DNA of 64,000 nucleotides from Pseudoramibacter sp. (GCF_022484225.1 NZ_JAKVLT010000001.1:558001-622000), one strand, 5' to 3'. Positions 1 through 64,000 are shown, counted from the first letter of the stretch. A program made the numbers and translations. Notes: generated by a model not told the origin, from the letters alone.

Positions 1-588
1 CAGCTCAGATAAATTGCGCTGAAAGGCCGCGAGATGATCCCGGTCGGTCCAGAGCACAATGGGCGTGTTGCGGATGCGGGTCTCTTTGAGTTCAGCCGCT
101 TTTTCGACGTGATCTGCCGCGACGGTCATGCCGTGCACATCCTGTGCTTCGAAAAAAGGCCCGCCGACACACACCAGATTCAATGTCTTTTCAAAAATTT
201 CCGGATGCCGCTCCTTAAACCCCTTCAAATCCAGCTGCCGGTTCCGGCGGCGTTCCAGCCATGCCAGCAGCCCATTGATCTCATCCAGCTTCTGCTGCCG
301 GGGCTCCAGTTCGTTTTTCAGGAAAAGGGACACCTCCCCTTCTCCGACGCTGGCCCGGCGAAAGGCCCCCTTCAGCTCGTCGAAATCCTGCGCCGTCCCG
401 GAAAAATCCAGCTCAAAGCCGTAGCCGTTCATTTCGCCGGCAAAGATCTCCGGCACCTTGTCGATCCAGTCCTCCAGCCTGCCGCCGATGTACTTTTCAA
501 CCAGGCTGTTGACCCGCGGCGCCCGGCCGTTGAACCGAATTGCGGTCTTCAAGGTGTACGGATTGTAGCGTAATTCTGCTTTGACCAA
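1..588 (-). CDS. hypothetical protein, N-terminal part (gene runs off the window)
   Basis: The frame is open from position 588 to the left edge, about 196 codons. I place the start at TTG 588 because an AAGGGGG ribosome site lies 5 bases upstream and no ATG is nearby. The protein is soluble and rich in charged residues, with a Glu/Arg-rich, probably helical middle and no signal peptide or membrane segment. It resembles conserved hypothetical proteins of Firmicutes, but I cannot assign a function. The C-terminus is outside the window. Nothing transcribes toward it within 100 bases, so it probably has its own promoter. Confidence 0.7.
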   Translation of the reverse strand, partial: MVKAELRYNPYTLKTAIRFNGRAPRVNSLVEKYIGGRLEDWIDKVPEIFAGEMNGYGFELDFSGTAQDFDELKGAFRRASVGEGEVSLFLKNELEPRQQKLDEINGLLAWLERRRNRQLDLKGFKERHPEIFEKTLNLVCVGGPFFEAQDVHGMTVAADHVEKAAELKETRIRNTPIVLWTDRDHLAAFQRNLSEL

Positions 589-664
589 CGTATCCCCCTT
601 ATTGGTTCACTTAAGATATCGTTTTTATTATATCATGGTCCAGTACGATAATGGCACGCCGCGC

Positions 665-694
665 AAAAAAAAGACGCCTGATTGACTCAGACGT
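665..694 (-). terminator. Rho-independent terminator of the CPBP protease gene
   Basis: An 8-bp stem (674-681 with 687-694, one G-U pair) and a 5-base loop are followed on the minus strand by eight T. The stem begins within the last codons of the CPBP gene, so its stop codon is part of the hairpin. Confidence 0.75.
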
Positions 695-1538
695 TAAAGC
701 CCAGGGCTTTCTGCAGGGGTTTGGACCGGCTCACGATCCACACCATCATCACGATCGCCGCCGCCATGTAAATGCCGTTGGTGTCGGCGCCGTAAGCGCC
801 CCCGGCCACAAACCGGCGGGAGCTGGTCAGTACGAGGTTCACCGGCCAGTCGTGCCGGACGGACGTGCCCATGGGGAACACCAGCTCGATGAGGTTGTTC
901 ATGGCGTGCACCGTGAAGCTCGCCCAGATCGACTTCTCTTTAAGGCAGATCAGGCTCAGGAGCATCCCGATCAGCGTGATAGCCACGCCCGTCTGAACCG
1001 CGCTCAGGGCATCCATCCGGCCGTTCATCATGTGGAGGACGCCGAACAAAACCGACGAAATGAGGATGGCCTTCCTCACGCCGTGGTGCTTCGCGATCCG
1101 GGGCAGGATCACCCCGCGGAACACCAGTTCTTCCACAAAGGGCGCGATGAGGGCCGTGTCGAAGGCGGATACCGCCATCTGGGCCACGGCCTGGGGATTG
1201 GACGCCGGCAGCACCAGCCTAGCGCCGGTGGCCAGGGTGCCGCCGTAGAACATGCCGACGAGCCACGCCCCCCAGGCGAAGTACTGGCTGCGGATCGCCG
1301 GCGGGAACCCGACGAGCCGAAAGCGGTCGTGAAACACGTACTTGTTCAAAAAGTACAGGCCGATGAGAACCAGCGCGGCGTACACCAGAGACCCCCAGAC
1401 CATGTGGGCCAGGGTCGCTGAAAAATGGGCCTGCAGGGTTTTGGGCCAGTACACGCCGATGAGGCGGCTTATGATCAAAAGCGCCAGCACCGACGCGACG
1501 TCCCGAACGGTTCTCGATATTTTTCTCTTTAAGGTCAT
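687..1538 (-). CDS. CPBP family intramembrane glutamic endopeptidase (CAAX protease/bacteriocin-processing family)
   Basis: This 283-residue membrane protein has several hydrophobic helices (about 14-30, 45-65, 85-105, 155-170 and later). The family signature EELVFRG lies at residues 136-142, and a conserved His sits in FGVLHM near residue 169. Glu-Glu and the two His motifs form the active site of ABI/CPBP (Rce1-like) proteases, which cleave inside the membrane. Members process prenylated proteins in eukaryotes and are linked to bacteriocin immunity or maturation in bacteria; the substrate here is unknown. GGAGGAG precedes the ATG. The gene stands alone with its own terminator. Confidence 0.85.
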   Translation of the reverse strand: MTLKRKISRTVRDVASVLALLIISRLIGVYWPKTLQAHFSATLAHMVWGSLVYAALVLIGLYFLNKYVFHDRFRLVGFPPAIRSQYFAWGAWLVGMFYGGTLATGARLVLPASNPQAVAQMAVSAFDTALIAPFVEELVFRGVILPRIAKHHGVRKAILISSVLFGVLHMMNGRMDALSAVQTGVAITLIGMLLSLICLKEKSIWASFTVHAMNNLIELVFPMGTSVRHDWPVNLVLTSSRRFVAGGAYGADTNGIYMAAAIVMMVWIVSRSKPLQKALGFNV

Positions 1539-1602
1539 GCTCTCCTCCGATGCTCAAATCTAATTCACGATTTTAACACAAAGGAGCGGAGAGAAAAAGC
1601 GA

Positions 1603-2370
1603 TCAGGCTTGATAAAAATCAATCGCCAGATCGGCCACTTTTTCCGGCGCCTCGGGAGTCTCCCAGATCGAGTGCCCCTGGCCCTTCATCACCGTGATCG
1701 GGATATGAAAACGGTCGGCAAAAGCCCTGGCCTTTTCCACAGGAATCACCGCGTCCTTTTCCCCGTGCACCATGGCGAACTGCATGCCGCTGTGATCCGC
1801 CGCGGCGAAGACCGCCGGCAGATCATTGGCTTTAAAATCCTCGAGCATCCCTCTTGAAACTTTGACGGGGTTGCCCAGCTCCATGTTGGGCGTGAAATAG
1901 CCTTTAGTCTTTAGATCTTTAACCATCACAGGATCGGGATCGGCCTTAAAAAATAAATCCGGCATGTTGACCGCGGCGCTGCGCATGAAAAGCCGGGTCC
2001 CTCTGTGCTGGCGCTGACTGACATATAAGAGCGTCAAGTAGGCGCCGTAGCTCGACGCGAAATAATAGACGGGAAGATCAGGATAACGTTCGGCGCAGTA
2101 GGCTTCAACCCGGGCGAGGCTGTCCATGCAGGCGCCGATGCGCAGCCCTTCCTGCCGGGCTTCGGCGGTGCCGTGGCCGGGCTGGTCGTAGCAAATCACT
2201 CCGAAGCCTGCGGGCGGCAGCCGCCTCAAAAGCAGCTGCCCGCTCCGGCATTCTTTGCAGCTCTCAAAACCGTGGATCATGATCACGATGGCTTGGGGCT
2301 TTTTGGGGATCTCTGCAAGGCACGGCACCCAGGCGCCATTTTCTTTCTGCAATTTAAAATGTTCAGCCAT
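1603..2370 (-). CDS. alpha/beta hydrolase, lysophospholipase/esterase type
   Basis: The protein has 255 residues and a clear alpha/beta-hydrolase fold. The oxyanion-hole motif MIHGFES is near residue 31, the nucleophile elbow ASSYG at 105-109 (first Gly of GxSxG replaced by Ala), the acid in HGEKDAVIPV and the catalytic His in GQGHSIWE. There is no signal peptide, so it is cytoplasmic. It lies 9 bases after the dehydrogenase gene and is probably the last gene of a four-gene operon (SRA-like, NUDIX, dehydrogenase, hydrolase). The substrate cannot be told from the sequence. Confidence 0.8.
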   Translation of the reverse strand: MAEHFKLQKENGAWVPCLAEIPKKPQAIVIMIHGFESCKECRSGQLLLRRLPPAGFGVICYDQPGHGTAEARQEGLRIGACMDSLARVEAYCAERYPDLPVYYFASSYGAYLTLLYVSQRQHRGTRLFMRSAAVNMPDLFFKADPDPVMVKDLKTKGYFTPNMELGNPVKVSRGMLEDFKANDLPAVFAAADHSGMQFAMVHGEKDAVIPVEKARAFADRFHIPITVMKGQGHSIWETPEAPEKVADLAIDFYQA

Positions 2371-2379
2371 CTTGTCCTC

Positions 2380-3348
2380 TCAATAGCCCCGCTTTTTGTC
2401 GACGCGGTGCTTCAGGGGCCTGCCCGACAAATAATTTTCCAGGTCTTCGCAGAACATGGCCACGCTTTTCTCTCTCGTATAATCCAGCGCCATCTTCCCG
2501 GCGCAGTGGGGCGTCAGCAGGATGTGTTTCGCCGTGCGCAGGGGGCTGTCCGCCGGCAGCGGCTCTGTCTGCATGACATCCAAAGCGGCCCCGGCCAGCC
2601 GGTCGTGATTCAAGGCGTCAATCAACGCGGTTTCGTCGATGGCGCTCCCCCGGCCTACGTTCACGAGATACGCGTCCTTCGGCAGCAAGGCCAGCATGTC
2701 CTTTCCCATGATCCCGATGGTTTCCGGGGTTTCCGGCAGGCTCATGACCAAAAGATCCGTCTTTGGCAGCACTTCCGCCAATTCCGAAACCTGATACACC
2801 CGGTCGCACCCCGGCACCGCTCGGCCGCTGCGGTTCACGCCGATCACCGATTTTGGCATAAAACCTCTGACCCGGGAGGCGAACGTGCGGCCGATGTCCC
2901 CGGTGCCCAGCAAAGTGATCCGGCTGCCGCACAGGGAGCGCATGGGCACCACCTCTTTCCACGACGTCCGGGCCGTGTCGTTCAGAATCGCTTCGTGCCG
3001 GTGATACTGGCGCATCATCATCAGAGCCGTCATGATAATATGTTCCGAAATGGTGACCCCGTAGGCTCCGGCAGAATTGGACAGCAGGCAGGTGGTGTTG
3101 GGCAGCACGCCGTCCCTGAGATACGCGTTGACCCCGGCCCAGTTGGTGCAGAACCATTTGAGTGCCTTCGCCTGGCCCAAAGGCTCCTGATCTCCCCCGA
3201 ATAAAATCTCGGCGTCCTCGGCTTCCCGGACCGCCTTTACCGGATCGCTTTCAAAAACCGCCTGCCAGCCGTGAGCCGCGGCGATGTCATGAATCTTCTG
3301 CTGCTGTTCTTCTGTAATCTTCCAATAGACAAGAATTTTTTTGCTCAT
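2380..3348 (-). CDS. D-isomer-specific 2-hydroxyacid dehydrogenase
   Basis: The protein has 322 residues from the chosen ATG at 3348, the third of three consecutive ATG codons and the best spaced (7 bases) from GGAG. It is an NAD-dependent oxidoreductase of the phosphoglycerate/D-lactate dehydrogenase family. It shows the Rossmann motif GTGDIG at residues 148-153, the catalytic Arg in NVGRGSAIDE, a Glu in QTEPLP and the catalytic His in TPHCAG. The C-terminal part completes the split substrate domain. The start is 3 bases past the NUDIX stop, implying translational coupling. The substrate is unknown; lack of an ACT domain argues against SerA. Confidence 0.85.
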   Translation of the reverse strand: MSKKILVYWKITEEQQQKIHDIAAAHGWQAVFESDPVKAVREAEDAEILFGGDQEPLGQAKALKWFCTNWAGVNAYLRDGVLPNTTCLLSNSAGAYGVTISEHIIMTALMMMRQYHRHEAILNDTARTSWKEVVPMRSLCGSRITLLGTGDIGRTFASRVRGFMPKSVIGVNRSGRAVPGCDRVYQVSELAEVLPKTDLLVMSLPETPETIGIMGKDMLALLPKDAYLVNVGRGSAIDETALIDALNHDRLAGAALDVMQTEPLPADSPLRTAKHILLTPHCAGKMALDYTREKSVAMFCEDLENYLSGRPLKHRVDKKRGY

Positions 3349-3350
3349 CA

Positions 3351-3770
3351 TCATTCTCCGTTTATTTTTTTCTGTGTCAAAAGCCACCCGTCAACCAGCT
3401 GCCGATCCGCCGGCAGCCAGTTCACCGTCCCGAGATGTTCCCGGTCCAGCCACTTCGCCGCCTCGTGCTCCAGCAGATCCAGCGATCCCTGCTTCACCTC
3501 GGCCCAGTAGCAAGCCATCGTGAGGTGAAAGCCGGGATAATCCTGTTCGATCACCGCGATTAAATCCCCGACAGTAATTTCAGTGTTCAATTCTTCCTCA
3601 ATTTCCCGAACAAGGGCCTGTTCCCGGGTTTCCCCCGGCTCCACCTTGCCCCCGGGAAATTCCCAGCCGTCCTTGAATTCGCCGTAGCCCCGCTGAGTCG
3701 CGAAGATTTTATTGTCTTTTCGGATAACTGCCGCGACGACATCTATGGTTTTGTTTTGGCTTGATGTCAT
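3351..3770 (-). CDS. NUDIX hydrolase, MutT/8-oxo-dGTPase type
   Basis: A 139-residue protein with a complete NUDIX box (G-x5-E-x7-REUxEEL) starting at GGKVEPGETREQ, preceded by GWEFPGGK. MutT-type enzymes hydrolyse damaged or non-canonical (d)NTPs to monophosphate and pyrophosphate. The C-terminal half carries the Trp- and His-rich strands of this subgroup. I choose ATG 3770, which overlaps the upstream stop as ATGA. A second, inactivated copy of this gene lies at 16411-16811, so the locus was duplicated or acquired twice. Confidence 0.9.
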   Translation of the reverse strand: MTSSQNKTIDVVAAVIRKDNKIFATQRGYGEFKDGWEFPGGKVEPGETREQALVREIEEELNTEITVGDLIAVIEQDYPGFHLTMACYWAEVKQGSLDLLEHEAAKWLDREHLGTVNWLPADRQLVDGWLLTQKKINGE

Positions 3771-4474
3771 TTTTTGATCTCCAATAATTTTTTCTTTACA
3801 CAAAAATCGTAACCCATCTTTTTTTCTCCCACAGCATCAAACTTGACCACAATTGAATTTCCACTTATATCTGTTACGACGCCGATTCCGTAAGATTTAT
3901 GCTTCACTTGTTTTCCTACAATATCCTTTGGGATTTCAAGTTTTGGTTTAACTGTAGGCTTTGGTGTTACTGGCGGAACGTATTCTTTCGTACGATCACC
4001 TTTTTTATTGGCTTCTTTCATCTTTGCGTACTCGACATCGACATGCTTCCCGCGAATTTGATAATCTTGCATATCTTTAAATACAAACATCGATGGTTTT
4101 TGAACATCGTTATCTGGAACTGGTTTTATGGGGAACATCCAGACTTTTCGAGGGCGCCCATCCTCTCCATTTTGCATTTCTGTATAAGGTTCTTCCACAA
4201 GTCTGACACGCCCACAATAAATGTATTCTCCGGCATCGATGACTTCAAACAAATGAACATCTACACCATTGAAGCGTGATTCTGCGAGCGTTCTATTTTG
4301 TAGCCAATGCAAGTCTTGATCCCCATTCTTTCCCATACCGGTATAATGAAGAACGCCGCCAATCCATTTATCGTGATAGAGCCCCTTCGTATAGTCAGAG
4401 ATCAACACAAGTGTGTTTGTTTTTTTAGCGCGCCGCATACCTCCCATGTTGCCACATCTAAAGATACACACCAA
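3767..4474 (-). CDS. SRA/YDG-like modified-DNA reader domain protein with C-terminal small beta-barrel
   Basis: About 235 residues. The N-terminal two thirds (CGNMGGMRRAKKTN, then WIGGVLHYTGMG, then VHLFEV) resembles the SRA/YDG-like domain at the front of many McrA-type HNH endonucleases, which read modified cytosines. No HNH motif follows. Instead the last 55 residues (VGKQVKHKSYGIGVVTDI) look like a small beta-barrel of the kind found at helicase or nuclease C-termini. The start is uncertain: TTG 4474 or GTG 4471 fit the GAGG site; ATG 4498 lacks one. The gene is AT-rich compared with the NUDIX gene it overlaps, suggesting transfer. A modified-DNA reader with no effector is odd. Confidence 0.6.
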   Translation of the reverse strand: MVCIFRCGNMGGMRRAKKTNTLVLISDYTKGLYHDKWIGGVLHYTGMGKNGDQDLHWLQNRTLAESRFNGVDVHLFEVIDAGEYIYCGRVRLVEEPYTEMQNGEDGRPRKVWMFPIKPVPDNDVQKPSMFVFKDMQDYQIRGKHVDVEYAKMKEANKKGDRTKEYVPPVTPKPTVKPKLEIPKDIVGKQVKHKSYGIGVVTDISGNSIVVKFDAVGEKKMGYDFCVKKKLLEIKK

Positions 4475-4712
4475 ATCAATTTCCTCTATCGATATCATAT
4501 CTTAATTTTTTTGATGTTGTCAATTCACATAAAAAGACACCGAAAGAACAATTTCTTCCGATGTCCGCTCTGTTTTGATTTTATTAAGTATTACTTTTAT
4601 TTCCAGATTTTTAATATTACCTCTACTGACTTCAATTAATGATTATCATAATTAAGAAAATATCTAGAGTCATCGATTCATTATCTAACAACTAAAATTT
4701 TAATAATTTACT

Positions 4713-5390
4713 TTAATTTTTCACATGCTTCATTGCGGCCTGCTTCGCAAGTTTATCGCATCGTTCATTGAGTGGATTGCCTACATGCCCCTTGACCCAC
4801 TTGAAAGACACGTTGTGGCTTTGATTAAGCACATCAAGCTGTTTCCATAAATCAAGATTTAATACTGGCTTATCCCCTGGACGTTTCCAGCCACGTTTTT
4901 TCCAATTTTTAATCCACGACGTAATTCCGTTCTTTAAATATTGACTATCGGTATATAAACTAACCCTAGTCTTCTCTGGTACAAAAGCAAGCGCCTGAAT
5001 CGCCGCAGTCAATTCCATACGATTATTCGTCGTCGACACCTCTCCGCCTGAATGTTCTATTATCTCGCCTGTTTTTTTATCACTCACGACAAAAGCCCAA
5101 CCACCTGGACCTGCCGGATTCTTCAGGCATGAACCATCAGTGTAAATAATATAATCAAACTTAATATCTTCGACAGAGAAAATGGGTGTGTTTTGCGACT
5201 TTACTTCTGACAATGCCATCTGTTCTGACACATCTTTTCCATTCAACCATTGAAACGCTTCAGCCGGATTTTCAAACTTGCGATATTGTGCGCCTCTAAA
5301 ACGATCTACCTGTTTTCGGCAGTCCTCCCAATTCAAATAAATACCTGGTGTACGTCCCTTGCGAACAACATAATAATATTTTTTATTCAT
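4713..5390 (-). CDS. rnhA: ribonuclease HI with N-terminal hybrid-binding domain
   Basis: A 225-residue protein. Residues 1-50 form the Cauli_VI/hybrid-binding domain (YYYVVRKGRTPGIY...). The RNase H domain from about residue 78 shows the four acidic catalytic sites: YTDGSCLKNP, NNRMELTA, YTDSQYLKNG and RCDKLAKQ. The enzyme cleaves RNA in RNA-DNA hybrids at R-loops and primers. It is AT-rich and lies in the same AT-rich patch as the SRA-like gene. GAGG precedes the ATG. The spacer to the next gene (4499-4712) shows no coding signal. Confidence 0.92.
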   Translation of the reverse strand: MNKKYYYVVRKGRTPGIYLNWEDCRKQVDRFRGAQYRKFENPAEAFQWLNGKDVSEQMALSEVKSQNTPIFSVEDIKFDYIIYTDGSCLKNPAGPGGWAFVVSDKKTGEIIEHSGGEVSTTNNRMELTAAIQALAFVPEKTRVSLYTDSQYLKNGITSWIKNWKKRGWKRPGDKPVLNLDLWKQLDVLNQSHNVSFKWVKGHVGNPLNERCDKLAKQAAMKHVKN

Positions 5391-5403
5391 AGGTTCCTCA
5401 CTG

Positions 5404-5439
5404 AAAAATAAAAGCCATCACAATAAATGTAACGGCTTT
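5404..5439 (-). terminator. Rho-independent terminator between the YjbR-type gene and rnhA
   Basis: A 12-bp stem (5411-5422 with 5428-5439, two G-U pairs) with a 5-base loop is followed by TTTTATTTTT on the minus strand. It lies about 245 bases beyond the YjbR-type gene. The rest of the 5391-5682 spacer is AT-rich and shows only a G-run near 5503, with no gene. Confidence 0.6.
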
Positions 5440-5682
5440 ATCAATCTTCATAAAGAATCAATCAGATTAGTTAACTCTAATAACATCTTCTAATCACAAT
5501 GTGGGGGGGCAACAGCTGTCTATTCCGTCCTCAAATTCTTTTATTATTTTTGTCTATTATAGCAAGATTCGCTCCTTTATTAAATGTTTTCTTTTAAAAA
5601 TTCAACAAATTATTAGTGAGAAAAACACGCACATCCCTTATTCCAGTTTCTGCCTCCTCTAGTTTAACTCACCCCGTTAAAT

Positions 5683-6372
5683 TCACTTCTTCTTTGTCAG
5701 CCTGTAACTGTCTGCGACAAGCCCCATGACCGCCTCGTCGGCAAGCGTCCCGTCCAGCACGACAGAGATCCAGTTCTTGTGGTTCATATGATAGCCGGGA
5801 TAGATGCCGGGCTGTGCTCTGAGGGCTGCGCCGCGCGCAGGGTTGATCTTGAGATTCACGACATCCACCGTGGTTTGATCACCGTTCTTCAGAAGCACGT
5901 CCCATTTCACGTTCATCAAAAGCGCAAACCATTTGCCGCTGTCGGCATGGCGAAAGGCCCCGTTGGCCTGATACCGCTTCTGCGACCACGGAAAATCCGG
6001 TCTGACATCGTACGTCATAAGAATCCTGTCTGTGATGCGGTTGGCCTGATCCGATGAGAAAAGAACGCGCTCACAGCACGCGTCGGCAATGTCCTCAAGG
6101 AGCGCCCGATAAGCGCACTGAACCTTGTGGGCATACGCGCCTTCACGAACCTGCTGCCGAAGCGGGGCATAGGCCTCCTCATTCATACGATCGATAACCG
6201 TGCCGCTGACTTCTCCCTTTGGAGACACCGTGACCACAGCGTGAAAATCGCCGTCCATCAAATCTTTTGCATAGGTATAACCGCTGCCCGTTTTCGTGAA
6301 GCCGTACGCGATCATGCGCGCCGGGACGAAACGTCTTTTCTTGAAAACCTGCTGTTCAATCGTACTGCTCAA
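5683..6372 (-). CDS. MmcQ/YjbR family DNA-binding-like protein
   Basis: About 229 residues. The C-terminal 110 residues match the MmcQ/YjbR fold (CyaY-like), with WFALLMNVKWDVL, VDVVNLKINP and YPGYHMNHKNWISV, where the MNKxxW-type motif is typical. The N-terminal half is a second, less conserved domain. I choose TTG 6372, 6-7 bases after AGAGGTGA; it follows the cyclase stop closely, so the two are co-transcribed. YjbR proteins have a double-wing DNA-binding-like fold but no firmly established role. Confidence 0.75.
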   Translation of the reverse strand: MSSTIEQQVFKKRRFVPARMIAYGFTKTGSGYTYAKDLMDGDFHAVVTVSPKGEVSGTVIDRMNEEAYAPLRQQVREGAYAHKVQCAYRALLEDIADACCERVLFSSDQANRITDRILMTYDVRPDFPWSQKRYQANGAFRHADSGKWFALLMNVKWDVLLKNGDQTTVDVVNLKINPARGAALRAQPGIYPGYHMNHKNWISVVLDGTLADEAVMGLVADSYRLTKKK

Positions 6373-6388
6373 AATATTCACCTCTATA

Positions 6389-7033
6389 TTACGCAAACCA
6401 CGCCACGGCCCGGACCGGCGCGCCGTCGCTGTCCGCAATCTTCAGCGGAAAGCAGCTGAACCAAAAGAGCTCATCTCCGCAGAGTTCAAGATTTGTTAAA
6501 TTTTCGATATTAATGATATTGCAGGTCTTGAATAGTTTTTTATGGCGGGTGAGATTTTCGTCGGCAATGGGATCGAGGCCGATCACGTCGAAGCCGATGC
6601 CTTTATACGCCCCCTTTAAAATATAATCCAGCACTTCATCGTCGATGCACGGGTAGTCGCCGAAATAGGCGTCGGTGCCCCAAAACTTGTCCCAGCCCAG
6701 ATTGAAGAGCAGAAAATCGGCCTGATGGACTTTATCGCCATAGGAGCGAAGCGCCGCCATGGTGATGGCCTCCCCTTCGGACAGGTTCCGGCAGTCGATG
6801 ACCAAAGCCTTGCCGATGAACTGATCCGCCGGAAACTGGTCCAAAGTCGTCCGGTCCGGGTACAAATGGGCCGGCGGGTCCATATGGGTGCCCGTGTGGG
6901 TTGTCATGTGAAGCAGGGTTTCTCTGAAGCCGCTTTCTTCGTAGGTGTTGGCCGGAATCAGCTGGGGGTCTTCAGTACCCGGATACACCGGCATGCCCGG
7001 CTCGATGACGTGGGTTAAATCAATAACTTTCAT
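6389..7033 (-). CDS. cyclase family protein (kynurenine formamidase-like metal hydrolase)
   Basis: 214 residues with the family metal motif HTGTHMDPPAH (HxGTHxDxPxH), preceded by ETLLHMTTHTG. The fold is that of arylformamidase and related cyclases, which hydrolyse amides or lactones with a Mn/Zn pair. The opening IDLTHVIEPGMPVYPG is typical. No tryptophan-degradation genes are nearby, so kynurenine need not be the substrate. It is probably the first gene of a two-gene unit with the YjbR-type gene. Confidence 0.85.
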   Translation of the reverse strand: MKVIDLTHVIEPGMPVYPGTEDPQLIPANTYEESGFRETLLHMTTHTGTHMDPPAHLYPDRTTLDQFPADQFIGKALVIDCRNLSEGEAITMAALRSYGDKVHQADFLLFNLGWDKFWGTDAYFGDYPCIDDEVLDYILKGAYKGIGFDVIGLDPIADENLTRHKKLFKTCNIINIENLTNLELCGDELFWFSCFPLKIADSDGAPVRAVAWFA

Positions 7034-7082
7034 ACTGCGCCGTCCTTTCTCTTTACGATTCAGTATACTATAAAAAGCAATA

Positions 7083-7126
7083 AAAAACAGACATCAGAAG
7101 TACTCATACTTTCAATGTCTGTTTTT
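7083..7126. terminator. bidirectional terminator
   Basis: A perfect 12-bp inverted repeat (7083-7094 with 7115-7126) with A-runs outside the left arm and T-runs outside the right arm. It sits just after the MetE-like gene on the minus strand. Confidence 0.75.
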
Positions 7127-7147
7127 ATTTATAAATCAAACCGCCGC

Positions 7148-8269
7148 TTATTTGCCCCACACTTCTTCCGCGATGTCTTTGACCAGCTTCAGCTTGGCCC
7201 ATTGTTCTTCTTCGGTCAGCTTGTTGCCGATTTCACAGGAGGCGAAGCCGCACTGGGGGCTCAGGGCCAGGCGGTCCAGGGGGATGTAGGCCGCGGCTTC
7301 GTGAATCCGGGCGATGACGTCGGCCTTGTTTTCCAGTTCCGGGCGCTTCGTGGTAATCAGCCCCAGCACCACTTGCTTGCCGCCGCTCACCTTGGCCAGC
7401 GGGGCAAAGCTCCCGGAGCGTTCGTCGTCGAATTCCAGGTAATAGGCGTTCACGTTTTCTTCGCCAAAGAGCACGTCTGCGACCGGATCGTAGGCGCCGC
7501 TGCTGGCGAAGGTGGAGTGGTAATTGCCCCGGCAGACGTGGGAGTTGATGACCATTCCTTCCGGCGCCCCGGCAATGACCGCGTTGTTGATGTCTTTATA
7601 GGCCTGCTGAACATCGGCCAGGCCTTCCGGGGCCGTGCCGAAAAATTCAGGGGCACTGGCATCGGCGAGCATGCCCCAGGTGCAGTCGTCGAGCTGAACA
7701 TTGCGGCAGCCCGCGTCGTACAGCTGGTGCAGCACGGCGATATAGGCATCGGCAATATCGGCTGCCAGCGCTTCTTCGGTGGTGTAGAAAGCCTTTGTCG
7801 TTTCGAGATTAAAGGGCATCCAGAACTGGGCGAGGGTCTGGGCCGGTGCGGGAATCGTCTGTTTCGCGACGGTTCGGTCATCCTCTAAGGCCTTGACGAA
7901 CCGGAAGTGATCCACAAAGGGGTGTTCCCCGGCGAGGCGGATCTTGCCGGTGAGGAAGGTGTCGTCGATCAGTGCGGCTTCGTCGTGAAAGGGCAGCCCG
8001 GTCTGGGTCGGGCGGTGGCCGATGCCCTCAAAACCCCACATGAAGTCCAGATGCCAGGTGGCCCGGCGGAATTCCCCGTCGGTGATGGTCTGATAGCCCA
8101 GGGCCTGCTGCCTGCGGACCAGCTCTGTAATGCACCGGTCTTCCACGGCTTTGAGGGCTTCGGCGGTGATGGCGCCTCTTTCAAAATCAGCCCGGGCTTT
8201 TTTCAATTCCGCAGGGCGCAGAAAACTGCCGACGTAATCGTAACGAAACGGGGGATGTAAAATACTCAT
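7148..8269 (-). CDS. MetE C-terminal-domain-like protein (cobalamin-independent methionine synthase II family, YxjG/YxjH type)
   Basis: 373 residues, close in layout to Bacillus YxjG/YxjH. DYVGSFLRP opens the TIM barrel, TDGEFRR follows near residue 63, VQLDDCTWG mid-way, VINSHVCRGNY with a candidate zinc His-Cys, and LSPQCGFAS near the end with the last zinc Cys. The full MetE N-terminal half is absent, as in this subfamily. Members are thought to transfer methyl groups to a thiol; YxjG/YxjH are controlled with sulfur metabolism in Bacillus. I see no SAM riboswitch upstream. Confidence 0.85.
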   Translation of the reverse strand: MSILHPPFRYDYVGSFLRPAELKKARADFERGAITAEALKAVEDRCITELVRRQQALGYQTITDGEFRRATWHLDFMWGFEGIGHRPTQTGLPFHDEAALIDDTFLTGKIRLAGEHPFVDHFRFVKALEDDRTVAKQTIPAPAQTLAQFWMPFNLETTKAFYTTEEALAADIADAYIAVLHQLYDAGCRNVQLDDCTWGMLADASAPEFFGTAPEGLADVQQAYKDINNAVIAGAPEGMVINSHVCRGNYHSTFASSGAYDPVADVLFGEENVNAYYLEFDDERSGSFAPLAKVSGGKQVVLGLITTKRPELENKADVIARIHEAAAYIPLDRLALSPQCGFASCEIGNKLTEEEQWAKLKLVKDIAEEVWGK

Positions 8270-8355
8270 GGTTGTCTTCTCCTTTATCTATGGATTTGGT
8301 CTGTTGGATTGGATTGGTTCCCAGTATAGACCTTTCCCCCCACTCCGTAAAATAC

Positions 8356-8401
8356 AAAAAAACAGCGGTTGGCCATAGCTTTTGCCTATGGCTGGCCGCT
8401 G
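8356..8401 (-). terminator. terminator of the LysR gene
   Basis: A 16-bp stem with three G-U pairs (8363-8378 with 8386-8401) and a 7-base loop is followed by seven T on the minus strand, directly after the LysR stop codon. It separates the LysR operon from the MetE-like gene. Confidence 0.8.
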
Positions 8402-8409
8402 CTTTGATT

Positions 8410-9321
8410 TTACAAGTTTGTTTCAGACGTGTAGTGTTTCAGCAGTTCGATGTACAGTCTGCCGAAGCGCCCCGGCCCCACCTTGCTGTGGGTGATGTAG
8501 CCGATTTCCATGGCATCGTCCACCAGCAGGGGCACCGCTGCGATATTGGCTCCGTTGAGTTCTTCGTTGATGACGCCGCTGCAGATGGTATAGCCGTTGA
8601 GGCCGATCAGCAGATTGAACAGCGTCGCCCGGTCTGACACAAGGATATCTTTCTGACTGTCCAGCGTGCTTAAAATCTCCTCGGAAAAGTAAAAGGCGTT
8701 GTGATCCCCCTGCTCATAGGACAGCCTCGGATAAGGGGCCAGGTCTTCCAGGGTCACCGCGTCTTTTTGCGCCAAAGGGCTCGCGGCGCTCACGAACACA
8801 TGAGGCTTCGCGGTGAACAGATGATGAAAGGTCAGTTCCTTCTCGGCCAGGGTTTTCCGCAGCACCTGTTCGTTGAATTTGTTGAGGTAGAGCACCCCTA
8901 CCTCGCTTTTCAGGGTCGCCACATCTTCGATGAGGGCGTAAGTCTCGGTTTCCCGGATACAGAAATGATAGGCGCCGCCGCCAAAGCGCTTCAGCAGCGC
9001 CACAAAGGCCTCTACCGCAAAAGAATAATGCTGGGTGGAGACACAGAACTGGCGCTTGGTGTGGGGTGCCTTAAAATAGCGGGCCTCGATGAGATCCGTC
9101 TGTTCGATGACCTGGCGGGCGTAACCGAGAAACTCTTCGCCCTCAGATGAAAGCAGCACCCCTTTGTTCGTGCGCTTGAAAATGGTGATCCCCAGCTCCT
9201 CTTCCAGGGCTTTGATGGCGGCGGTGAGGCTGGGCTGGGCAATGTACAGCTGCGCGGCGGCCTTACTCATGGTACCGGCTTCCGCCGTCGCCACCACGTA
9301 TTTAAGCTGCTGCAGGGTCAT
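8410..9321 (-). CDS. LysR family transcriptional regulator
   Basis: 303 residues. The N-terminal winged helix-turn-helix (LQQLKYVVATAEAGTMSKAA, then LYIAQPSLTAAIKALEEELG) is classic for the family, and a periplasmic-binding-like effector domain follows. GGAGG precedes the ATG. It follows the ThrE gene by 21 bases on the same strand, so it probably controls that operon or the MetE-like gene downstream, perhaps in response to an amino acid. No target site could be fixed. Confidence 0.9.
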   Translation of the reverse strand: MTLQQLKYVVATAEAGTMSKAAAQLYIAQPSLTAAIKALEEELGITIFKRTNKGVLLSSEGEEFLGYARQVIEQTDLIEARYFKAPHTKRQFCVSTQHYSFAVEAFVALLKRFGGGAYHFCIRETETYALIEDVATLKSEVGVLYLNKFNEQVLRKTLAEKELTFHHLFTAKPHVFVSAASPLAQKDAVTLEDLAPYPRLSYEQGDHNAFYFSEEILSTLDSQKDILVSDRATLFNLLIGLNGYTICSGVINEELNGANIAAVPLLVDDAMEIGYITHSKVGPGRFGRLYIELLKHYTSETNL

Positions 9322-9342
9322 AAATACCTCCTGATCCTTTGA

Positions 9343-10683
9343 TTAAGTGCAGTACCGGAACGCCTTGTCCGTGAAAATCCGCGCGAAGAGCAGACCCATG
9401 GGCAGGGAAATGATGATCATGATGGCCGCCGCAAACCACGACACCCCGGCCCGCAGGGACATGATCCCAAAATTGTAAATGGCGCGGTACAAATAGAGTC
9501 CAGGCACCATGATGACGATGGACGGCACCGTCAGGGAAATCCTCGGATAGCCGCTGTGCTTTTTGATCAGAGACGCCAGAAGGCCGGCGGTCAGGGCGCC
9601 GATAAAGGCCGCTGCCGCAGGGGGCATGGCGACCAGATCCACCAGTTCCAGACGCAGGGTGTTCGCCACGGCGCCGATGCACGCGGCAGTCGCCGCCATG
9701 GGCACCGCGCTGTTAAACATGATCGAGAAACCGAAGACCCCGCAGAAACTGGCGATGAGACGAAAACCCAAATGGGTCATGTTGCTGAGATGCAGCGTCA
9801 GGAAATCCTGGGGGTGCAGCCTGAGAAGCAGCGCCATGACCCAGGCCACCATCGTCGCCACCACCACGATGATGATGGCGTAGGCCAGGCGTTCCAGCCC
9901 GGAGCGCAGGTCGAGCTTCGCCATGTCGATCCCGCTGGTGATGAACGGAAATCCCGGAATGATGTACAGCATGGAGCAGATGTAGCCGGCCTCATGGACA
10001 CCGGCCACATGAAACAGGGCTTCGGCCAGACGAAAGCACAGAGCGTAGGTCAGGCACGATGCGGCGATGGATACGGCAATGTCCAGAAACAGCGTGAAGT
10101 GATGCTTGATGAGCTGCATCCGAATAAAATTGCCGATGCCCGCGGCGATAAAAGCCAGAATCATTTCCACCGGGCCGCCGCCGAGCAGAAAAGTAAAGCC
10201 GCAGCACGCCAGCGCCGCCGCCCAGCCGAGCTTGGTCGGAGAATAGTTGCCGTGCATGGCCTCAATTTGATCCAGGCGCTTGTGAATTTCATCCCCGGTC
10301 AAATGGGCTTCGAGATCCGGAAAACTGTCCACAAACTGTTCCATGCGGTGCAGTTTCGACGTGTTGACCCCGGTGTTGGCCAGGTTCAGGGACTGGGACA
10401 CGCAGTCCTTGCCGTCGAAGCAGTTGAAGCCGATGGACATCAGCCCCACGTCCACCGTGCAGGTGACTCCGAGTTCTTTGGAAAGCCGATTCATGGAGGC
10501 GCGCACCCGCCAGGCCCCGGTGCCGCAGGAGAGCATCATCAGACCGACCCGGCCGATGACCGATGCCTTCTCGATCAAATCCGCGTCCTTGATGATCACA
10601 TCGCTGCCCGTTTCGGTGTAGTCGTGCCACGGAATGGCCATGTGATTTTCTTCGATGATTTCGATGTAATCCGTGTCAGCCAT
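9343..10683 (-). CDS. threonine/serine exporter family protein (ThrE, fused YjjP-YjjB)
   Basis: 446 residues from ATG 10683 (GGAGG 9 bases upstream, overlapping the previous stop by 8 bases). The N-terminal half is the DUF1212/YjjP domain with a soluble head (residues 1-130) and about five helices. The C-terminal half is the DUF3815/YjjB domain with further helices. Corynebacterium ThrE has the same fused layout and exports threonine and serine. In this operon it is paired with an unknown cytoplasmic protein and a LysR regulator. Confidence 0.85.
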   Translation of the reverse strand: MADTDYIEIIEENHMAIPWHDYTETGSDVIIKDADLIEKASVIGRVGLMMLSCGTGAWRVRASMNRLSKELGVTCTVDVGLMSIGFNCFDGKDCVSQSLNLANTGVNTSKLHRMEQFVDSFPDLEAHLTGDEIHKRLDQIEAMHGNYSPTKLGWAAALACCGFTFLLGGGPVEMILAFIAAGIGNFIRMQLIKHHFTLFLDIAVSIAASCLTYALCFRLAEALFHVAGVHEAGYICSMLYIIPGFPFITSGIDMAKLDLRSGLERLAYAIIIVVVATMVAWVMALLLRLHPQDFLTLHLSNMTHLGFRLIASFCGVFGFSIMFNSAVPMAATAACIGAVANTLRLELVDLVAMPPAAAAFIGALTAGLLASLIKKHSGYPRISLTVPSIVIMVPGLYLYRAIYNFGIMSLRAGVSWFAAAIMIIISLPMGLLFARIFTDKAFRYCT

Positions 10684-11431
10684 AGATAATCGCCTCCGCC
10701 TTTGCAACATGGCGTTCGAGATTTTTCAGGAAAAGGGAATCGGGCAGAAAGATGCCCAGTTCGTCATACCGGTCGTCATGATCCAGTAGCGTATCCTGCC
10801 CGTAAAAGACATAGGCCTTGGGCAGCTGTTTTTCCAGCTCGATCATGAGGTCCCACACCGCTGAGTAGGCTTCGGCCTCGGTCTTCTTCGCCTTGACCGT
10901 GTCCGGCAGTTCCCGGATCAAAAGCACCCCGGTGCTTCTCCCGAGGACTTTCTGTTCTACGTCCATCTCTTCTGATCCGTAGTCGTGGCTGTAGCAGTAG
11001 GCCTGGGCAAAGAAAATGTTTTTCCGATCGCCGAGGGACTGATAGACTTTATTGAAATGCCGATAGCTCTTTTCGTGAACGGTGCCCTGATACGCCGGCA
11101 GCAGCTGCCCTTCTTCGTCCGTCATGATGATCGGGTTTTCCTTGCCGTCCGCATTGAATCGGTAGGGAATCAAATAGGCATTGCGCAGCAGATCGAACAT
11201 GGTGTTCTGGCTGATGGCCATTAAAAAGGCCGACATGTCCCGATGGATATACGCATTGAACAACGCCCGGGTGAACGCTTCCGGGGGCAGATCCACATCC
11301 TGGTCTTCACTGCAGAACAGGTAATGGCAGAAAGTGTCCTCCAGCTTCGCACACGCCCAGGGATCGTCCAGAATTTTTTGAAACAAGGCTTCCGCCTTTT
11401 CTTCGCGTGGAAAAATAGTTTGTTCCTGCAT
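10676..11431 (-). CDS. hypothetical protein, translationally coupled to the ThrE exporter
   Basis: 251 residues, acidic, without signal peptide or membrane helices. I do not recognise a family. A conserved-looking core includes RALFNAYIHRDMSAFLMAI and the C-terminal segment VWDLMIELEKQLPKAYVFYG. It overlaps the exporter start by 8 bases, which strongly ties expression of the two, so a role in sensing or handling the exported amino acid is possible but unproven. Confidence 0.7.
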   Translation of the reverse strand: MQEQTIFPREEKAEALFQKILDDPWACAKLEDTFCHYLFCSEDQDVDLPPEAFTRALFNAYIHRDMSAFLMAISQNTMFDLLRNAYLIPYRFNADGKENPIIMTDEEGQLLPAYQGTVHEKSYRHFNKVYQSLGDRKNIFFAQAYCYSHDYGSEEMDVEQKVLGRSTGVLLIRELPDTVKAKKTEAEAYSAVWDLMIELEKQLPKAYVFYGQDTLLDHDDRYDELGIFLPDSLFLKNLERHVAKAEAIIYG

Positions 11432-11541
11432 GATGTCTCACGCACTTCCCTTCTTGTTTTTTCCACCCTATGATAATCCTTTTGCCGCAAAAGAAAAAGA
11501 CATGATCAGATGTAAAATTCAGACGCCCGTTTTCAAAGCGC

Positions 11542-11567
11542 AAAAAAAGATGCCCGTCCTGGGCATC
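11542..11567 (-). terminator. terminator of yaaA
   Basis: A 7-bp perfect stem (11549-11555 with 11561-11567) and a 5-base loop followed by seven T on the minus strand, 10 bases after the yaaA stop codon. Confidence 0.8.
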
Positions 11568-11576
11568 GCAGATCCT

Positions 11577-12335
11577 TCACTCCTGGGGCTTCTTCTCGCG
11601 GATAAAAACAAATTCCGTATCGGACGAGCGGTCGGCATCAAAGTGATAGCCGCTCCCGTTAAACCCTTTGATCTGCTCCGGCTCGTCAGCGTGGATGCCG
11701 GCCAGAAACCGCACCATCTCGCCCCTGGCCATTTTGACGTAGACGCCTTTCTGGACGACCTTATCACCCTCCAGCTCGCCAAAAATACAGGTGATGAGCC
11801 GGTCTTCCGGCTGCAGATATTTTGCCACACATCGGGCATATTCCTTCGACGCCAGATTGATGATGATTCCGCTGTCGTCCCGCACTTCCCGGTAAAGGCT
11901 GTCGCCCCAGAAATCGTACAAGTTCTTATATTCGCCGACAGATGCCTTGGCCTGCATCTCCAGGCGGTAGGGCACCACACCGTCCATCGGCTTTAGGACG
12001 CCGTAAAAGCCGGACAGGATGCGCAGATGCTGCTGCACATACGCGTACTGACCGTCTTCAAAGACGGCTGGCGCCATATAGGTGTACTGGATGCCGTCAA
12101 AGGCCAGGAGCGCCGGCGTCAGGTTCCGCCGCAGATCCATGTGCGCAAACCGCTCGTGATTCTGCCGGGCGATCTTGTCGCTGCATCTCCAAAGGGTCTT
12201 CTGCTGTTCGTAAGTGAGGCGGCTGATCCAGTCTTTCAGCTTCTCCGCTTTTTTCAAAAATACAGGAAGCTCGGTACAGGCGAAGTCATCCGCATCCACC
12301 CGCATCTGCTTCGCTGGAGAGATGATCATCCTCAT
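11577..12335 (-). CDS. yaaA: YaaA family peroxide-stress protein (UPF0246/DUF328)
   Basis: 252 residues of the usual length. The family signature MRMIISPAKQM opens the protein; LAFDGIQYTYM and LRILSGFYGVLKPMDGV follow, then INLASKEYA and the C-terminal GFNGSGYHFD. In Escherichia coli YaaA lowers intracellular free iron during peroxide stress and binds DNA through a helix-hairpin-helix element. GGAGG lies 7 bases before the ATG. The gene is monocistronic, with its own terminator. Confidence 0.92.
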   Translation of the reverse strand: MRMIISPAKQMRVDADDFACTELPVFLKKAEKLKDWISRLTYEQQKTLWRCSDKIARQNHERFAHMDLRRNLTPALLAFDGIQYTYMAPAVFEDGQYAYVQQHLRILSGFYGVLKPMDGVVPYRLEMQAKASVGEYKNLYDFWGDSLYREVRDDSGIIINLASKEYARCVAKYLQPEDRLITCIFGELEGDKVVQKGVYVKMARGEMVRFLAGIHADEPEQIKGFNGSGYHFDADRSSDTEFVFIREKKPQE

Positions 12336-12396
12336 GCTAATTCCTCCCGGTCATGCTTCTTGACCATTTCATTTGTCATAATTAATATATTTGAAT

Positions 12397-14178
12397 CTAC
12401 TCCAGCGACTTCAGCGACGCGTTCATATCCACCCGCTTCACATGATGCTTGGTCAGAAGCACTACCAGGAAAACGAAGAGTTCCGAAATCACAAAAGCCA
12501 GGATATAGGTCACGGCGTGCATCTCGCCGAGCCCTCCGAATTCCAGTTTCTTGAAGATGAAATACAGAAAAGCCGTGCCGGCGGGAATGCCGATGAGGAT
12601 CCCAAAGGTCGCCATGATCACGATCTCGCGGTAGATGTACCCGTCGACTTCAGCCGCCTTGTATCCCAGAACCTCCAGTGTCGCGATCTCCCTGGTGCGC
12701 TCGCCGATGTTCATCGTGGTGATGTTGTACAGCACCAGCACCGACAGCAGCAGCGCGAACACCAATATCGCCAGCGCCACGGTATCGATCCCCTTGAGGT
12801 CCCCGACGCAGTCGTACACGCCGAGGCCGGCCATGACCAGAAGCGTCGAGCCGGTGATCGAGATGACGATCATCCACAGCCTGCCTTTGTACCTGAAGAT
12901 GTTCCGCCATGTCGATTTGTACTTAAAGCTCATGTGATCCCATACCGGCCTGATTTTTTCGAGCAGGATCTTGCGGCCCGGCTTCTGGGCTCTCGCGAAG
13001 AACAGCCCCACCGGGCGTTCCCTCACGGTTTTTCGTGCGACGATGCCTGTCACCAGCATCACGGCGGCGAACATCAGGACCGCGGAGATGATGCCCGTTG
13101 GAAGATAGACCCGGCCCGTCGCTTTTTCCGGCAGAAATACCGCCGTCCTGACCGCCTCATAGACCAGATCCGGAATGATCCTGACGCCGGCCGCAAGGCC
13201 GATGGCTTCCCCGATCGCGGTCGACGCCGCGGCAAAGCCCAGATATCTTGTGAGGATCTGTCCGGGCGCGTATCCCAAGGACATAAGGCATCCGATCCTC
13301 GGCCGGTCCTCATCGATGAGCCGCGACATATTGGTCAGCGTGAGGAGCCCAACCACCAGGATAAAGAACACCGGGAACACCCTTGCCAGCACATCCACGT
13401 TATCCATGATCTTTTTGATATAGGCGTATCCGTATTCCTGTTTAAGGGTCATAAAAACATAACCGTCCGTGTTGTATCCCGCAGCCTTCAGGTCTTTCTT
13501 AACCGCTTCCGTCTTTTTTTCTGCCTTATCGAGATAGCCGTCATCAAAGTACCCCGGCATACCATCGAATTTCAGATAGACGTCCGTCACCGGGAGCTGC
13601 CCCTGCATAAAAGGATTGTGATCCGCCGAGAAATACACGATGGTCTTCAGATATTTCGATCTGTTCATCTGATTCACGGTGCCCTCGGTCGACAGGATCA
13701 GCGGATTGAAGACGATCCCCGCAATCTTGTAATCCCTGCCGTTAACCGTGATCTGATCCCCTACAGCACGTTTGGCAATATGACTGCCGCTCTGCTCGAC
13801 CGCCACTTCATCTGCGTTTTCGGGAAATCTTCCAGCTTTTAATACAAATCTGTCGACTTTCCGATTAAAGTCAACGACCGACAGCCGGGTATCCGAGTCT
13901 TTCGTGTCAATCTCCGTCATGCTCGTGAGCGTGCCGCCCGCTTTTTTAAGAAGCGCCAGCTCTTCCGCTGAAAATCCCGCTGCGCTTTTGGATTTGATGA
14001 TGACGTCAGGAACGTTCTGCTTCTGATAGAGCTCGTCTATGGAATTCAGGATCTTCGGCGATATCCCGCTGATGCCCGTGACGAAGCAGATCCCGACCGC
14101 AATGATGAACAGCATCGCAATGAACCTGGACAGATTGCCGCGGACCGTCCGAACCATGTCTTTCTGAAAGGCTTTCAT
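12397..14178 (-). CDS. ABC transporter permease, FtsX/MacB-type
   Basis: 593 residues. One helix near residues 17-37 is followed by an extracytoplasmic domain of about 220 residues, then a group of helices (about 270-290, 310-335, 370-390) and a final FtsX-type helix set (about 435-460, 475-495, 520-540, 560-580). This two-block layout fits large FtsX-family permeases of Firmicutes. It starts 11 bases after the ATPase gene. Substrates of such pairs include antimicrobial peptides and lipoproteins; none can be inferred here and no two-component system is next to it. Confidence 0.88.
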   Translation of the reverse strand: MKAFQKDMVRTVRGNLSRFIAMLFIIAVGICFVTGISGISPKILNSIDELYQKQNVPDVIIKSKSAAGFSAEELALLKKAGGTLTSMTEIDTKDSDTRLSVVDFNRKVDRFVLKAGRFPENADEVAVEQSGSHIAKRAVGDQITVNGRDYKIAGIVFNPLILSTEGTVNQMNRSKYLKTIVYFSADHNPFMQGQLPVTDVYLKFDGMPGYFDDGYLDKAEKKTEAVKKDLKAAGYNTDGYVFMTLKQEYGYAYIKKIMDNVDVLARVFPVFFILVVGLLTLTNMSRLIDEDRPRIGCLMSLGYAPGQILTRYLGFAAASTAIGEAIGLAAGVRIIPDLVYEAVRTAVFLPEKATGRVYLPTGIISAVLMFAAVMLVTGIVARKTVRERPVGLFFARAQKPGRKILLEKIRPVWDHMSFKYKSTWRNIFRYKGRLWMIVISITGSTLLVMAGLGVYDCVGDLKGIDTVALAILVFALLLSVLVLYNITTMNIGERTREIATLEVLGYKAAEVDGYIYREIVIMATFGILIGIPAGTAFLYFIFKKLEFGGLGEMHAVTYILAFVISELFVFLVVLLTKHHVKRVDMNASLKSLE

Positions 14179-14189
14179 GAGCTTCCCCT

Positions 14190-14891
14190 TTACCAGTCCA
14201 CTTCATCGACAGACGCCGGTTCAGGATTCACCTCATCCTTGGCGATGGTGCCGTTTCGGATAGACAGCACCCGGTCCGCGATCCGCCTGATGGCGGCGTT
14301 GTGGGTGACGATGATGACGGTCTTCCCCTGCTTGTGGGACAGGTCAGACAGGATCTTCAGCACGGCTTTTCCCGTCTCGATATCCAGGGCTCCTGTCGGC
14401 TCGTCGCAGAGCAGAAGCTTCGGGTTCTTCGCGACCGCCCGGGCAATGGAAACCCGCTGCTGCTGTCCCCCTGACAGCTGGCCGGGAAAATGATCCTGAA
14501 ATTCTTCAAGTCCCACCATTTCTGCCGCTTTAACGGGATCTATGGCGTCCGGGCAGATCTCCGTGGCGAGCTCGATGTTCTCACGGGCGGTCAGATTCGG
14601 CATCAGGTTGTAAAACTGGAAGACGAATCCGATGTCCGCCCGCCTGTAAAGGGTTAATTCCTTCCGGTTCATGCCTTCCAAGTGCTTTCCGCCCACCGTC
14701 AGGCGCCCGGCTGTGACAGCATCCATGCCGCCGATCAGGTTGAGAAGCGTGGTCTTTCCCGCGCCGGAAGGGCCTAAGATCACCGTGAGCGATCCCTCCT
14801 CCAGCATGAAATTGACGCCGTGCAGTGCCGTGAATTTTATCCCGTTGGTATCGTAGGTTTTGCCAAGATCTTCTGCTTCAATAAATGACAT
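14190..14891 (-). CDS. ABC transporter ATP-binding protein, LolD/MacB-type
   Basis: 233 residues with Walker A GPSGAGKTT (about 39-47), Q-loop in FVFQFYNLMPNLT, signature LSGGQQQR, Walker B LLLCDEPTGALD and the switch His in IIVTHNAAI. The MacB/LolD subfamily works with FtsX-type permeases, which is exactly the downstream gene. AAGGA precedes the ATG. Confidence 0.93.
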   Translation of the reverse strand: MSFIEAEDLGKTYDTNGIKFTALHGVNFMLEEGSLTVILGPSGAGKTTLLNLIGGMDAVTAGRLTVGGKHLEGMNRKELTLYRRADIGFVFQFYNLMPNLTARENIELATEICPDAIDPVKAAEMVGLEEFQDHFPGQLSGGQQQRVSIARAVAKNPKLLLCDEPTGALDIETGKAVLKILSDLSHKQGKTVIIVTHNAAIRRIADRVLSIRNGTIAKDEVNPEPASVDEVDW

Positions 14892-14963
14892 CTCTTATCC
14901 TTTCGCGGTTCCTTTTGTATCATACCGTAATATTTTTAAAATTGTCAATTCTATTTCCCTTTC

Positions 14964-15013
14964 ATAAAAAACAAACTGGATGCCGCCTGTAAGGTACAGG
15001 TCAGCATCCAGTT
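14964..15013 (-). terminator. terminator after the secreted-protein gene
   Basis: A long stem (14974-14983 with 15004-15013) enclosing a second small stem, followed by TTTGTTTTTT on the minus strand. It ends the transcript of the gene at 15060-16006 and isolates the ABC operon. Confidence 0.7.
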
Positions 15014-15059
15014 GTTAAATGGCGCCGCTAGTCAATGTGTTCAGGATTCTGGGGACCTC

Positions 15060-16006
15060 TCATTTTCCTGTTTGTTCTTTTCTCATCATATCGCGGGCTT
15101 TCCAAATCGCATTCCAGTCCGTCTCGCCTTCATCCGTAAGGCCATTTTCTTGAGCATATTCATGGTTGTTAGACCATGTACTGTTCAAACCAAAAGAAAC
15201 CTCCGAAAGACCACCTCCGGCAAAAGTGACATATACGTTCTGTCCATTTGCTAATTTGCCGAGATCTTTTACAGCACCGTTGTTTTTGGGCCAAGGATTA
15301 TCCGCTGCAACACAATGACAGCTTCTCCAACCGAGTGATTATTCGGCTTGTATTCAAGCTTCCACTTCACGCTATTGATCTGCTCCACGCTCCAATCGCT
15401 TGATGTCCAGTCATCCGGCACATCAATATAGAAATAGTCGTTGCTGTAAGCGTGTCCACTCGAAGATGCAGCTGTTTTTTCAGCCACCGCATCATCTCTG
15501 CGTGTCTGCGCTTTTTTCTTGAGCGTATTCAATTTAGAAGTGCTGATTCCGCTGTCTTTCGCCGCATCGCAGGCTTTTTTGATTTCTTCGTCCGTCACTT
15601 TTTCTGCGGCAATCGGTGAGATTGTGATTTCCGACTTAACTGAAACTTTGCCGTCTTTGGAAATGCTGGTATCTGTGCTTGCGCCATCGACATTATATAT
15701 TGTCCCATCTTTTGCAATAGGAGAATGACTCACGGTGAACGTGTATTTTCCAGGTTTAAGTGCAATATCAGATGACGATGTGCCGCCATAAAAAGACTTG
15801 TTAACAGCGTTCCCCCGGACATCCTTCCCTTTTACGCGTATGGGAATTTTCGTCCCCTGCTTCGTATCCAGCCCTTCTGCATTGATCACGAGGGGGACAC
15901 TGTAGGTTTTCGACTGTTGACTATGTATATACCAGATTGCACCGCAGCAGAGTACAGCTGCCGCTATCACGGCCACTATGATTTTTATATTTCTGCTTCC
16001 GTTCAC
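15060..16006 (-). pseudogene. secreted/membrane-anchored protein, broken by one frameshift
   Basis: The first frame gives 245 residues: an N-terminal membrane anchor (about 7-25), a beta-rich domain (SVPLVINAEGLD, LKPGKYTFTV), a helical linker (about 130-175) and the start of a second domain (YFYIDVPDDWTSSDWS). It stops at 15269. The next frame continues without a break in sense from about 15302 (DNPWPKNNGAVKDLGKL, then VYVTFAGGGLSEVSFGL) to a TGA at 15060. Only CG stands where a full codon is expected at 15303-15304, so one base is missing. The restored protein would have about 315 residues. I do not recognise the family. A true mutation or a sequence error are both possible. Confidence 0.75.
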
Positions 16007-16060
16007 TTTTGCTTCCTCTCTATGTTTCTATTTATGATTATATCACATATACGCGGAGAT

Positions 16061-16351
16061 TTATAGTACTGACCGCCGCATGGTTGGATCTTCGATGTCC
16101 TCGATCCGGACGCCGCAGATTTTGCCCGTAATCTTTTCGCTGTCCGGATTCCATGCCGGAGATTCATCAAAAAATGTCTGATATGTTACGTCGGCAGCAA
16201 GCTGTCTTTGAATCCCTGTCTGATCGCAGCCGCAAAGCCAGCGGATCAGCTCGTCGACCTCGTCTTGGGTGCGCCCTTTTCGCTCTGCTTTTTTTACGAG
16301 AAGCCCGTATACTTTCGCGAACTTCATGGCAAATACTTTTTCATTATCCAT
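16061..16351 (-). CDS. DUF2200 family protein, slightly short at the C-terminus
   Basis: 96 residues matching DUF2200: VFAMKFAKVYGLLVKKAERK, GRTQDEVDELIRWLCGC and CGVRIEDIEDPTM. The family usually runs about 20 residues past this last motif, whereas this copy ends with RRSVL, so its last helix seems lost. GGGAGG precedes the ATG. No function is established for the family. It follows the dead NUDIX copy on the same strand. Confidence 0.75.
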   Translation of the reverse strand: MDNEKVFAMKFAKVYGLLVKKAERKGRTQDEVDELIRWLCGCDQTGIQRQLAADVTYQTFFDESPAWNPDSEKITGKICGVRIEDIEDPTMRRSVL

Positions 16352-16410
16352 TCGACCGCCTCCCGTTCTTCGATGAATTCCGGATGCTGCTTTAAGATAT
16401 TGGGAAACAA

Positions 16411-16811
16411 TTAATCAATAAGCCATCCGTCAACTAACTGCTTGTCTGCGGGCAGCCAGTCCACCGTCTGAAGCTGTTCCCGGCCCAGCCACTTCGCGCC
16501 GCTTCATGCTCCAGCAGCTCCAGCGCGCCGCTTTTCACCTGCGCCCAATAACAAGACAGCGTCAGATGAAAACCGGGATAATCCTGATCAATGACAGCGA
16601 TCAAATCTCCGACTTCAATCTCGGTGTTCAGCTCTTCTTTAATTTCCCGAACAAGGGCCTATTCCTGAGTTTCGCCCGGCTCCACTTTGCCCCCTGGAAA
16701 TTCCCAGCCGTCTTTAAATTCGCCGTACCCGCGCTGCGTGGCGAAGATTTTACCGTCTTTTTGAATCACAGCTGCGACGACTTCTATGTTTTTATTTGTG
16801 TGTGGTGTCAT
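16411..16811 (-). pseudogene. inactivated second copy of the NUDIX hydrolase gene
   Basis: From ATG 16811 the translation follows the intact NUDIX protein at 3351-3770 almost residue by residue (VVAAVIQKDGKIFATQRGYG, then GGKVEPGETQE). It then meets a TAG within the NUDIX box where the intact copy has Gln, near 16660. A second lesion lies near 16495, where two extra bases shift the frame in the EHEAAKWL region. After that the original C-terminus (LPADKQLVDGWLI) is still readable to a TAA at 16411. Two independent lesions make this a pseudogene rather than an error. Confidence 0.88.
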
Positions 16812-16838
16812 TTGAAGAACCCCCAGCAAACCTACTAG

Positions 16839-17039
16839 TTATTTCATGATACAGTTTTTCCAAGTTATTTCCGCGAATTCTCGATTTTCCCAATCAAAGT
16901 TAATATGTATCTCATTTGCATCGGCCGCAATAGCATTATCTACAATGTCAGCCACCGCTGCTTCTTCAGAATAACCAACCGAGCGAAGAGAATGCAAAAG
17001 CAGAGATGCCTGCGGTGTGGAACTAACATATCTTGTCAT
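16839..17039 (-). pseudogene. N-terminal stub of a GHKL/MORC-like ATPase
   Basis: Starting at ATG 17039 after a GAGAGGAAAAAG ribosome site, about 55 residues match the start of GHKL ATPases: ASLLLHSLRSVGYSEEAAVA followed by DIVDNAIAADANEI, the N-box helix that binds Mg-ATP. The rest (G1/G2 boxes, transducer) is missing and the frame ends in unrelated residues at 16839. Such ATPases are found beside Z1-domain and PD-(D/E)XK proteins in some defence loci. What remains cannot work. Confidence 0.72.
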
Positions 17040-17079
17040 GGCTTTTTCCTCTCTCTGCTTTGCATCAGCAAACAGGAAG

Positions 17080-17988
17080 TTAGCGATTTCTTTTTCCGGT
17101 ATTCTCTGTCCCACGGATTTCCTCATGATAGAAATAATCTACGATCACCGGATGCCCCTGCGGGACTCTGCCATAAGGCATTTCATTATCCACAAAGGCA
17201 CAATCATACTTCTTAGCCATTTTCTCAGCTTTTACTTCAAGTGCTTCAAAGTAGCTGCGGTTATGCTTGTTATAGATCTCATCGTAAAGTGGTACAAGAT
17301 CAGGATATTTTCCGGCGATATAATCCATAATCGTCTTCTTGAAGCCGCCCCGAAGATTGAGGTTTTCGAGCCAGAACAGATCACACTGATCCTTTACCCG
17401 CTCAAAGATTGCTTCAAAATCCGTGATACCGGGGAATACCGGGGATACGAAACAGACTGTACGGATACCTGCTTCATATACCTGCTTCATAGCAGAGATA
17501 CGGCGCTCAATGCTCGAAGCAGAGTCCATATCATTCTTGAAATTTTCATCCAGTGTGTTGATCGACCATGAAACGGTTACACGTCCAAGCTTCTTCAGCA
17601 GATCAATATCCCGTACCACAAGATCCGACTTTGTGCAGATCAGAATATCTGCGTCACTGCCGATCAGCTGCTCCAGAAGTTTTCTGGTATTCCCGTATTG
17701 CTCCTCCTGTGGATTGTAGCCATCTGTCACAGAACCGATGACCACCCGCTGTCCGGCATATTTCTTCGGATTTTTAATTTCCGGCCAATGCTTCACATCA
17801 AGGAAAGTGCCCCATTCCTCCTTGTGCCCGGTAAAGCGCTTCATAAAAGAAGCATAGCAATACTTGCAGGCATGTGTACAGCCCACATAGGGATTGACCG
17901 AGTAACCGCCTACCGGCAGACTAGACTTAGTCATGATGTTCTTTGTTTCCACCTCACGAATGAGGATTCCATTTATTACTTCTTCCAT
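17080..17988 (-). CDS. radical SAM protein, spore-photoproduct-lyase-like
   Basis: 302 residues. The radical SAM cluster motif is CTHACKYCYA (CxxxCxxC) near residue 38, then MKRFTGHKEEWG, GSVTDGYNPQEE (SAM-binding turn) and a TIM-barrel-like core with ENLNLRG near residue 215. SPL-like members of this layout are common in mobile DNA, but their reaction is mostly unknown. The start overlaps the previous radical SAM gene by 13 bases, so the two are translationally coupled and probably act together. Confidence 0.88.
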   Translation of the reverse strand: MEEVINGILIREVETKNIMTKSSLPVGGYSVNPYVGCTHACKYCYASFMKRFTGHKEEWGTFLDVKHWPEIKNPKKYAGQRVVIGSVTDGYNPQEEQYGNTRKLLEQLIGSDADILICTKSDLVVRDIDLLKKLGRVTVSWSINTLDENFKNDMDSASSIERRISAMKQVYEAGIRTVCFVSPVFPGITDFEAIFERVKDQCDLFWLENLNLRGGFKKTIMDYIAGKYPDLVPLYDEIYNKHNRSYFEALEVKAEKMAKKYDCAFVDNEMPYGRVPQGHPVIVDYFYHEEIRGTENTGKRNR

Positions 17989-18665
17989 GATTTCTGTACC
18001 TCTAACACTTTATTAAATTCTTCCGGCATTTCCTGAATCATATTTTCATCCCCTATGATAGGGATAAGGTCTTCCTTCATAAACACCGGAATGCCGAGCT
18101 TATGTGCCTGGTCCGCCAGAGACCATGCCCATTCCGACTTCGTATAAATCTTCCTGCTCTGAGCTCCGGTCATGGTGCCCACAACGATCCAATTGATTCT
18201 GGAAAGGTCAACTGTGCCGGGATCGTCGAATAACGGCTCAAAGGTAGCATGGTAATGTTTTGCTCTGACGTTTTTCCGAAGTGCATCGATACGCCACAGT
18301 TCTGCTTTCCTCGTCACCGTAACGCCAAACCATGCGTTTTCCAGATCGGTATCAAAATCCAGAAATTCAGGTCGCTTGGTAAGGAACAGGAACTGATGTT
18401 GTGGATTTTCACGGTTCTTTGCAAACACCTCGTCTCTCCATTCCGGCTTCCATCCAGAGAGATCGCTCATGCCGGTGAGAAGAAAGTTCTGCGGACGTTT
18501 CTTTTCCATCATCCTGAGCTTGCCTGGAAAGAACTCAGGATCAGAGAAGTCATCAATCATATGCCAGCGTTTCACATTGTTGCGGGCATAGCAATATGTA
18601 CACCCCACTTTGCAGCCAATGACAATATTCATATTCTGAATCTGATCTTTGATACAAATACTCAT
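17976..18665 (-). CDS. radical SAM protein, DUF5131/phage Gp37-like
   Basis: 229 residues from ATG 18665 (GTG 18677 is an alternative). The cluster motif is VGCTYCYARNN, with one Cys in IGCKVGC upstream: C-x3-C-x2-C. It also shows NFLLTGMSDLSGWKPEW, FLFLTKRPEF and WFGVTVT, seen in DUF5131 (Gp37/Gp68) proteins. A similar pairing of two small radical SAM proteins recurs in mobile elements of Firmicutes. The chemistry is not known. GAGGAG lies upstream. Confidence 0.82.
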   Translation of the reverse strand: MSICIKDQIQNMNIVIGCKVGCTYCYARNNVKRWHMIDDFSDPEFFPGKLRMMEKKRPQNFLLTGMSDLSGWKPEWRDEVFAKNRENPQHQFLFLTKRPEFLDFDTDLENAWFGVTVTRKAELWRIDALRKNVRAKHYHATFEPLFDDPGTVDLSRINWIVVGTMTGAQSRKIYTKSEWAWSLADQAHKLGIPVFMKEDLIPIIGDENMIQEMPEEFNKVLEVQKSWKK

Positions 18666-18749
18666 GACTTCTGCCACTCCTCAAGATTCTTTCTGATTTT
18701 TCCGGATCGTCCATTTGATTTCATAGTCTGTAACCTCATGTTCAGGCTC

Positions 18750-19442
18750 TCATTCATTCAAAAGATTCCTTAAGTTTTCTCCGATATCACCTGTCAGGGC
18801 TACTGTCCTGTCTGCCAGCGCATCCGGAACGTTGATTTCTCCCGGCATATTCATCGTAATGAACTTCCAGGAAGGATATTCCGCTGCCATTCCCATCGTC
18901 GGGGCTTTGATCAGCTGGTTCCGGCTCCCAATGCCAAGCTCAAAGAGCAGAGCATTCTGCCCGGAATACTCCTGAAGGAATGCGTAAAATCTCTGCCGCT
19001 GGCCGTTCCACTCCTCAGACCCCTCCGTAAGGCCTTCGAAGTTACCTTCCACTTCGAAGATTCTGTCCCGGTCAAAACCATTCATCTGAAAATGCGCGTC
19101 GCCGTTACTGGTCACGATAAAATATGGTTTATTCCTGACAATTGAAAGCAGGTTTTTCATTACCTCACTGCCATGGTAGTCGTCAATTAAATACTGATGA
19201 ACCGTCTGCATATATTCCTCATGATCGGCCGCCGTCATCGGCGTGAACACACCGCGGATCAGGCAGTCTGCGCCGTACTTCTGACGGAACTTCCCAAAGT
19301 ACCTTCTGAACGACCCATTATCCGCAAAAATATGATACCCCTCTGCGATGGAAAGCCCGTTGCTCGCCGTAATCAGAATGGCGTCCGTGTTTTTTAGCCA
19401 GTCTTTTGCCTCTTTATAATCGTTTACTTTATATTCCATCAT
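18750..19442 (-). CDS. sirtuin-like (SIR2) protein lacking catalytic His and zinc module
   Basis: 230 residues. The NAD-binding opening (AILITASNGLSIAEGYHIF) and the later Rossmann elements (IVTSNGDAHF, LFELGIGSRN, ITMNMP, ALTGDIGENL) line up with the larger sirtuin next door. Where that protein has the catalytic His and the zinc cysteines, this one reads EVEGNFEGLTEGSEEW, with no His and no CxxC pairs. It is therefore probably not a deacylase and may act as an NAD or ADP-ribose binding partner. It starts 10 bases after the larger sirtuin gene. Confidence 0.75.
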   Translation of the reverse strand: MMEYKVNDYKEAKDWLKNTDAILITASNGLSIAEGYHIFADNGSFRRYFGKFRQKYGADCLIRGVFTPMTAADHEEYMQTVHQYLIDDYHGSEVMKNLLSIVRNKPYFIVTSNGDAHFQMNGFDRDRIFEVEGNFEGLTEGSEEWNGQRQRFYAFLQEYSGQNALLFELGIGSRNQLIKAPTMGMAAEYPSWKFITMNMPGEINVPDALADRTVALTGDIGENLRNLLNE

Positions 19443-19452
19443 TTTTCACCCT

Positions 19453-20442
19453 CTACGATCGTACAGCTGTGACTTTCTTCTCCATTTCACTTCTTACATC
19501 CTCCAGCACTTTCCCAATATCGGCCTGGATAGCCAGTCCCCTGTCTTCAATTGCCTCCGGCAGGAACGCATAATCCTTGTTCACAGAAATATACGTCGTC
19601 TGTGGCAAACTGTTCACCAGTGCCCAGAACGGCTCCTGGATGAACATCGGTGTGAGTCTTCCGACGCCGAGTTCCAGGAAAAGAATCTTCTCGTCCTTAT
19701 GCGCGAGAATGTAATCTGATATCTTCTGATATTCCTCTTCGTATTTCTTACCGGTCAGGAAATTTCCATAACCCCGGACCCACGGAAACATCTCAGCGCC
19801 GCAGTGCGGGCAGTGCGGGATCAGTTCCTTCGGCACTGCCGTGCCCTCACCCATGGCATCGATCATCTCCTGCACCGGTTTCACGGCATCCCATACCTCA
19901 TCCGTGCAGCACCTGGAGCACTGGAAGAAGCGATGGTCGCCCTGAATCTGGGCGACTTTAGACTCCGGATACAGCTTTACGAACTGCGTGTCCTGATTTG
20001 TGGTCAGTACAAAGAATTCTTTATCCGCGAGGACCGCATCCAAATCCAGGTACGGCTTCCGAACCTCCGCATGCTGGGTGGTATGCAGGAATGTTGCCAT
20101 ATATCCCCAGAACTCCTCACGGGAATCCCAGTGGGCAAACGCACCGGAAAAAGCACCTTTGAATCCGTATTTCTCCGCATACTTTCCGAAATATTTCCGG
20201 TAGGAGGCGTTGTCTTCATAATAGAAATCCCCGCCGCCTGCCGCGGAAAGGCCGGATGCCCCTCCGACGATCACACAGTCTGCGTCCTTCACTTTCTGAA
20301 CAAAATCCTGAATCTGCTCTTCATAAGGGAGCGGCTCTTTCTTTGTCAGCGGAACCACAGTTCTGCCGGATGCATATGCGTTGTAATATCTGGAATAATT
20401 GCTCATCTGTACTTCATTTACAATCTGCTCATAAAAGGTCAT
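19453..20442 (-). CDS. SIR2 family NAD-dependent deacylase/ADP-ribosyltransferase
   Basis: 329 residues. An N-terminal helical extension (1-45) is followed by the NAD-binding motif VIVGGASGLSAAGGGDF (a variant of GAGxSxxSGI), TTNQDTQF (TQNxD-like), the catalytic His in GDHRFFQC and a zinc ribbon CSRC...CPHC. A C-terminal Rossmann part (FLELGVGRLTP, ISVNKD) completes the fold. This branch is distant from CobB and closer to the sirtuins linked to ADP-ribosylation. It leads an operon with its degenerate paralogue and the radical SAM pair, and is divergent from a TetR regulator. Confidence 0.82.
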   Translation of the reverse strand: MTFYEQIVNEVQMSNYSRYYNAYASGRTVVPLTKKEPLPYEEQIQDFVQKVKDADCVIVGGASGLSAAGGGDFYYEDNASYRKYFGKYAEKYGFKGAFSGAFAHWDSREEFWGYMATFLHTTQHAEVRKPYLDLDAVLADKEFFVLTTNQDTQFVKLYPESKVAQIQGDHRFFQCSRCCTDEVWDAVKPVQEMIDAMGEGTAVPKELIPHCPHCGAEMFPWVRGYGNFLTGKKYEEEYQKISDYILAHKDEKILFLELGVGRLTPMFIQEPFWALVNSLPQTTYISVNKDYAFLPEAIEDRGLAIQADIGKVLEDVRSEMEKKVTAVRS

Positions 20443-20498
20443 GATTTTCTTTCCTCTCTCATTTTTTGATTCTGCGATACAAGGTTCGCAACAGTTTA

Positions 20499-20527
20499 TT
20501 GACGCCCTGTCTATAAACTAGTATACT
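20499..20527 (+). promoter_or_regulatory. sigma-A-type promoter for the tetR gene
   Basis: TTGACG (20499-20504), 17 bases, TATACT (20522-20527), reading toward the TetR gene. Transcription would start near 20534. Confidence 0.65.
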
Positions 20528-20570
20528 TAAATTTGGAAAAATGAGAAGAACACATTCTCTCAAAAGAATA

Positions 20571-20604
20571 ACTCCCGTACAGAATCGCAAAACTGTACAG
20601 GAGT
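20571..20604. promoter_or_regulatory. inverted repeat between the sirtuin operon and tetR (operator or attenuator)
   Basis: 12-base arms with one mismatch (ACTCCCGTACAG at 20571-20582, CTGTACAGGAGT at 20593-20604) around a 10-base spacer, in the intergenic region of the divergent genes. It would fold in the tetR leader, or serve as a TetR operator overlapping the sirtuin promoter region. Confidence 0.5.
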
Positions 20605-20658
20605 TTCTCATGATCGGGAATATTCGATTGCAGATATCAGAGAAAGACGGTGAATAAA

Positions 20659-21255
20659 ATGAAGTCACCAAATCAGAAAAAGACTGACCGAAGAACGTTA
20701 TACACACAGATGGTCATCAAAGACGCGCTTCTAGAACTGAATAAAGAGACCGCCTATGACAAGATCAATGTCACCATGGTCTGCAGGCAGGCTGAGATTG
20801 CCCGTTCTACCTTTTACCTGCATTTTGACAGCCTGGATGAAGTACTGGACAGTGTCATCGATGACGCCCTCCTCTTTTCAGAGAGCGGCTCCGGAACGGT
20901 TGTTGATGTACTCGATATTATCCGCAGCGGCAGGTCAGATGTGCTCAGTAAGAATGAAACCGTCCTGCCCGCCTGCCAGCGGATCGCTGATTCTGATAAA
21001 TATCATCACTTGTTTATGGACGTATCTGTCAGCGACCATATCATCCAGAGGATTGCCGCTCATGAGCATGATAAAGTTGTCCCGGATCTTATGGCGCATA
21101 CCGGCCTCGCCGCAGATGAAGCCGAGATGCTTTTTAAGTTCATCCTTAACGGATCTTTCGCTGTAAACAGGAGCCTTAGCTGGGAGAAAAATGAACGATG
21201 GTACCGGTACCAGCAGATCCTTGGCAGATTTATTAATGCTGGGATAGAGAGATAA
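20659..21255 (+). CDS. TetR/AcrR family transcriptional regulator
   Basis: 198 residues from ATG 20659 (GTG 20650 is possible; ribosome site weak). The N-terminal helix-turn-helix runs from about 12 to 58: IKDALLELNKETAYDKINVT, then RQAEIARSTFYLHFDSLDEV. The C-terminal ligand domain is helical. It is divergent from the sirtuin operon and shares a spacer of about 215 bases with an inverted repeat, so it most likely represses that operon and perhaps itself. Lysine-rich start MKSPNQKKTDRRT. Confidence 0.88.
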   Translation: MKSPNQKKTDRRTLYTQMVIKDALLELNKETAYDKINVTMVCRQAEIARSTFYLHFDSLDEVLDSVIDDALLFSESGSGTVVDVLDIIRSGRSDVLSKNETVLPACQRIADSDKYHHLFMDVSVSDHIIQRIAAHEHDKVVPDLMAHTGLAADEAEMLFKFILNGSFAVNRSLSWEKNERWYRYQQILGRFINAGIER

Positions 21256-21369
21256 TCACATCGCCACTTCTGTCACCATCAATAGACAATATCTACAAAG
21301 TTGTCCATGGCCTTTCCGTCTAATTGACCGCATTCTTTCTCCCAACATAATAGACGTCCTGAATGGCAT

Positions 21370-21401
21370 GAAAAAAGCACCGGCTATATCGGTCAGTGCT
21401 C
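21370..21401 (-). terminator. probable terminator at the end of the nuclease operon
   Basis: A stem of AGCAC/GTGCT with internal pairing is followed by six T on the minus strand, about 55 bases beyond the RelE-like remnant. It also separates this operon from the convergent tetR gene. Confidence 0.5.
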
Positions 21402-21454
21402 GCAATTAAACAACTTTTTGCTTCTATCGCGAAAGTTGTTACACAATTTAAATG

Positions 21455-21739
21455 TTACAGTCCTGACAGTTTTATCCTGTCATATGCTCCATTTTTAGTA
21501 TTCTCAGGATGAGGCTCAAGACCAATGATCGTTATCTCCTGACGATCTGCTTCATAAACCCAATACATTCTCCTTGCCCCACTTTTATTGTTTTCCAGAT
21601 AGGACTGCCAGACCTTCATTCCGTAGCGTCTTGATAAATCCTCTATTTCATGAGATCTAAGACTGGGATACATAGGATCCTCTGACAATTTCTTTAATAC
21701 ATTACCCCATTTCTTATACAGCTCCCTATCCTTCCTTTT
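21455..21739 (-). pseudogene. RelE/ParE-like toxin remnant without N-terminus
   Basis: The reading frame ELYKKWGNVLKKLSEDPMYP, then SLRSHEIEDLSRRYGMKVWQ and VYEADRQEITIIGLEPHPEN, resembles the C-terminal two thirds of a RelE-type mRNA interferase. An in-frame TAG at 21740-21742 and the lack of a start codon with a ribosome site mean the front is lost; only a TTG at 21688 could start a 77-residue piece. No antitoxin gene is seen beside it. A working short protein cannot be excluded. Confidence 0.6.
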
Positions 21740-21882
21740 CTATTCCCGCTCATATTGCGTTCCCACAGTCTCAACTTCCGAAAAATAGCCTTCCAATAGT
21801 CTCGACCCCCCAAAAAATAGCAAAACCGCAGTCTCGCCAGAGCAATATCCTCATTTTCCCGGACAGAAAAAGCGGCACCCAC

Positions 21883-22230
21883 CTACTCAACTTGCGTAAT
21901 TGCCGCTCTAAGCTTAAGCAAATCATCATAGAAGCTGGTATGCGTAGCTATATCGGCACTTTGGTTTCTAATCTCAATATCTATATCTTCAACCAGCTTT
22001 GAATTTTGGCCTACGTTATCGACCACGTAATCCTTTACTTCTGTAAGGTGCTCTTTTAATTTGTCCTTACTCGGCTGTTTTTCTTTAATATTGAATTCAT
22101 CAGTTATTTCAAACAGCCCCTTGATGAACTCTTGCAGTTCAGTGATATTCTCTATTTCAGGCTTAAACTCGTATGAGTTGTCTCCCCTCAAAAGCATTTC
22201 TATATAATGTCTATTCTTCTGAGCTATCAA
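21883..22230 (-). CDS. hypothetical protein, last intact gene of the nuclease operon
   Basis: 115 residues from TTG 22230, chosen because GAGGAGG lies 9 bases upstream and the previous stop is at 22235; an ATG at 22257 would overlap that gene. The protein is acidic and mostly helical (ITELQEFIKGLFEITDEF, then DKLKEHLTEVKDYVVDNVGQ). I recognise no family. Its close packing suggests it belongs to the same system as the upstream nuclease genes. Confidence 0.6.
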   Translation of the reverse strand: MIAQKNRHYIEMLLRGDNSYEFKPEIENITELQEFIKGLFEITDEFNIKEKQPSKDKLKEHLTEVKDYVVDNVGQNSKLVEDIDIEIRNQSADIATHTSFYDDLLKLRAAITQVE

Positions 22231-22234
22231 GAAA

Positions 22235-22665
22235 TCATTCCTCCTCGTCATAATCATCAGATGTCAGCAATACCGCTGGCGTATACTCCGTTTCAGGCAC
22301 AATGGATTTTATTACAGAAAACAGCTCTTTGAACTCATCGCCCGGAACCCAGTATGTTTCTTTAAACTTCGTCTTGTCAGAGTACGTGATATTAAACTCA
22401 ATACCACCTATATCTGTACAAAACTCTTCGATGTTCCTTTGTATTGCTTCTTCAACCTTCTTAGCTATTTCGGAATACTTCACCTTAAAGATCGGGCTGC
22501 TTGTTTTATAACTCCATTTCCTCTTAGGGTTATCTCAGACTCCACATACGGAATGTATTCATATGAAATTGAATCTTCTGTGATTGTGACCTTGTCATTA
22601 AAAGCCTCATCAACACAACAATAGCCTGACGAGCCTTTTATCACTATTCGATTAATATCAGGCAT
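22235..22665 (-). pseudogene. hypothetical protein split by one frameshift
   Basis: The first frame (MPDINRIVIKGSSGYCCVDE...) stops near 22480. The next frame carries on seamlessly with WSYKTSSPIFKVKYSEIAKK and ends LLTSDDYDEEE at 22235. One extra A in the A-run at 22517-22519 would join the two into one protein of about 143 residues. Its function is unknown; the acidic tail and mixed alpha/beta make-up are all that can be seen. It lies 31 bases after the PD-(D/E)XK gene. A homopolymer error is the simplest alternative to a real mutation. Confidence 0.65.
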
Positions 22666-22696
22666 ATTATCTCCTCCAAATCACAGCATTTTCTTA

Positions 22697-23710
22697 TTAA
22701 GTCCAGGTCTCTTCCGTCAATCGACGAGCCAGTTCTTCTGTTTCTGGGATGTCTTCTGTTCCCAGCACCTGAGTCAAATCAAATATTCTGGTTCCCATTG
22801 GCGCCCTCGGTGTTATCTTCTTAAAGTCCGTCTCATAGAACTTATCAACAAAGAAGTACCTATGCTCAATACTCCTTAAATCATAACCATGAGAGTCGCC
22901 GTCCGCCATTGCCTTTGCAATGGTCTCTTTTCTCTCATCAGTGAGATCACCGAATTCAGGATTATATTTCACGCCATCTTCTGTCTCAACTGCTGTAATG
23001 CGAGCAATGACCTTTCCTACAGCACGCACGCTTTTATTCTTATAAAGTCCCAAGAAGTCATGTGCTCTAAAACCACGCTCTGCCTTATCATAGTATACGC
23101 CAGCAGAAACATTGAAATTCAATGTTGTCCCAGCGAGCTGCATTCTCAGATATTTCCAAGAATCCGATACAGGAATAAGTCCGTCCGTATAACAGTAGTT
23201 AAGATAGTCGCTCAAAACGTCCTGCATTTCATAATCTCTATCATCAAGGATATCACTAATAGCGTTGGCCATATCCTCAAATGTTGTATTTATATGAATA
23301 ACCGGATGTGTTTGCTTTTCATTGTAGGCTTTGAGCTTTTCTTCGAACTCAGCCTTTTTCCCTTCTTCCATGAGCTCCGGGGCCAAAGTGATCATGACCT
23401 TATACTTCTCGTCGCTGAACGAATTCAGATGACGGAGTAGCTGATCCTCATAAAACCGGTCAGACATTTTGGTCTCAACCACTATCTTAAAGCTCTCCTG
23501 TGTAATAGTTGCGTCCGGAATACTATCAACGCTTTTCTCCTGCAACGTGAAGATTATTTCTGGATTGAAGGAATCAGAGAAATACTCCGATTTCAAAAAC
23601 CTAAAGAACTTGTCCGATGAGTATGAATATAAGCGCGATAACAGCAACATGGTGTTCGCTGTAGCAACGTTTTCTTTCTCATGGTATCTCTGAAAGTAAT
23701 GTATCTGCAT
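22697..23710 (-). CDS. PD-(D/E)XK nuclease family protein
   Basis: 337 residues. The nuclease core is at residues 65-81: Pro-Asp in SIPDATIT, a spacer, then VVETK as the (D/E)xK motif; RFYEDQLLRHL follows as the usual helix. The remaining 200 residues form an unrecognised C-terminal domain. GGAGGAG lies 5 bases before the ATG. It starts 18 bases after the large P-loop protein gene, so the two are probably partners, with this one cutting DNA or RNA. Confidence 0.78.
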   Translation of the reverse strand: MQIHYFQRYHEKENVATANTMLLLSRLYSYSSDKFFRFLKSEYFSDSFNPEIIFTLQEKSVDSIPDATITQESFKIVVETKMSDRFYEDQLLRHLNSFSDEKYKVMITLAPELMEEGKKAEFEEKLKAYNEKQTHPVIHINTTFEDMANAISDILDDRDYEMQDVLSDYLNYCYTDGLIPVSDSWKYLRMQLAGTTLNFNVSAGVYYDKAERGFRAHDFLGLYKNKSVRAVGKVIARITAVETEDGVKYNPEFGDLTDERKETIAKAMADGDSHGYDLRSIEHRYFFVDKFYETDFKKITPRAPMGTRIFDLTQVLGTEDIPETEELARRLTEETWT

Positions 23711-23727
23711 ATCGCTCCTCCGACAAA

Positions 23728-25725
23728 TTATAGTTCATCCATTCCCATATCAACAAAATACTGATATGTCTCATCCAGCATCGAATCCCTCGGAATTAGT
23801 ATGATCATTTCTTTACGGGCTCTGGTCAAAAGAACCCTAAAGTTATTCTCTACGATAGAGTCCGTATCCAGATAATTCTGTGACCTTACGTCGTAATCAT
23901 ATCTTGAGCCCCTGGCTACCCACTGTCCATTCTGACGGATATAGCCACCACCAAATACAACGATAGGGCAATCCAGCTCTAATCCCTGATTACCATATAC
24001 CGAACAGGCCTTTTCAAGCTCTCGACATTTTTCTGCAAACCAAGGGCCATACTCTCCGTTCTGTACCATATTTGCAGCCGGTCGATACTTGGATCCTTTA
24101 ATAACCCATCCCGGCATTGCTTTTTTAATTACATCCTGCTCAGCAAAGTTCGATATGAGCATTCCATATTTCCATTCAGGATGATCTTTATCGATCTCCT
24201 CAGCTCTTTCCCGAACCTTTGCAAAGTCTCTGGATACACAAATTCGCATTGAGGTATTCTGTAATTCTTCTAGTTCTTTCTTAGCCTGCGCCGCCGTAGC
24301 ATGGCTCCTGCAAATCGCCTGCTCTACCCACTTACTGCAGTCAATAAAATCTGCTCTTAGTGAAACCGGCAGAAATACATCATTGTCGACAATCTTTCTA
24401 TCATCAAGACCATGCAGATTATTGGCAAGCTCCTCGGCTGCGATTACAATCCAATCGTCGTGCTCTTTAAGCGCATCTTCCCACAACGAAATGACAGCCT
24501 CTTCTCCTGTATAAATAACCTGACCGTTACCATACAAGCCGATTAAAACAGCATAGTCTCTTTCTTCAAATATTCTCTCACCGACCCGGAATAGGCCTTC
24601 CGGCTCAGTAAAACCTTTCCCCAGCTTCTCTGCGTCCCAAGCTCTCTGTGCTTCATCAAAAATAAGAATAGACTGCTCTGGCACCTTTGTATCTTTATAA
24701 AAGAAGGTAGACTTAAACTCCTTCATGCCCTGGATAGCATTTTCACCCATGTGCTCGTTATTACCAACCTGGTTGATCTGATACTGAAGGACTTCTACAA
24801 GCGGCCCATTACCAGAAAGGTATACAGCATTAGCCTCGCAGTTCTTATTTTCTTCATATACAATACTCTGTCCGACAGCAGTTTTGCCGGCTCCAGGAAC
24901 GCCATTAATAAGAATAAGAATCTTCTTGTTGTTCTCCCTGGCATCATCAATATAACCGAGCACCTTATCCAAGCACGTCCTGTTAACATCAGAAATGTAC
25001 GGAATTCTTCCTTCGCGGTACATAATTTCGATAGCCTGAAGCATATCCGGCATTTCTGTTTTTGATGAAGATAGCCACGCATCCTGGAATGAGCACTGAG
25101 ACTCTCCGCTTAATTCCTGCTTAATCACATCACAGAAATTGTCTTCCGTAAGGATATCTATTCCTCTAAGACTTCCGGTTGCAGCATTCTTATGCGTGCA
25201 GACAAGATAGCTTTTTACTTCAAGAGCCCTGTCTTTCGTTTCTTTGTAGTGATTCTGCAACCACTCCTTGTATCGGATAGCCTGAGCCACATCGTCCTTA
25301 TTGGAATCAATCTGCGGAGCGTCCTTCTTCTTAAACTCAAGCGAAATTGCCTTACTGTTTGTAAGCAAGAAAACATCAGGCCTTTCATGTACAGTTCCAG
25401 GAAGGCTATATTCGAAAATCAACTCATATTCTTGATCTGTTGCCGCTAACCCAGTAAGGGTTCTGGCTATGAATTTAAAGCAATTCATCCATACAGATTC
25501 CTGGCTCCTATTTACAGCATTACCCGCATGGTCCGAATTATCCTCAGTCATCACAGCATTAACATATGACTTTAGTTCTTTTTCCCACACATCGAGCTGA
25601 GTCTTATCCGCACTGATGATATCCTTAATCTTTACCTTTAATGCATAATCCTTTGGAGGAGTTTTTCTTACCCTCCGGGTTATTGTTTTTTCTTCAAGTT
25701 CAAAACTCCTCTCTCTACGGTGCAT
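23728..25725 (-). CDS. DUF2075-type P-loop ATPase/helicase with N-terminal PD-(D/E)XK-like domain
   Basis: 665 residues. Residues 80-180 look like a restriction-type nuclease domain, with Pro-Asp at 116-117 and EFKKK at 130-134. The P-loop domain follows: Walker A GVPGAGKT (275-282), Walker B LIFDEAQRAWD (about 352-362), a later superfamily I-like motif LLTRARKEMIILIP near the end. Schlafen-like and DUF2075 proteins share this core. The start is uncertain; ATG 25725 is the longest. Together with the adjacent nuclease it resembles a defence cassette. AT-rich compared with the core genome. Confidence 0.78.
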   Translation of the reverse strand: MHRRERSFELEEKTITRRVRKTPPKDYALKVKIKDIISADKTQLDVWEKELKSYVNAVMTEDNSDHAGNAVNRSQESVWMNCFKFIARTLTGLAATDQEYELIFEYSLPGTVHERPDVFLLTNSKAISLEFKKKDAPQIDSNKDDVAQAIRYKEWLQNHYKETKDRALEVKSYLVCTHKNAATGSLRGIDILTEDNFCDVIKQELSGESQCSFQDAWLSSSKTEMPDMLQAIEIMYREGRIPYISDVNRTCLDKVLGYIDDARENNKKILILINGVPGAGKTAVGQSIVYEENKNCEANAVYLSGNGPLVEVLQYQINQVGNNEHMGENAIQGMKEFKSTFFYKDTKVPEQSILIFDEAQRAWDAEKLGKGFTEPEGLFRVGERIFEERDYAVLIGLYGNGQVIYTGEEAVISLWEDALKEHDDWIVIAAEELANNLHGLDDRKIVDNDVFLPVSLRADFIDCSKWVEQAICRSHATAAQAKKELEELQNTSMRICVSRDFAKVRERAEEIDKDHPEWKYGMLISNFAEQDVIKKAMPGWVIKGSKYRPAANMVQNGEYGPWFAEKCRELEKACSVYGNQGLELDCPIVVFGGGYIRQNGQWVARGSRYDYDVRSQNYLDTDSIVENNFRVLLTRARKEMIILIPRDSMLDETYQYFVDMGMDEL

Positions 25726-25790
25726 ACGAGAAAGAGGCCAGTTCCCGGGTCTGGCCGCTTTCCATGGAACCTTCTTATGAGGTGTTTAAA

Positions 25791-25819
25791 ATTCTAACCC
25801 ATTTAGTAGATTTTGGCAA
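25791..25819 (-). promoter_or_regulatory. sigma-A-type promoter of the nuclease operon
   Basis: On the minus strand TTGCCA (25819-25814), 17 bases, TAGAAT (25796-25791). It lies about 65 bases before the DUF2075-type gene, with a short GGCCAG/CTGGCC hairpin in the leader. Confidence 0.65.
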
Positions 25820-25923
25820 CAAAAACCTATCGTTGAACTGTATGCACTTTTTCGATAACCATAGTGAAGTGTCAACCCTCCGCTATGGACCAGTTCCTAC
25901 TAAGGCAATTTTCCTCTAAAAAG

Positions 25924-25980
25924 AAAAGGCTTATCCAGGGCCCAATCTACCGTTTAACGATAGCGCCTGAATAAGCCTTA
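25924..25980 (-). terminator. terminator of rlmD
   Basis: A long stem (arms AAGGCTTATCCAGG and its partner near 25966-25980) with a second inner hairpin is followed by TTCTTTTT on the minus strand. It ends the rlmD transcript and marks the right border of the accessory island. Confidence 0.75.
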
Positions 25981-25993
25981 AAAATCAACGCTT

Positions 25994-27385
25994 TTACTCT
26001 TTATATGTGTTCACCTTTGACAGCAAAACTACCGTCTCGACATGCGGCGTCTGCGGAAACATGTCAACGCACTGGACGGTTTCAACGGTATAGCCGGCGC
26101 GGACGAAGTAGGGCAGATCCCGGGCAAGGGAACGGGCTTTGCACGACACGTAGACAAAGACTTTCGGCGCCATGGCCACCACATCGTGGAGGGCCTTCGG
26201 GCTCACGCCGTCTCTCGGCGGGTCGAGGACGATGACGTCCGGGGTTTCAGTGAGCTTTTCCGCTTCGGTCTTCACGTCTCCGGCGATGAACCAGCAGTTG
26301 GTGAGCCCATTGGCTGCCGCGTTGGTCTTGGCGGCTTCGACCGCTTCGGGGATCATTTCGATGCCCACTACCTTTTTGGCCAGCGGGGACAAAATCTGGC
26401 CGATGGTGCCAACGCCGCAGTACAAATCAAACAGCACAGGCTTTTTCGCCATCCCGGCCGTTCCCTGGCGGACGGCGTCGCGCACGGCGGTGTACAGCAC
26501 TTCGGCGCCCCGGGTGTTGGTCTGGAGGAAAGAGAACGGCGTGATTTCAAAATCGACGTCTAAAATCCTGTCGTGGATGACGCCGTCGCCGAAAAGGATT
26601 TTCATAGACTCCGCCTTGGCCACGTCAGCGACGCTGTCGTCGAGGCTGTGAATCACCGTCGTGAGCTGGCCCTCTAAATCAAGGCTCTGCAGCATGTGCA
26701 GATAACCGGCTTCGTCGATGTCCCCCTGGGTCGACGTAATGAGGTTCACGAGGATTTCCCCGGTGGCGTCGCCCCGGCGCACGACGAGGTAGCGCAGGAT
26801 GCCTTCGTGGCTGCGCTTGTGGTAATAGGGCACCCCTTCGAAAAAGCGGCGGGTGCCGGAGACGATTTTGCCGAAATCCGGATGGGCCAGGGCGCAGGCG
26901 TCAGCATTGAGAATATTGTAGAAGTGGCCCTTTTCGTGAAAGCCCAGGGTCAGCGGCCCGCCGAGTTCCGCATCCCCAAAGGAAAATTCCATCTTATTGC
27001 GGTAGTGGAGGGTCTGGGGGCTTTCGAGCGCCGGCAGGTGGGTGAAGTCTGTGATGCCCGCATCTTTGAGCAAATCCATAACCCAGCGGTCTTTGACTTC
27101 GAGCAGGGTTTCCGGCGCCAGATTCTGGTAGGTGCAGCCGCCGCAACGGCCAAACACCGGGCACACCGGCGTCCGGGCGTCGGGCGCTTCAGACAAAACT
27201 TCTAAGCACTGCCCTTCAGCCTTGCCCCGGCGCTTCTTTTTAATCCGCACCCGAAGGGTCTGTCCCGTCACCGCGCCCTTGACGCTGCACGGAATCTGGC
27301 CGTCACCGTTGGGAATCCAGCCGACCCCTTTACCCGGGTACACCATCTTTTCTATTTTCAAATCGACGCAGTCGCCTTTTTTCAT
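25994..27385 (-). CDS. rlmD: 23S rRNA (uracil-5-)-methyltransferase, RlmD/TrmA family
   Basis: 463 residues. An N-terminal TRAM domain (1-60, MVYPGKGVGWI) is followed by the iron-sulfur cysteines CPVFGRCGGC (about 75-84) with a further Cys upstream in the fold. The SAM-binding motif is LFDLYCGVGTIG, then LDPPRDGVS and the catalytic Cys in YVSCKARSLARDL. The enzyme makes m5U in 23S rRNA; which uridine (747 or 1939) cannot be told in Gram-positives, where RlmCD does both. AAAGGAG precedes the ATG. Confidence 0.9.
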   Translation of the reverse strand: MKKGDCVDLKIEKMVYPGKGVGWIPNGDGQIPCSVKGAVTGQTLRVRIKKKRRGKAEGQCLEVLSEAPDARTPVCPVFGRCGGCTYQNLAPETLLEVKDRWVMDLLKDAGITDFTHLPALESPQTLHYRNKMEFSFGDAELGGPLTLGFHEKGHFYNILNADACALAHPDFGKIVSGTRRFFEGVPYYHKRSHEGILRYLVVRRGDATGEILVNLITSTQGDIDEAGYLHMLQSLDLEGQLTTVIHSLDDSVADVAKAESMKILFGDGVIHDRILDVDFEITPFSFLQTNTRGAEVLYTAVRDAVRQGTAGMAKKPVLFDLYCGVGTIGQILSPLAKKVVGIEMIPEAVEAAKTNAAANGLTNCWFIAGDVKTEAEKLTETPDVIVLDPPRDGVSPKALHDVVAMAPKVFVYVSCKARSLARDLPYFVRAGYTVETVQCVDMFPQTPHVETVVLLSKVNTYKE

Positions 27386-27494
27386 TGGTTCTCTCCTTTA
27401 TCGTGCTTGTATCGTAATGTCATTATAACAGATGAAAAAGCGCCTTTCCGCGATTTGTGATAAAATATAAAAATCAAAGTGAAAGGAGCCGACC

Positions 27495-28442
27495 ATGTCT
27501 GTCATTCCCGATTACGCCCAGCGTGATGCCTGGCTGCTGCGGCCTGAAACGCCGGTTGCCGCAGCCGATGTCTTTTACCTCATTCCCACCGAATATCACC
27601 AAGGTAAGGAGCCGCCGGTGTGTGAAATCGACAACCCGACGGTCCGCGCTCTGGGCATGCGCCACCTTCAGCACAAAGCGTCTGCTTTTTTCCCGGCGGG
27701 CAACGTCTACGCGCCCATGTACCGCCAGGCCAATGTGCCGTGTCTGATGAGCACAGACCGGCGCCACCGGGAAGCCATGATCGACGGTCCCATCGCGTCC
27801 TGCGCCGCCGCCTTCACCTATTACATGAAGCACCTGAACGGCGGGCGGCCCTTCATCCTCGCCGGCCACTCCCAGGGGGCGCTCATGGCGAAGATCCTTC
27901 TCGGCACCGTGTTCAAGAAGCACCCCGAGTATCACGAACGCCTCATCGCCGCCTACATCATCGGCTTCGGGGTCACCCCTGAGGATCTCGCCCGGGACCC
28001 GCATCTGCACATGGCCCAGCGCGCCGACGATACAGACGTCATCATTTCCTACAACACCGAAGCGCCGGGCATTACCGCCCGCAACATCACCCTGCCCGAA
28101 GGGTCCCTGTGCATCAACCCCGTGTCCTGGCGCACCGACACCACGAAGGCCCCCGCGAGCCAGAGCCATGGCAGCCATCTGGTGCGCTATGACGAAAAAG
28201 GCCGCCTGTGCGGCGCCGAAGACCGGTTCCATTTCGCCGACGCGGCCATCGATCCCAAACGGGGCGTCGTCGTCTGCACCACTGCCGACCCTAAAGATTT
28301 CCGCATCGCCGGCGAAGAAGCGCCGTATTTTCCGCGAGGGGTACTCCACACCGGGGATCTGCCGCTGTATTACTACGACATTCAGAAAAATGCTTTGGAT
28401 CGGACAAGGGTGTGGATGAAACAGCACGGCGATTTAAAATAA
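27495..28442 (+). CDS. DUF3089 family alpha/beta hydrolase
   Basis: 315 residues. The DUF3089 hydrolase signature includes VFYLIPTEYH near the start, FFPAGNVYAPMYRQ, the nucleophile elbow FILAGHSQGALM (GHSQG near residue 128) and a long C-terminal segment with INPVSWRTD and a final GDLPLYYYDI. There is no signal peptide, so it is probably cytoplasmic. GGAGCC precedes the ATG. Substrate unknown; monocistronic. Confidence 0.85.
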   Translation: MSVIPDYAQRDAWLLRPETPVAAADVFYLIPTEYHQGKEPPVCEIDNPTVRALGMRHLQHKASAFFPAGNVYAPMYRQANVPCLMSTDRRHREAMIDGPIASCAAAFTYYMKHLNGGRPFILAGHSQGALMAKILLGTVFKKHPEYHERLIAAYIIGFGVTPEDLARDPHLHMAQRADDTDVIISYNTEAPGITARNITLPEGSLCINPVSWRTDTTKAPASQSHGSHLVRYDEKGRLCGAEDRFHFADAAIDPKRGVVVCTTADPKDFRIAGEEAPYFPRGVLHTGDLPLYYYDIQKNALDRTRVWMKQHGDLK

Positions 28443-28559
28443 AACCCTCCGCAAATTTTTCGGTCAGACCGCAAATTATTGCCTTTTATCGGCTCTGAAA
28501 TCGTGTTATATTGTAAATAGATTATTTTACACTAAATTTTTGCGATGAAAGAGGCAATT

Positions 28560-28967
28560 ATGGCGGATATCAATCAATTAACCGAAACAACCGACGCCGA
28601 TGCGCTGCGCTCAAACAGCGGCAAACTGAGAATCATTCAGGAAACCGTTCCCGGCAAGCAGGTCACGCTGGCCCACATCATCGCGGGTCCGGAAGCCATT
28701 GTCTACCAGAAACTGGGCTTGAACCCGGCGGTCGACTATTCTCAGGCGGCGATCGGCATTCTCAGCATGACCCCTTATGAAATCGCGATTATCGCAGGGG
28801 ATCTTGCGTGCAAGACGGCCAATATCGACATCGGCTTTATCGACCGTTTCAGCGGCACTTTGATCTTTACGGGACGCATTTCCGACGTCACGTCGGCGGT
28901 GAAAGCCATTTTGAACTACTTAAAGAACAAGCTCGGCTTCACCATCTGCGATATCACGAAGACCTGA
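28560..28967 (+). CDS. EutS/PduU-like bacterial microcompartment (BMC) shell protein, orphan
   Basis: 135 residues from ATG 28560 (AAAGAGG 6 bases upstream). The sequence PGKQVTLAHIIAGPE...YQKLGL, then AIGILSMTPYEIAIIAGDLA, IGFIDRFSGTLIFTGRISDV and the ending GFTICDITKT follows EutS/PduU, circularly permuted BMC tiles that form hexamers in the shell. No other shell or core enzyme of a microcompartment is in the window, so it either serves a distant locus or has a separate role. The first 25 residues are an extra, Thr-rich lead. Confidence 0.85.
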   Translation: MADINQLTETTDADALRSNSGKLRIIQETVPGKQVTLAHIIAGPEAIVYQKLGLNPAVDYSQAAIGILSMTPYEIAIIAGDLACKTANIDIGFIDRFSGTLIFTGRISDVTSAVKAILNYLKNKLGFTICDITKT

Positions 28968-28977
28968 TGCAGGCAAC

Positions 28978-29019
28978 AAAAAAAACGCTTCGTCGAAATT
29001 TTCGACCAAGCGTTTTTTT
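28978..29019. terminator. bidirectional terminator between the BMC gene and ferredoxin
   Basis: A near-perfect inverted repeat with A7 and T7 flanks (loop at about 28998-29000). It can end the BMC transcript on the plus strand and the ferredoxin transcript on the minus strand. Confidence 0.88.
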
Positions 29020-29040
29020 AATGTTAAGCTTTCACCTGAA

Positions 29041-29211
29041 TTATTCAGCTGGTGAAATTGCGCCCATTGGGCACTGATCTGCGCATGAACCGCAATCGAT
29101 GCAGGTATCTTCGTCGATCACATAGGGAGTGCCTTCAGAAATTGCTTCTACTGGGCACTGATCTGCGCATGCGCCGCAGCCGATGCAGTCATCAGAAATA
29201 TGATATGCCAT
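29041..29211 (-). CDS. 2[4Fe-4S] ferredoxin
   Basis: 56 residues, the normal length of clostridial ferredoxin. It has two cluster motifs: CIGCGACADQCP and CIDCGSCADQCP (CxxCxxCxxxCP). It carries low-potential electrons in fermentation, for example to hydrogenase. GGAGACAATATT precedes the ATG at 29211. The two halves share an identical 20-base stretch (29068-29087 and 29152-29171), an echo of the internal duplication or gene conversion between halves. Confidence 0.96.
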   Translation of the reverse strand: MAYHISDDCIGCGACADQCPVEAISEGTPYVIDEDTCIDCGSCADQCPMGAISPAE

Positions 29212-29325
29212 AATATTGTCTCCTTTCAGCTCTTGCTTTTCTCCTTTATTATACTCCTTGTTAAATTTAAATCAAGCTCTTTTCGCTTTTTTTAAGCCCA
29301 GAATTTAAAGGTTTACTTTATCTTT

Positions 29326-30432
29326 TTATTTTTTTTCTTTCTTTTTTTCACTTGGCGATGACGGCGTCTTGGCGTTCTGGTTTTTGTCGCCGCCCTTTGC
29401 CTGTTTGGAGCGCTTGTTGTGCTTGCGCCCGGCGCGGTGGCGGCGTCTGCGGTGGCCTTCTTCCCGATGGCCGTCGTTTTTGGCCTGCTTCTTCGGCCCC
29501 TTGTCGTGTTTCTTGCTCTTGTCGTCGCCTTTGGCTTCCTGGCCTTCCTGTTTCTGTTCCCGGAGCCGTTCTTCTTTTTCCCGCTGCTGGCGGCGGTTGT
29601 TGGCCAGCACGTGCTTTTCCCCGGATTTGACGACGTCGTTGACGTCAAAGGTCTTGATTTCCATTTCGTCGTCTTCGGTCTGCATCTTCACGACCACCTT
29701 TTCTTCGAGGACGTTGAGGCGGTAGACCTGACCTTCGCCGTCTGGGGTCGTCACCCAGTTGCCGATCTTCGGCATTTTCCGGGTCACTTCGTGGTAGAAC
29801 GGATCTTCGTAGGTCAGGCAGCACAGCAGCCGGCCGCAGACCCCGGAAATTTTCGTCGAGTTTAAGGACAGCCCCTGTTCCTTGGCCATTTTGATCGATA
29901 CCGGACGGAATTCGCCCATCCAGCTCGAGCAGCAGGTTTCCCGGCCGCAGATGCCCAGGGTGTTGAACATCTTCGTTTCATCCCGGACGCCGATCTGACG
30001 CAGCTCGATGCGCAGGTGGAAGGCTGAGGCCAGATCCCGGACCAGCTGTCTGAAATCCAGGCGGCCGTCCGCCGTGAAGTAAAAGATCGCCTTGCGGTGG
30101 TCAAAGGTGAATTCCACGTCCACGAGGTGCATGTCCAAATGGTGAAAAGCCGCCCGTTCTTCAAAAACCTTGTGGGCTTCTTTTTCTTTCTCGAGCAGCT
30201 CGATGTGAGTCTGTTCGTCCTTTTTTGTGGCGACGCGTCGTACCGGCTTCAGGGGGTGTTTAAAGGTGCTTTTTTCAATTTCCCTCGGGCCGAGCACCAC
30301 CTCGCCGTATTCGATCCCCTGGGCCGTTTCCACGACGACGTGGGCGTGCTCGGCGATCTCGAGATCGTTGGTTTTAAAATAATAAATTTTGCCTGCGGGG
30401 CGAAAGCGCACCCCGACAATTTTAATTTTCAT
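29326..30432 (-). CDS. ricT: PSP1 family regulatory complex protein RicT (YaaT)
   Basis: 368 residues from ATG 30432 (GGAG 7 bases upstream, overlapping holB by 11 bases). The PSP1 core covers about 1-270 with MKIKIVGVRFRPAGKIYYF at the start and two cysteine motifs, ICGRETCCSSW and VCGRLLCCLTYE, which in Bacillus RicT take part in binding iron-sulfur clusters of the RicAFT complex. That complex guides RNase Y. The last 90 residues are a Lys/Arg/Gln-rich disordered tail, longer than in Bacillus, and may bind RNA. Gene order holB-ricT matches Bacillus. Confidence 0.92.
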   Translation of the reverse strand: MKIKIVGVRFRPAGKIYYFKTNDLEIAEHAHVVVETAQGIEYGEVVLGPREIEKSTFKHPLKPVRRVATKKDEQTHIELLEKEKEAHKVFEERAAFHHLDMHLVDVEFTFDHRKAIFYFTADGRLDFRQLVRDLASAFHLRIELRQIGVRDETKMFNTLGICGRETCCSSWMGEFRPVSIKMAKEQGLSLNSTKISGVCGRLLCCLTYEDPFYHEVTRKMPKIGNWVTTPDGEGQVYRLNVLEEKVVVKMQTEDDEMEIKTFDVNDVVKSGEKHVLANNRRQQREKEERLREQKQEGQEAKGDDKSKKHDKGPKKQAKNDGHREEGHRRRRHRAGRKHNKRSKQAKGGDKNQNAKTPSSPSEKKKEKK

Positions 30433-31405
30433 CACTATTCTCCTGTATTTCAGCAATCCGAAGCAGTGCCGCCTCCCACTGGAGCCGGGGATTGGCGTTG
30501 GTCTCCAGACGTTTTCGCAGTTCTGCCGCACATTCCGCCATCTCGGTCAGCGCTTCGGTGCCGGCGAGCCCCGCAAAGGGCGACGGCGCCGCCTGAAGGG
30601 GTGTGCCGGCCTGTTCCGCCGCGGCATTCACAAAGAGCTGAATGAGGCGGTCGGCCCCTTCAAGGCTCTGGCGTTTGTCCTTGCCGGCTTTTTCGGCAAA
30701 GGCAAATATCGGCTGCAGATTGTGTTTTAGTATATCACAAATCACCGGAATTAAATCCGTTTTTATCCCCTGGCCGCCGTCTTCGGCCAGACGCGCGAGG
30801 GCCAGTCCCGGCAGACCCACCGCCGCGGCCAGGAGGTTTTCCTGCTGTTCCGGCGTCAGATCCAGATGATGGGCCGCAAAAACCTGAAGCATTTCATCGT
30901 CGGTCAGCGGCTCCAGGGGCAGCTGCTGACACCTCGAGCGGATGGTCGGCAGGAGTTTTCGGGGATTGTCCGCTGTGAGCAGAAAGACGTTGCCTGGCTC
31001 CGGCTCCTCTAAAGATTTAAGCAGGGCGTTCTGGGACTCCGCCGTCATTTTCTGGGCCGACTCGATCAGGCAGACCCGGCCGCCCCCTTCCAGAGGACGG
31101 CTGCCCATGTCCGCGATAAGCCGGCGGATCTGGTCGATTTTAATGGTGCCGCCTTCCGGGGGCGCGGTGATGAGAAAATCCGGATGGGTGCCCGAGGCCA
31201 TGTGCCGGCAGGATGGGCAGAAGCCGCAGGGCCGGTTTTCCGGCGCGGCAGTGCACAAAACGGCTTTGGCAAAGCTCCGGGCGAAACTGCCCTTGCCGAT
31301 GCCGTCGGGGCCGGTGATCAGATACGCGTGGCTGACCTGATCGGCGTGCACCGCCCGGCTTAACAGGGCTTTTGCCCGCGTTTGTCCCACAATGCCTTCA
31401 AACAT
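30422..31405 (-). CDS. holB: DNA polymerase III subunit delta prime
   Basis: 327 residues. The AAA+ fold shows GPDGIGKGS (about 33-41), zinc cysteines CGFCPSC with an upstream Cys, SLEEPEPGNVFLL and the SRC motif in TIRSRCQQLPL, which in delta prime supplies the arginine finger region. It is a stator of the clamp loader. The gene overlaps ricT and is preceded by the decarboxylase and tmk, in the order of the Bacillus yaaO-yaaT region but without yaaQ and yaaR. Confidence 0.92.
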   Translation of the reverse strand: MFEGIVGQTRAKALLSRAVHADQVSHAYLITGPDGIGKGSFARSFAKAVLCTAAPENRPCGFCPSCRHMASGTHPDFLITAPPEGGTIKIDQIRRLIADMGSRPLEGGGRVCLIESAQKMTAESQNALLKSLEEPEPGNVFLLTADNPRKLLPTIRSRCQQLPLEPLTDDEMLQVFAAHHLDLTPEQQENLLAAAVGLPGLALARLAEDGGQGIKTDLIPVICDILKHNLQPIFAFAEKAGKDKRQSLEGADRLIQLFVNAAAEQAGTPLQAAPSPFAGLAGTEALTEMAECAAELRKRLETNANPRLQWEAALLRIAEIQENSDEN

Positions 31406-31429
31406 AGTCCTGTCCTTTCTATATCAACA

Positions 31430-32809
31430 TTATTTTATAATTTGAATCCGGCCGTCTTCGACGCCCATGATTTCAAGGCCCTGGGCGTCCATTTCGGCGA
31501 GCATTCCGACGGTTTCCGGGGTCAGCCGGTCGCCGGGCAGGGCCAAAGGCACTCCGGGCGGGTAGGGAATGAGCATCTGCCCCGCGATGCGCCCAGCAGC
31601 TTTCGCAAGTGGACACGGCGTCCGGGGCTGATCCACCGCCTGCCAGAAGGGCAGGGTCTGATTAAACCGCCCAGCAGGCAGATCTGCCAATGCCGGTGCC
31701 GGCTGAACGTCCGTTTCGCCGTCGACACTCTGCATCGCCGTGATGAAAGCGTCGAGGTCGGCCGCCGTAGTGCCGATGCCGGTCATGGCGAGCAGTGTGT
31801 CCGGCGTCTCGATTTCAAAGTACAGGCCAAATCTTTCCCGAAGGGTTTTGGCCAGTTCGAGGCCGGATCCGTCCCGGACGCCGAACAGCCATTTGCTCCG
31901 GTCGTAGGTTTCCGGAGGACCGCCGTACAAAAACAGGCGGTGTTCGGGATGCGAAAATAAGGGAACGGCCCGGTCGTGAGCCGCGCCGACGGTTTCAAAA
32001 ACCCCTTCGCTTTGTTCCGCCCCTTCGGCGACCGCTTTTTCAATCCCCGCCATGAGGAGATAGCTCGGGCTCGAGGACTCGATCTGGCTTAGCCAGTCGT
32101 CTATTTTTTCCAAATCGATGCGGCCGCTGTTCATCAGCAGCACCGAACCCATGGTCGGCGCCCCGAGGATTTTGTGGGTGCTGGACACCGCGGCGTCGGC
32201 GCCGCAGGCGACGGCCGAAGGGGGGCCGCCGTGCCAGAAGGCCAGGTGGGCGCCGTGGGCCTCGTCCACAGCGAGCCACTTACCCCGGCGGTGCAGGACT
32301 TCCGCGATGGCGGCGACGTCGCTGGCCGTACCGTAATAGGTCGGCGACGTCAGCATCATCCCCTGAATGTCCGGGTCCTGTTCTAAAGCCCTTTCCACAG
32401 ATTCGGCGGTCACGGCTTTGGGAAAGGCGGGGAAGGTTTCAAACACGGGATCGACAAAATGCCCGGTAAGGCGGCCGATGTGAAGGGCGGCGAACACCGA
32501 GCGGTGGGCGTTGGTGGGGATGAGCACCCGGCCTTCGGGCCCCGCCCCGGCCAGAAGCACCGCGAGAATCCCCGCCGTGGTGCCGCCGACCAGAAGCCGG
32601 CTGGCCTTTGCGCCGTAAAGGTCCGCGATCACCGCCTGGCTTTCGGCGATGACGTCCCGGGGATCGTGGAGGTTGTCCGCGCCGGGAATCTCCGTGATGT
32701 CGTAAGGCAGTAGGGCGCCGCCCCGGCCCTTGTGGCCGGGCATGTGAAAGCGCAGCCGGTCTTTTCCGGCGATGTCCCGGAGCCGGTCTCCCAAAGGCGT
32801 CCGGCTCAT
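31430..32809 (-). CDS. Orn/Lys/Arg decarboxylase family PLP enzyme (YaaO-like)
   Basis: 459 residues. The PLP fold shows FHMPGHKGRGG near residue 21, TNAHRSVF, LTSPTYYGT, the internal-aldimine Asp in AVDEAHGAHL and the PLP Lys in SSTHKILGAPTMGS. A small C-terminal domain with PYPPGVPLALPG ends the protein, typical of SpeA-type basic amino acid decarboxylases. Like Bacillus YaaO/SpeA members it lacks the long N-terminal wing domain. Its start overlaps tmk as ATGA. Substrate likely arginine or lysine. Confidence 0.88.
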   Translation of the reverse strand: MSRTPLGDRLRDIAGKDRLRFHMPGHKGRGGALLPYDITEIPGADNLHDPRDVIAESQAVIADLYGAKASRLLVGGTTAGILAVLLAGAGPEGRVLIPTNAHRSVFAALHIGRLTGHFVDPVFETFPAFPKAVTAESVERALEQDPDIQGMMLTSPTYYGTASDVAAIAEVLHRRGKWLAVDEAHGAHLAFWHGGPPSAVACGADAAVSSTHKILGAPTMGSVLLMNSGRIDLEKIDDWLSQIESSSPSYLLMAGIEKAVAEGAEQSEGVFETVGAAHDRAVPLFSHPEHRLFLYGGPPETYDRSKWLFGVRDGSGLELAKTLRERFGLYFEIETPDTLLAMTGIGTTAADLDAFITAMQSVDGETDVQPAPALADLPAGRFNQTLPFWQAVDQPRTPCPLAKAAGRIAGQMLIPYPPGVPLALPGDRLTPETVGMLAEMDAQGLEIMGVEDGRIQIIK

Positions 32810-33537
32810 GCCTTCGCCTCCGGCTGAAAAGCCTCTAAGACGGCGGCTGTGATTTCGTCGCCGATCGCATCAATGGAACGCAGTTTTCCGCGGCCGTCGA
32901 CGCAGTGAATGACATGCCAGTGCCGGCTTTGGGCCAAAGCCCTGGCGTTGGCCGCCGAGCGCCTGAGGTAGTCCTGATCCTGTTCGTGGATGTCTTTTTC
33001 CGCGCCGCCGGTCATCTTGTTGGCCCGGTCCGCCATGAGGCTTTCGCTGACGGCTTCGGGCATGTCGAGGAAAAAGACGAGGTCCGGCCGGGGCAGCCCC
33101 AGCAGGTTGAACTCGTAGTCTTCGAGCCAGCTCAGAAACCGCTCTCTTTCTTTAGGATCGGCGATTTTTCCCGCCTGGTGCACCATGTTGGACGTGGTGT
33201 AGCGGTCGGCGATGACGGCGCCCCCTTTGGCCAGAAAGGGACCCGTTTCTTCCTGGTAAGAGGCGTAGCGGTCCGCCGCGAAAAACGTCGAGGCGATGTA
33301 GGGGCTCACCGCGTCGGGGTCGCGCCCAAAGTCCCCGGCCAGATAATGCCGGGCCATCGCCGACGAATCCTTGTCATACCGCGGATAGGAGACCCGCAGC
33401 ACCGGAATGCCCTTTGCCTTTAAAACCCGGCACAGCCGTTCGGACTGGGTCTGTTTGCCCGTGCCGTCGATGCCTTCGATGACGATCAGTTTGCCTTTTT
33501 TGATTCCTTGATCCATATTCCCGCTCATTTCTATCAA
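32806..33537 (-). CDS. tmk: thymidylate kinase
   Basis: 243 residues if it starts at 33537; ATG 33516 (MDQGIKKGK) is an alternative and I cannot decide, as neither has a strong ribosome site. The P-loop is IEGIDGTGKQTQ (about 20-31), then the DRYASYQE and ADRYTTSN motifs, and DIHEQDQDYLRR in the lid. The enzyme phosphorylates dTMP to dTDP. It is the first gene of the tmk-decarboxylase-holB-ricT group. Confidence 0.92.
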   Translation of the reverse strand: MIEMSGNMDQGIKKGKLIVIEGIDGTGKQTQSERLCRVLKAKGIPVLRVSYPRYDKDSSAMARHYLAGDFGRDPDAVSPYIASTFFAADRYASYQEETGPFLAKGGAVIADRYTTSNMVHQAGKIADPKERERFLSWLEDYEFNLLGLPRPDLVFFLDMPEAVSESLMADRANKMTGGAEKDIHEQDQDYLRRSAANARALAQSRHWHVIHCVDGRGKLRSIDAIGDEITAAVLEAFQPEAKA

Positions 33538-33553
33538 TTTGTTCTATTATAAC

Positions 33554-33580
33554 AAAAAAAGCAGCCTCTGTTGAGACTGC
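33554..33580 (-). terminator. terminator of the HD-GYP gene
   Basis: An 8-bp stem (33561-33568 with 33573-33580, one mismatch) with a 4-base loop is followed by seven T on the minus strand. Confidence 0.8.
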
Positions 33581-33593
33581 CTGGTCAGATCCC

Positions 33594-34250
33594 CTAAAAA
33601 CTAAAATGGTTAGAGTCTATAAGGTCCAGCTGGTGCACCAGCTGTTTTTCCATGAGGGCCTGGGTCGTGCCTTCCACAAACACGTCGACGATTTCCGGGT
33701 CGAAAAAGGTCCCCGCCGACCGCTTCAAAGCGTCCAGACTTTCCTTGATGGTCCGCTGGTACATGAAGCCCCCGGCGTTTTCCCGAAGCCGGGTGTACAC
33801 GTTGGCCACGGCACAGACCCGGGCCAGCAGGGGAATGTCGCTGCCGGACCGCCCGTCGGGGTAGCCGCTGCCGTCGTAGCACTCGTGGTGATAGAGTACG
33901 ATCTGTCCCGCCGCCTTGCAGAATTCGTGGGCGTCGGGCTCGATGTCATCGATCTGCTGAAAGAGCCGGCTCCCGTAATCCACGTGGGCCATCATCAGAA
34001 GCGCCTGGTCCTTGGTGTAAAGGGTCTCGGCCTCGATGAGGTCCCCGTCGAGAAAGCCCTTGCCGATATCGTGGTAGTCGAAGGGGGAGAGGCTGTGCCA
34101 CATGAGCTGTTCTTCGAGATGATCCCGCTTGAGCAGACGCAGGATGATGCGCATGTACTGCCCGGTAACCATGTTGTGGTAAACTTCCCGCTGAGACAGG
34201 CGGCCCATCACCGATCTCAGCATCTTCTCGCCTTCAGACACCGCTTTCAC
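33594..34250 (-). CDS. HD-GYP-type phosphohydrolase
   Basis: 218 residues. The HD motif is DYHDIGKGFLDGD (about 57-69). A second histidine lies in MMAHVDYG, and the GYP part reads YHHECYDGSGYPDG, close to the consensus HHExxDGxGYP of cyclic-di-GMP phosphodiesterases. It has no receiver or sensory domain, so regulation must come from elsewhere. A short spacer with a terminator separates it from tmk. Confidence 0.85.
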   Translation of the reverse strand: MKAVSEGEKMLRSVMGRLSQREVYHNMVTGQYMRIILRLLKRDHLEEQLMWHSLSPFDYHDIGKGFLDGDLIEAETLYTKDQALLMMAHVDYGSRLFQQIDDIEPDAHEFCKAAGQIVLYHHECYDGSGYPDGRSGSDIPLLARVCAVANVYTRLRENAGGFMYQRTIKESLDALKRSAGTFFDPEIVDVFVEGTTQALMEKQLVHQLDLIDSNHFSF

Positions 34251-34344
34251 CCCCTTTTAAACCTTTTCTTGTTTTTCAAATTATATTATACAATAATTTG
34301 CCCGTCCTTCATGTAGAAAAATTTACACAATAAGAAGAATCTTG

Positions 34345-34353
34345 TGGTATAAT
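34345..34353 (+). promoter_or_regulatory. extended -10 promoter of ybaK
   Basis: TGG directly before a consensus TATAAT (34348-34353), 28 bases ahead of the start codon; TTTACA at 34322 lies 20 bases upstream, too far for an ideal -35. Confidence 0.5.
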
Positions 34354-34381
34354 GGCGGTCAAAATGACGAGGAGGCAGAAA

Positions 34382-34879
34382 ATGGCAAAGAAAAAACACA
34401 AAAAAGAACCCCAGAAAACCAATGTCATGCGGATCCTCGAACAGGCCCACCTGGACTACGATCCCCAGTACTACGACGCGGAAGACGGCCAGATCGACGG
34501 CCTTTCGGTGGCGAAAAAAATGGGTGAAAACCCCGACGACGTCTACAAAACCCTGGTCTGCCAGGGCCATTCCGGCGAATTCAAGGTGTTCGTCGTGCCC
34601 GTCGCCGAAGAACTCAACCTCAAGAAGGCGGCCAAGGCGGCCGGCGAAAAATCGGTGCGCATGATTCATCAGAAGGAACTGCTGCCCAACACCGGCTACA
34701 TCCACGGCGGCTGCTCGCCAGTGGGCATGAAAAAGCAGTACGACACCGTCATCGACGCCAGCGCCGAAGGCCGGGAACGGATTTACGTCTCCGGCGGCAA
34801 AATCGGCACCCAGGTCGGCGTTTCCCCGACGGACCTCAGCACCTTCATCGGCGCAACCTTCGCCGACATCGTGCGCTAA
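34382..34879 (+). CDS. ybaK: Cys-tRNA(Pro)/Cys-tRNA(Cys) deacylase YbaK/EbsC
   Basis: 165 residues from ATG 34382 (GAGGAGG 6 bases upstream). The editing fold shows KTLVCQGHSGEFKVFVVPV with the conserved Lys, LNLKKAAKAAGEKSVRMI, GYIHGGCSPVGMKK and VSGGKIGTQVGVSP. It removes mischarged Cys from tRNA(Pro) in trans. It is followed after 28 bases by a small gene on the same strand that shares its terminator. Codons are strongly GC-ending. Confidence 0.93.
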   Translation: MAKKKHKKEPQKTNVMRILEQAHLDYDPQYYDAEDGQIDGLSVAKKMGENPDDVYKTLVCQGHSGEFKVFVVPVAEELNLKKAAKAAGEKSVRMIHQKELLPNTGYIHGGCSPVGMKKQYDTVIDASAEGRERIYVSGGKIGTQVGVSPTDLSTFIGATFADIVR

Positions 34880-34907
34880 CAACAACACACCCCATAAAGG
34901 AGCCTCT

Positions 34908-35087
34908 ATGAGCAAAGCATCTCTCTCCACCGGGCGTCCCCACACCGACGCCTACTACAGCACCCTGGACGCCATCATCCGGGACATCAACCACAAACTG
35001 CCAGACGAAGACATCCACGACGGCGAAACTTTGGAACGCCTTCTGGACGACGTGCTCATGCACTTCAAATACGAAGGGATGTTTTAA
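34908..35087 (+). CDS. small conserved-looking hypothetical protein (59 residues)
   Basis: ATG 34908 with AAAGGAG 5 bases upstream, stop at 35085-35087, right before a strong terminator. The acidic, helical sequence includes DAYYSTLDAIIRDINHKLPD and ERLLDDVLMHFKYEGMF. Codon use matches ybaK, with which it is co-transcribed. I do not recognise it. Its tight fit between ribosome site and terminator makes it a real gene. Confidence 0.8.
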   Translation: MSKASLSTGRPHTDAYYSTLDAIIRDINHKLPDEDIHDGETLERLLDDVLMHFKYEGMF

Positions 35088-35089
35088 GC

Positions 35090-35123
35090 AAAAAGGCCTG
35101 CGGCTGTGCCGCAGGCCTTTTTT
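35090..35123. terminator. strong bidirectional terminator between ybaK operon and metA
   Basis: A perfect 10-bp GC-rich stem (35095-35104 with 35108-35117) with a 3-base loop, five A on the left and six T on the right; it serves the convergent ybaK and metA transcripts. Confidence 0.93.
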
Positions 35124-35135
35124 GATGCTTTGATT

Positions 35136-36095
35136 CTATTTTTCTTCATTCTCGCAGCAGGTATAGCTGTCTTCTTCCACAGGCCACAGCTGGGTCAAAT
35201 CGTAAGGGGTTTCCTGATACATGAAATTGAGCCAGTTGGTGTACAGGCAGTTGGACGTCGCCCGCCACAGCAGCATCGGCTCCTTCGTCGGGTCATCGTC
35301 GGGATAATAATTCACCGGCAGCTCGGGGGATTCGCCCCGGCCGATGTCCCGCTTGTACTCGCTGTCCAGTTCCATCCGGTCGTACTCCGAATGGCCGGTG
35401 ATGAAAATCTGCCGGGAAGAGTAGGCGAGGATCACCGTCGGGCCTACTTCTTCGCCTTCAGCGCAGACGTAGAGCTCGGGATTTTCCGCCACGGCTTTTT
35501 CGTCGATGCCGGTGTAGCGGGAATGGGGCATGTAGAAATAATCGTCCATGCCGCGCATGAGCATCTTCTTCCGATGCACCACCCGGTGTTTGTACACGCC
35601 GGACAGTTTTTTCGGCAGCATGTATTTATTGACGCCGTGGTGGTAGTACAGCCCGGCCTGGGCGCCCCAGCACAAATGCATCGTCGTGAAGACGTGGGTC
35701 TTGGACCATTCGAAAATCTTTTCCATTTCCGGCCAGTACTGCACTTCTTCAAAGGCCATTTTTTCGATGGGCGCCCCGGTGATGATGAGCCCGTCGAAAT
35801 ACTGGTCTTTCAAGTCCGAGAAAGTTTCGTAGAATTTATTCAAATGGGAGGCCTTCGTGTGCTTGGCTTCCCAGCTTTCCGTCTTCATCAGCGTGATCTG
35901 GGTCTGGATCGGGAAATTGGACAGCACCCGGAGCAGATCCAGTTCCGTGGCTTCCTTGAGGGGCATCAGATTGAGGATGCAGATGCTCAGGGGCCGGATT
36001 TCCTGGGTGTGCGCCCGGCGTTCATCCATCACGAAAATGTTTTCGCTTTCGAGGATTTTTTTCGCCGGCAAATCGTTTTGAACTAAAATCGGCAT
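35136..36095 (-). CDS. metAA: homoserine O-acetyltransferase (MetA family)
   Basis: 319 residues. The glutamine-amidotransferase-like fold has the catalytic Cys in MHLCWGAQAG (about 142), His in FITGHSEYDR with Glu two residues later. In the acyl-CoA specificity loop TGAPIEKMAF a Glu stands where Escherichia coli MetA has Gly111; that Glu marks acetyl-CoA users in Bacillus. The enzyme makes O-acetylhomoserine in methionine synthesis. GGAG precedes the ATG. No SAM riboswitch is visible in the 140 bases upstream. The MetE-like gene at 7148 is far away. Confidence 0.9.
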   Translation of the reverse strand: MPILVQNDLPAKKILESENIFVMDERRAHTQEIRPLSICILNLMPLKEATELDLLRVLSNFPIQTQITLMKTESWEAKHTKASHLNKFYETFSDLKDQYFDGLIITGAPIEKMAFEEVQYWPEMEKIFEWSKTHVFTTMHLCWGAQAGLYYHHGVNKYMLPKKLSGVYKHRVVHRKKMLMRGMDDYFYMPHSRYTGIDEKAVAENPELYVCAEGEEVGPTVILAYSSRQIFITGHSEYDRMELDSEYKRDIGRGESPELPVNYYPDDDPTKEPMLLWRATSNCLYTNWLNFMYQETPYDLTQLWPVEEDSYTCCENEEK

Positions 36096-36234
36096 GTTGC
36101 GCTCTCCTTTTTTCGTCGTTTCCTCTATCCTATCACAAAATGAGAAGCCCCGGCAATTATTTTAAGTTTAAGCATTGAACCTTAGAATAAGAACCGTTCC
36201 CAGAACAAAATCGGAAAAGAAAAAGAGGTACATC

Positions 36235-36879
36235 TTGACAAAACATAAAAAACAAAAACTGAGAAAGGGGCCTAAAGCCGCCATTGTCGTCATGATCGTC
36301 ATCGTGGCCGTCATGGCGCTGTGGCATTACGGCTCCCTGGAGTATCTGTTAGACAACAGCGCCCTCCACGGCAAGCTCACCACCCGGCACGTCCGGCAGT
36401 ACCGGCCGACCATCAAGAAATACACCAAGCGCTGCGGCATTTCCAAATTCGAACCGGTCGTCGAAGCGATCATGATGCAGGAAACCAAGGGCTACGGCAC
36501 CGACCCGATGCAGGCCAGCGAATCGGCCCTGAACACCTACTACAGCAAAAACCCCAACAGCATCCAGGACCCAAAATATTCTGTCCGAGTCGGGGTTGAA
36601 CATTTCGCTGACTGCCTCAAAGCCGCGGGCTGCACGTCCCCGTCCCAGAGAGCTAAACTCATGCTGGCCCTCCAGGGCTACAACTTCGGCAACAACTACG
36701 TCCAATGGGCTCTGAAGCGCTACGGCGGCTACTCCGAGGCCAACGCGAAGGTGTTCAGTGAGCGGATGAAAGCTCAGCTCCACTGGAGCGCCTACGGCGA
36801 CCCCAGCTACGCGAAAAAAGTCATGGCCTACTACGACTACAACCGCATTCCAAGACGGCAAAATTCTTCAAAAAAATAG
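36235..36879 (+). CDS. membrane-anchored lysozyme-like peptidoglycan hydrolase (CwlT N-terminal type)
   Basis: 214 residues from TTG 36235, chosen for AAAGAGG 6 bases upstream. A Lys-rich start, one membrane helix (about 14-33) and an outside domain: EPVVEAIMMQETKGYG (catalytic Glu in MMQETKG), DPMQASESALNT, VGVEHFADCLKAAGC and LQGYNFGNNYVQWA. This matches the lysozyme domain of CwlT, without its NlpC/P60 domain. It probably cuts glycan strands at the cell surface. Confidence 0.85.
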   Translation: MTKHKKQKLRKGPKAAIVVMIVIVAVMALWHYGSLEYLLDNSALHGKLTTRHVRQYRPTIKKYTKRCGISKFEPVVEAIMMQETKGYGTDPMQASESALNTYYSKNPNSIQDPKYSVRVGVEHFADCLKAAGCTSPSQRAKLMLALQGYNFGNNYVQWALKRYGGYSEANAKVFSERMKAQLHWSAYGDPSYAKKVMAYYDYNRIPRRQNSSKK

Positions 36880-36919
36880 AAGCACTCGGTTTAAATTAAC
36901 CGGTGCTTCTGTTTTTTTT
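36879..36919 (+). terminator. terminator of the lysozyme gene, facing ftsH
   Basis: A 12-bp stem (36879-36891 with 36897-36908) followed by GTTTTTTTT on the plus strand, starting at the stop codon. The convergent ftsH gene ends 8 bases further. Confidence 0.8.
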
Positions 36920-36926
36920 ATTTATT

Positions 36927-38786
36927 TTACAGCTGTTCCGCGTCGGTGAGGGCGCCGTCGCTTTGATAGCGGGACAGGAAGTTCATGAATTCTTCTCCGG
37001 TGATGGTTTCTTTGTCGTACAGATACATCGCCAGTTCGTCCAGCACCTTGCGGTTGGCCTTGAGGAGATCCACGGCTTTCTGGTGGGAGCGTTTGACAAG
37101 GTCCACAACTTTTTCGTCGATGACCTTCTGGGTGTCGGCGGAACAGGCCAGGGAGGTGTCGCCGCCGAGGTAGGCGTTTTCAACGGTTTCCAGCGCGACC
37201 ATGTCGAAGGTGTCGCTCATGCCGTAGCGGGTGATCATGGCCCGGGCCATCTTCGTGGCCTGTTCGATGTCGTTGGACGCCCCGGTGGACACCGATCCGA
37301 TGGCGACTTCTTCCGCCGCCCGGCCCCCGGTGAGGGTCACGATTTTTTCCGTGAGCTCTTCTTTGGACATGAGGTTCTTTTCCCCTTCTTCCACCTGCAT
37401 GGTGTAGCCCAGCGCCCCGGACGTTCTCGGGATGATGGTGATTTTCTGCACCGGCGCCGACTGGGTCTGAAGGGCCGCCACCAGCGCGTGGCCGGTTTCG
37501 TGATAGGCGACGATCTTCTTTTCTTTCGGCGACAGAATGGCGTTTTTCTTCTGATAGCCGGCGATGACCACTTCGACGCTTTCTTCGAGGTCAGACTGGT
37601 TGACCGCCTGGCGGTGGTCCCGGACGGCCCGCAGGGCTGCTTCGTTGACGATGTTGGCCAGTTCCGCCCCGGAGGCACCCACGGCCATGCGGGCGATGGC
37701 GTTGTAGTCGATGCCCGGCATCGTCCGGACTTTCTTGGCGTGGACTTTCAAAATGGCTTCCCGGCCTTTGAGGTCCGGCAGGTTGACCGGCACGCGGCGG
37801 TCAAAGCGCCCCGGACGGGTCAGGGCCGGGTCTAAGGATTCCGGCCGGTTCGTCGCCGCGAGAATGACAACGCCGTTGTTTTCTTCGAAGCCGTCCATTT
37901 CGGTGAGGAGCTGGTTCAGGGTCTGTTCCCGTTCATCGTTGGAGCCGGTGAACTTGCCCCCGGCGCGCTTCTGGCCGATGGCGTCGATTTCGTCGATGAA
38001 GACGATGCACGGCGCCTTTTCCTTCGCTTGGCGAAACAGATCCCGCACCTTGGAGGCGCCCATCCCGACGAACATTTCCACGAATTCCGAGCCGGAAATC
38101 GAGAAAAACGGCACGTTGGCTTCCCCGGCTACGGCTTTGGCCAGCATGGTTTTCCCGGTGCCTGGAGGGCCCACGAGGAGCACGCCCTTGGGCATGGTCG
38201 CGCCGATGGCGGCGTATTTTTTCGGGTTGTGGAGATATTCCACGATTTCCGACAGATTTTCCTTAGCTTCATCTTCACCGGCGACGTCGGAGAAGTGAAT
38301 CCCCGCTTCAGACGGGACGTACACTTTGGCGTTGCTCTTGCCGATGCCGAAGCTCATGGAGTTGGCGCCGCCGCTCATCTGGTTGATGAGCCTGCGGTTG
38401 AGCCAGCGACCAAGAAGGATGAAGATCGCAATGGGCAGCACCCAGTTCAGCAGAAACGACACGAACGGGTTCGTCGCCGAGCTGACGTTTTTCTTGAAGC
38501 TGGCCCCGGCGTTGTACAGTCGTTCGGTCAGCTGGGGATCTTCCATTTTGCCGGTCTTATAGGTCTGGGTCCGGGCTTTATTCGTAAACACGATCTGCTG
38601 ATCCTGGATTTCCACATCGCCGATGTTCTTTTTCTGGGTCATCGACATGAACGTGTTGTAGTTCACGCTTTTGACCGTCCGCTGACGCATCAGGGGCGTC
38701 GCCAGCATGTTGAAGGCGATGATGATGAAGAGCACCAGCAGATAGTAAAAAATCATCGGACGTTTTGGTGTTTTGACTTCTTTCAT
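36927..38786 (-). CDS. ftsH: ATP-dependent zinc metalloprotease FtsH
   Basis: 619 residues. Two N-terminal helices (about 10-28 and 110-128) flank an outside domain. The AAA+ domain has Walker [11 protein letters not shown], Walker [12 protein letters not shown], and the arginine finger region RPGRFDRRV. The protease domain has the zinc site [11 protein letters not shown] (HExxH) and a later Asp in [10 protein letters not shown]. The enzyme degrades membrane and short-lived proteins. GGAAAGG precedes the ATG; the gene is monocistronic and divergent from larC. Confidence 0.96.
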
Positions 38787-38882
38787 CGTTTTTTCCTTTC
38801 CTTATGCCCGTTCCAGGCATATTTAAGTGCGGGGTATTATAACAATTTTATGCTTGCATTATGCTTAAAGAATCTAAACAAG

Positions 38883-38911
38883 TTGCGCGTTTTTGCACCA
38901 ATTGTTAAAAT
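38883..38911 (+). promoter_or_regulatory. promoter of larC
   Basis: TTGCGC (38883-38888), 17 bases, TAAAAT (38906-38911) on the plus strand, about 60 bases before the larC start. Confidence 0.5.
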
Positions 38912-38972
38912 TATTTTATAGATATCGATAACATTAAAATACTGAGAGCAACCAAGAGAAAAAGGAGAAATC

Positions 38973-40286
38973 ATGCGCAGACAGCTTTATTTTGAATGCA
39001 GTTCCGGCATTTCCGGAGACATGGCCGTGGCCGCCATGCTCGATCTCGGAGCCGACCCCGGGGTTTTGAAGGCCGCTTTGGACAGCCTGCCCCTGTCGGG
39101 TTTTCACGCCGTCATCGGCCGGCGCCCGTGTTCGGGCATCGACGCCTGCGATTTCGACGTGCAGCTCGACGCCCCTTACGAAACCCACGACCACGACATG
39201 GCCTACCTTTACGGCGATGACGAAGCCGCCGGCCATCACCATCATCATGATCACAACCACGATCATGACGGCCCTACACACCATCATGATCACGAACATC
39301 ATCACCACCACAGCCACCGCACTTTGGCGGAAGTGAAGGCCATTTTATCCGAGGCTGATTTAAGTGACGGCGCCCGGGCCCTGGCGAACCGCATCTTCGA
39401 CCATTTGGCCGCTGCCGAAGCCAAAGCCCACGGCACCGACGCCGACCACGTCCACTTCCACGAAGTGGGGGCTGTGGATTCCATCGTCGACATCACCGCC
39501 GCGGCGGTGTGCTTCGACGACCTCAAAACCCGCCTGGGCTTTACCGGCGTTTTATTCCCGGCGATCACCGAAGGCCACGGCAAAGTGCGCTGCGCCCACG
39601 GCTGGATGCCCGTGCCGGTGCCCGCCGTCGTCCACCTCGCCGAACAGCATGAGCTGCCCTTGAAACTCACGAATCTCATGGGGGAACGGATCACGCCCAC
39701 CGGGGCGGCCATCGCCTCGGCGGTGATGACGGGAAAACAACTTCCTGAAACTTTTACGATCGTCAAAAGCGGGATCGGCGCCGGCAAGCGCACCTACACC
39801 GACTGTGCCAATATCCTGCGGGTCTTTCTCATCGAAGACGAAGGGGACGCTGACGATGTGCTGCAAATCGAAGCGAACCTCGACGACAGCACCGGGGAAA
39901 TCCTCGGCCACGCCGTGAACCGTCTGCTTTCCGCCGGCGCGCTGGACGTCACCCTGACCCCGGTGACCATGAAGAAGAACCGCCCGGGCACAGTGCTCAC
40001 GGTGCTGTGCAAAGCGGCGGATGCAGACCAGCTTGAAGACCTGATCTTCGCCGAAACCACGACCATCGGCCTGCGCCATTTCCCGGTCAGCCGCAAGGTG
40101 CTGCCCCGGAAAATCGAAACCGCCGACACCCCTTACGGGCCGGCGAAGGTCAAAGTGACCGAACACCTGGGGAAAAAGCGGGGGATTCCCGAATACGACT
40201 CGGTCGCGGCCCTGGCGAAAGCCCACGGTCTGGCTTTCCCCGACGCTTACGCCGCGGTGCTTTCGGCGTGGCAGGCTCAGGCATGA
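38973..40286 (+). CDS. larC: nickel insertion protein LarC
   Basis: 437 residues in one unbroken frame. YFECSSGISGDM opens the family fold. A His/Asp-rich stretch (about 85-115, with runs of four and five His) is the likely nickel store. VHFHEVGAVDSIVDI, TPTGAAI and VTMKKNRPGTVL follow. LarC is the CTP-dependent nickel chelatase making the nickel-pincer cofactor of lactate racemase and relatives. LarA, LarB and LarE are not in the window. In some lactobacilli larC needs a programmed frameshift; here it does not. The next gene overlaps by 4 bases. Confidence 0.92.
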   Translation: MRRQLYFECSSGISGDMAVAAMLDLGADPGVLKAALDSLPLSGFHAVIGRRPCSGIDACDFDVQLDAPYETHDHDMAYLYGDDEAAGHHHHHDHNHDHDGPTHHHDHEHHHHHSHRTLAEVKAILSEADLSDGARALANRIFDHLAAAEAKAHGTDADHVHFHEVGAVDSIVDITAAAVCFDDLKTRLGFTGVLFPAITEGHGKVRCAHGWMPVPVPAVVHLAEQHELPLKLTNLMGERITPTGAAIASAVMTGKQLPETFTIVKSGIGAGKRTYTDCANILRVFLIEDEGDADDVLQIEANLDDSTGEILGHAVNRLLSAGALDVTLTPVTMKKNRPGTVLTVLCKAADADQLEDLIFAETTTIGLRHFPVSRKVLPRKIETADTPYGPAKVKVTEHLGKKRGIPEYDSVAALAKAHGLAFPDAYAAVLSAWQAQA

Positions 40287-41053
40287 CCGACGCTTTCAGC
40301 CGGGTGTTTGTCACCGGCGACATCCACGGCACCAACGACCTCTACAAGCTTTCGGTCTTCGCCGACCGGATGGAAGACGCCCTGTGCGCCGACCCGGCGC
40401 CGAAGCTCATGCTCGTCTGCGGGGATTTCGGCGCTATTTTCGATCCCAAGCCCGGGGGCGACTGGGAACGGGCGCTCCGGGCGGTGTACCGGAGCTTCTA
40501 CGAGCGCTGCGGCCTCGTGGTGGCCACCTGCCTCGGCAACCACGAAAATTACGACCGCATCTATCACGAGCTTCCCGAACGGGCGTGGTGCGGCGGCAAA
40601 GTGTACACCATGGACGGCAGCCGAGGGCCTTTTTATCTTCAAAACGGCGGCTATTACACGGTTTCGGCGGCCAAGGGGGATTTTTCCGTCCTCGTCATGG
40701 GCGGCGCCCCGAGCGCAGACCGGAAGACCCGGATTCCCCACAAAAGCTGGTGGCCTGACGAAATTCCGAGCCGGGCCATGCTCAAGACGGCCCTTGACAA
40801 TTTAGACCGCCACGGCGGCTACGCCGACTACATCCTGACCCACACCCTGCCTTACAAGCTCCAGAAGCGTGTGTTCGACAAGCCTTTTTCGCCCCGGGGC
40901 ATCCGCACCCCGAAGGTGGCCAAAATGCTCCAGCGCATCGCCGACCGGGCCAAATGGAAGCAGTGGTTCGCCGGCCACCACCACAAGGACCTCACCCTGC
41001 CCGAAGCGAAGACCACCCTGCTTTACAACGCGATTCTGGAACTCGATGTATGA
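40283..41053 (+). CDS. metallophosphoesterase (calcineurin-like)
   Basis: 256 residues from ATG 40283, which overlaps the larC stop as ATGA. Metal motifs in order: FVTGDIHGTND, VCGDFGAIF, CLGNHENYDR, ILTHTLP and AGHHHKDL. This is the full set of a two-metal phosphoesterase. Coupling to larC is suggestive, but no role in nickel-pincer cofactor metabolism is known to me. Confidence 0.88.
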   Translation: MTDAFSRVFVTGDIHGTNDLYKLSVFADRMEDALCADPAPKLMLVCGDFGAIFDPKPGGDWERALRAVYRSFYERCGLVVATCLGNHENYDRIYHELPERAWCGGKVYTMDGSRGPFYLQNGGYYTVSAAKGDFSVLVMGGAPSADRKTRIPHKSWWPDEIPSRAMLKTALDNLDRHGGYADYILTHTLPYKLQKRVFDKPFSPRGIRTPKVAKMLQRIADRAKWKQWFAGHHHKDLTLPEAKTTLLYNAILELDV

Positions 41054-41070
41054 AAGAATCGGGATGAAAG

Positions 41071-41097
41071 AAAAAAACAGCGCCCGTCCGGGCACTG
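41071..41097 (-). terminator. terminator of the arsR-type gene
   Basis: A 9-bp stem (41078-41086 with 41089-41097, one G-U pair) and very tight loop, followed by seven T on the minus strand. Confidence 0.75.
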
Positions 41098-41099
41098 CC

Positions 41100-41426
41100 T
41101 TACCTTCTGATTTTGCCTTCTTCCATCCGGTGCACGATGTGCTGGAGGGCTTCCTGGAAAATGTCCAGGACGTGCTGATCGTCCAGGGAATAGAAAATGT
41201 TCCGGCCGTCCCGCCGGGTGCGGACCTGGCCGTTGTCCCGGAGAATGCGCAGCTGGTGGGAGACCGAGGACTGACTCATGTCCAGAATGTCCACGAGATC
41301 GCTGACACAGCGTTCTTTCTGGGACAGGGCGTACAAAATCTTGATCCGGGTTTCATCCCCAAGGACTTTGTAGAATTTCGCCATTTCCCGAACGCACACT
41401 TCGTTCATTTTTGACTGTTCTGACAT
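41100..41426 (-). CDS. ArsR/SmtB family metal-sensing repressor, CzrA-like
   Basis: 108 residues. The winged helix-turn-helix reads VSDLVDILDMSQSSVSHQLR. The last helix has DQHVLDIFQEALQHIVH: Asp, His two later, His eleven later, His fourteen later, which is the alpha-5 zinc/cobalt site of CzrA and SmtB. It should release DNA when zinc or cobalt rises. No metal exporter is adjacent; the small lipoprotein gene divergent to it (41564) shares its spacer and is the nearest possible target. Confidence 0.88.
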   Translation of the reverse strand: MSEQSKMNEVCVREMAKFYKVLGDETRIKILYALSQKERCVSDLVDILDMSQSSVSHQLRILRDNGQVRTRRDGRNIFYSLDDQHVLDIFQEALQHIVHRMEEGKIRR

Positions 41427-41563
41427 TTTACCCCCGTTCTGAATGCAAGAGACGTTTTCATTAAGTTTTTGATATTTATTCTGTACATTTCTGTCTTTTT
41501 TCGTTACAATAAAGGAATATTAAAGATTATTTAGAAGCCAAATCCAAAGCAAAGGAGGACTGA

Positions 41564-41755
41564 ATGAAGCTCAAAATCGTCATCATTATCCTCATTGCGG
41601 TCATGCTGATTTCAGGCTGTCTTCTGGCTTGGTCCCTGGGGCTGCACAACCCGTCGTCCTATTCCGGAAACAGCGACTTTTCCGAGCAGATCGAATGGCT
41701 CACCCACAACGTTCCCGGCAACACCCAGCACAGCACAGCACCCATCGAAAAATAA
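41564..41755 (+). CDS. small lipoprotein (63 residues)
   Basis: ATG 41564 follows AAAGGAGG. Residues 1-18 are a hydrophobic signal ending in the lipobox LISGC, so Cys19 would be lipidated and the mature protein would have 45 residues. The remainder (WSLGLHNPSSYSGNSDFSEQ...) resembles nothing I know. It is divergent from the CzrA-like regulator. A TACAAT -10 at about 41505 fits a promoter with a weak -35. Confidence 0.75.
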   Translation: MKLKIVIIILIAVMLISGCLLAWSLGLHNPSSYSGNSDFSEQIEWLTHNVPGNTQHSTAPIEK

Positions 41756-41765
41756 AACACGATTT

Positions 41766-42338
41766 TTAATCCCAGATCACCTCGATCTGGGGTTTTTCTT
41801 TATACGCGCCGCACAGACACGCTGCGTAGCGGTTTTCGTCAAAGCCGGGAATGGCAAACAGCGACAGGCCTTCGCAGTCCGCCGGCCCGGTGACCCGGGA
41901 GCCGTCGATGACGATGGTTTTCATGGGCAGGTTGAACCCCCGGCCGCTCCATTTCATCACCGCTTCCCGCTGGGTCCACGCTTCTGCGAAAACCCTGGGC
42001 CGCCAGCGCCGCGGCGCGCGCAGCACCCGGTTTTCTCCTGAAAGGTCAAACATCCGCCGGGCCGTCTTTGAAATGTGCGGGTCCTTTTTGATTTCCTGGA
42101 GGTCGACGCCAATGGGCCGGTCTGCGAAAGCGCAGATCACCCACTGGCCGGAATCAGAACCGCTGAAGTACAGGGGGTCGCCGTTCTGGGGCACCTCCGG
42201 CTTGCCCCAAGGGCCGATTTCAAGGGGATCGTTTCGGTGATACACCCCTCTCAAAATAAATTCTGCGTAGCGGCGCACGCCGTGGCGCAGACGCCGCCGG
42301 GGCGCGGCGTACACCCGGACGGCAGGATCACTTCCCAT
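41766..42338 (-). CDS. 4'-phosphopantetheinyl transferase superfamily protein (Sfp type)
   Basis: 190 residues from ATG 42338 (AGAGAGG upstream, overlapping the previous stop by 11 bases). The motifs are IGVDLQEIKK and FAEAWTQREAVMKWSGRG, the Mg-binding Asp and the W-x-x-x-E-A-x-x-K of Sfp-like enzymes. They move phosphopantetheine from CoA to carrier proteins. No synthase or carrier protein is near, so the target is elsewhere. The usual KE in WxxKEA is RE here, which keeps the Glu. Confidence 0.82.
   Translation of the reverse strand: MGSDPAVRVYAAPRRRLRHGVRRYAEFILRGVYHRNDPLEIGPWGKPEVPQNGDPLYFSGSDSGQWVICAFADRPIGVDLQEIKKDPHISKTARRMFDLSGENRVLRAPRRWRPRVFAEAWTQREAVMKWSGRGFNLPMKTIVIDGSRVTGPADCEGLSLFAIPGFDENRYAACLCGAYKEKPQIEVIWD
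41771..41797 (+). terminator. terminator of the lipoprotein gene
   Basis: A perfect 8-bp stem (41771-41778 with 41784-41791) followed by TTTTTC on the plus strand. The stem lies inside the last codons of the convergent phosphopantetheinyl transferase gene. Confidence 0.75.
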
Positions 42339-42666
42339 GGCAGACCTCTCTTCCCGGACAGCCGGCGCAGCCGGCTGATGCGCAGCCCCCTGAAGCGCAG
42401 CCGCAGCGCCGGGGCAGGGCATCAAAGTCGATCCACTGGCGCCACTCTTCCGCTGTGGGCTTTCGGCCGGTGCATTTCACTTCGCCGTCGATCTCGAGGG
42501 CGGGCAGGGTCTGAAAACCGCATCCGGCCGGTGCCGTCAGCGGGTCCCACCGGTGCACGTCGATGCCCGCCGCCTTCAGCCGGGCGAGGATCAGGGACAG
42601 CCGGGCTTCGGCCGCTGCGTCTTCGGGTTCTTCAAGGCTGTCCATCCACGTGAGGCTTTTGATCAT
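42328..42666 (-). CDS. cysteine-rich, thioredoxin-fold-like (ArsD-like) small protein
   Basis: 112 residues. The middle (LPALEIDGEVKCTGRKPTAE) resembles the strand-turn-helix of ArsD-type arsenic metallochaperones and thioredoxin folds (cis-Pro in LPAL). The last 28 residues hold eight Cys in patterns CGC, GGC, AGCAGC and CHGK, probably binding a metal. The N-terminal Cys pair of ArsD is missing. It overlaps yhaM and the phosphopantetheinyl transferase, so it is the middle of a three-gene operon. Confidence 0.6.
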   Translation of the reverse strand: MIKSLTWMDSLEEPEDAAAEARLSLILARLKAAGIDVHRWDPLTAPAGCGFQTLPALEIDGEVKCTGRKPTAEEWRQWIDFDALPRRCGCASGGCASAGCAGCPGREVCHGK

Positions 42667-43634
42667 GCGTCACCTTCAGGGCCGTCGGGCTTGTGATAGA
42701 CCTGAATCCCTTCGAGGCCCCAGATCTTTTCTGAAAAATCCCCGGCTTTGGTGTTGCTCTGAACCTTTTCCATGGTGTTCATCCGGGCGTCGATGACATC
42801 CAGGTAGTGGAGCATTTCCGCTTCGGCGAACATCGGCTTCACCGGCGAGCCGTATTCCGGTTCGTAGTGGTGGGACAGCACCATATGCTTGAGCTCCAGC
42901 ACGATTTCCGGGTCGGTGCCGAGCTTTTTCCCGTATTCGTCGATGGCGACAACCCCGGTGATGATGTGGCCGAGGAGCTTGCCTTCCTTCGAATAATCCG
43001 AAACCGAGCCGTTTTCATCAGAGAGCATTTCCACGGATTTGCCCAAATCGTGGAGCATCACCCCGGCGTAGAGCAGGTCCGCGTCGAGAAACGGGTACAG
43101 GGGCGCCAGGGCCTTGGCGTCCCGGAGCATGGACCAGGTGTGAAACAGCAGCCCGCCCTTGTAGGCGTGGTGCATGCGCTTGGCTGCGGGGAAATACATG
43201 AGGGCGGCTTTCTTGTCCTGAATCATCGTGCCGACGAGGGTTTTCAGATCCTGATTTTTAAAGCCGGCGATGGTGTCAAGCAGGTCCTGATACATGGCGT
43301 CGATGTCCGCCGGGGCCGTTTCCACAAATTCGTTGACGCTGACGTCGTCCCCTTCGTTGGTCAGGCGCATCCGGTTGACGATGATCTGAAGGTTGTTGTT
43401 GTATTCCTGAACCTTCGCCTTGATTTTGACAAGCTTGCCTTCGACAAATTCGTCTTCGTCCACGGGCTGAACGTCCCACATTTTGGCGTTCATGCCGTTG
43501 AAATGGCGGTCGGTGAGGGTCATGTTGAAATAACGGCTGCCGTTGGCCGAGGTCTTCACGGTCTGGGATTTGATGAACAAATAGCCCAGGAGGCTGTCTC
43601 CTTTTTTGACTTTCGATAAATCGATATTCTGCAT
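42663..43634 (-). CDS. yhaM: 3'-5' exoribonuclease YhaM family protein
   Basis: 323 residues. An OB-fold (1-95; FNMTLTDRHFNGMNAKMWDV) precedes an HD domain with KGGLLFHTWSML, the metal-binding VMLHDLGKSVEM, LLGHIITG and LSHHYEPEYGSP. YhaM trims RNA and DNA 3' ends in Firmicutes. It is the first gene of a tight operon with the Cys-rich protein and the phosphopantetheinyl transferase. Confidence 0.9.
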   Translation of the reverse strand: MQNIDLSKVKKGDSLLGYLFIKSQTVKTSANGSRYFNMTLTDRHFNGMNAKMWDVQPVDEDEFVEGKLVKIKAKVQEYNNNLQIIVNRMRLTNEGDDVSVNEFVETAPADIDAMYQDLLDTIAGFKNQDLKTLVGTMIQDKKAALMYFPAAKRMHHAYKGGLLFHTWSMLRDAKALAPLYPFLDADLLYAGVMLHDLGKSVEMLSDENGSVSDYSKEGKLLGHIITGVVAIDEYGKKLGTDPEIVLELKHMVLSHHYEPEYGSPVKPMFAEAEMLHYLDVIDARMNTMEKVQSNTKAGDFSEKIWGLEGIQVYHKPDGPEGDA

Positions 43635-43671
43635 GTTACTTCTTTCTATCTCGTATAGGTTTCTCAGGGAT

Positions 43672-44082
43672 TCACGCCGGGTCGTCCGGAAAGATCTTGA
43701 TCCAGATTTCCCGGGTCCGGGGGCCGTCGAATTCGGCGAAATACACGTCCTGCCAGGTGCCCAGAGCGAGCCTGCCGTCTTCGATGAGCAGGGTTTCTGA
43801 GGCGCCGAAAAGGCTGGCCTTCAAATGGGCCGCGGAGTTGCCTTCGACGTGGCGGTAGCCGTCTTCCCACGGAACGATTTTGTTTATTTCCCGGGAAATA
43901 TCGCTTTTCACGTCGGGGTCGGCGTTTTCGTTGACGGTCACAGCCGCCGTGGTGTGGGGGACCCAGACCACAGCCAGGCCGCTTTTAACGCCGGCGTTTT
44001 TCACTGCGTCATTCACCGCCGCCGTCACGTCGAGCATCTGGGTGTGGGCGGTGGTGCGGATTTGTTTCTTGATGATTTTCAT
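43672..44082 (-). CDS. YjbQ family protein (secondary thiamine-phosphate synthase enzyme)
   Basis: 136 residues from ATG 44082, which overlaps the upstream stop as ATGA after GGAG. The family motifs are VTAAVNDAVKNAGVKSGL, VWVPHTTAAVTVNENAD and LGTWQDVYFAEFDGPR, with the conserved His-Thr-Thr and the Glu in ENADPDV. YjbQ can replace ThiE weakly in E. coli; its main role is unclear. It is coupled to the NYN protein. Confidence 0.9.
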   Translation of the reverse strand: MKIIKKQIRTTAHTQMLDVTAAVNDAVKNAGVKSGLAVVWVPHTTAAVTVNENADPDVKSDISREINKIVPWEDGYRHVEGNSAAHLKASLFGASETLLIEDGRLALGTWQDVYFAEFDGPRTREIWIKIFPDDPA

Positions 44083-45080
44083 TTTTTCTCCTGTTTGGAT
44101 TTTCGGCACACGGCCCGGCCCCCGTGGGTATCGTCCACGATGTTCACCGACCGGATGTGCTGCACAAATTTTGAAAACTTCGAATAGCCTTTGTCCTTCC
44201 AGCTGAATCCCGGAAAGGCGGCGTGGACCAGATTGCCGAGGTAGCCGAGCTCGATGCCGGCTTTGCCCGCGGCCTTCACTTTCTTCACAATAAAGGCGGT
44301 CACCTGGCGTTCAGTGTCGTTTTCTTCCGCGAGGGCCACCGTCTGGGACCGGCCGGTCTTGTTCACCGTGAACCGGCTGGATTCTTCGAGGAATTTCGAA
44401 AGCAGGGAGTAGCCGTAATCCCGGACGTCAAAATCCGGATACTTGTTGTTCAGGCGGCTGCCCACCTCGCCGAGGCCCGTGGTCTTGCCCTTGTTGGCGT
44501 TTTCCGTGATGATGGTCGCAATGGTGTTCTCTAGGGATTTCCGGGAAGTCCGGTGGCGTTTTCCCGACGTTTCGCTCGCCGCCTCTTCGGGTTCGTCGCC
44601 GATGTCCTGTTCGTAGGTGTCTAAAATATTTTCCAGGCGGATGAACTTCGTGCAGGCGTTCCGGAAAGACTGAGGGGTCTTTTCTTCGCCCATGCCGATG
44701 ACCCGCATCCCCGATTCCCGGAGCCGGCTCGCCAGCCGGGTGAAGTCGGAATCGCTGGACACGATGCAGAAGCCGTCCACCATCCCGCCGTAGAGAATGT
44801 CCATGGCGTCGATGATCAGGGCCGAATCCGTCGCGTTTTTCCCGGTGACGTTGGCGAACTGCTGAATCGGCGTGATCGACTTGGCGAGGAGTTCGTCCCG
44901 CCATTTGGCGGAGCCGGGGCTCGTCCAGTCGCCGTAGATCCGCTTGTAGGTCGCGACGCCGTAATTGGCCATTTCGTTGAGAATGCCTTCGATATACTTG
45001 GCCGAAATGTTGTCGCCGTCGATGAGGATCGCGAAGCGCAGCTCTTCGACGCCCATTTCTTCGTGCTGTCTGTTTTCCAT
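44079..45080 (-). CDS. NYN domain ribonuclease-like protein with OST-HTH/LOTUS domains
   Basis: 333 residues. The NYN (PIN-like) domain spans 10-150: RFAILIDGDNISAKYIEGIL, NATDSALIIDAMDILYG, CIVSSDSDFTRLA, so all four acidic sites are present. Two winged-helix LOTUS-type domains follow (about 180-255 and 260-330; GEVGSRLNNKYPDFDVRDYG and LGYLGNLVHAAFPGFSWKDK), which bind RNA. Such LabA/MARF1-like proteins are thought to be RNases. It overlaps the YjbQ gene. Confidence 0.88.
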   Translation of the reverse strand: MENRQHEEMGVEELRFAILIDGDNISAKYIEGILNEMANYGVATYKRIYGDWTSPGSAKWRDELLAKSITPIQQFANVTGKNATDSALIIDAMDILYGGMVDGFCIVSSDSDFTRLASRLRESGMRVIGMGEEKTPQSFRNACTKFIRLENILDTYEQDIGDEPEEAASETSGKRHRTSRKSLENTIATIITENANKGKTTGLGEVGSRLNNKYPDFDVRDYGYSLLSKFLEESSRFTVNKTGRSQTVALAEENDTERQVTAFIVKKVKAAGKAGIELGYLGNLVHAAFPGFSWKDKGYSKFSKFVQHIRSVNIVDDTHGGRAVCRKSKQEKK

Positions 45081-45225
45081 AGCGCTCCTTTCTAATCATT
45101 TAATAGTTTTAATCGAATGGTTCTATTTTACCACATCTTGGCAAACTTTCTTGTTTTTTCCTTTATAGCTCTTTCTTAAGAATTGCCCTTTATAATGATT
45201 ATAAAAAAAATAGGAGGGCTTTCTG

Positions 45226-45918
45226 ATGAAACTCTATCCAGCCAAAGTTCAAAAAATCATCAAAGAAACCAGCGATACGTACAGCTATATCCTGGATATT
45301 CCTGAAGGCTACGCCTGGACGGCGGGGCAGCACGCCCTGTGGCGCTTCCAGGATTACGAAGTCAGCGGCGATGAAAAACCCGGCCGGGTCTTCACGATTG
45401 CATCCGCGCCGGGGGACGGCTTTCTCATGTTCACGACCCGGATCGCAGAACCCCACTCCAATTTCAAGGACATTCTGCTGAACCAGATCAAGCCCGGAGA
45501 CGTCATGCTCGTGGCCAACCCGCTGGGCAGCTACACCTTCCACGACGGGACGGACCGCGCCCTGGTCATCGCCGGGGGCATCGGCATCACCCCGATCCGT
45601 TCGCTCTTGAAAGACATGGCGGACAAGCAGGACACCTCGAAAAAGGTCACAGTGCTCTACTCTGACGACCGGGGCGAATTCGCCTATGGGGATTTCTGGA
45701 ACGCCGTTCAGCAGACCCTGCCGAATCTGGACCTCCACCTCATTGACGACCGGAACGCCTTCACCGAAAAAACCGAAGCCTACGCGAAACAGAACGGCAG
45801 CGATGCCGAATACCTCATCGCCGGCTCTCCGGGAATGAACAAGGCTTTCGCCGAAACCCTGAAGGGCCTCGGCGTCGCAGAAGACCGGATCGTCACCGAC
45901 GATTTCCGGGGGTATTGA
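45226..45918 (+). CDS. FAD-dependent oxidoreductase, ferredoxin-NAD(P) reductase type
   Basis: 230 residues. FAD binding is shown by GRVFTIASAP (RxxS/T-type) and NPLGSYTF. NAD(P) binding is shown by LVIAGGIGITPIRSLLKD, and the C-terminal motif is EYLIAGSPGMNKAF. There is no 2Fe-2S ferredoxin domain, so it works with a separate electron carrier. GGAGG precedes the ATG. A clear terminator follows. Confidence 0.87.
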   Translation: MKLYPAKVQKIIKETSDTYSYILDIPEGYAWTAGQHALWRFQDYEVSGDEKPGRVFTIASAPGDGFLMFTTRIAEPHSNFKDILLNQIKPGDVMLVANPLGSYTFHDGTDRALVIAGGIGITPIRSLLKDMADKQDTSKKVTVLYSDDRGEFAYGDFWNAVQQTLPNLDLHLIDDRNAFTEKTEAYAKQNGSDAEYLIAGSPGMNKAFAETLKGLGVAEDRIVTDDFRGY

Positions 45919-45937
45919 GTTTAAGGATTTTAAATCA

Positions 45938-45967
45938 AAAGGGGGGAAATCCCCCTTTCTTTATTTT
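45938..45967 (+). terminator. terminator of the FAD oxidoreductase gene
   Basis: Stem AAAGGGGG/CCCCCTTT with a 5-base loop, followed by a T-rich tract on the plus strand, ahead of mtnN. Confidence 0.85.
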
Positions 45968-45990
45968 TATATCATGATAAGGAGAACATT

Positions 45991-46848
45991 ATGAGCAGCA
46001 AACCAGCTAAAGTGATCGGCGGGATCGTCCTCGGGGCCGGCGCGGCCGTCGGCGCCGGGGTCGGTCTCATCAAAGGCCTCCACAAGGCCATTCAGAACAA
46101 CAACAGCACCATGCCCCTCTACGGCATCATCTGCCCGATGGAAGAGGAAATGGCGCCTTTTCTCGAAGCCATGGACGTGCGCCAGACCTCGGTGATTTCC
46201 GGGCTGACCTTCACCGAAGGCAGTCTGTGCGGCCAGTCCGTCGTCCTCGTCCAGTGCGGGGTGGGGAAGGTCAACGCGGCGGTCTGTGCCCAGGCCCTGT
46301 GCTCCCATTTTCCCATTGACGCCCTGATCAACGTCGGCGTCGCCGGCACCACCCAGGCGGACATTCACCAGGGGGACCTCGTGGCTTCCACCGACGCGGT
46401 TCAGCACGATTTCGACATCACCGTCCGGGGCTTCGCTCCCGGGGAAATCCCTGACCTGCCCGAATGGGACTTCAAGGCGTCCACAGCCTTGTTGGATCTG
46501 GCGGCCCGGGCCTACGAGCTGTGCAAAGACGACATGGACGGCGCGGCCTTCCACGTGGGGCGCATCGCCAGCGGCGACCAGTTCATCGCCGGGGGTCCCC
46601 GGGCCGACGCGATTCACAACACCTTTGATCCGGCGGCGGTCGAAATGGAAGGGGCAGCGGTTGCCCAGGCGGCGGCCCTCAACGACGTGCCGTTCCTGAT
46701 TCTCCGGGCCATTTCCGACAACGCCGACGCCAACGCGCCGACATTGACCTATGACGAATTTCTGCCCCTGGCGATCCGCCACAGCTTCACCCTTGTGTGC
46801 AAAATGCTGACCTTAATCAAAGAGAACGACAAGCTGTCTTTAGGCTGA
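45991..46848 (+). CDS. mtnN: 5'-methylthioadenosine/S-adenosylhomocysteine nucleosidase, with N-terminal extension
   Basis: 285 residues, about 45 longer than usual. The extra N-terminus (KVIGGIVLGAGAAVGAGVGL, about 7-26) is a glycine/alanine-rich hydrophobic stretch, perhaps a membrane tether. From residue 43 the enzyme reads YGIICPMEEEMAPFLEAM, VVLVQCGVGKVNAAVCAQAL, INVGVAGTTQ, then VEMEGAAVAQAA and RAISDNAD (catalytic Asp). It hydrolyses MTA and SAH. GGAG precedes the ATG. Confidence 0.88.
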   Translation: MSSKPAKVIGGIVLGAGAAVGAGVGLIKGLHKAIQNNNSTMPLYGIICPMEEEMAPFLEAMDVRQTSVISGLTFTEGSLCGQSVVLVQCGVGKVNAAVCAQALCSHFPIDALINVGVAGTTQADIHQGDLVASTDAVQHDFDITVRGFAPGEIPDLPEWDFKASTALLDLAARAYELCKDDMDGAAFHVGRIASGDQFIAGGPRADAIHNTFDPAAVEMEGAAVAQAAALNDVPFLILRAISDNADANAPTLTYDEFLPLAIRHSFTLVCKMLTLIKENDKLSLG

Positions 46849-46893
46849 TCGTCAGATCTTTAAATCAGCGCTGAAAAACGCTGTTTTAACGCC

Positions 46894-46930
46894 AAAAAAG
46901 ACTGAAGGCTATTACGCTTCAGTCTTTTTT
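46894..46930. terminator. bidirectional terminator between mtnN and the pilus operon
   Basis: An 8-bp perfect stem (46900-46907 with 46917-46924), six A outside on the left and six T outside on the right. It serves both convergent transcripts. Confidence 0.93.
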
Positions 46931-46939
46931 GTTTGCGCC

Positions 46940-48049
46940 TTATTCGGCGTCTTTTCTGCGTTTTGAGACGACTGTAACGATGAGGATCAGCGCCGCACCG
47001 CCGAGGATGGCGGCCCATCCCGCGATGCGGGTGGCGTCTCCGGTTTTGACTTTGCCGGTTGTGGCGGTCTTGCCGCCGCCGCTCGTCTTCTGAACCAGGA
47101 TGTTGGTGTAAGCCATGCTGTTGGTCTTTTCGCCCACCAGCTGGCTGCCGGAATCCCGGCCGTTGATGACGGCTTTGGCGTTTGCCTGCACTTCGCCTTT
47201 GTCGTCGACCACCTGGCCGTTGGCCTTCACGGCGATGGACGTGCGTTCGACGTTTGGATCTTCGGTTTCGACGGTGCGGTACCGCAGACCCACGGGGACG
47301 TTTTTAAAGACGATGCTTTCGCCGTCTTTGAGGTCGTAGGTCAGGGTTTTGCCGTTCTTTTTGACATTTTCCCCGCCGACGATTTCGATGCTGTCCAGAT
47401 CCACGGTGTTCGTGGAGGAGTCCGCAAAGGTCGTCGTGAAGTGGTACAGGGTATTCGCATTCCCGTTCACCACGTGTTTCGTGACGGTCGGGTCGCTGTC
47501 GGTGATTGCCGAATAGGTGTTTTCAAAGGTCAGCCTGTCGAGCTTGTCTTTGGCTTCGGTGCTGACTTTGCCCTTGGTGACCAGATAGGTCCGGGTGCCG
47601 TTGTTTTTGACAAGGACGCGGATGTAGTACGTGCTTGTATCCACATCCCATCCCGTGCTGCCGGTTTTCTGCGCCGGCGCGGTCTGCACCACTTTAAAGG
47701 TGTATTCGCCGGCCGCCTGGGTCTTCGATGCGAGGTCCAGGGTCGTGGAATAGGTGTAGACCCCTGCCTTTTTGTTCAGTTTGGAAACCGGAATGTCCAG
47801 GGTCCAGGGGTCGCTGACCGCCGGCGGGACCACCCCGTCGTCATTCTGGGCCTCCTGGCTGATCTGAAGGGTCAGGGTTCCGCTGAGGGTGACCCCTTCT
47901 GCAGCTTTCACTTTTTCAGTCACTGTGGGGGCGCCTGCCGCCGCAGCCTGAACGGTGGTGAAGGCGTGGCCAGCTCCCGCGAAGCCCAAAAGGCCGAACA
48001 CCAGGATGGCGAGAACGGCCAGCTTCAGCGGACGTTTGAGAATTGCCAT
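46940..48049 (-). CDS. FctA-type pilin/surface protein with atypical sorting signal
   Basis: 369 residues. A signal peptide (about 1-36, ending in TTVQAAAAG) is followed by two Spy0128/FctA-like domains (GEYTFKVVQTAP, STYYIRVLVKNN, VTKGKV...LTFENTYS) and a third stretch with FKNVPVGLRYRTVE and NSMAYTNI. The end has KVKTGDATR, a hydrophobic helix (WAAILGGAALILIVTVV) and SKRRKDAE. The sorting motif would be VKTGD rather than LPxTG. It is the last gene of the pilus operon, so it may be the minor or anchoring subunit. Confidence 0.82.
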   Translation of the reverse strand: MAILKRPLKLAVLAILVFGLLGFAGAGHAFTTVQAAAAGAPTVTEKVKAAEGVTLSGTLTLQISQEAQNDDGVVPPAVSDPWTLDIPVSKLNKKAGVYTYSTTLDLASKTQAAGEYTFKVVQTAPAQKTGSTGWDVDTSTYYIRVLVKNNGTRTYLVTKGKVSTEAKDKLDRLTFENTYSAITDSDPTVTKHVVNGNANTLYHFTTTFADSSTNTVDLDSIEIVGGENVKKNGKTLTYDLKDGESIVFKNVPVGLRYRTVETEDPNVERTSIAVKANGQVVDDKGEVQANAKAVINGRDSGSQLVGEKTNSMAYTNILVQKTSGGGKTATTGKVKTGDATRIAGWAAILGGAALILIVTVVSKRRKDAE

Positions 48050-48086
48050 GTTTAAACCACCTCCATTTCTGTTGTTTGTGTTGTTT

Positions 48087-49034
48087 TCATGGGTGATGCG
48101 CCTGCTTTCTTTTTTTCATGACCCGCCAGAAAATCAGCGCCGCAATGGCGATGAGGAGGAGGACGTACCACCACCAGGGCAGGGTCTTCCAGAAGGCGCT
48201 TCCCGCGCCGGTTTTCTGAGACTTCTTCGAAAACGGGTTTTTGTAGGTTTGGTCGGTGAGCTTCGCCACGATGATGTAGCGCTTGTTCGTCAGCCCGCTG
48301 GCGCAGGTGGACAGGAGCACGATGTGGCTGTCCGGGTCGATGGTGACCGCCCGCGTGTAGGACGCGGCGCCGAGAAGGTGACTGTAGTAGCTTGTGATCT
48401 CGCTGTGGCTCACTTCGGTGTTGTACAGGGTTGAGTCGTAGGCGTCCCCTTCGATGAACGCAAAGATTTTGAGCCCGTGGTGTTTGCCGCCGAAGTACAG
48501 ATCGCCGTACTTGTGGGTTTTAAACACCTTGTGCTTTTTGAAGCGTTCGAGGTCGCCGAACATCAGATGTTTTTCCATATGGTGTCCATAGATGATGCTG
48601 TTCGCGTCAGAGAAATCGCTGGCGTTGGCGGCATCGAGGAAGGGGGTGCCCGAAAGGGAGAACTTGCCTTTGGCGTTGGTGTTCAGATATTTGTCGTTGT
48701 TCGTGGCCTGGGCGACGGGGTAGTCGATTTTCGTGCCGTAAACCTGCACCCACGCGATGATCTCCGGATTGAGCTTCTGAAGGCTCGCGAAAGAGGTGTA
48801 GGGCTTGCGCTCGGGCTTGTAGGTTTGGAGTACAGTCGGGGAGGCGGCCTGGTAGACCCTGTGAGTATCCCACAGGCAATAGCCTCCAAAGAGCACGAGG
48901 AGCACAAAGAAAATCAGCAGAAACCAGTCGGCCAGACGGTCGAAAAACCGGATGGTGTGCCTTGCCAGCCGCGCCGGCAGGGCTTCCTCTCCGGTCTCCC
49001 GATCTGGGTGAACCTTAGAAGGACGCATCATCAC
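48087..49034 (-). CDS. srtB: class B sortase
   Basis: 315 residues. A cytoplasmic lead and one helix (about 38-58) are followed by the catalytic domain: WVQVYGTKIDYPVAQ, IIYGHHME (catalytic His), LLSTCASG (catalytic Cys), NKRYIIVAKL (catalytic Arg). A second helix near the end (WWWYVLLLIAIAALIFW) is typical of pilus-type class B/C sortases. It stands between two pilin genes and probably polymerises both. Start: GTG or one of the following ATG codons. Confidence 0.88.
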   Translation of the reverse strand: MMMRPSKVHPDRETGEEALPARLARHTIRFFDRLADWFLLIFFVLLVLFGGYCLWDTHRVYQAASPTVLQTYKPERKPYTSFASLQKLNPEIIAWVQVYGTKIDYPVAQATNNDKYLNTNAKGKFSLSGTPFLDAANASDFSDANSIIYGHHMEKHLMFGDLERFKKHKVFKTHKYGDLYFGGKHHGLKIFAFIEGDAYDSTLYNTEVSHSEITSYYSHLLGAASYTRAVTIDPDSHIVLLSTCASGLTNKRYIIVAKLTDQTYKNPFSKKSQKTGAGSAFWKTLPWWWYVLLLIAIAALIFWRVMKKRKQAHHP

Positions 49035-49043
49035 CGTGACGTG

Positions 49044-50106
49044 TTACGCGTCTCTTCTTCTGCGTGAAACCAGGTACAGGGCTGCTGCGCCGGCTGCGAT
49101 GGCGATCATCGCGACGAACGGTGCGATCTTGGTGACAACGCCTGTGAGGGTCACATCCTGATACGTATTGGTATAAACAATGCTGTTGGCATTTTCGCCG
49201 AGGAGCACTTCGCCAGAATCCCGACTGTTGTCTTTAGTCATTGTTTCTCCGCCGTTGCTGGTGATATCAATCTTGGTGGATTTAACGTTCGTCGCCTGAG
49301 CTTCGACGACATCGACTTTAACGCCAGCCGGGACGTTCGTGAACGTTGCGGTTTGATCTTTCTTTAATTTGAAAGTGATGGCACTGCCGTCAACTTTAAC
49401 ATCTGTTGCGCCTGCTACTTTAATGTCGTTGATGAAGCTGGAAACTTCGCCTGAAGTTGTGGATTCTTTGAAAGTAGCAGTGAAGCTATACAGCGTATCC
49501 TTATCGGCGTACTGGTCGTTTTCAACGGTTTTCTTAACTGTGAAAGCGCCGGCTTCTTTTGTAAAGGTGTTGGTGAAGTCGATGCTGTCCACCTTGTTGT
49601 CAAGCTTTTTGTCCGTAATGGTTGTTGGTGCCTTTGGTCACGATGTAGCTGTGATCGCCGTTCTGAGCGACGTAGACATGAACGTAGTAGGTTGTCTTAT
49701 CTACAGTCCAGCCGTAGGGGGCGGTGTCGGCTTTGTCTTTCGGTTCGGTTTCTTTCACTTCGAAAGTATATTCACCGACGGCTGTGGTTTTTGCAGCCAG
49801 GCCTAAAGATTCGCTGACCTTTGTGTTGGCCTTTAAGCTTGCGGCTGGAATGGTGACCGTGTAGTCTGCAACCGTTGCCGGAGCGGCGACGTCGTCGGCA
49901 TTGGGCACTTGTTTAACGGAGAAGACTGCATCGTCTGCAATCGTGATGCCGTCTGCGACGTTGACGGTCTTGTTAACCGTTGGTTCTGTCGCGGTCGGCT
50001 GATCGGATGTCGCCGCATGAGCGGTGAGACCGGTAAATGCTGCGCCTAAGGCTAAAAGAAGAGTCATCGCCGCGGCGATGATCGCTGTACGAATTGATTT
50101 TGCCAT
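49044..50106 (-). pseudogene. FctA-type backbone pilin, split by a frameshift
   Basis: The first frame (50106-49600) has a signal peptide (1-31, ending AHAATS), DYTVTIPAAS, GEYTFEVKE and TTYYVHVYV, then ends in a run that no longer fits. The second frame (to 49044) resumes with ITDKKLDNKVDSIDFTNTFT, goes through two further domains and ends with VTLTGVVTKIAPFVA, a helix and SRRRRDA. One extra base near 49622 separates them; joined, the protein has about 350 residues, like the pilin at 46940. The C-terminus is close to the EVPTGV...AP signal of streptococcal FctA. Broken backbone, or sequence error. Confidence 0.8.
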
Positions 50107-50152
50107 GAGATTTCCTTTCGTATATGAATCTTGAATCTGTGTTCTCTGCGCC

Positions 50153-50677
50153 CTACAAGTTGCGCCTGCGAATCACCGCGAGCACTTTGCCACGGGTGTC
50201 GCCGACGGAAACGGTGCCGTAGGTCCGGCTGTCTTTCGCGTAGGGACGGTTGTCACCGAGAACGAATACCGAATTTTCCCCAACCGTTAAGGGGAATTTC
50301 GCCCCGCCGACCACCGGCAGGGTCTTGGTGTAAATATTGTCTTCCTGCTGCGGATAACCGTTGATTTCGAGGCCGTTTTGACTGTTGATGTCGACTTTGT
50401 CGCCGGCGATGCCGACGACCCGCCGCACCGAAAGCCTGCCCTTTCGGGAGATGACCGCGAGATCGTCCGCCGCGTAGTCCCGGTCGAGGCGGTAGTAGAT
50501 GACGAGGTCGCCGTCTTTGACCGCCGGGGACATGGCGTTTCCTGAAACCTGAGTGATTCCGAAAAAGAAGGTGAAGATCACCACGAGGAACACGAGGATC
50601 AGGCCGATTTTCATCAGCAGGAATAACAAATCACTGAGAAGCGAGGGCCGCTTTTTGGCTTCAGCTTGTGCTGCCAT
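50153..50677 (-). CDS. pilus-locus signal peptidase I with Arg at the catalytic Lys position
   Basis: 174 residues. One helix (about 18-40) is followed by box B GNAMSPAV with the nucleophile Ser, box C GDLVIYYRL, box D LSVRRVVGIAGDKVD and box E FVLGDNRPYAKDSRTYG. In box D a Lys is normally the general base (VKR); here it is VRR. It starts 4 bases after the tip-protein gene, and so may process or help to assemble pilins, as SipA does in streptococci. Confidence 0.85.
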   Translation of the reverse strand: MAAQAEAKKRPSLLSDLLFLLMKIGLILVFLVVIFTFFFGITQVSGNAMSPAVKDGDLVIYYRLDRDYAADDLAVISRKGRLSVRRVVGIAGDKVDINSQNGLEINGYPQQEDNIYTKTLPVVGGAKFPLTVGENSVFVLGDNRPYAKDSRTYGTVSVGDTRGKVLAVIRRRNL

Positions 50678-50680
50678 GCC

Positions 50681-52789
50681 TTACCGGCCCAGTTTCCGTT
50701 TGAACACAAACACTGCTGCCAGTGCCGCGAGGGCGAGGCCCGCGCCGACCATCGGCGCCGTGTTGTCAGTGTTCTTGACCCCGGTTTTGATTTCTTTCCG
50801 GGTGTTGGTGATAGTCAGGGATGCTGAGTTGTTCGTCAGTCCTTCGAGCTCGAGCTGGCCATTTACGATCATCGGCTTAAAACCTGTTTTGAAGCCGTCG
50901 TCGGAGTAGCTGACCGTGTAGTGGGCCGTATCCAGTGACGATTCCGAGAGTTGGTAGATGTGGCCTTTGTTCAGAAGATCGGGGTTGCCGTCGCCGTCGA
51001 CGTCAGCTTGGAGACCTGGGGCCAACGCCATGTCGGCTTTCCAGTTGCCGGATGAGTCGATGGTGAGATTTTTTGTATCTTCGCCGTCTTTTGTGATCTT
51101 GACGGTGATCGAGTCGTGGTCGTGGCTCGTCGCGTCATTATTCCAGACTTTGTTGATTGTCAAAGTCTTCGCCTCTACGTTCATCTCGCCAGGGGCGAAC
51201 TTCGTCACGGTGGGAACTGTGAGGGTCCAGACGCCATCTTTCTGCTGGAGGGTCGCGCCGCTGCCGTCGGTGGCGGTGTAGCCGCCCTTGCCGTCGGATT
51301 TCAGGGGGATCGTCGTGGACTGGCCGTTTTTCGTATAGGTGTACGTATAGTTGCTACCCGATTTCGTCAGCCCTGAGATGCCCGCTGTCGGATCGCTCTG
51401 GGTCGTGGTTTTCACTTCGTCGTAGGTCGCCTTATCGTCCTTGCCGTCGTTGGTTTGCATTTTCTGGGTGTGCTTCCCGCTTTCCGCCACTTCGTCCACA
51501 GCGACCTGATTCGGCCAGATGATCACGCTGACGGAGTAGGTCTGTCCGTTCTCAGTCGGGGTCTTCGGCGTCCAGTTGATGGTCTTGCCCGAAACCGTTG
51601 CCGCGCCGACCATCTCCGCGTTCGAGGGTGTGATTGTGCCGTCCGCATCCGTAATTTCGTATTTGAAATTGTCGGCGTTTCCCTCCTTATAGGTCGCATT
51701 CTGATTATAGGTCGCATTCTGAGTCACCGTACTGTCCGTGTATTTGGTCAGGGTGTCGGTGACTTTGAAATTCGTCCGGCTGATCGTGTTCTGGATCTTC
51801 TTAACGATATCCGCGAAAGCAGCTTGGAGAGACGCGCTGTCCGAAGCCGAGTAGTAGTTCTTCGCCAGGTTCTGCATCTTCGTCACGTTGCCGAACACAC
51901 CGATGCTGTAAAATTCCGCCTTCTCCACGATGCTATTGGCCACCGTTTTGGCCGCGTTGTAATTGCGATCGTTCGGATCGGAATTGCCGTTGCCATAAAC
52001 GCCGACCTGCTGATTATAATCATAATAACCATTTCGGCTGTTTCTGAACGTTGGATTCCCATCGGACATAAAGATGACATTTTCGTTGGTCTTGCCGTCT
52101 TTCGTAAGCGCAGCTTCCGCATTTGTCAGTCCGGCTTCCCAGTTGGTGCCGCCGTCGGCTTTCAAACCATCAATCACACTGGCGTAATTCGATGAAGTTA
52201 AAGTCTGGGCTTCGCTTGCCTTCGTGCTGAAAGTGACGAGCTTGACGGTCACGCCGCTGTCGAGGAGCTGCTTCACCGTGGTTTCTGCCGCCGCCTTCGC
52301 TACATCCAGACGGCTTGTCGCAGTATAATAAATGCCTCTGTAATAATACCATTCACCATTACTGCTTTGATAAATCCAACGACCTTTATAATATGTCAAT
52401 TTGCAATATTCTTCTTCGGTATAGCCGTAATAGTTTTTACCATCATTACTTGGCGTACCAGCGACTCGCTGGGGCGTTGTCGCCGGATCGTCCATACTGC
52501 CGGACACATCGATGACTAAAACCGCTTCTGTCGGCGTGGACACCGTCGTGGAGCTCGACTGCCCTGTGACGCTGAGTTTTAAGGTATAGGTCCCGTCATA
52601 GGTCCCGTCGTTGTTTTTGTTGGGCGTAACGGTTTTCGTCGGCGCGCCGCTGCCTGAGCTGCTGCCTGCCGCAAAAGCCTGCTGGCCGCTGCCCAGAGCT
52701 GTACCGGCAATAAGAGCCGCTGTCAAGGCCAGAATCAAAATAAGATACCGTGCAAGAGGGCTCTTGTGTGTCTCTGTTTGCGTGTGCAT
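50681..52789 (-). CDS. VWA-domain pilus tip adhesin
   Basis: 702 residues. The signal peptide is about 1-40 (ending SGQQAFAAG). A von Willebrand A domain follows with the MIDAS residues VIDVSGSMDD (DxSxS), GGTNWEAG (Thr) and FMSDGNP (Asp); a Tyr/Trp-rich insert with one Cys (about 110-160) sits within it. Next come a repeat region, a domain with NWTPKTPTENGQTYSV, and a CnaB-like domain (LTINKVWNNDATSHDHD). The end has EIKTGVKNTDN, a hydrophobic helix and FKRKLGR. First gene of the operon; GGAGG precedes the ATG. It probably sits at the tip and binds host or surface. Confidence 0.88.
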   Translation of the reverse strand: MHTQTETHKSPLARYLILILALTAALIAGTALGSGQQAFAAGSSSGSGAPTKTVTPNKNNDGTYDGTYTLKLSVTGQSSSTTVSTPTEAVLVIDVSGSMDDPATTPQRVAGTPSNDGKNYYGYTEEEYCKLTYYKGRWIYQSSNGEWYYYRGIYYTATSRLDVAKAAAETTVKQLLDSGVTVKLVTFSTKASEAQTLTSSNYASVIDGLKADGGTNWEAGLTNAEAALTKDGKTNENVIFMSDGNPTFRNSRNGYYDYNQQVGVYGNGNSDPNDRNYNAAKTVANSIVEKAEFYSIGVFGNVTKMQNLAKNYYSASDSASLQAAFADIVKKIQNTISRTNFKVTDTLTKYTDSTVTQNATYNQNATYKEGNADNFKYEITDADGTITPSNAEMVGAATVSGKTINWTPKTPTENGQTYSVSVIIWPNQVAVDEVAESGKHTQKMQTNDGKDDKATYDEVKTTTQSDPTAGISGLTKSGSNYTYTYTKNGQSTTIPLKSDGKGGYTATDGSGATLQQKDGVWTLTVPTVTKFAPGEMNVEAKTLTINKVWNNDATSHDHDSITVKITKDGEDTKNLTIDSSGNWKADMALAPGLQADVDGDGNPDLLNKGHIYQLSESSLDTAHYTVSYSDDGFKTGFKPMIVNGQLELEGLTNNSASLTITNTRKEIKTGVKNTDNTAPMVGAGLALAALAAVFVFKRKLGR
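51687..51722 (-). repeat. 18-base tandem repeat (2 copies) in the tip adhesin gene
   Basis: Two identical 18-base units (51687-51704 and 51705-51722) back to back, coding for QNATYN/QNATYK on the minus strand. Copy number changes would keep the frame. Confidence 0.85.
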
Positions 52790-52878
52790 GCATTGCCTCC
52801 TTTCTTTAAAGATTTGTGATTCCTGATGTCATAAAGCGTGTTTTCGTGTCAACCAACCCCTTTCATCTGGTTTGCTAT

Positions 52879-52905
52879 AAAAAAGAACTGCCTTTTGGTC
52901 AGTTC
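52879..52905 (-). terminator. terminator between the flavin reductase gene and the pilus operon
   Basis: A 6-bp GAACTG/CAGTTC stem extended by internal pairs, followed by six T on the minus strand. A -35-like TTGACA lies beyond it at about 52837-52842, but I found no convincing -10 for the pilus operon. The rest of 52906-53044 holds only a small hairpin near 52971-52993. Confidence 0.7.
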
Positions 52906-53044
52906 GGGTTTTCATCAAGCTGATGTAATCGTTTTTTTGAAATTTATGAAAACGCTATATCTATCACTATAAGGACCCTCTTTTAAGGGTCTGGGCTCCG
53001 AAAAACAAAAATGACAATTCGAAAATTTGTGAATAAGTGGATAA

Positions 53045-53734
53045 TTAATGGGGATAAAATTTGCGGTTTCGGCGTTTTTTTGAAGCCGGGCTTTTGCGCT
53101 TTTTACGCAGATTTTGCTTAGCTTTTGCAGACTTTGAATGCGCCTGCTTTTTCGGCGCCGAAGCCTTTCTCGGCTTCCTGCGCACCGAGTCCCCGAAGCG
53201 TCCAAGGCAGCGCCCGAGACTGAAGTAGCCCCCGTGGGAATAGGCAATGAGGGCTGCCCGGTCCAGATCCAGGCGGCCCTTTTCGTCGAGGTAGCGGTCG
53301 TCCACGTCGGTGGCGACGACCTTCGCGATGAACATGTCGTGGGAGCCGAGTTCCTGAATGTCCACAACCTGACACTCGAGACACACGGGGCTTTCGGCAA
53401 TCCCCGGCGTCTTGATCTTGGAAGAGGGCAGCGGCGTCAAATGCATCGCCGCAAACTTATCCACATCCCGGCCCGATTTCACCCCGCAGAAATCCGCCGC
53501 CTTCGCGAGCTTTTTCGTCGTCAGGCACAGGCCAAACTCCCGGCTTTTCGAAATCAGGCCGTGGGAATACCGGGACTTCCGGATCGACACCGACACCATG
53601 ACCGGGTCCGAACAGATGGTCCCGGCCCAGGCCGCGGTCATGACGTTGGGCCGCCCCGCCTCGTCGATCGACGTCACCAGCACCGCCGGAATCGGATACA
53701 GTAAATTCGCCGGCTTCCAAGTCACACGTCCCAT
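53045..53734 (-). CDS. flavin reductase family protein with Lys-rich C-terminal tail
   Basis: 229 residues. The split-barrel FMN-binding fold covers 1-180: PAVLVTSIDEAGRPNVMTAA, GTICSDPVMVSVSIRKSRYS, FGLCLTTKKLA, VCLECQVVDIQELGSHDMFI and AYSHGGYFSLG. The last 45 residues are almost only Lys, Arg, Ser and Ala, a disordered basic tail unusual for the family and likely to bind nucleic acid or anionic surface. GGAGG precedes the ATG. Confidence 0.87.
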   Translation of the reverse strand: MGRVTWKPANLLYPIPAVLVTSIDEAGRPNVMTAAWAGTICSDPVMVSVSIRKSRYSHGLISKSREFGLCLTTKKLAKAADFCGVKSGRDVDKFAAMHLTPLPSSKIKTPGIAESPVCLECQVVDIQELGSHDMFIAKVVATDVDDRYLDEKGRLDLDRAALIAYSHGGYFSLGRCLGRFGDSVRRKPRKASAPKKQAHSKSAKAKQNLRKKRKSPASKKRRNRKFYPH

Positions 53735-53780
53735 TTCAAACCTCCTCTAATACACAAAATATTAACTTTATCATAACACA

Positions 53781-53808
53781 AAAAAGGGGCGGCTTACAGC
53801 CGTCCCTT
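53781..53808 (-). terminator. terminator of pflB
   Basis: Stem AAGGGGCGGCT/AGCCGTCCCTT (53784-53794 with 53798-53808, one mismatch) with a 3-base loop, followed by T5 on the minus strand. Confidence 0.82.
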
Positions 53809-53850
53809 AAGAGGAAAACTATCTTTTAATGTTACTTTTGATGACCCGCC

Positions 53851-56115
53851 TTACAAGATCTGGTGGGCGTTGCGGGCGATGACATCAAGCTGTTGTTCCC
53901 GGGTCAGGTCGATGAATTTCACTGCGTAACCGCTGACACGGATCGTGAAGTTCGCGTATTCCGGTTTTTCCGGATGTTCCATCGCGTCTTTAAGCTTGTC
54001 TAACCCAAAGACATTGACGTTCAGGTGATGAGCGCCCTGGCTGAAGTAGCCGTCGAGGACGTTCACGAGTTTGCCTTGGCGTTCGGCGTCGTCGTGACCC
54101 AAAGCGTCCGGGTGGATCGTCTGGGTGTTGGAAATACCATCCAGCGCGTATTTGTACGGCACCTGGGCCACAGAGTTCAAGGAAGCGAGCAGGCCATTTT
54201 CTTCTGCGCCGTAGGACGGGCTCGCCCCTGGTGAGAACGGGGTGTAGGCCGCTCTGCCGTCAGGCAAAGCGCCGGTCGCCCGACCGTAAACCACGTTAGA
54301 AGTAATCGTCAAAATCGACGTGGTCGCTTCAGAATTGCGATAGGTGTGATGCGTCTTGATCTTATCGATGAAATCGTGGAGGAGTTTCACCGCGATCTGA
54401 TCTGCCCGCGGGTCGTCATTGCCGTAGCGGGGGAAATCCCCTTCAATCTTAAAGTCGGTGGTGACGCCAAATTCGTTGCGGATTGCCGTGACTTTTGCGT
54501 ACTTGATCGCCGACAGGGAATCGACAACGTGGGAGAAGCCCGCGATGCCCGTCGCGAAAGTGCGGCGCACGTCGGTGTCGATCAGGGCCATTTCTTCCGC
54601 TTCGTAGTAGTATTTGTCGTGCATGTACTGGATCAGGTTCAGGATATTCACGTACAGGCCGGCGAGCCAGTCGAGCATCTGGTCGTATTTATGCACCACT
54701 TCATCGTAATCGAGGACGTCCGAGGTGATCGGCGCGTATTCCGGCCCGACCTGCATCGGGGTGCCGTCCTTGTTGGTGAATTTTTCGTCCTTGCCGCCGT
54801 TGATGGCATAGAGCAGGGCCTTGGCCAGGTTCGCCCGGGCGCCGAAGAACTGCATTTCCTTGCCGGTCTGGGTCGCGGAGACGCAGCAGCAGATGCTGTA
54901 GTCGTCGCCCCAGAAAGGTTTCATGACGTCGTCGTTTTCATATTGAATGGCTGAAGTTGTGATCGAAATCTTCGCCGCGTAGCGCTTGAACGCTTCAGGA
55001 AGTCTCGGGGAGTAGAGCACCGTCAGGTTCGGTTCCGGCGCCGGCCCCATGTTTTCCAGGGTGTGGAGGAAGCGGAAGTCGTTCTTTGTGACCATGGAGC
55101 GGCCGTCGAGGCCGGTGCCGGCCATTTCCAAAGTCGCCCACACCGGGTCCCCGGAGAACAGATCGTTGTAGCTCGGAATCCGGGCGAATTTGATCATCCG
55201 GAATTTCATCGTCAGGTGGTCGATGAGTTCCTGAGCTTCTTTTTCGGTCAGGGTGCCTTCTTCGAGATCCCGTTCGATGTAGATGTCGAGGAAGGTGGAG
55301 ATGCGGCCCACGGACATGGCCGCGCCGTTCTGGGTCTTCACGGCGCCGAGGTAGCCGAAGTACAGCCACTGCACCGCTTCTCTCGCGTTTTCTGCCGGCT
55401 TGGAGATGTCGTAGCCGTAGATTTCCGCCATGGCCTTCAGGCCCTTGAGGGCGTTGATCTGGTCGGTGATTTCTTCTCTGAGGCGGACGATATCGTCGGT
55501 CATGGTGCCGTCGCCGCAGTTGAGCTTGTCCTTTTCCTTCTTTTCAATGAGGGCGTCGACCCCGTACAGGGCGATCCGGCGGTAGTCGCCGACGATGCGG
55601 CCCCGGCCGTAGGTGTCCGGCAGGCCGGTGACGATGTGGGCGTGGCGGGCCCTACGCATTTCCGGGGTGTAGGCGTCAAAGACGGCCTGGTTGTGGGTTT
55701 TGTGATATTCAGTGAAAATCTGGTCGTATTTCGGGTTGATGTGGTAGCCGTAGGTTTCGGCCGCTTCTTTGGCCATCTTGTAGCCGCCGTAGGGCATAAA
55801 CGCCCGTTTCAGGGGCTTGTCCGTCTGGAGGCCGACGACTTTTTCGAGATCCTTGGTGCCTTCGCCGATGTAGCCCGGGCCGTAAGCGGTCAGGCCGGAG
55901 ACCACTTCAGTTTCACAGTCGAGGACGCCGCCTTTGGCCCGTTCTTCTTTCTGAAGGGCCTGAACCTGATTCCACAGTTCATTGGTCGCGTCGGTGGGAC
56001 CTTCGAGAAAACTTTCGTCGCCGTCGTAGGGTTTGTAGTTGTTCTGGATGAAATCCCGGACGTCGATGTCTTCTTGCCACAATACGCCGTTAAAATTGCG
56101 CCATGCATTGCTCAT
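53851..56115 (-). CDS. pflB: formate C-acetyltransferase (pyruvate formate-lyase)
   Basis: 754 residues from ATG 56115, 9 bases after AAGGAAG. The opening [10 protein letters not shown] is typical. The active-site cysteines are in [20 protein letters not shown] (the usual pair is part of a triple Cys) and the glycyl radical site is [12 protein letters not shown] near the end. The enzyme splits pyruvate with CoA into acetyl-CoA and formate. It follows pflA by 47 bases, an order (activase first) less common than pflB-pflA. Confidence 0.96.
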
Positions 56116-56162
56116 GATCAGCACTTCCTTTCGCTTTTCTCTCATAACTTGCTTTTTAACTT

Positions 56163-56927
56163 CTATGCCGTTTGTTTTGAATTCTTGTCTTTGCCGGGAA
56201 CGAGGATGGCCTCAGCAGCCTGTACCTGTTCCGGGGTCGGCGGGTCGATGCCGGCCAGGGGATAGTGAAGCCCCAGGGCTTCCCATTTGTAGGCTCCCAT
56301 CGTGTGATAGGGGAGCACTTCAACTTTTTCCACGGTGTCCAGAGTGTCGATGAAGGCCCGTTCGGCCCGCAGGCCTTCGGGACTGTCGGTAACCCCCGGG
56401 ACGAGGACCTGGCGAATCCACAGGGGTACGCCGAGGTCTGAGACCGTGCGCAGCATCTTGTGGATGTTGGCGTTGCCCACGCCAGTAAGTTTTTTGTGGG
56501 CCGCCGGGTCCATGATCTTGATGTCCGAGATCACCAGATCGGTCAGCTGCATCAAAGCCTTAAACTTTTCAAACCACGGGCCGTGATCCTGAAACGGCTG
56601 TCCGGCCGTGTCGATGGCGGTGTGAATCCCTTCTTTTTTCGCGAGCCTGAACAGCTCGAGCAGAAAATCCATCTGGAGTAATGGTTCGCCGCCGGACACG
56701 GTGATGCCGCCTTCACCGCCCCAGTAGGGGCGGTAGCGCAGGGCCTGTTTGACAAGGGATTCCGGCGTCCGAAGCTGTCCTTTGGACCCGTCCCAGGTGT
56801 CGGCGTTGTGGCAGAACTGACAGCGCATCGCGCACCCCTGAACAAAAATGACAAAGCGGATGCCCGGTCCGTCCACGGAACCGAAGGTCTCAATGGAGTG
56901 AATCCGGCCTTGTACATTGTTTTCCAT
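56163..56927 (-). CDS. pflA: pyruvate formate-lyase activating enzyme
   Basis: 254 residues. The radical SAM cluster motif is [14 protein letters not shown] (CxxxCxxC) near residue 31, preceded by [25 protein letters not shown] binds SAM. The enzyme makes the glycyl radical on PflB. GGAGG precedes the ATG. The 5' leader (about 82 bases from the inferred start) contains a strong hairpin. Confidence 0.95.
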
Positions 56928-56957
56928 AACGCCCTCCTTTAAATGTTCATAAATACA

Positions 56958-56988
56958 AAGGCGCCGGTCTCAATGAGACCGGCGCCTT
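56958..56988 (-). terminator. hairpin in the pflA leader / possible terminator of the Crp/Fnr gene
   Basis: A 14-bp perfect GC-rich stem (arms 56958-56971 and 56975-56988) is followed on the minus strand by only TTTGTATTT. It lies between the inferred pflA start site and the pflA ribosome site, so it may end the upstream fnr-type transcript, stabilise the pfl message, or both. Confidence 0.6.
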
Positions 56989-57015
56989 ACCGTTCGGTCT
57001 TCATTTGATGCGTCT

Positions 57016-57057
57016 AAGATAGCACGGTTTAAAAGGCCGTTCTTTGATTCAAATCAA
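57016..57057 (-). promoter_or_regulatory. FNR-type box and -10 element of the pflA-pflB promoter
   Basis: TTGATTCAAATCAA (57044-57057) is a perfect TTGAT-N4-ATCAA FNR box. On the minus strand TATCTT lies at 57021-57016. A start near 57009 would put the box centre at about -41.5, the position of class II FNR activation. Confidence 0.75.
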
Positions 57058-57093
57058 ATAAAGACAAATATTTTGTTTTTTTTATTGTTTTCG

Positions 57094-57798
57094 TTAATTT
57101 TTTTCGTCGTCGACGTAGGCTTCAAGGCGGCCGCGGTCAAGAACCCGCAGCTTGCCCCGGCCGATGCGCCGGATGTAGCCATCCCGCTCCAGCTGGGTCA
57201 AATGGCGGCTCACCGTCTCGATCCGGAGGTTCACCGACGACGCGATGTCCTCGAGCTTAAGCTCCACGTCCCGGTCGATGCACCGGGCGTCCCGGTACAA
57301 AAGGAACTGGCCGATGCGCTTCCGCGGGTCCCGGATGGACAGGATGATGACTTTCTTTTCCGCCTCGTCGAGCTCGGTGCTGAGCATTTCGATGAGGTGA
57401 ACCACCGCTTCGGGATGCTTTTCCAGCACCGCCGTCAGATCGTCCCGGGGAATTTCGCACAGCCACACCGGCTCGAGGCAGATCACGTCGTAATGGTAGA
57501 TGTGGTCTTTTAAGAAGATGCCGTGCCAGATGGCCTGGCCGTCGTGGAGCACGTCGAGGATGTGCTCTTCGCCGGCCGCATCGGTGTGGCTGATCTTGAC
57601 CTTGCCGTGCTGAATGATGAGCACCGAGTCGATGGCGTCCCCTTCCCGGACCAAGGCCGTCCCCCGGTCGTGTTTGGAATGCACCGCCCGGGCCACGAGC
57701 TGCCCCTGAATCGCCATGGGCAAACATTCAAAGAGCCGGATATTGGAAATGCAGAACTGTTTCTGATCGGTGTAGGCGCAGTGGCAATTGTGCTGCAT
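57094..57798 (-). CDS. Crp/Fnr family regulator, FNR-like
   Basis: 234 residues. The cyclic-nucleotide-type beta-roll spans 20-130 and the DNA-binding domain has VNLRIETVSRHLTQLERDG, where E-T-V-S-R matches ExxSR of FNR that reads TTGAT. The N-terminus has Cys at 5, 7 and 16, and PVWLCEIP places a Cys like Cys122 of E. coli FNR, so an oxygen-sensitive cluster is plausible, although the N-terminal spacing differs. It lies next to pflAB and an FNR box. GGAGG precedes the ATG. Confidence 0.88.
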   Translation of the reverse strand: MQHNCHCAYTDQKQFCISNIRLFECLPMAIQGQLVARAVHSKHDRGTALVREGDAIDSVLIIQHGKVKISHTDAAGEEHILDVLHDGQAIWHGIFLKDHIYHYDVICLEPVWLCEIPRDDLTAVLEKHPEAVVHLIEMLSTELDEAEKKVIILSIRDPRKRIGQFLLYRDARCIDRDVELKLEDIASSVNLRIETVSRHLTQLERDGYIRRIGRGKLRVLDRGRLEAYVDDEKN

Positions 57799-57832
57799 GG
57801 CAAGCCCTCCTTTCTTGATAAAATCATAAAAT

Positions 57833-57867
57833 AAAAAACAGATCCGAAGGCGCTGCCTTCAGATCTG
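57833..57867 (-). terminator. terminator of the MarR gene
   Basis: A 13-bp stem (57839-57851 with 57855-57867, one mismatch) with a 3-base loop followed by TTTTTTATTTTAT on the minus strand. Confidence 0.87.
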
Positions 57868-57883
57868 CCGTTATCACATCAGC

Positions 57884-58384
57884 TCACGCCTCCGCCACAT
57901 TGGGGGAGAGGAGATTGGTAATCATGCCCATCGCGGACTTGAGCTTTTTGCAGTCGTCGATGCTTAAGCCCTCGATCTGGGAGCCCACCCGGCTGTCCAT
58001 CATGGACGCCAGCTCTTCGGTGACGTTTTCGCCCTTTTCCGTCAGGCTCAGGTTGTACGCCCGGCCGTCCCCTTCGCAGGGTTCCCGGGACACCAGACCC
58101 TTCTTTCTGAAGCGCTTGATGATCCGGCTCATGTAGCCCTGATCGACGTAAATGGCTTCCGCCAGTTCGTTCATCCGGCACGTCTTTTTCTTCTTCAGCT
58201 CGAACAAGGTCCGGCATTCGGTAATGGAAAATCCCGAATCCAGATACCCGTCGTTGAGCATCCCCATATATACCGTGTAAAATTCGTTGAAATCGCAAAT
58301 TTCCTGAACGGTATCCGTGAAAACTTCTGCGTTTGCGTCTGCCGTCTCTAGAGGATCAGGCACGTCTTGTGATTCTAATTTCAT
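57884..58384 (-). CDS. MarR family transcriptional regulator
   Basis: 166 residues from ATG 58384. The winged helix covers about 70-130: FSITECRTLFELKKKKTCRM, NELAEAIYVDQGYMSRIIKR, then YNLSLTEKGENVTEELASMM. The first 35 residues are an acidic lead. The promoter upstream is flanked by an inverted repeat that could be its own operator. Neighbours are an isochorismatase-like gene and the FNR-type gene; the target is unknown. Confidence 0.85.
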   Translation of the reverse strand: MKLESQDVPDPLETADANAEVFTDTVQEICDFNEFYTVYMGMLNDGYLDSGFSITECRTLFELKKKKTCRMNELAEAIYVDQGYMSRIIKRFRKKGLVSREPCEGDGRAYNLSLTEKGENVTEELASMMDSRVGSQIEGLSIDDCKKLKSAMGMITNLLSPNVAEA

Positions 58385-58414
58385 AACTAAAGTGCATTCC
58401 TTTCCTGCCAAATT

Positions 58415-58469
58415 AAATTGACCGTTAGTTACTATTCTTATAGCACAAAACCTTGCTTCGGTCAAATTT
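58415..58469 (-). promoter_or_regulatory. promoter of the MarR gene with flanking inverted repeat
   Basis: On the minus strand TTGACC (58465-58460), 17 bases, TATAAG (58442-58437). AAATTGACC (58415-58423) and GGTCAAATTT (58460-58469) form an inverted repeat, one arm overlapping the -35, a common place for autoregulation. Confidence 0.6.
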
Positions 58470-58524
58470 ATCGGCCGATATTTAACAAAGCATAGGCCAA
58501 ACCCTATACTCTCTGTAGTCTCAC

Positions 58525-59097
58525 TTAAGCTTCGTTCAGGTAGTCCGCCGCGGTCATAAGCGCGCACTGGAGGGGAGAAAGCCCCGAAAGCACGAGCTCC
58601 GAAGCCGCTTCCTTCGGGCGGTCGAGGCCCGAGACGGCGTCGGTGAGATAGACCACGTGGCAGCCCAGGTCGATGGCGGCGCAGGCGGTCCACAGCACGC
58701 AGCATTCGGCCACGACTCCAGTGAGCACGACGCGCCCGCCCCGGTCCCGGGCGGCAAGGGCAGCCCGGTGCACATCGGGGTGATCCAGGGCATTGTACGT
58801 CGATTTCGGGCAGAAGGGGTGGGTTTCAGCCAGGGGTGCGATCTCGTCGGCCAGGGCGTTGAGCCACGGGTCGGCGTTGATGGCTTTGTACTTTTCGTTG
58901 TAGGCCTGCCAGTCCCCTTTCGGATCTTCCGGGGGCAGAAAGGCCGTGACCATCAGGGGCACCCCCGCCGCGTCCGCCGCATCCGCCACAGTTAAAATAT
59001 TTTGGGCCGCGCCGGCAAAATCCCGGCACGCCCATTCCTGGCCGGGCTGGTAGACGTTCTGCATATCGATGACGAGAATGAGATCTTTTGATTTCAA
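58525..59097 (-). CDS. isochorismatase family cysteine hydrolase (nicotinamidase-like)
   Basis: 190 residues from TTG 59097 (GGAG 7 bases upstream). The triad is Asp in LVIDMQNVYQ, Lys in CPKSTYNAL and Cys in VVAECCVLWTA. VYLTDAVSGLD is the usual later motif. The metal-binding His set of true nicotinamidases is not obvious, so the substrate is open. It follows the HAD gene by 12 bases, on the same strand, forming a two-gene operon. Confidence 0.85.
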   Translation of the reverse strand: MKSKDLILVIDMQNVYQPGQEWACRDFAGAAQNILTVADAADAAGVPLMVTAFLPPEDPKGDWQAYNEKYKAINADPWLNALADEIAPLAETHPFCPKSTYNALDHPDVHRAALAARDRGGRVVLTGVVAECCVLWTACAAIDLGCHVVYLTDAVSGLDRPKEAASELVLSGLSPLQCALMTAADYLNEA

Positions 59098-59109
59098 AAT
59101 ACCGCTCCT

Positions 59110-59976
59110 CTAAAAATCCGACGGGATCAGGCCGAGACGCACCATGGCCTTGGCGATGCCATCGTCGTCGATGTCCGCGGTCACAAAATCGGCCCGCTCC
59201 CTCGCTTCAGCCACGCCGTTGCCCATGACCACGCTGGTGCCCGCGGCTTCGAGCATTTCCAGATCGTTGGGGCCGTCCCCGAAGGCGATGGCGGCGTCTG
59301 TCCCAGCGCCGGCGTCGGCCATCCATTCGGTCAGAGCCACGCCTTTGTCCACATCGGTCCGGGTGATTTCTCCGGCGCTGGTGTCGGCGGGTTCCAGACT
59401 GCTCGGGGTGACCCGAAGCCCCAGGGGCGCGAGCCAGTCCGCCGCAGCCTCGATACCAAAGGGCGCGTCGGTGTAGACCACCATGTCCGCGTCGGGGTAG
59501 CGGTCCGCGTAACGGCCCCGGGCCACGTCCACTTTCACCTTGCCGATGGCCCGGGTGATCACGTCGTAAACCGACTGGGCTGCTTTCACCTGAAACAGCC
59601 GGTAGCGCCGAAAGGCCGACAAGGCGTTGGGGGAGAGGATGCCCACCTTGGCCATTTGAATGAGCAGGGGGACGTTGTTGCGGTTGAGAAGGTCCATGAC
59701 CCGGGCCATGCGGTCGGATCCGAAGACGTGGGTGCTGATTTCCCGGTCCCCAGCGATCACGTGGGAGCCGGAACCGAAGATGTACCCGTCAAAACCGAAA
59801 TCCATGAGAAAAGGATAAACTTCCGCCTCGCTGCGCCCGGTGCACAGGATAAGCTTGTGCCCTTCGGCCTGGGCGGTCCGCAGGGCCCGCCGGGCGGAAT
59901 CCGGCATCTGCTTTTTGAAATTCACCAGGGTGCCGTCAACGTCAAAGAATAAATATTTTGTACTTGTGTTTTTCAT
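59110..59976 (-). CDS. Cof-type HAD-superfamily phosphatase
   Basis: 288 residues from ATG 59976. HAD motif I is FFDVDGTLVNF, motif II ILCTGRS, motif III with Lys in VTPSSLEPAD...DKGVAL and motif IV AIAFGDGPNDLEML. A Cof-type C2 cap lies between motifs II and III. Such enzymes remove phosphate from sugar phosphates or flavin/PLP precursors. It is upstream of the isochorismatase-like gene. Confidence 0.9.
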   Translation of the reverse strand: MKNTSTKYLFFDVDGTLVNFKKQMPDSARRALRTAQAEGHKLILCTGRSEAEVYPFLMDFGFDGYIFGSGSHVIAGDREISTHVFGSDRMARVMDLLNRNNVPLLIQMAKVGILSPNALSAFRRYRLFQVKAAQSVYDVITRAIGKVKVDVARGRYADRYPDADMVVYTDAPFGIEAAADWLAPLGLRVTPSSLEPADTSAGEITRTDVDKGVALTEWMADAGAGTDAAIAFGDGPNDLEMLEAAGTSVVMGNGVAEARERADFVTADIDDDGIAKAMVRLGLIPSDF

Positions 59977-60001
59977 GGCTCTTATCTTATCAAAAAGGCG
60001 C

Positions 60002-60031
60002 AAAAAAAACAGCACATTTCTGTGCTGTTTT
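60002..60031. terminator. terminator of rubrerythrin gene
   Basis: Inverted repeat AAACAGCACA/TGTGCTGTTT around a short loop with an eight-A run to the left, giving a T-run on the minus strand after the rubrerythrin gene. Confidence 0.8.
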
Positions 60032-60048
60032 GAGGTGCGGATTGAAAA

Positions 60049-60609
60049 TTAATAATTTTCAGCTCTGAGCTGGAAGTAGCTCTGCGGATGTGCGCAGACC
60101 GGGCAGACTGCAGGTGCTTTCGGTCCAACGACGATGTGGCCGCAGTTAGCGCACTGCCAGATCTGATCCCCTTCTCTTGAGAAGACGATGCCGTCTTTGA
60201 CGTTCTTTAATAATTTCTTGTAGCGTTCTTCATGGTGTTTTTCGATATCGCCGACCATGCGGAACAGGCGGGCGATGTCGTCGAAGCCTTCTTCTTCAGC
60301 TTCTTTGGCCATTCTCGGATACATTTCAGTCCATTCGTAAGCTTCACCGTCTGCACCGGCCTGCAGGTTTTCTTCGGTGTTGCCGACGCCGTAGAGGATC
60401 TTGAACCACATTTTAGCGTGTTCTTTTTCGTTATTGGCGGTTTCTGTGAAGAGGTCAGAAATCTGATTATAGCCTTCGCTCTTCGCCTTGCTTGCAAAAT
60501 AGGTGTATTTATTACGTGCCTGAGATTCTCCTGCAAAGGCATCCTGTAAGTTCTTTTCTGTTTTGGTTCCCTTTAATTCTTCAGCTCTGCATCTTAATGG
60601 ATCTGCCAT
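60049..60609 (-). CDS. rbr: rubrerythrin
   Basis: 186 residues. The ferritin-like diiron domain (1-145) shows [35 protein letters not shown] and EKHHEERY. The rubredoxin domain at the end has CANCGHIV and CPVCAHPQ (two CxxC). It reduces hydrogen peroxide in anaerobes. GGAGG precedes the ATG. Confidence 0.96.
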
Positions 60610-60647
60610 TTCAAAAACCTCCTAAATATTGTCACATTGATAAGATA

Positions 60648-60698
60648 TGTTCTCTCTGAGAACAGTTTTATCTTATCCCAATTTTGGATCTTCGTCAA
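60648..60698 (-). promoter_or_regulatory. rubrerythrin promoter with palindromic operator candidate
   Basis: On the minus strand TTGACG (60698-60693), 17 bases, TAAGAT (60675-60670). A perfect 7-base-arm palindrome TGTTCTC-N3-GAGAACA lies at 60648-60664, covering the expected start site. A repressor there would block transcription. Confidence 0.68.
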
Positions 60699-60763
60699 TG
60701 TAATTTAGAATTATTATAAAAAGAATTCAGGATTTTAAGTTTTGTTTTATGATTTAGGCATGT

Positions 60764-61936
60764 CTAATTTTCCGGACTTCCAGATACGTCCACCCAGATG
60801 CGGCTGTCCCCGGCGCTGGATTTCCGGCCGGCCCGGAAAACCGTCAAAATCACCTTGGAACCCGGTTTTTTCCGGGCAATGACAGCGGCCATTTCCCGGG
60901 GATTGTTCACCGATTCCCCGCTGATCGACGTGATGACGTCGCCGGGATGGAGGCCCGCCCTTTCGGCGCCGGACCCCGGCGCCACTTCCCGCACACAGAC
61001 GCCGCCGTCAAATCCGGCATCCTGGCCGGTGCGCAGCCTGACCTGAGCCGCGCTGTCGCCGGCGACGCCGATGGTGTTCGGCACAAACCTGCCCGTGGTG
61101 ATGAGCTGATCCACCACCGCGGCTAAATAATAAGACGGCATGGCGTAAGTGCCGCCGCTTTCAGCTGAGACGACGACGCCCACCGCTTCGCCTTCGTTGT
61201 CGAAAAGGGGCTGTCCGGCGCTGACGGCTTTGGTGCTGGCAATCCGGACCAGATCTCGGACGTCAAAGGTTTCGCCGTCGGCCGCGAGGACGTTGGCGTC
61301 GTCGTCGAGGACCGCCGTCTTTCCGGACAAGAGCTTTCCGCCGCTGCGCCCCAGGACGGCAAGCTTTTCCCCTGTATAAAGATGGTTTTCGTCGTCGAGA
61401 ACCGCAGGGGTCAGGTTTTGGGCTTTCACCTTGATCACCGCGAGACCCGAATCGGCATCGGTCCACACCAGGGACGCGGCGTACTTTTTCCTGCCGCCGG
61501 TTTTCACCTGGATGGTCCCGCCGTTTTCGATGAGGCTGGCCGCTGTGACGATCATCCCGTCGGTGGTCACCGCAAAGCCGCTGCCGCTGGCGCCGCTGCA
61601 GGCGACGGTCACCACGGATTTGCCCGCCGTCGAAGCCACTTTGTCCAAGGCCGTTTCGGAAGCGCCGTCCGTTTCGCTGGCCACGGCGCTGGCCGAGCCG
61701 ACGGTGTAGTACAGGGCAAAGAGGATGACCATGAGCACCAGCCCCAGGGCCACCAGACCCATCATCGTCCACCAGCCCCGGCTGTGCTTTTTGATGAGCC
61801 GGTCCACTCCCCGGACTTCGGCTTTTTCGGTCTGAGATTCAGGAGATTCCGGGGTCGAAGACACGGGAAACAAATCGTTTTGAAAGCCTGATGAAGCGTC
61901 TGCGAAGAAGTCGTCTTCCTTTCTGTATTTTCCCAT
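60764..61936 (-). CDS. HtrA/DegP-like protein with PDZ domain and lost catalytic triad
   Basis: 390 residues. A cytoplasmic lead and one helix (about 56-78) precede a trypsin-like domain. Where active HtrA has TNHHV, this reads VTAASLIEN (His to Ser). TDLAV is ADSGLAVIKV (Asp to Gly). GNSGGPL is VSAGQPLFD (Ser to Ala). A PDZ domain ends the protein (VREVAPGSGAERAGLHPGDV). It should be inactive as a protease but may still bind substrates. It lies next to walJ as in the Firmicute wal/yyc region. Confidence 0.85.
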   Translation of the reverse strand: MGKYRKEDDFFADASSGFQNDLFPVSSTPESPESQTEKAEVRGVDRLIKKHSRGWWTMMGLVALGLVLMVILFALYYTVGSASAVASETDGASETALDKVASTAGKSVVTVACSGASGSGFAVTTDGMIVTAASLIENGGTIQVKTGGRKKYAASLVWTDADSGLAVIKVKAQNLTPAVLDDENHLYTGEKLAVLGRSGGKLLSGKTAVLDDDANVLAADGETFDVRDLVRIASTKAVSAGQPLFDNEGEAVGVVVSAESGGTYAMPSYYLAAVVDQLITTGRFVPNTIGVAGDSAAQVRLRTGQDAGFDGGVCVREVAPGSGAERAGLHPGDVITSISGESVNNPREMAAVIARKKPGSKVILTVFRAGRKSSAGDSRIWVDVSGSPEN

Positions 61937-61962
61937 GTCCTGCTCCTTTTATAAATTTCCTG

Positions 61963-62751
61963 TCAGCCCAGTTCGAAGAGGCTGGAGCGCTCGTGGCGCC
62001 GGGCCACGGCGACCCGGGTATCTCCTTCGGAAATCCCCGCGCGCTTGAAGAAATTCTGAGTCGCCTGATAAGCCAGAATCGGCAGGTTGTTTTCGTGGCT
62101 TAAATGGGCCAGAACAATCTGCTTGACACCGCTTTCCGCCAGGGCCACTGCCGTGTCTCCAGCCGTGTCGTTGGACAGATGCCCAACGTCACTGGCGATG
62201 CGGTGCTTCAAATAATAGGGGTAGGGTCCCGTTTCGAGCATCGCGGTGTCGTGGTTGCTTTCAAGGACCACGAGATCCCGCCCTGACAAGGCCGCTTTGA
62301 CTTCTGAGGACACCACACCGGTGTCCGTCGCGATGCCGATAGTGTGGCTGCCGCTGTCGAAGGTGAAGCCCACCGGGTCCGCCGCATCGTGGGAGATCGA
62401 AAAGGTGCCGATCTCGAGATCGCCGATGTCAAAGGGCACGCCGGTCGCGAACAGCCGGATGTTATGGCCCTTGATTTTGCCGATATCCCCGGCCATGGCT
62501 TCCCAGGTGGCGGCGTTGGCGTAAACCGGCAGATCGTAGCGCCGGGACAGCACCCCGACACCGTGAATGTGGTCCCGGTGTTCGTGGGTGACGAGAATCC
62601 CGTCGATCTGCGCCGGCAGTTCGTCGATAGACGCCAGGCCCTGCTCGATCTTTTTCCCCGACAGCCCGGCATCCACGAGGAGCCGGGTCGCGCCGTGGGC
62701 GACAAACAGACAGTTGCCTGAGGAACCGCTGTACAGACTGCAAAATTTCAT
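61963..62751 (-). CDS. walJ: MBL-fold metallohydrolase WalJ (YycJ)
   Basis: 262 residues from ATG 62751 (GAGG 9 bases upstream). The opening MKFCSLYSGSSGN, the metal motif THEHRDHIHG (HxHxDH), SISHDAADPVGF and VVLESNHD fit YycJ/WalJ, a beta-lactamase-fold nuclease-like protein linked to cell-wall and DNA-replication coordination in Firmicutes. The htrA-like gene follows after 26 bases. WalK, WalR and WalHI are not in the window; murA lies upstream instead. Confidence 0.92.
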   Translation of the reverse strand: MKFCSLYSGSSGNCLFVAHGATRLLVDAGLSGKKIEQGLASIDELPAQIDGILVTHEHRDHIHGVGVLSRRYDLPVYANAATWEAMAGDIGKIKGHNIRLFATGVPFDIGDLEIGTFSISHDAADPVGFTFDSGSHTIGIATDTGVVSSEVKAALSGRDLVVLESNHDTAMLETGPYPYYLKHRIASDVGHLSNDTAGDTAVALAESGVKQIVLAHLSHENNLPILAYQATQNFFKRAGISEGDTRVAVARRHERSSLFELG

Positions 62752-62805
62752 AAATACTTGCCTCACTGTGTTTTTTTATCTTAATTGGAAATCCTTAAAA
62801 CGACG

Positions 62806-62845
62806 CAAAAAGCAAACGCCCCGGAAAGGGGCGTAAAGCTTTGTT
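62806..62845 (-). terminator. terminator of murA
   Basis: A 7-bp GC stem ACGCCCC/GGGGCGT with a 5-base loop, extended by AAAGC/GCTTT, with a modest T-run on the minus strand, just after murA. Confidence 0.7.
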
Positions 62846-62857
62846 TAAGTATCGTGT

Positions 62858-64000
62858 TTAGTCTTCAGCCGGTTTGTCCACATGCACCCGGCGGATTTTC
62901 GCGCCGAGGGCTCTGAAATTTTCTTCGAGGTTTTCGTAGCCCCGGTCGATGAACTTCAAACCAGTGATTTCTGACCGGCCATTGGCCACCAGCGCTGCGA
63001 TGACCATGGCTGCGCCGGCGCGGAGGTCGGTCGCCGCGATTTTCGTGCCTGACAGTTCCGGCACCCCTTCGATCATAGCCGTGCGGCCGTTGATCGTGAT
63101 TTTCGCGCCCATCTTGCGCAGTTCGTCCACGTATTTGAACCGGTTTTCAAAAATGCTTTCGTGGAGCTGGCTGTTGCCGTCGGCGATGGACATGAGCACC
63201 GCCATCGGCTGCTGGAGATCGGTCGGGAAGCCCGGGTAGGGCAGGGTCTTGACGTGGCAGCCCTTGAGGCGGCCGTCGTGGCTGACCCGCAGGCAGTCCC
63301 CGTTGACGTTTTCCACCGCCGCGCCCATTTCTTTGAGTTTCGCCGTCACACTTTCCATGTGTTTCGGGATGATGCCTTTGACGAGGACATCGCCGTTGGT
63401 CGCGGCCGCTGCCATCATGTATGTGCCTGCCGTGATCTGGTCCGGCACCACGGAATAAGAACAGGCGTGGAGAGCTTCGACGCCAGTAATGCGCAGGGTG
63501 TCAGTGCCGGCCCCTTTGATATTCGCGCCCATTTTATTGAGGAAGTTCGCCACGTCAACGATGTGGGGTTCCTTGGCGGCGTTTTCGATCACCGTGCGCC
63601 CTTCAGTGAGCACTGCGGCGAGCATGACGTTGATCGTGGCCCCGACGGACACGACGTCCATGTAGATGTTCGTGCCTTTGAGGGCGTCGGCTTTCATCTT
63701 CACGCAGCCGTGTTCAATGGTCACGTCCGCGCCCAGGGCTTCAAAGCCCTTGATGTGCTGGTCGATGGGCCGGTCGCCGATGTTGCAGCCCCCGGGCAGG
63801 GGGACAATCGCGTGGTGATAGCGGCCGAGGAGGGCACCTAAAAGATAGTAGGACGCGCGCATTTCACCGATTTCGTCCTGATAGGGTTCACAGTCGTAGG
63901 ACAGCTCATCCCGGGAATCGATGGTCAGCACGTCGTCGTGCCAGTCCACCTTCGCGCCGATGCGCTTTAAGATGTCCACCATCTTCCGCACGTCGTCAAT
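62858..64000 (-). CDS. murA: UDP-N-acetylglucosamine 1-carboxyvinyltransferase MurA, C-terminal part
   Basis: The frame is open to the right edge; about 380 residues are visible and the first 40 or so are outside. The catalytic Cys lies in [39 protein letters not shown] and [14 protein letters not shown] are MurA signatures, as is [12 protein letters not shown]. The enzyme makes the first committed step of peptidoglycan. It stands upstream of walJ with a terminator between. Confidence 0.95.

Follow-up and report, generated by a model that had tools for sequence, protein, structure and literature searches.

Gene content of the island

The region under study lies in a window of 64,000 nucleotides (NZ_JAKVLT010000001.1:558001-622000), the whole stretch of DNA analysed here, which is located inside the 1.97 Mb, single-contig genome of Pseudoramibacter sp. 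Five open reading frames, P1 to P5, and the remnant P6 are found between rlmD and a TetR-like gene (20650-21255, plus strand), all of them on the minus strand (Table 1). As called, the five ORFs encode proteins of 665, 337, 61, 82 and 124 amino acids and are followed by the remnant P6, with a gap of 17 bp between P1 and P2 and of 31 bp between P2 and P3. An almost identical island is present in a close congener, the metagenome-assembled genome "uncultured Eubacteriaceae" (L002, the same contig as G775/L061; hereafter the sister MAG), where the P1-P2 pair is 99-100% identical.

Table 1. Features of the island and its insertion site (positions in the window).
Feature	Position	Strand	Remarks
rlmD/rumA, 23S rRNA uracil methyltransferase	25994..27385	-	3' end is the insertion site; identity by sequence reading
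Left att-like site, rlmD 3' end, GAGACGGTAGTTTTGCT	26017..26040	-	Similar copies in L061, L036 and L026
P1, 665 aa, RecB-like PD-(D/E)XK (about 70-180) and Schlafen-group-3 SF1 helicase (about 230-665), predicted	23728..25725	-	PF09848, PDC-S41; start codon uncertain
P2, 337 aa, putative N-terminal PD-(D/E)XK domain; C-terminal domain possibly of PUA/ASCH/YTH type	22697..23710	-	Invariant motif, BFVD match, fold comparison
P3+P4, single frameshifted gene	22235..22665	-	Both pieces match an intact 147-aa protein (L041:7800-8243)
P5, likely coiled-coil, orphan	21883..22230	-	About 115 aa from TTG 22230; 124 aa from ATG 22257
P6, leftover C-terminus of a protein of 124 aa, member of a toxin-antitoxin-like pair	21455..21720	-	About 70% DNA identity to a Lactobacillus helsingborgensis plasmid gene

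The first-pass annotation had described several same-strand genes with small gaps, among them two small proteins of 61 and 82 aa. The common strand and the short spacing were borne out, but the two small proteins proved to be one gene read in two frames, since both pieces match the single intact homologue, which is encoded on a viral contig. The frameshift is identical in the sister MAG. Relatives of P3/P4 were found on two viral contigs only, and none in the 391 genomes of the class sample, the 269 genomes of the phylum sample, plasmids or phages. P5 probably starts at the TTG codon, which is preceded by a GAGGAGG site; its profile matches are weak and of the coiled-coil type only, and no relatives were detected in viral contigs or plasmids. 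What is left of P6 corresponds to the last two thirds of the Lactobacillus plasmid protein, whose intact gene directly follows an 80-codon ORF; P6 therefore resembles the end of a gene of the toxin-antitoxin type. Its earlier designation as a broken RelE-like toxin is not backed by any profile match to RelE.

A well-formed promoter had been reported upstream of P1 as well. Promoter-like hexamers (TTGCCA-17-TAGAAT) do occur at 25819-25791, yet 11 such sites were found in the region against 10.9 expected from shuffled sequence. The promoter was therefore dropped as an argument for a single operon.

Insertion site at the rlmD/rumA 3' end

Homology to three congeners breaks off at 26017-26036, within the 3' end of rlmD, which marks the start of the island. 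Between the window and the sister MAG, 115 positions differ in the final 500 bp of rlmD, as compared with 0-51 differences per 500 bp elsewhere, and the GC content is 0.56-0.61 towards rlmD but 0.39-0.44 in the island. The sister MAG carries a second rlmD-like end (terminating in GHVETVALLTRTN and a stop) just past P5, where its island ends on the right; that island is thus flanked by two rumA 3'-end-like sites (L061:5575 and L061:9181). Allowing up to 4 mismatches, three copies of the rlmD end were counted in L061 versus 0.2 in shuffled sequences. Similar copies were also detected in a prophage bearing a P2 homologue (L036:3825) and beside a relative of P1 (L026:15008). The window itself retains the left site and has no right att-like copy.

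In streptococci, rumA is a documented target of the serine integrases of integrative and conjugative elements (ICEs), the integration of which is accompanied by exchange of the gene's 3' end (PMC4701971). The island described here shares with these ICEs both the target gene family and the 3' end exchange (PMC4701971), but differs from them in that no integrase remains in the genome. The serine recombinase profile PF07508 finds no match anywhere in the genome; the island must accordingly be either cargo or a remnant and not an active element. Integration at a tRNA site was considered as well and rejected, there being no tRNA in the window.

The same site is occupied by other genes in related genomes. 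In congener G776 it holds a kinase-like gene together with unknown genes and what remains of a serine recombinase (L063:6925-13413, by sequence reading), which represent another cargo set at this hotspot; in congener G777 a Fic-like gene was recognized in the same way. Two adjacent SIR2-like proteins of 230 and 329 aa (18750-20442, minus strand), likewise assigned by reading the sequence, adjoin the island in the window, and SIR2-like genes are also present near the rlmD site of G776 and G777 (L063 and L062).

The two putative nuclease genes

The product of P1, which looks intact in the window, had been described as a nuclease-like domain joined to a DUF2075-type motor, and this description was confirmed. 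The helicase part matches the Pfam family SLFN-g3_helicase (PF09848, formerly DUF2075) with an E-value of 5.8e-45 and 154.5 bits against a curated cut-off of 24, and its Walker A, DEAQR and LTRAR motifs are conserved among relatives, the first two being invariant. In an alignment with ten relatives, residues E105, D117, E130-x-K132 and Q148xxxY152 of the N-terminal part are also invariant; since these are the signature of RecB-like PD-(D/E)XK nucleases, the domain is assigned to this group. The structural model agrees with the assignment, as it shows the helix-strand-strand-strand-helix-strand order expected for the core, so that catalytic motif and alpha-beta-beta-beta-alpha-beta core are both present. 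E130/K132 and the Walker A motif, named earlier as targets for mutation, are accordingly among the invariant positions.

In fold comparisons, the modelled helicase is similar to human SLFN11 and SLFN14 (Z 13-16) and to UvrD (Z 16-18). P1 therefore shares its helicase domain with the Schlafen group 3 proteins, while adding an N-terminal PD-(D/E)XK nuclease to it. A sequence search of the PDB with P1 revealed no relatives. Over residues 64-655, that is nearly its full length, P1 matches PDC-S41, a single-gene phage defence candidate of PADLOC (9.9e-77, 256.7 bits), although it is divergent, with 25-30% identity to most members. From its sequence, P1 is a predicted stand-alone helicase-nuclease and a new member of this already catalogued candidate family, for which a literature search found no experiment or paper on phage protection. 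A nuclease and a helicase are also combined in one protein in Nhi, a single-gene nuclease-helicase immunity system acting on DNA (PMC12904381). However, the match of P1 to the Nhi profile is limited to residues 266-364 near the P-loop (14.2 bits, E-value 0.0032), and membership in Nhi was rejected.

The closest relatives of P1, with 67-70% identity, are those of Acetatifactor and Ligilactobacillus animalis, the latter being split over three ORFs. In the sister MAG, P1 has lost its first 144 residues, the nuclease motif included. Four of the 22 P1-family loci have a small NUDIX gene, recognized by its Nudix box, close by: it directly adjoins the P1 relative in L003, L028 and L069 and is separated from it by one HNH gene in L064. 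Two loci have P1 relatives fused to an N-terminal FRWDP/KYRWNP stretch, and a third encodes this stretch upstream of the P1 relative (L003:5782-6579, L070:3774-5873 and L026:10752-11501); P1 of the window lacks it.

P2, which looks intact in the window too, had no match over the cut-off in four protein-family libraries: there was no family match in Pfam, including the EVE, ASCH and YTH families, in PADLOC or in NCBIfam, and nothing convincing in PHROGs (best E-value 0.039). A PDB sequence search found no relatives, and a profile comparison of the P1 and P2 nuclease domains gave nothing significant. The assignment to the PD-(D/E)XK group is suggested by the top match in BFVD, a viral protein bearing that name (8.9e-9; the next, an ASCH protein, reached 0.015), and by E13, P65-D66, E79-x-K81 and Q90, which are invariant among relatives down to 30% identity. 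The pair E79/K81, also named beforehand for mutation, is part of this invariant set.

For the C-terminal half of P2, the top 26 rows of the fold comparison were YTH/ASCH proteins; the best of them reached Z 7.2 (rmsd 3.8 A, 113 aligned residues), a value below 8, which may reflect merely a common arrangement, and was obtained with an AlphaFold model of modest confidence (mean pLDDT 64). These limits count against a base reader, as does the profile comparison (hhalign) of the C-terminus with ASCH proteins, which yielded nothing significant. The chance that this domain is a PUA/ASCH/YTH-like base reader is put slightly below even, and P2 is possibly a modification-dependent (type IV) restriction nuclease. 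Many modification-dependent endonucleases are known to combine a nuclease with a reader of the PUA superfamily (PMC7897488, PMC7641849); VcaM4I is a type IV enzyme of the EVE-HNH kind (PMC7897488), and EVE-PD(D/E)XK fusions have been predicted (PMC7641849). P2 would resemble these enzymes in joining a nuclease to a possible reader, and differs from them in having no Pfam match to a reader domain.

Distribution of P1 and P2 and origin of the gene set

The two genes were compared across 22 loci of the P1 family (L003, L004, L026-L028, L043 and L064-L079, the window pair excluded) and 16 loci with an intact P2-family gene (L020-L025, L032, L034-L040, L082 and L089, of which L022 and L037 are the same element). 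None of the 22 and none of the 16 hold both genes, which outside the window occur together in the sister MAG only; since the flanks covered differ in length and some contigs are short, pairs lying far apart or truncated by a contig end may have escaped notice, and the Acetatifactor contig ends inside P1, where the absence of P2 covers the upstream side only. At the DNA level, similarity to the P2 gene of L032 spans 23711-22695, which is the coding sequence within a few bases, and similarity to P1 of Ligilactobacillus animalis spans 25647-23726, ending at the stop codon. Because the similarity stops at the edges of the coding sequences, the cassettes appear to have been joined gene by gene.

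The first-pass annotation had proposed an undescribed defence operon working as a set, and had suggested a database search for the co-occurring genes; the search found them separately in other genomes, which that annotation itself had named as speaking against its proposal. A conserved P1-P2(-P5) system was rejected on the neighbourhoods of these 38 other loci. That P1 and P2 form a joint defence system of two or more genes, with P3-P5 as accessories, is very unlikely. The common strand and small gaps, the sharing of the pair by the sister species at 99-100% identity and the fact that P2 abuts another nuclease gene elsewhere, which makes pairing with a second nuclease a recurrent feature, would fit such a system, but the pair was seen in no other genome examined, the sister copy has no P1 nuclease domain, P3/P4 is broken in both genomes, and the upstream neighbours of P2 relatives are varied or missing. 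Since they are found apart in other bacteria, P1 and P2 are most likely two independent defences. The gene set had also been thought to match no system that could be named; P1 on its own was already listed as a candidate family.

A further reading, that the genes serve the housekeeping of mobile elements or competition between them rather than anti-phage defence, is considered improbable. P2 homologues on viral contigs adjoin serine-recombinase genes (recognized in the sequence), i.e. they occupy prophage cargo positions, and relatives of P1 lie in prophages beside lysis-type genes (L071-L077, again by sequence reading), both of which fit this reading. On the other hand, P1 matches the profile of a defence candidate, one of its relatives adjoins annotated McrBC and DNA methyltransferase genes on a plasmid, and prophage cargo slots frequently carry defence genes. 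Hence the earlier assignment to defence is supported for P1, while for P2 it is plausible only.

Of the two genes, P2 is of greater interest. In seven of the 16 loci (L022/L037, L034, L036, L038, L039 and L082), P2 abuts a PDDEXK_4-type gene, its start either overlapping that gene by 4 bp or lying no more than 2 bp behind it. The Pfam match of this gene has an E-value of 1.8e-27 in L082 and of 0.0043 for the shorter gene of L036. Found in prophage-like elements, the two genes represent a candidate two-nuclease module. Could P2 of the window, then, be a member of a two-gene module of other mobile elements that has lost its PDDEXK_4 partner and is probably idle? The close spacing in the seven loci and a decayed P2 beside the same type of gene in L031 favour this explanation. 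The remaining loci, however, have an unrelated upstream gene (without family match, methyltransferase, DUF4268 or macrodomain-like) or none, and the gene upstream of the 97%-identical P2 of L032, a viral contig on which P2 lies next to serine recombinases, is unrelated as well, so that the explanation is held to be rather unlikely. With similar reserve we suggest, as a tentative idea only, that P2 belongs to an uncatalogued family of modification-dependent nucleases, composed of a PD-(D/E)XK domain and a divergent PUA/YTH-like reader, which travels with serine-recombinase elements as cargo and frequently has a PDDEXK_4 protein as its partner in a two-nuclease system.

Taken as a whole, the locus is probably an att-site cargo island at the 3' end of rlmD/rumA with two independent modules, P1 and P2, rather than a multi-gene system. 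The genes would have been brought to this site singly by integrative elements and then decayed, P3/P4 and P6 being broken genes and P5 an orphan. As suggested by its domains, the SF1 Schlafen-type motor of P1 would engage invading DNA and pass it on to the protein's own RecB-like PD-(D/E)XK domain. The C-terminal domain of P2, possibly of the PUA/ASCH/YTH fold, might recognize a modified base in the DNA of a phage, whereupon the PD-(D/E)XK domain would cut the modified DNA, as in type IV restriction. The missing PF07508 recombinase and right att-like copy count against the cargo-island reading, as does the preserved 17 bp gap between P1 and P2, which may be co-transcribed.

The P2 family travels on prophage-like elements and recurs beside a PDDEXK_4-type gene, and it is this pair, rather than the gene set of the window, that constitutes a testable candidate defence module. 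More generally, a plausible "operon" seen in a single genome can consist of unrelated cargo piled up at an integration hotspot, in which DNA similarity to relatives stops at the gene edges.
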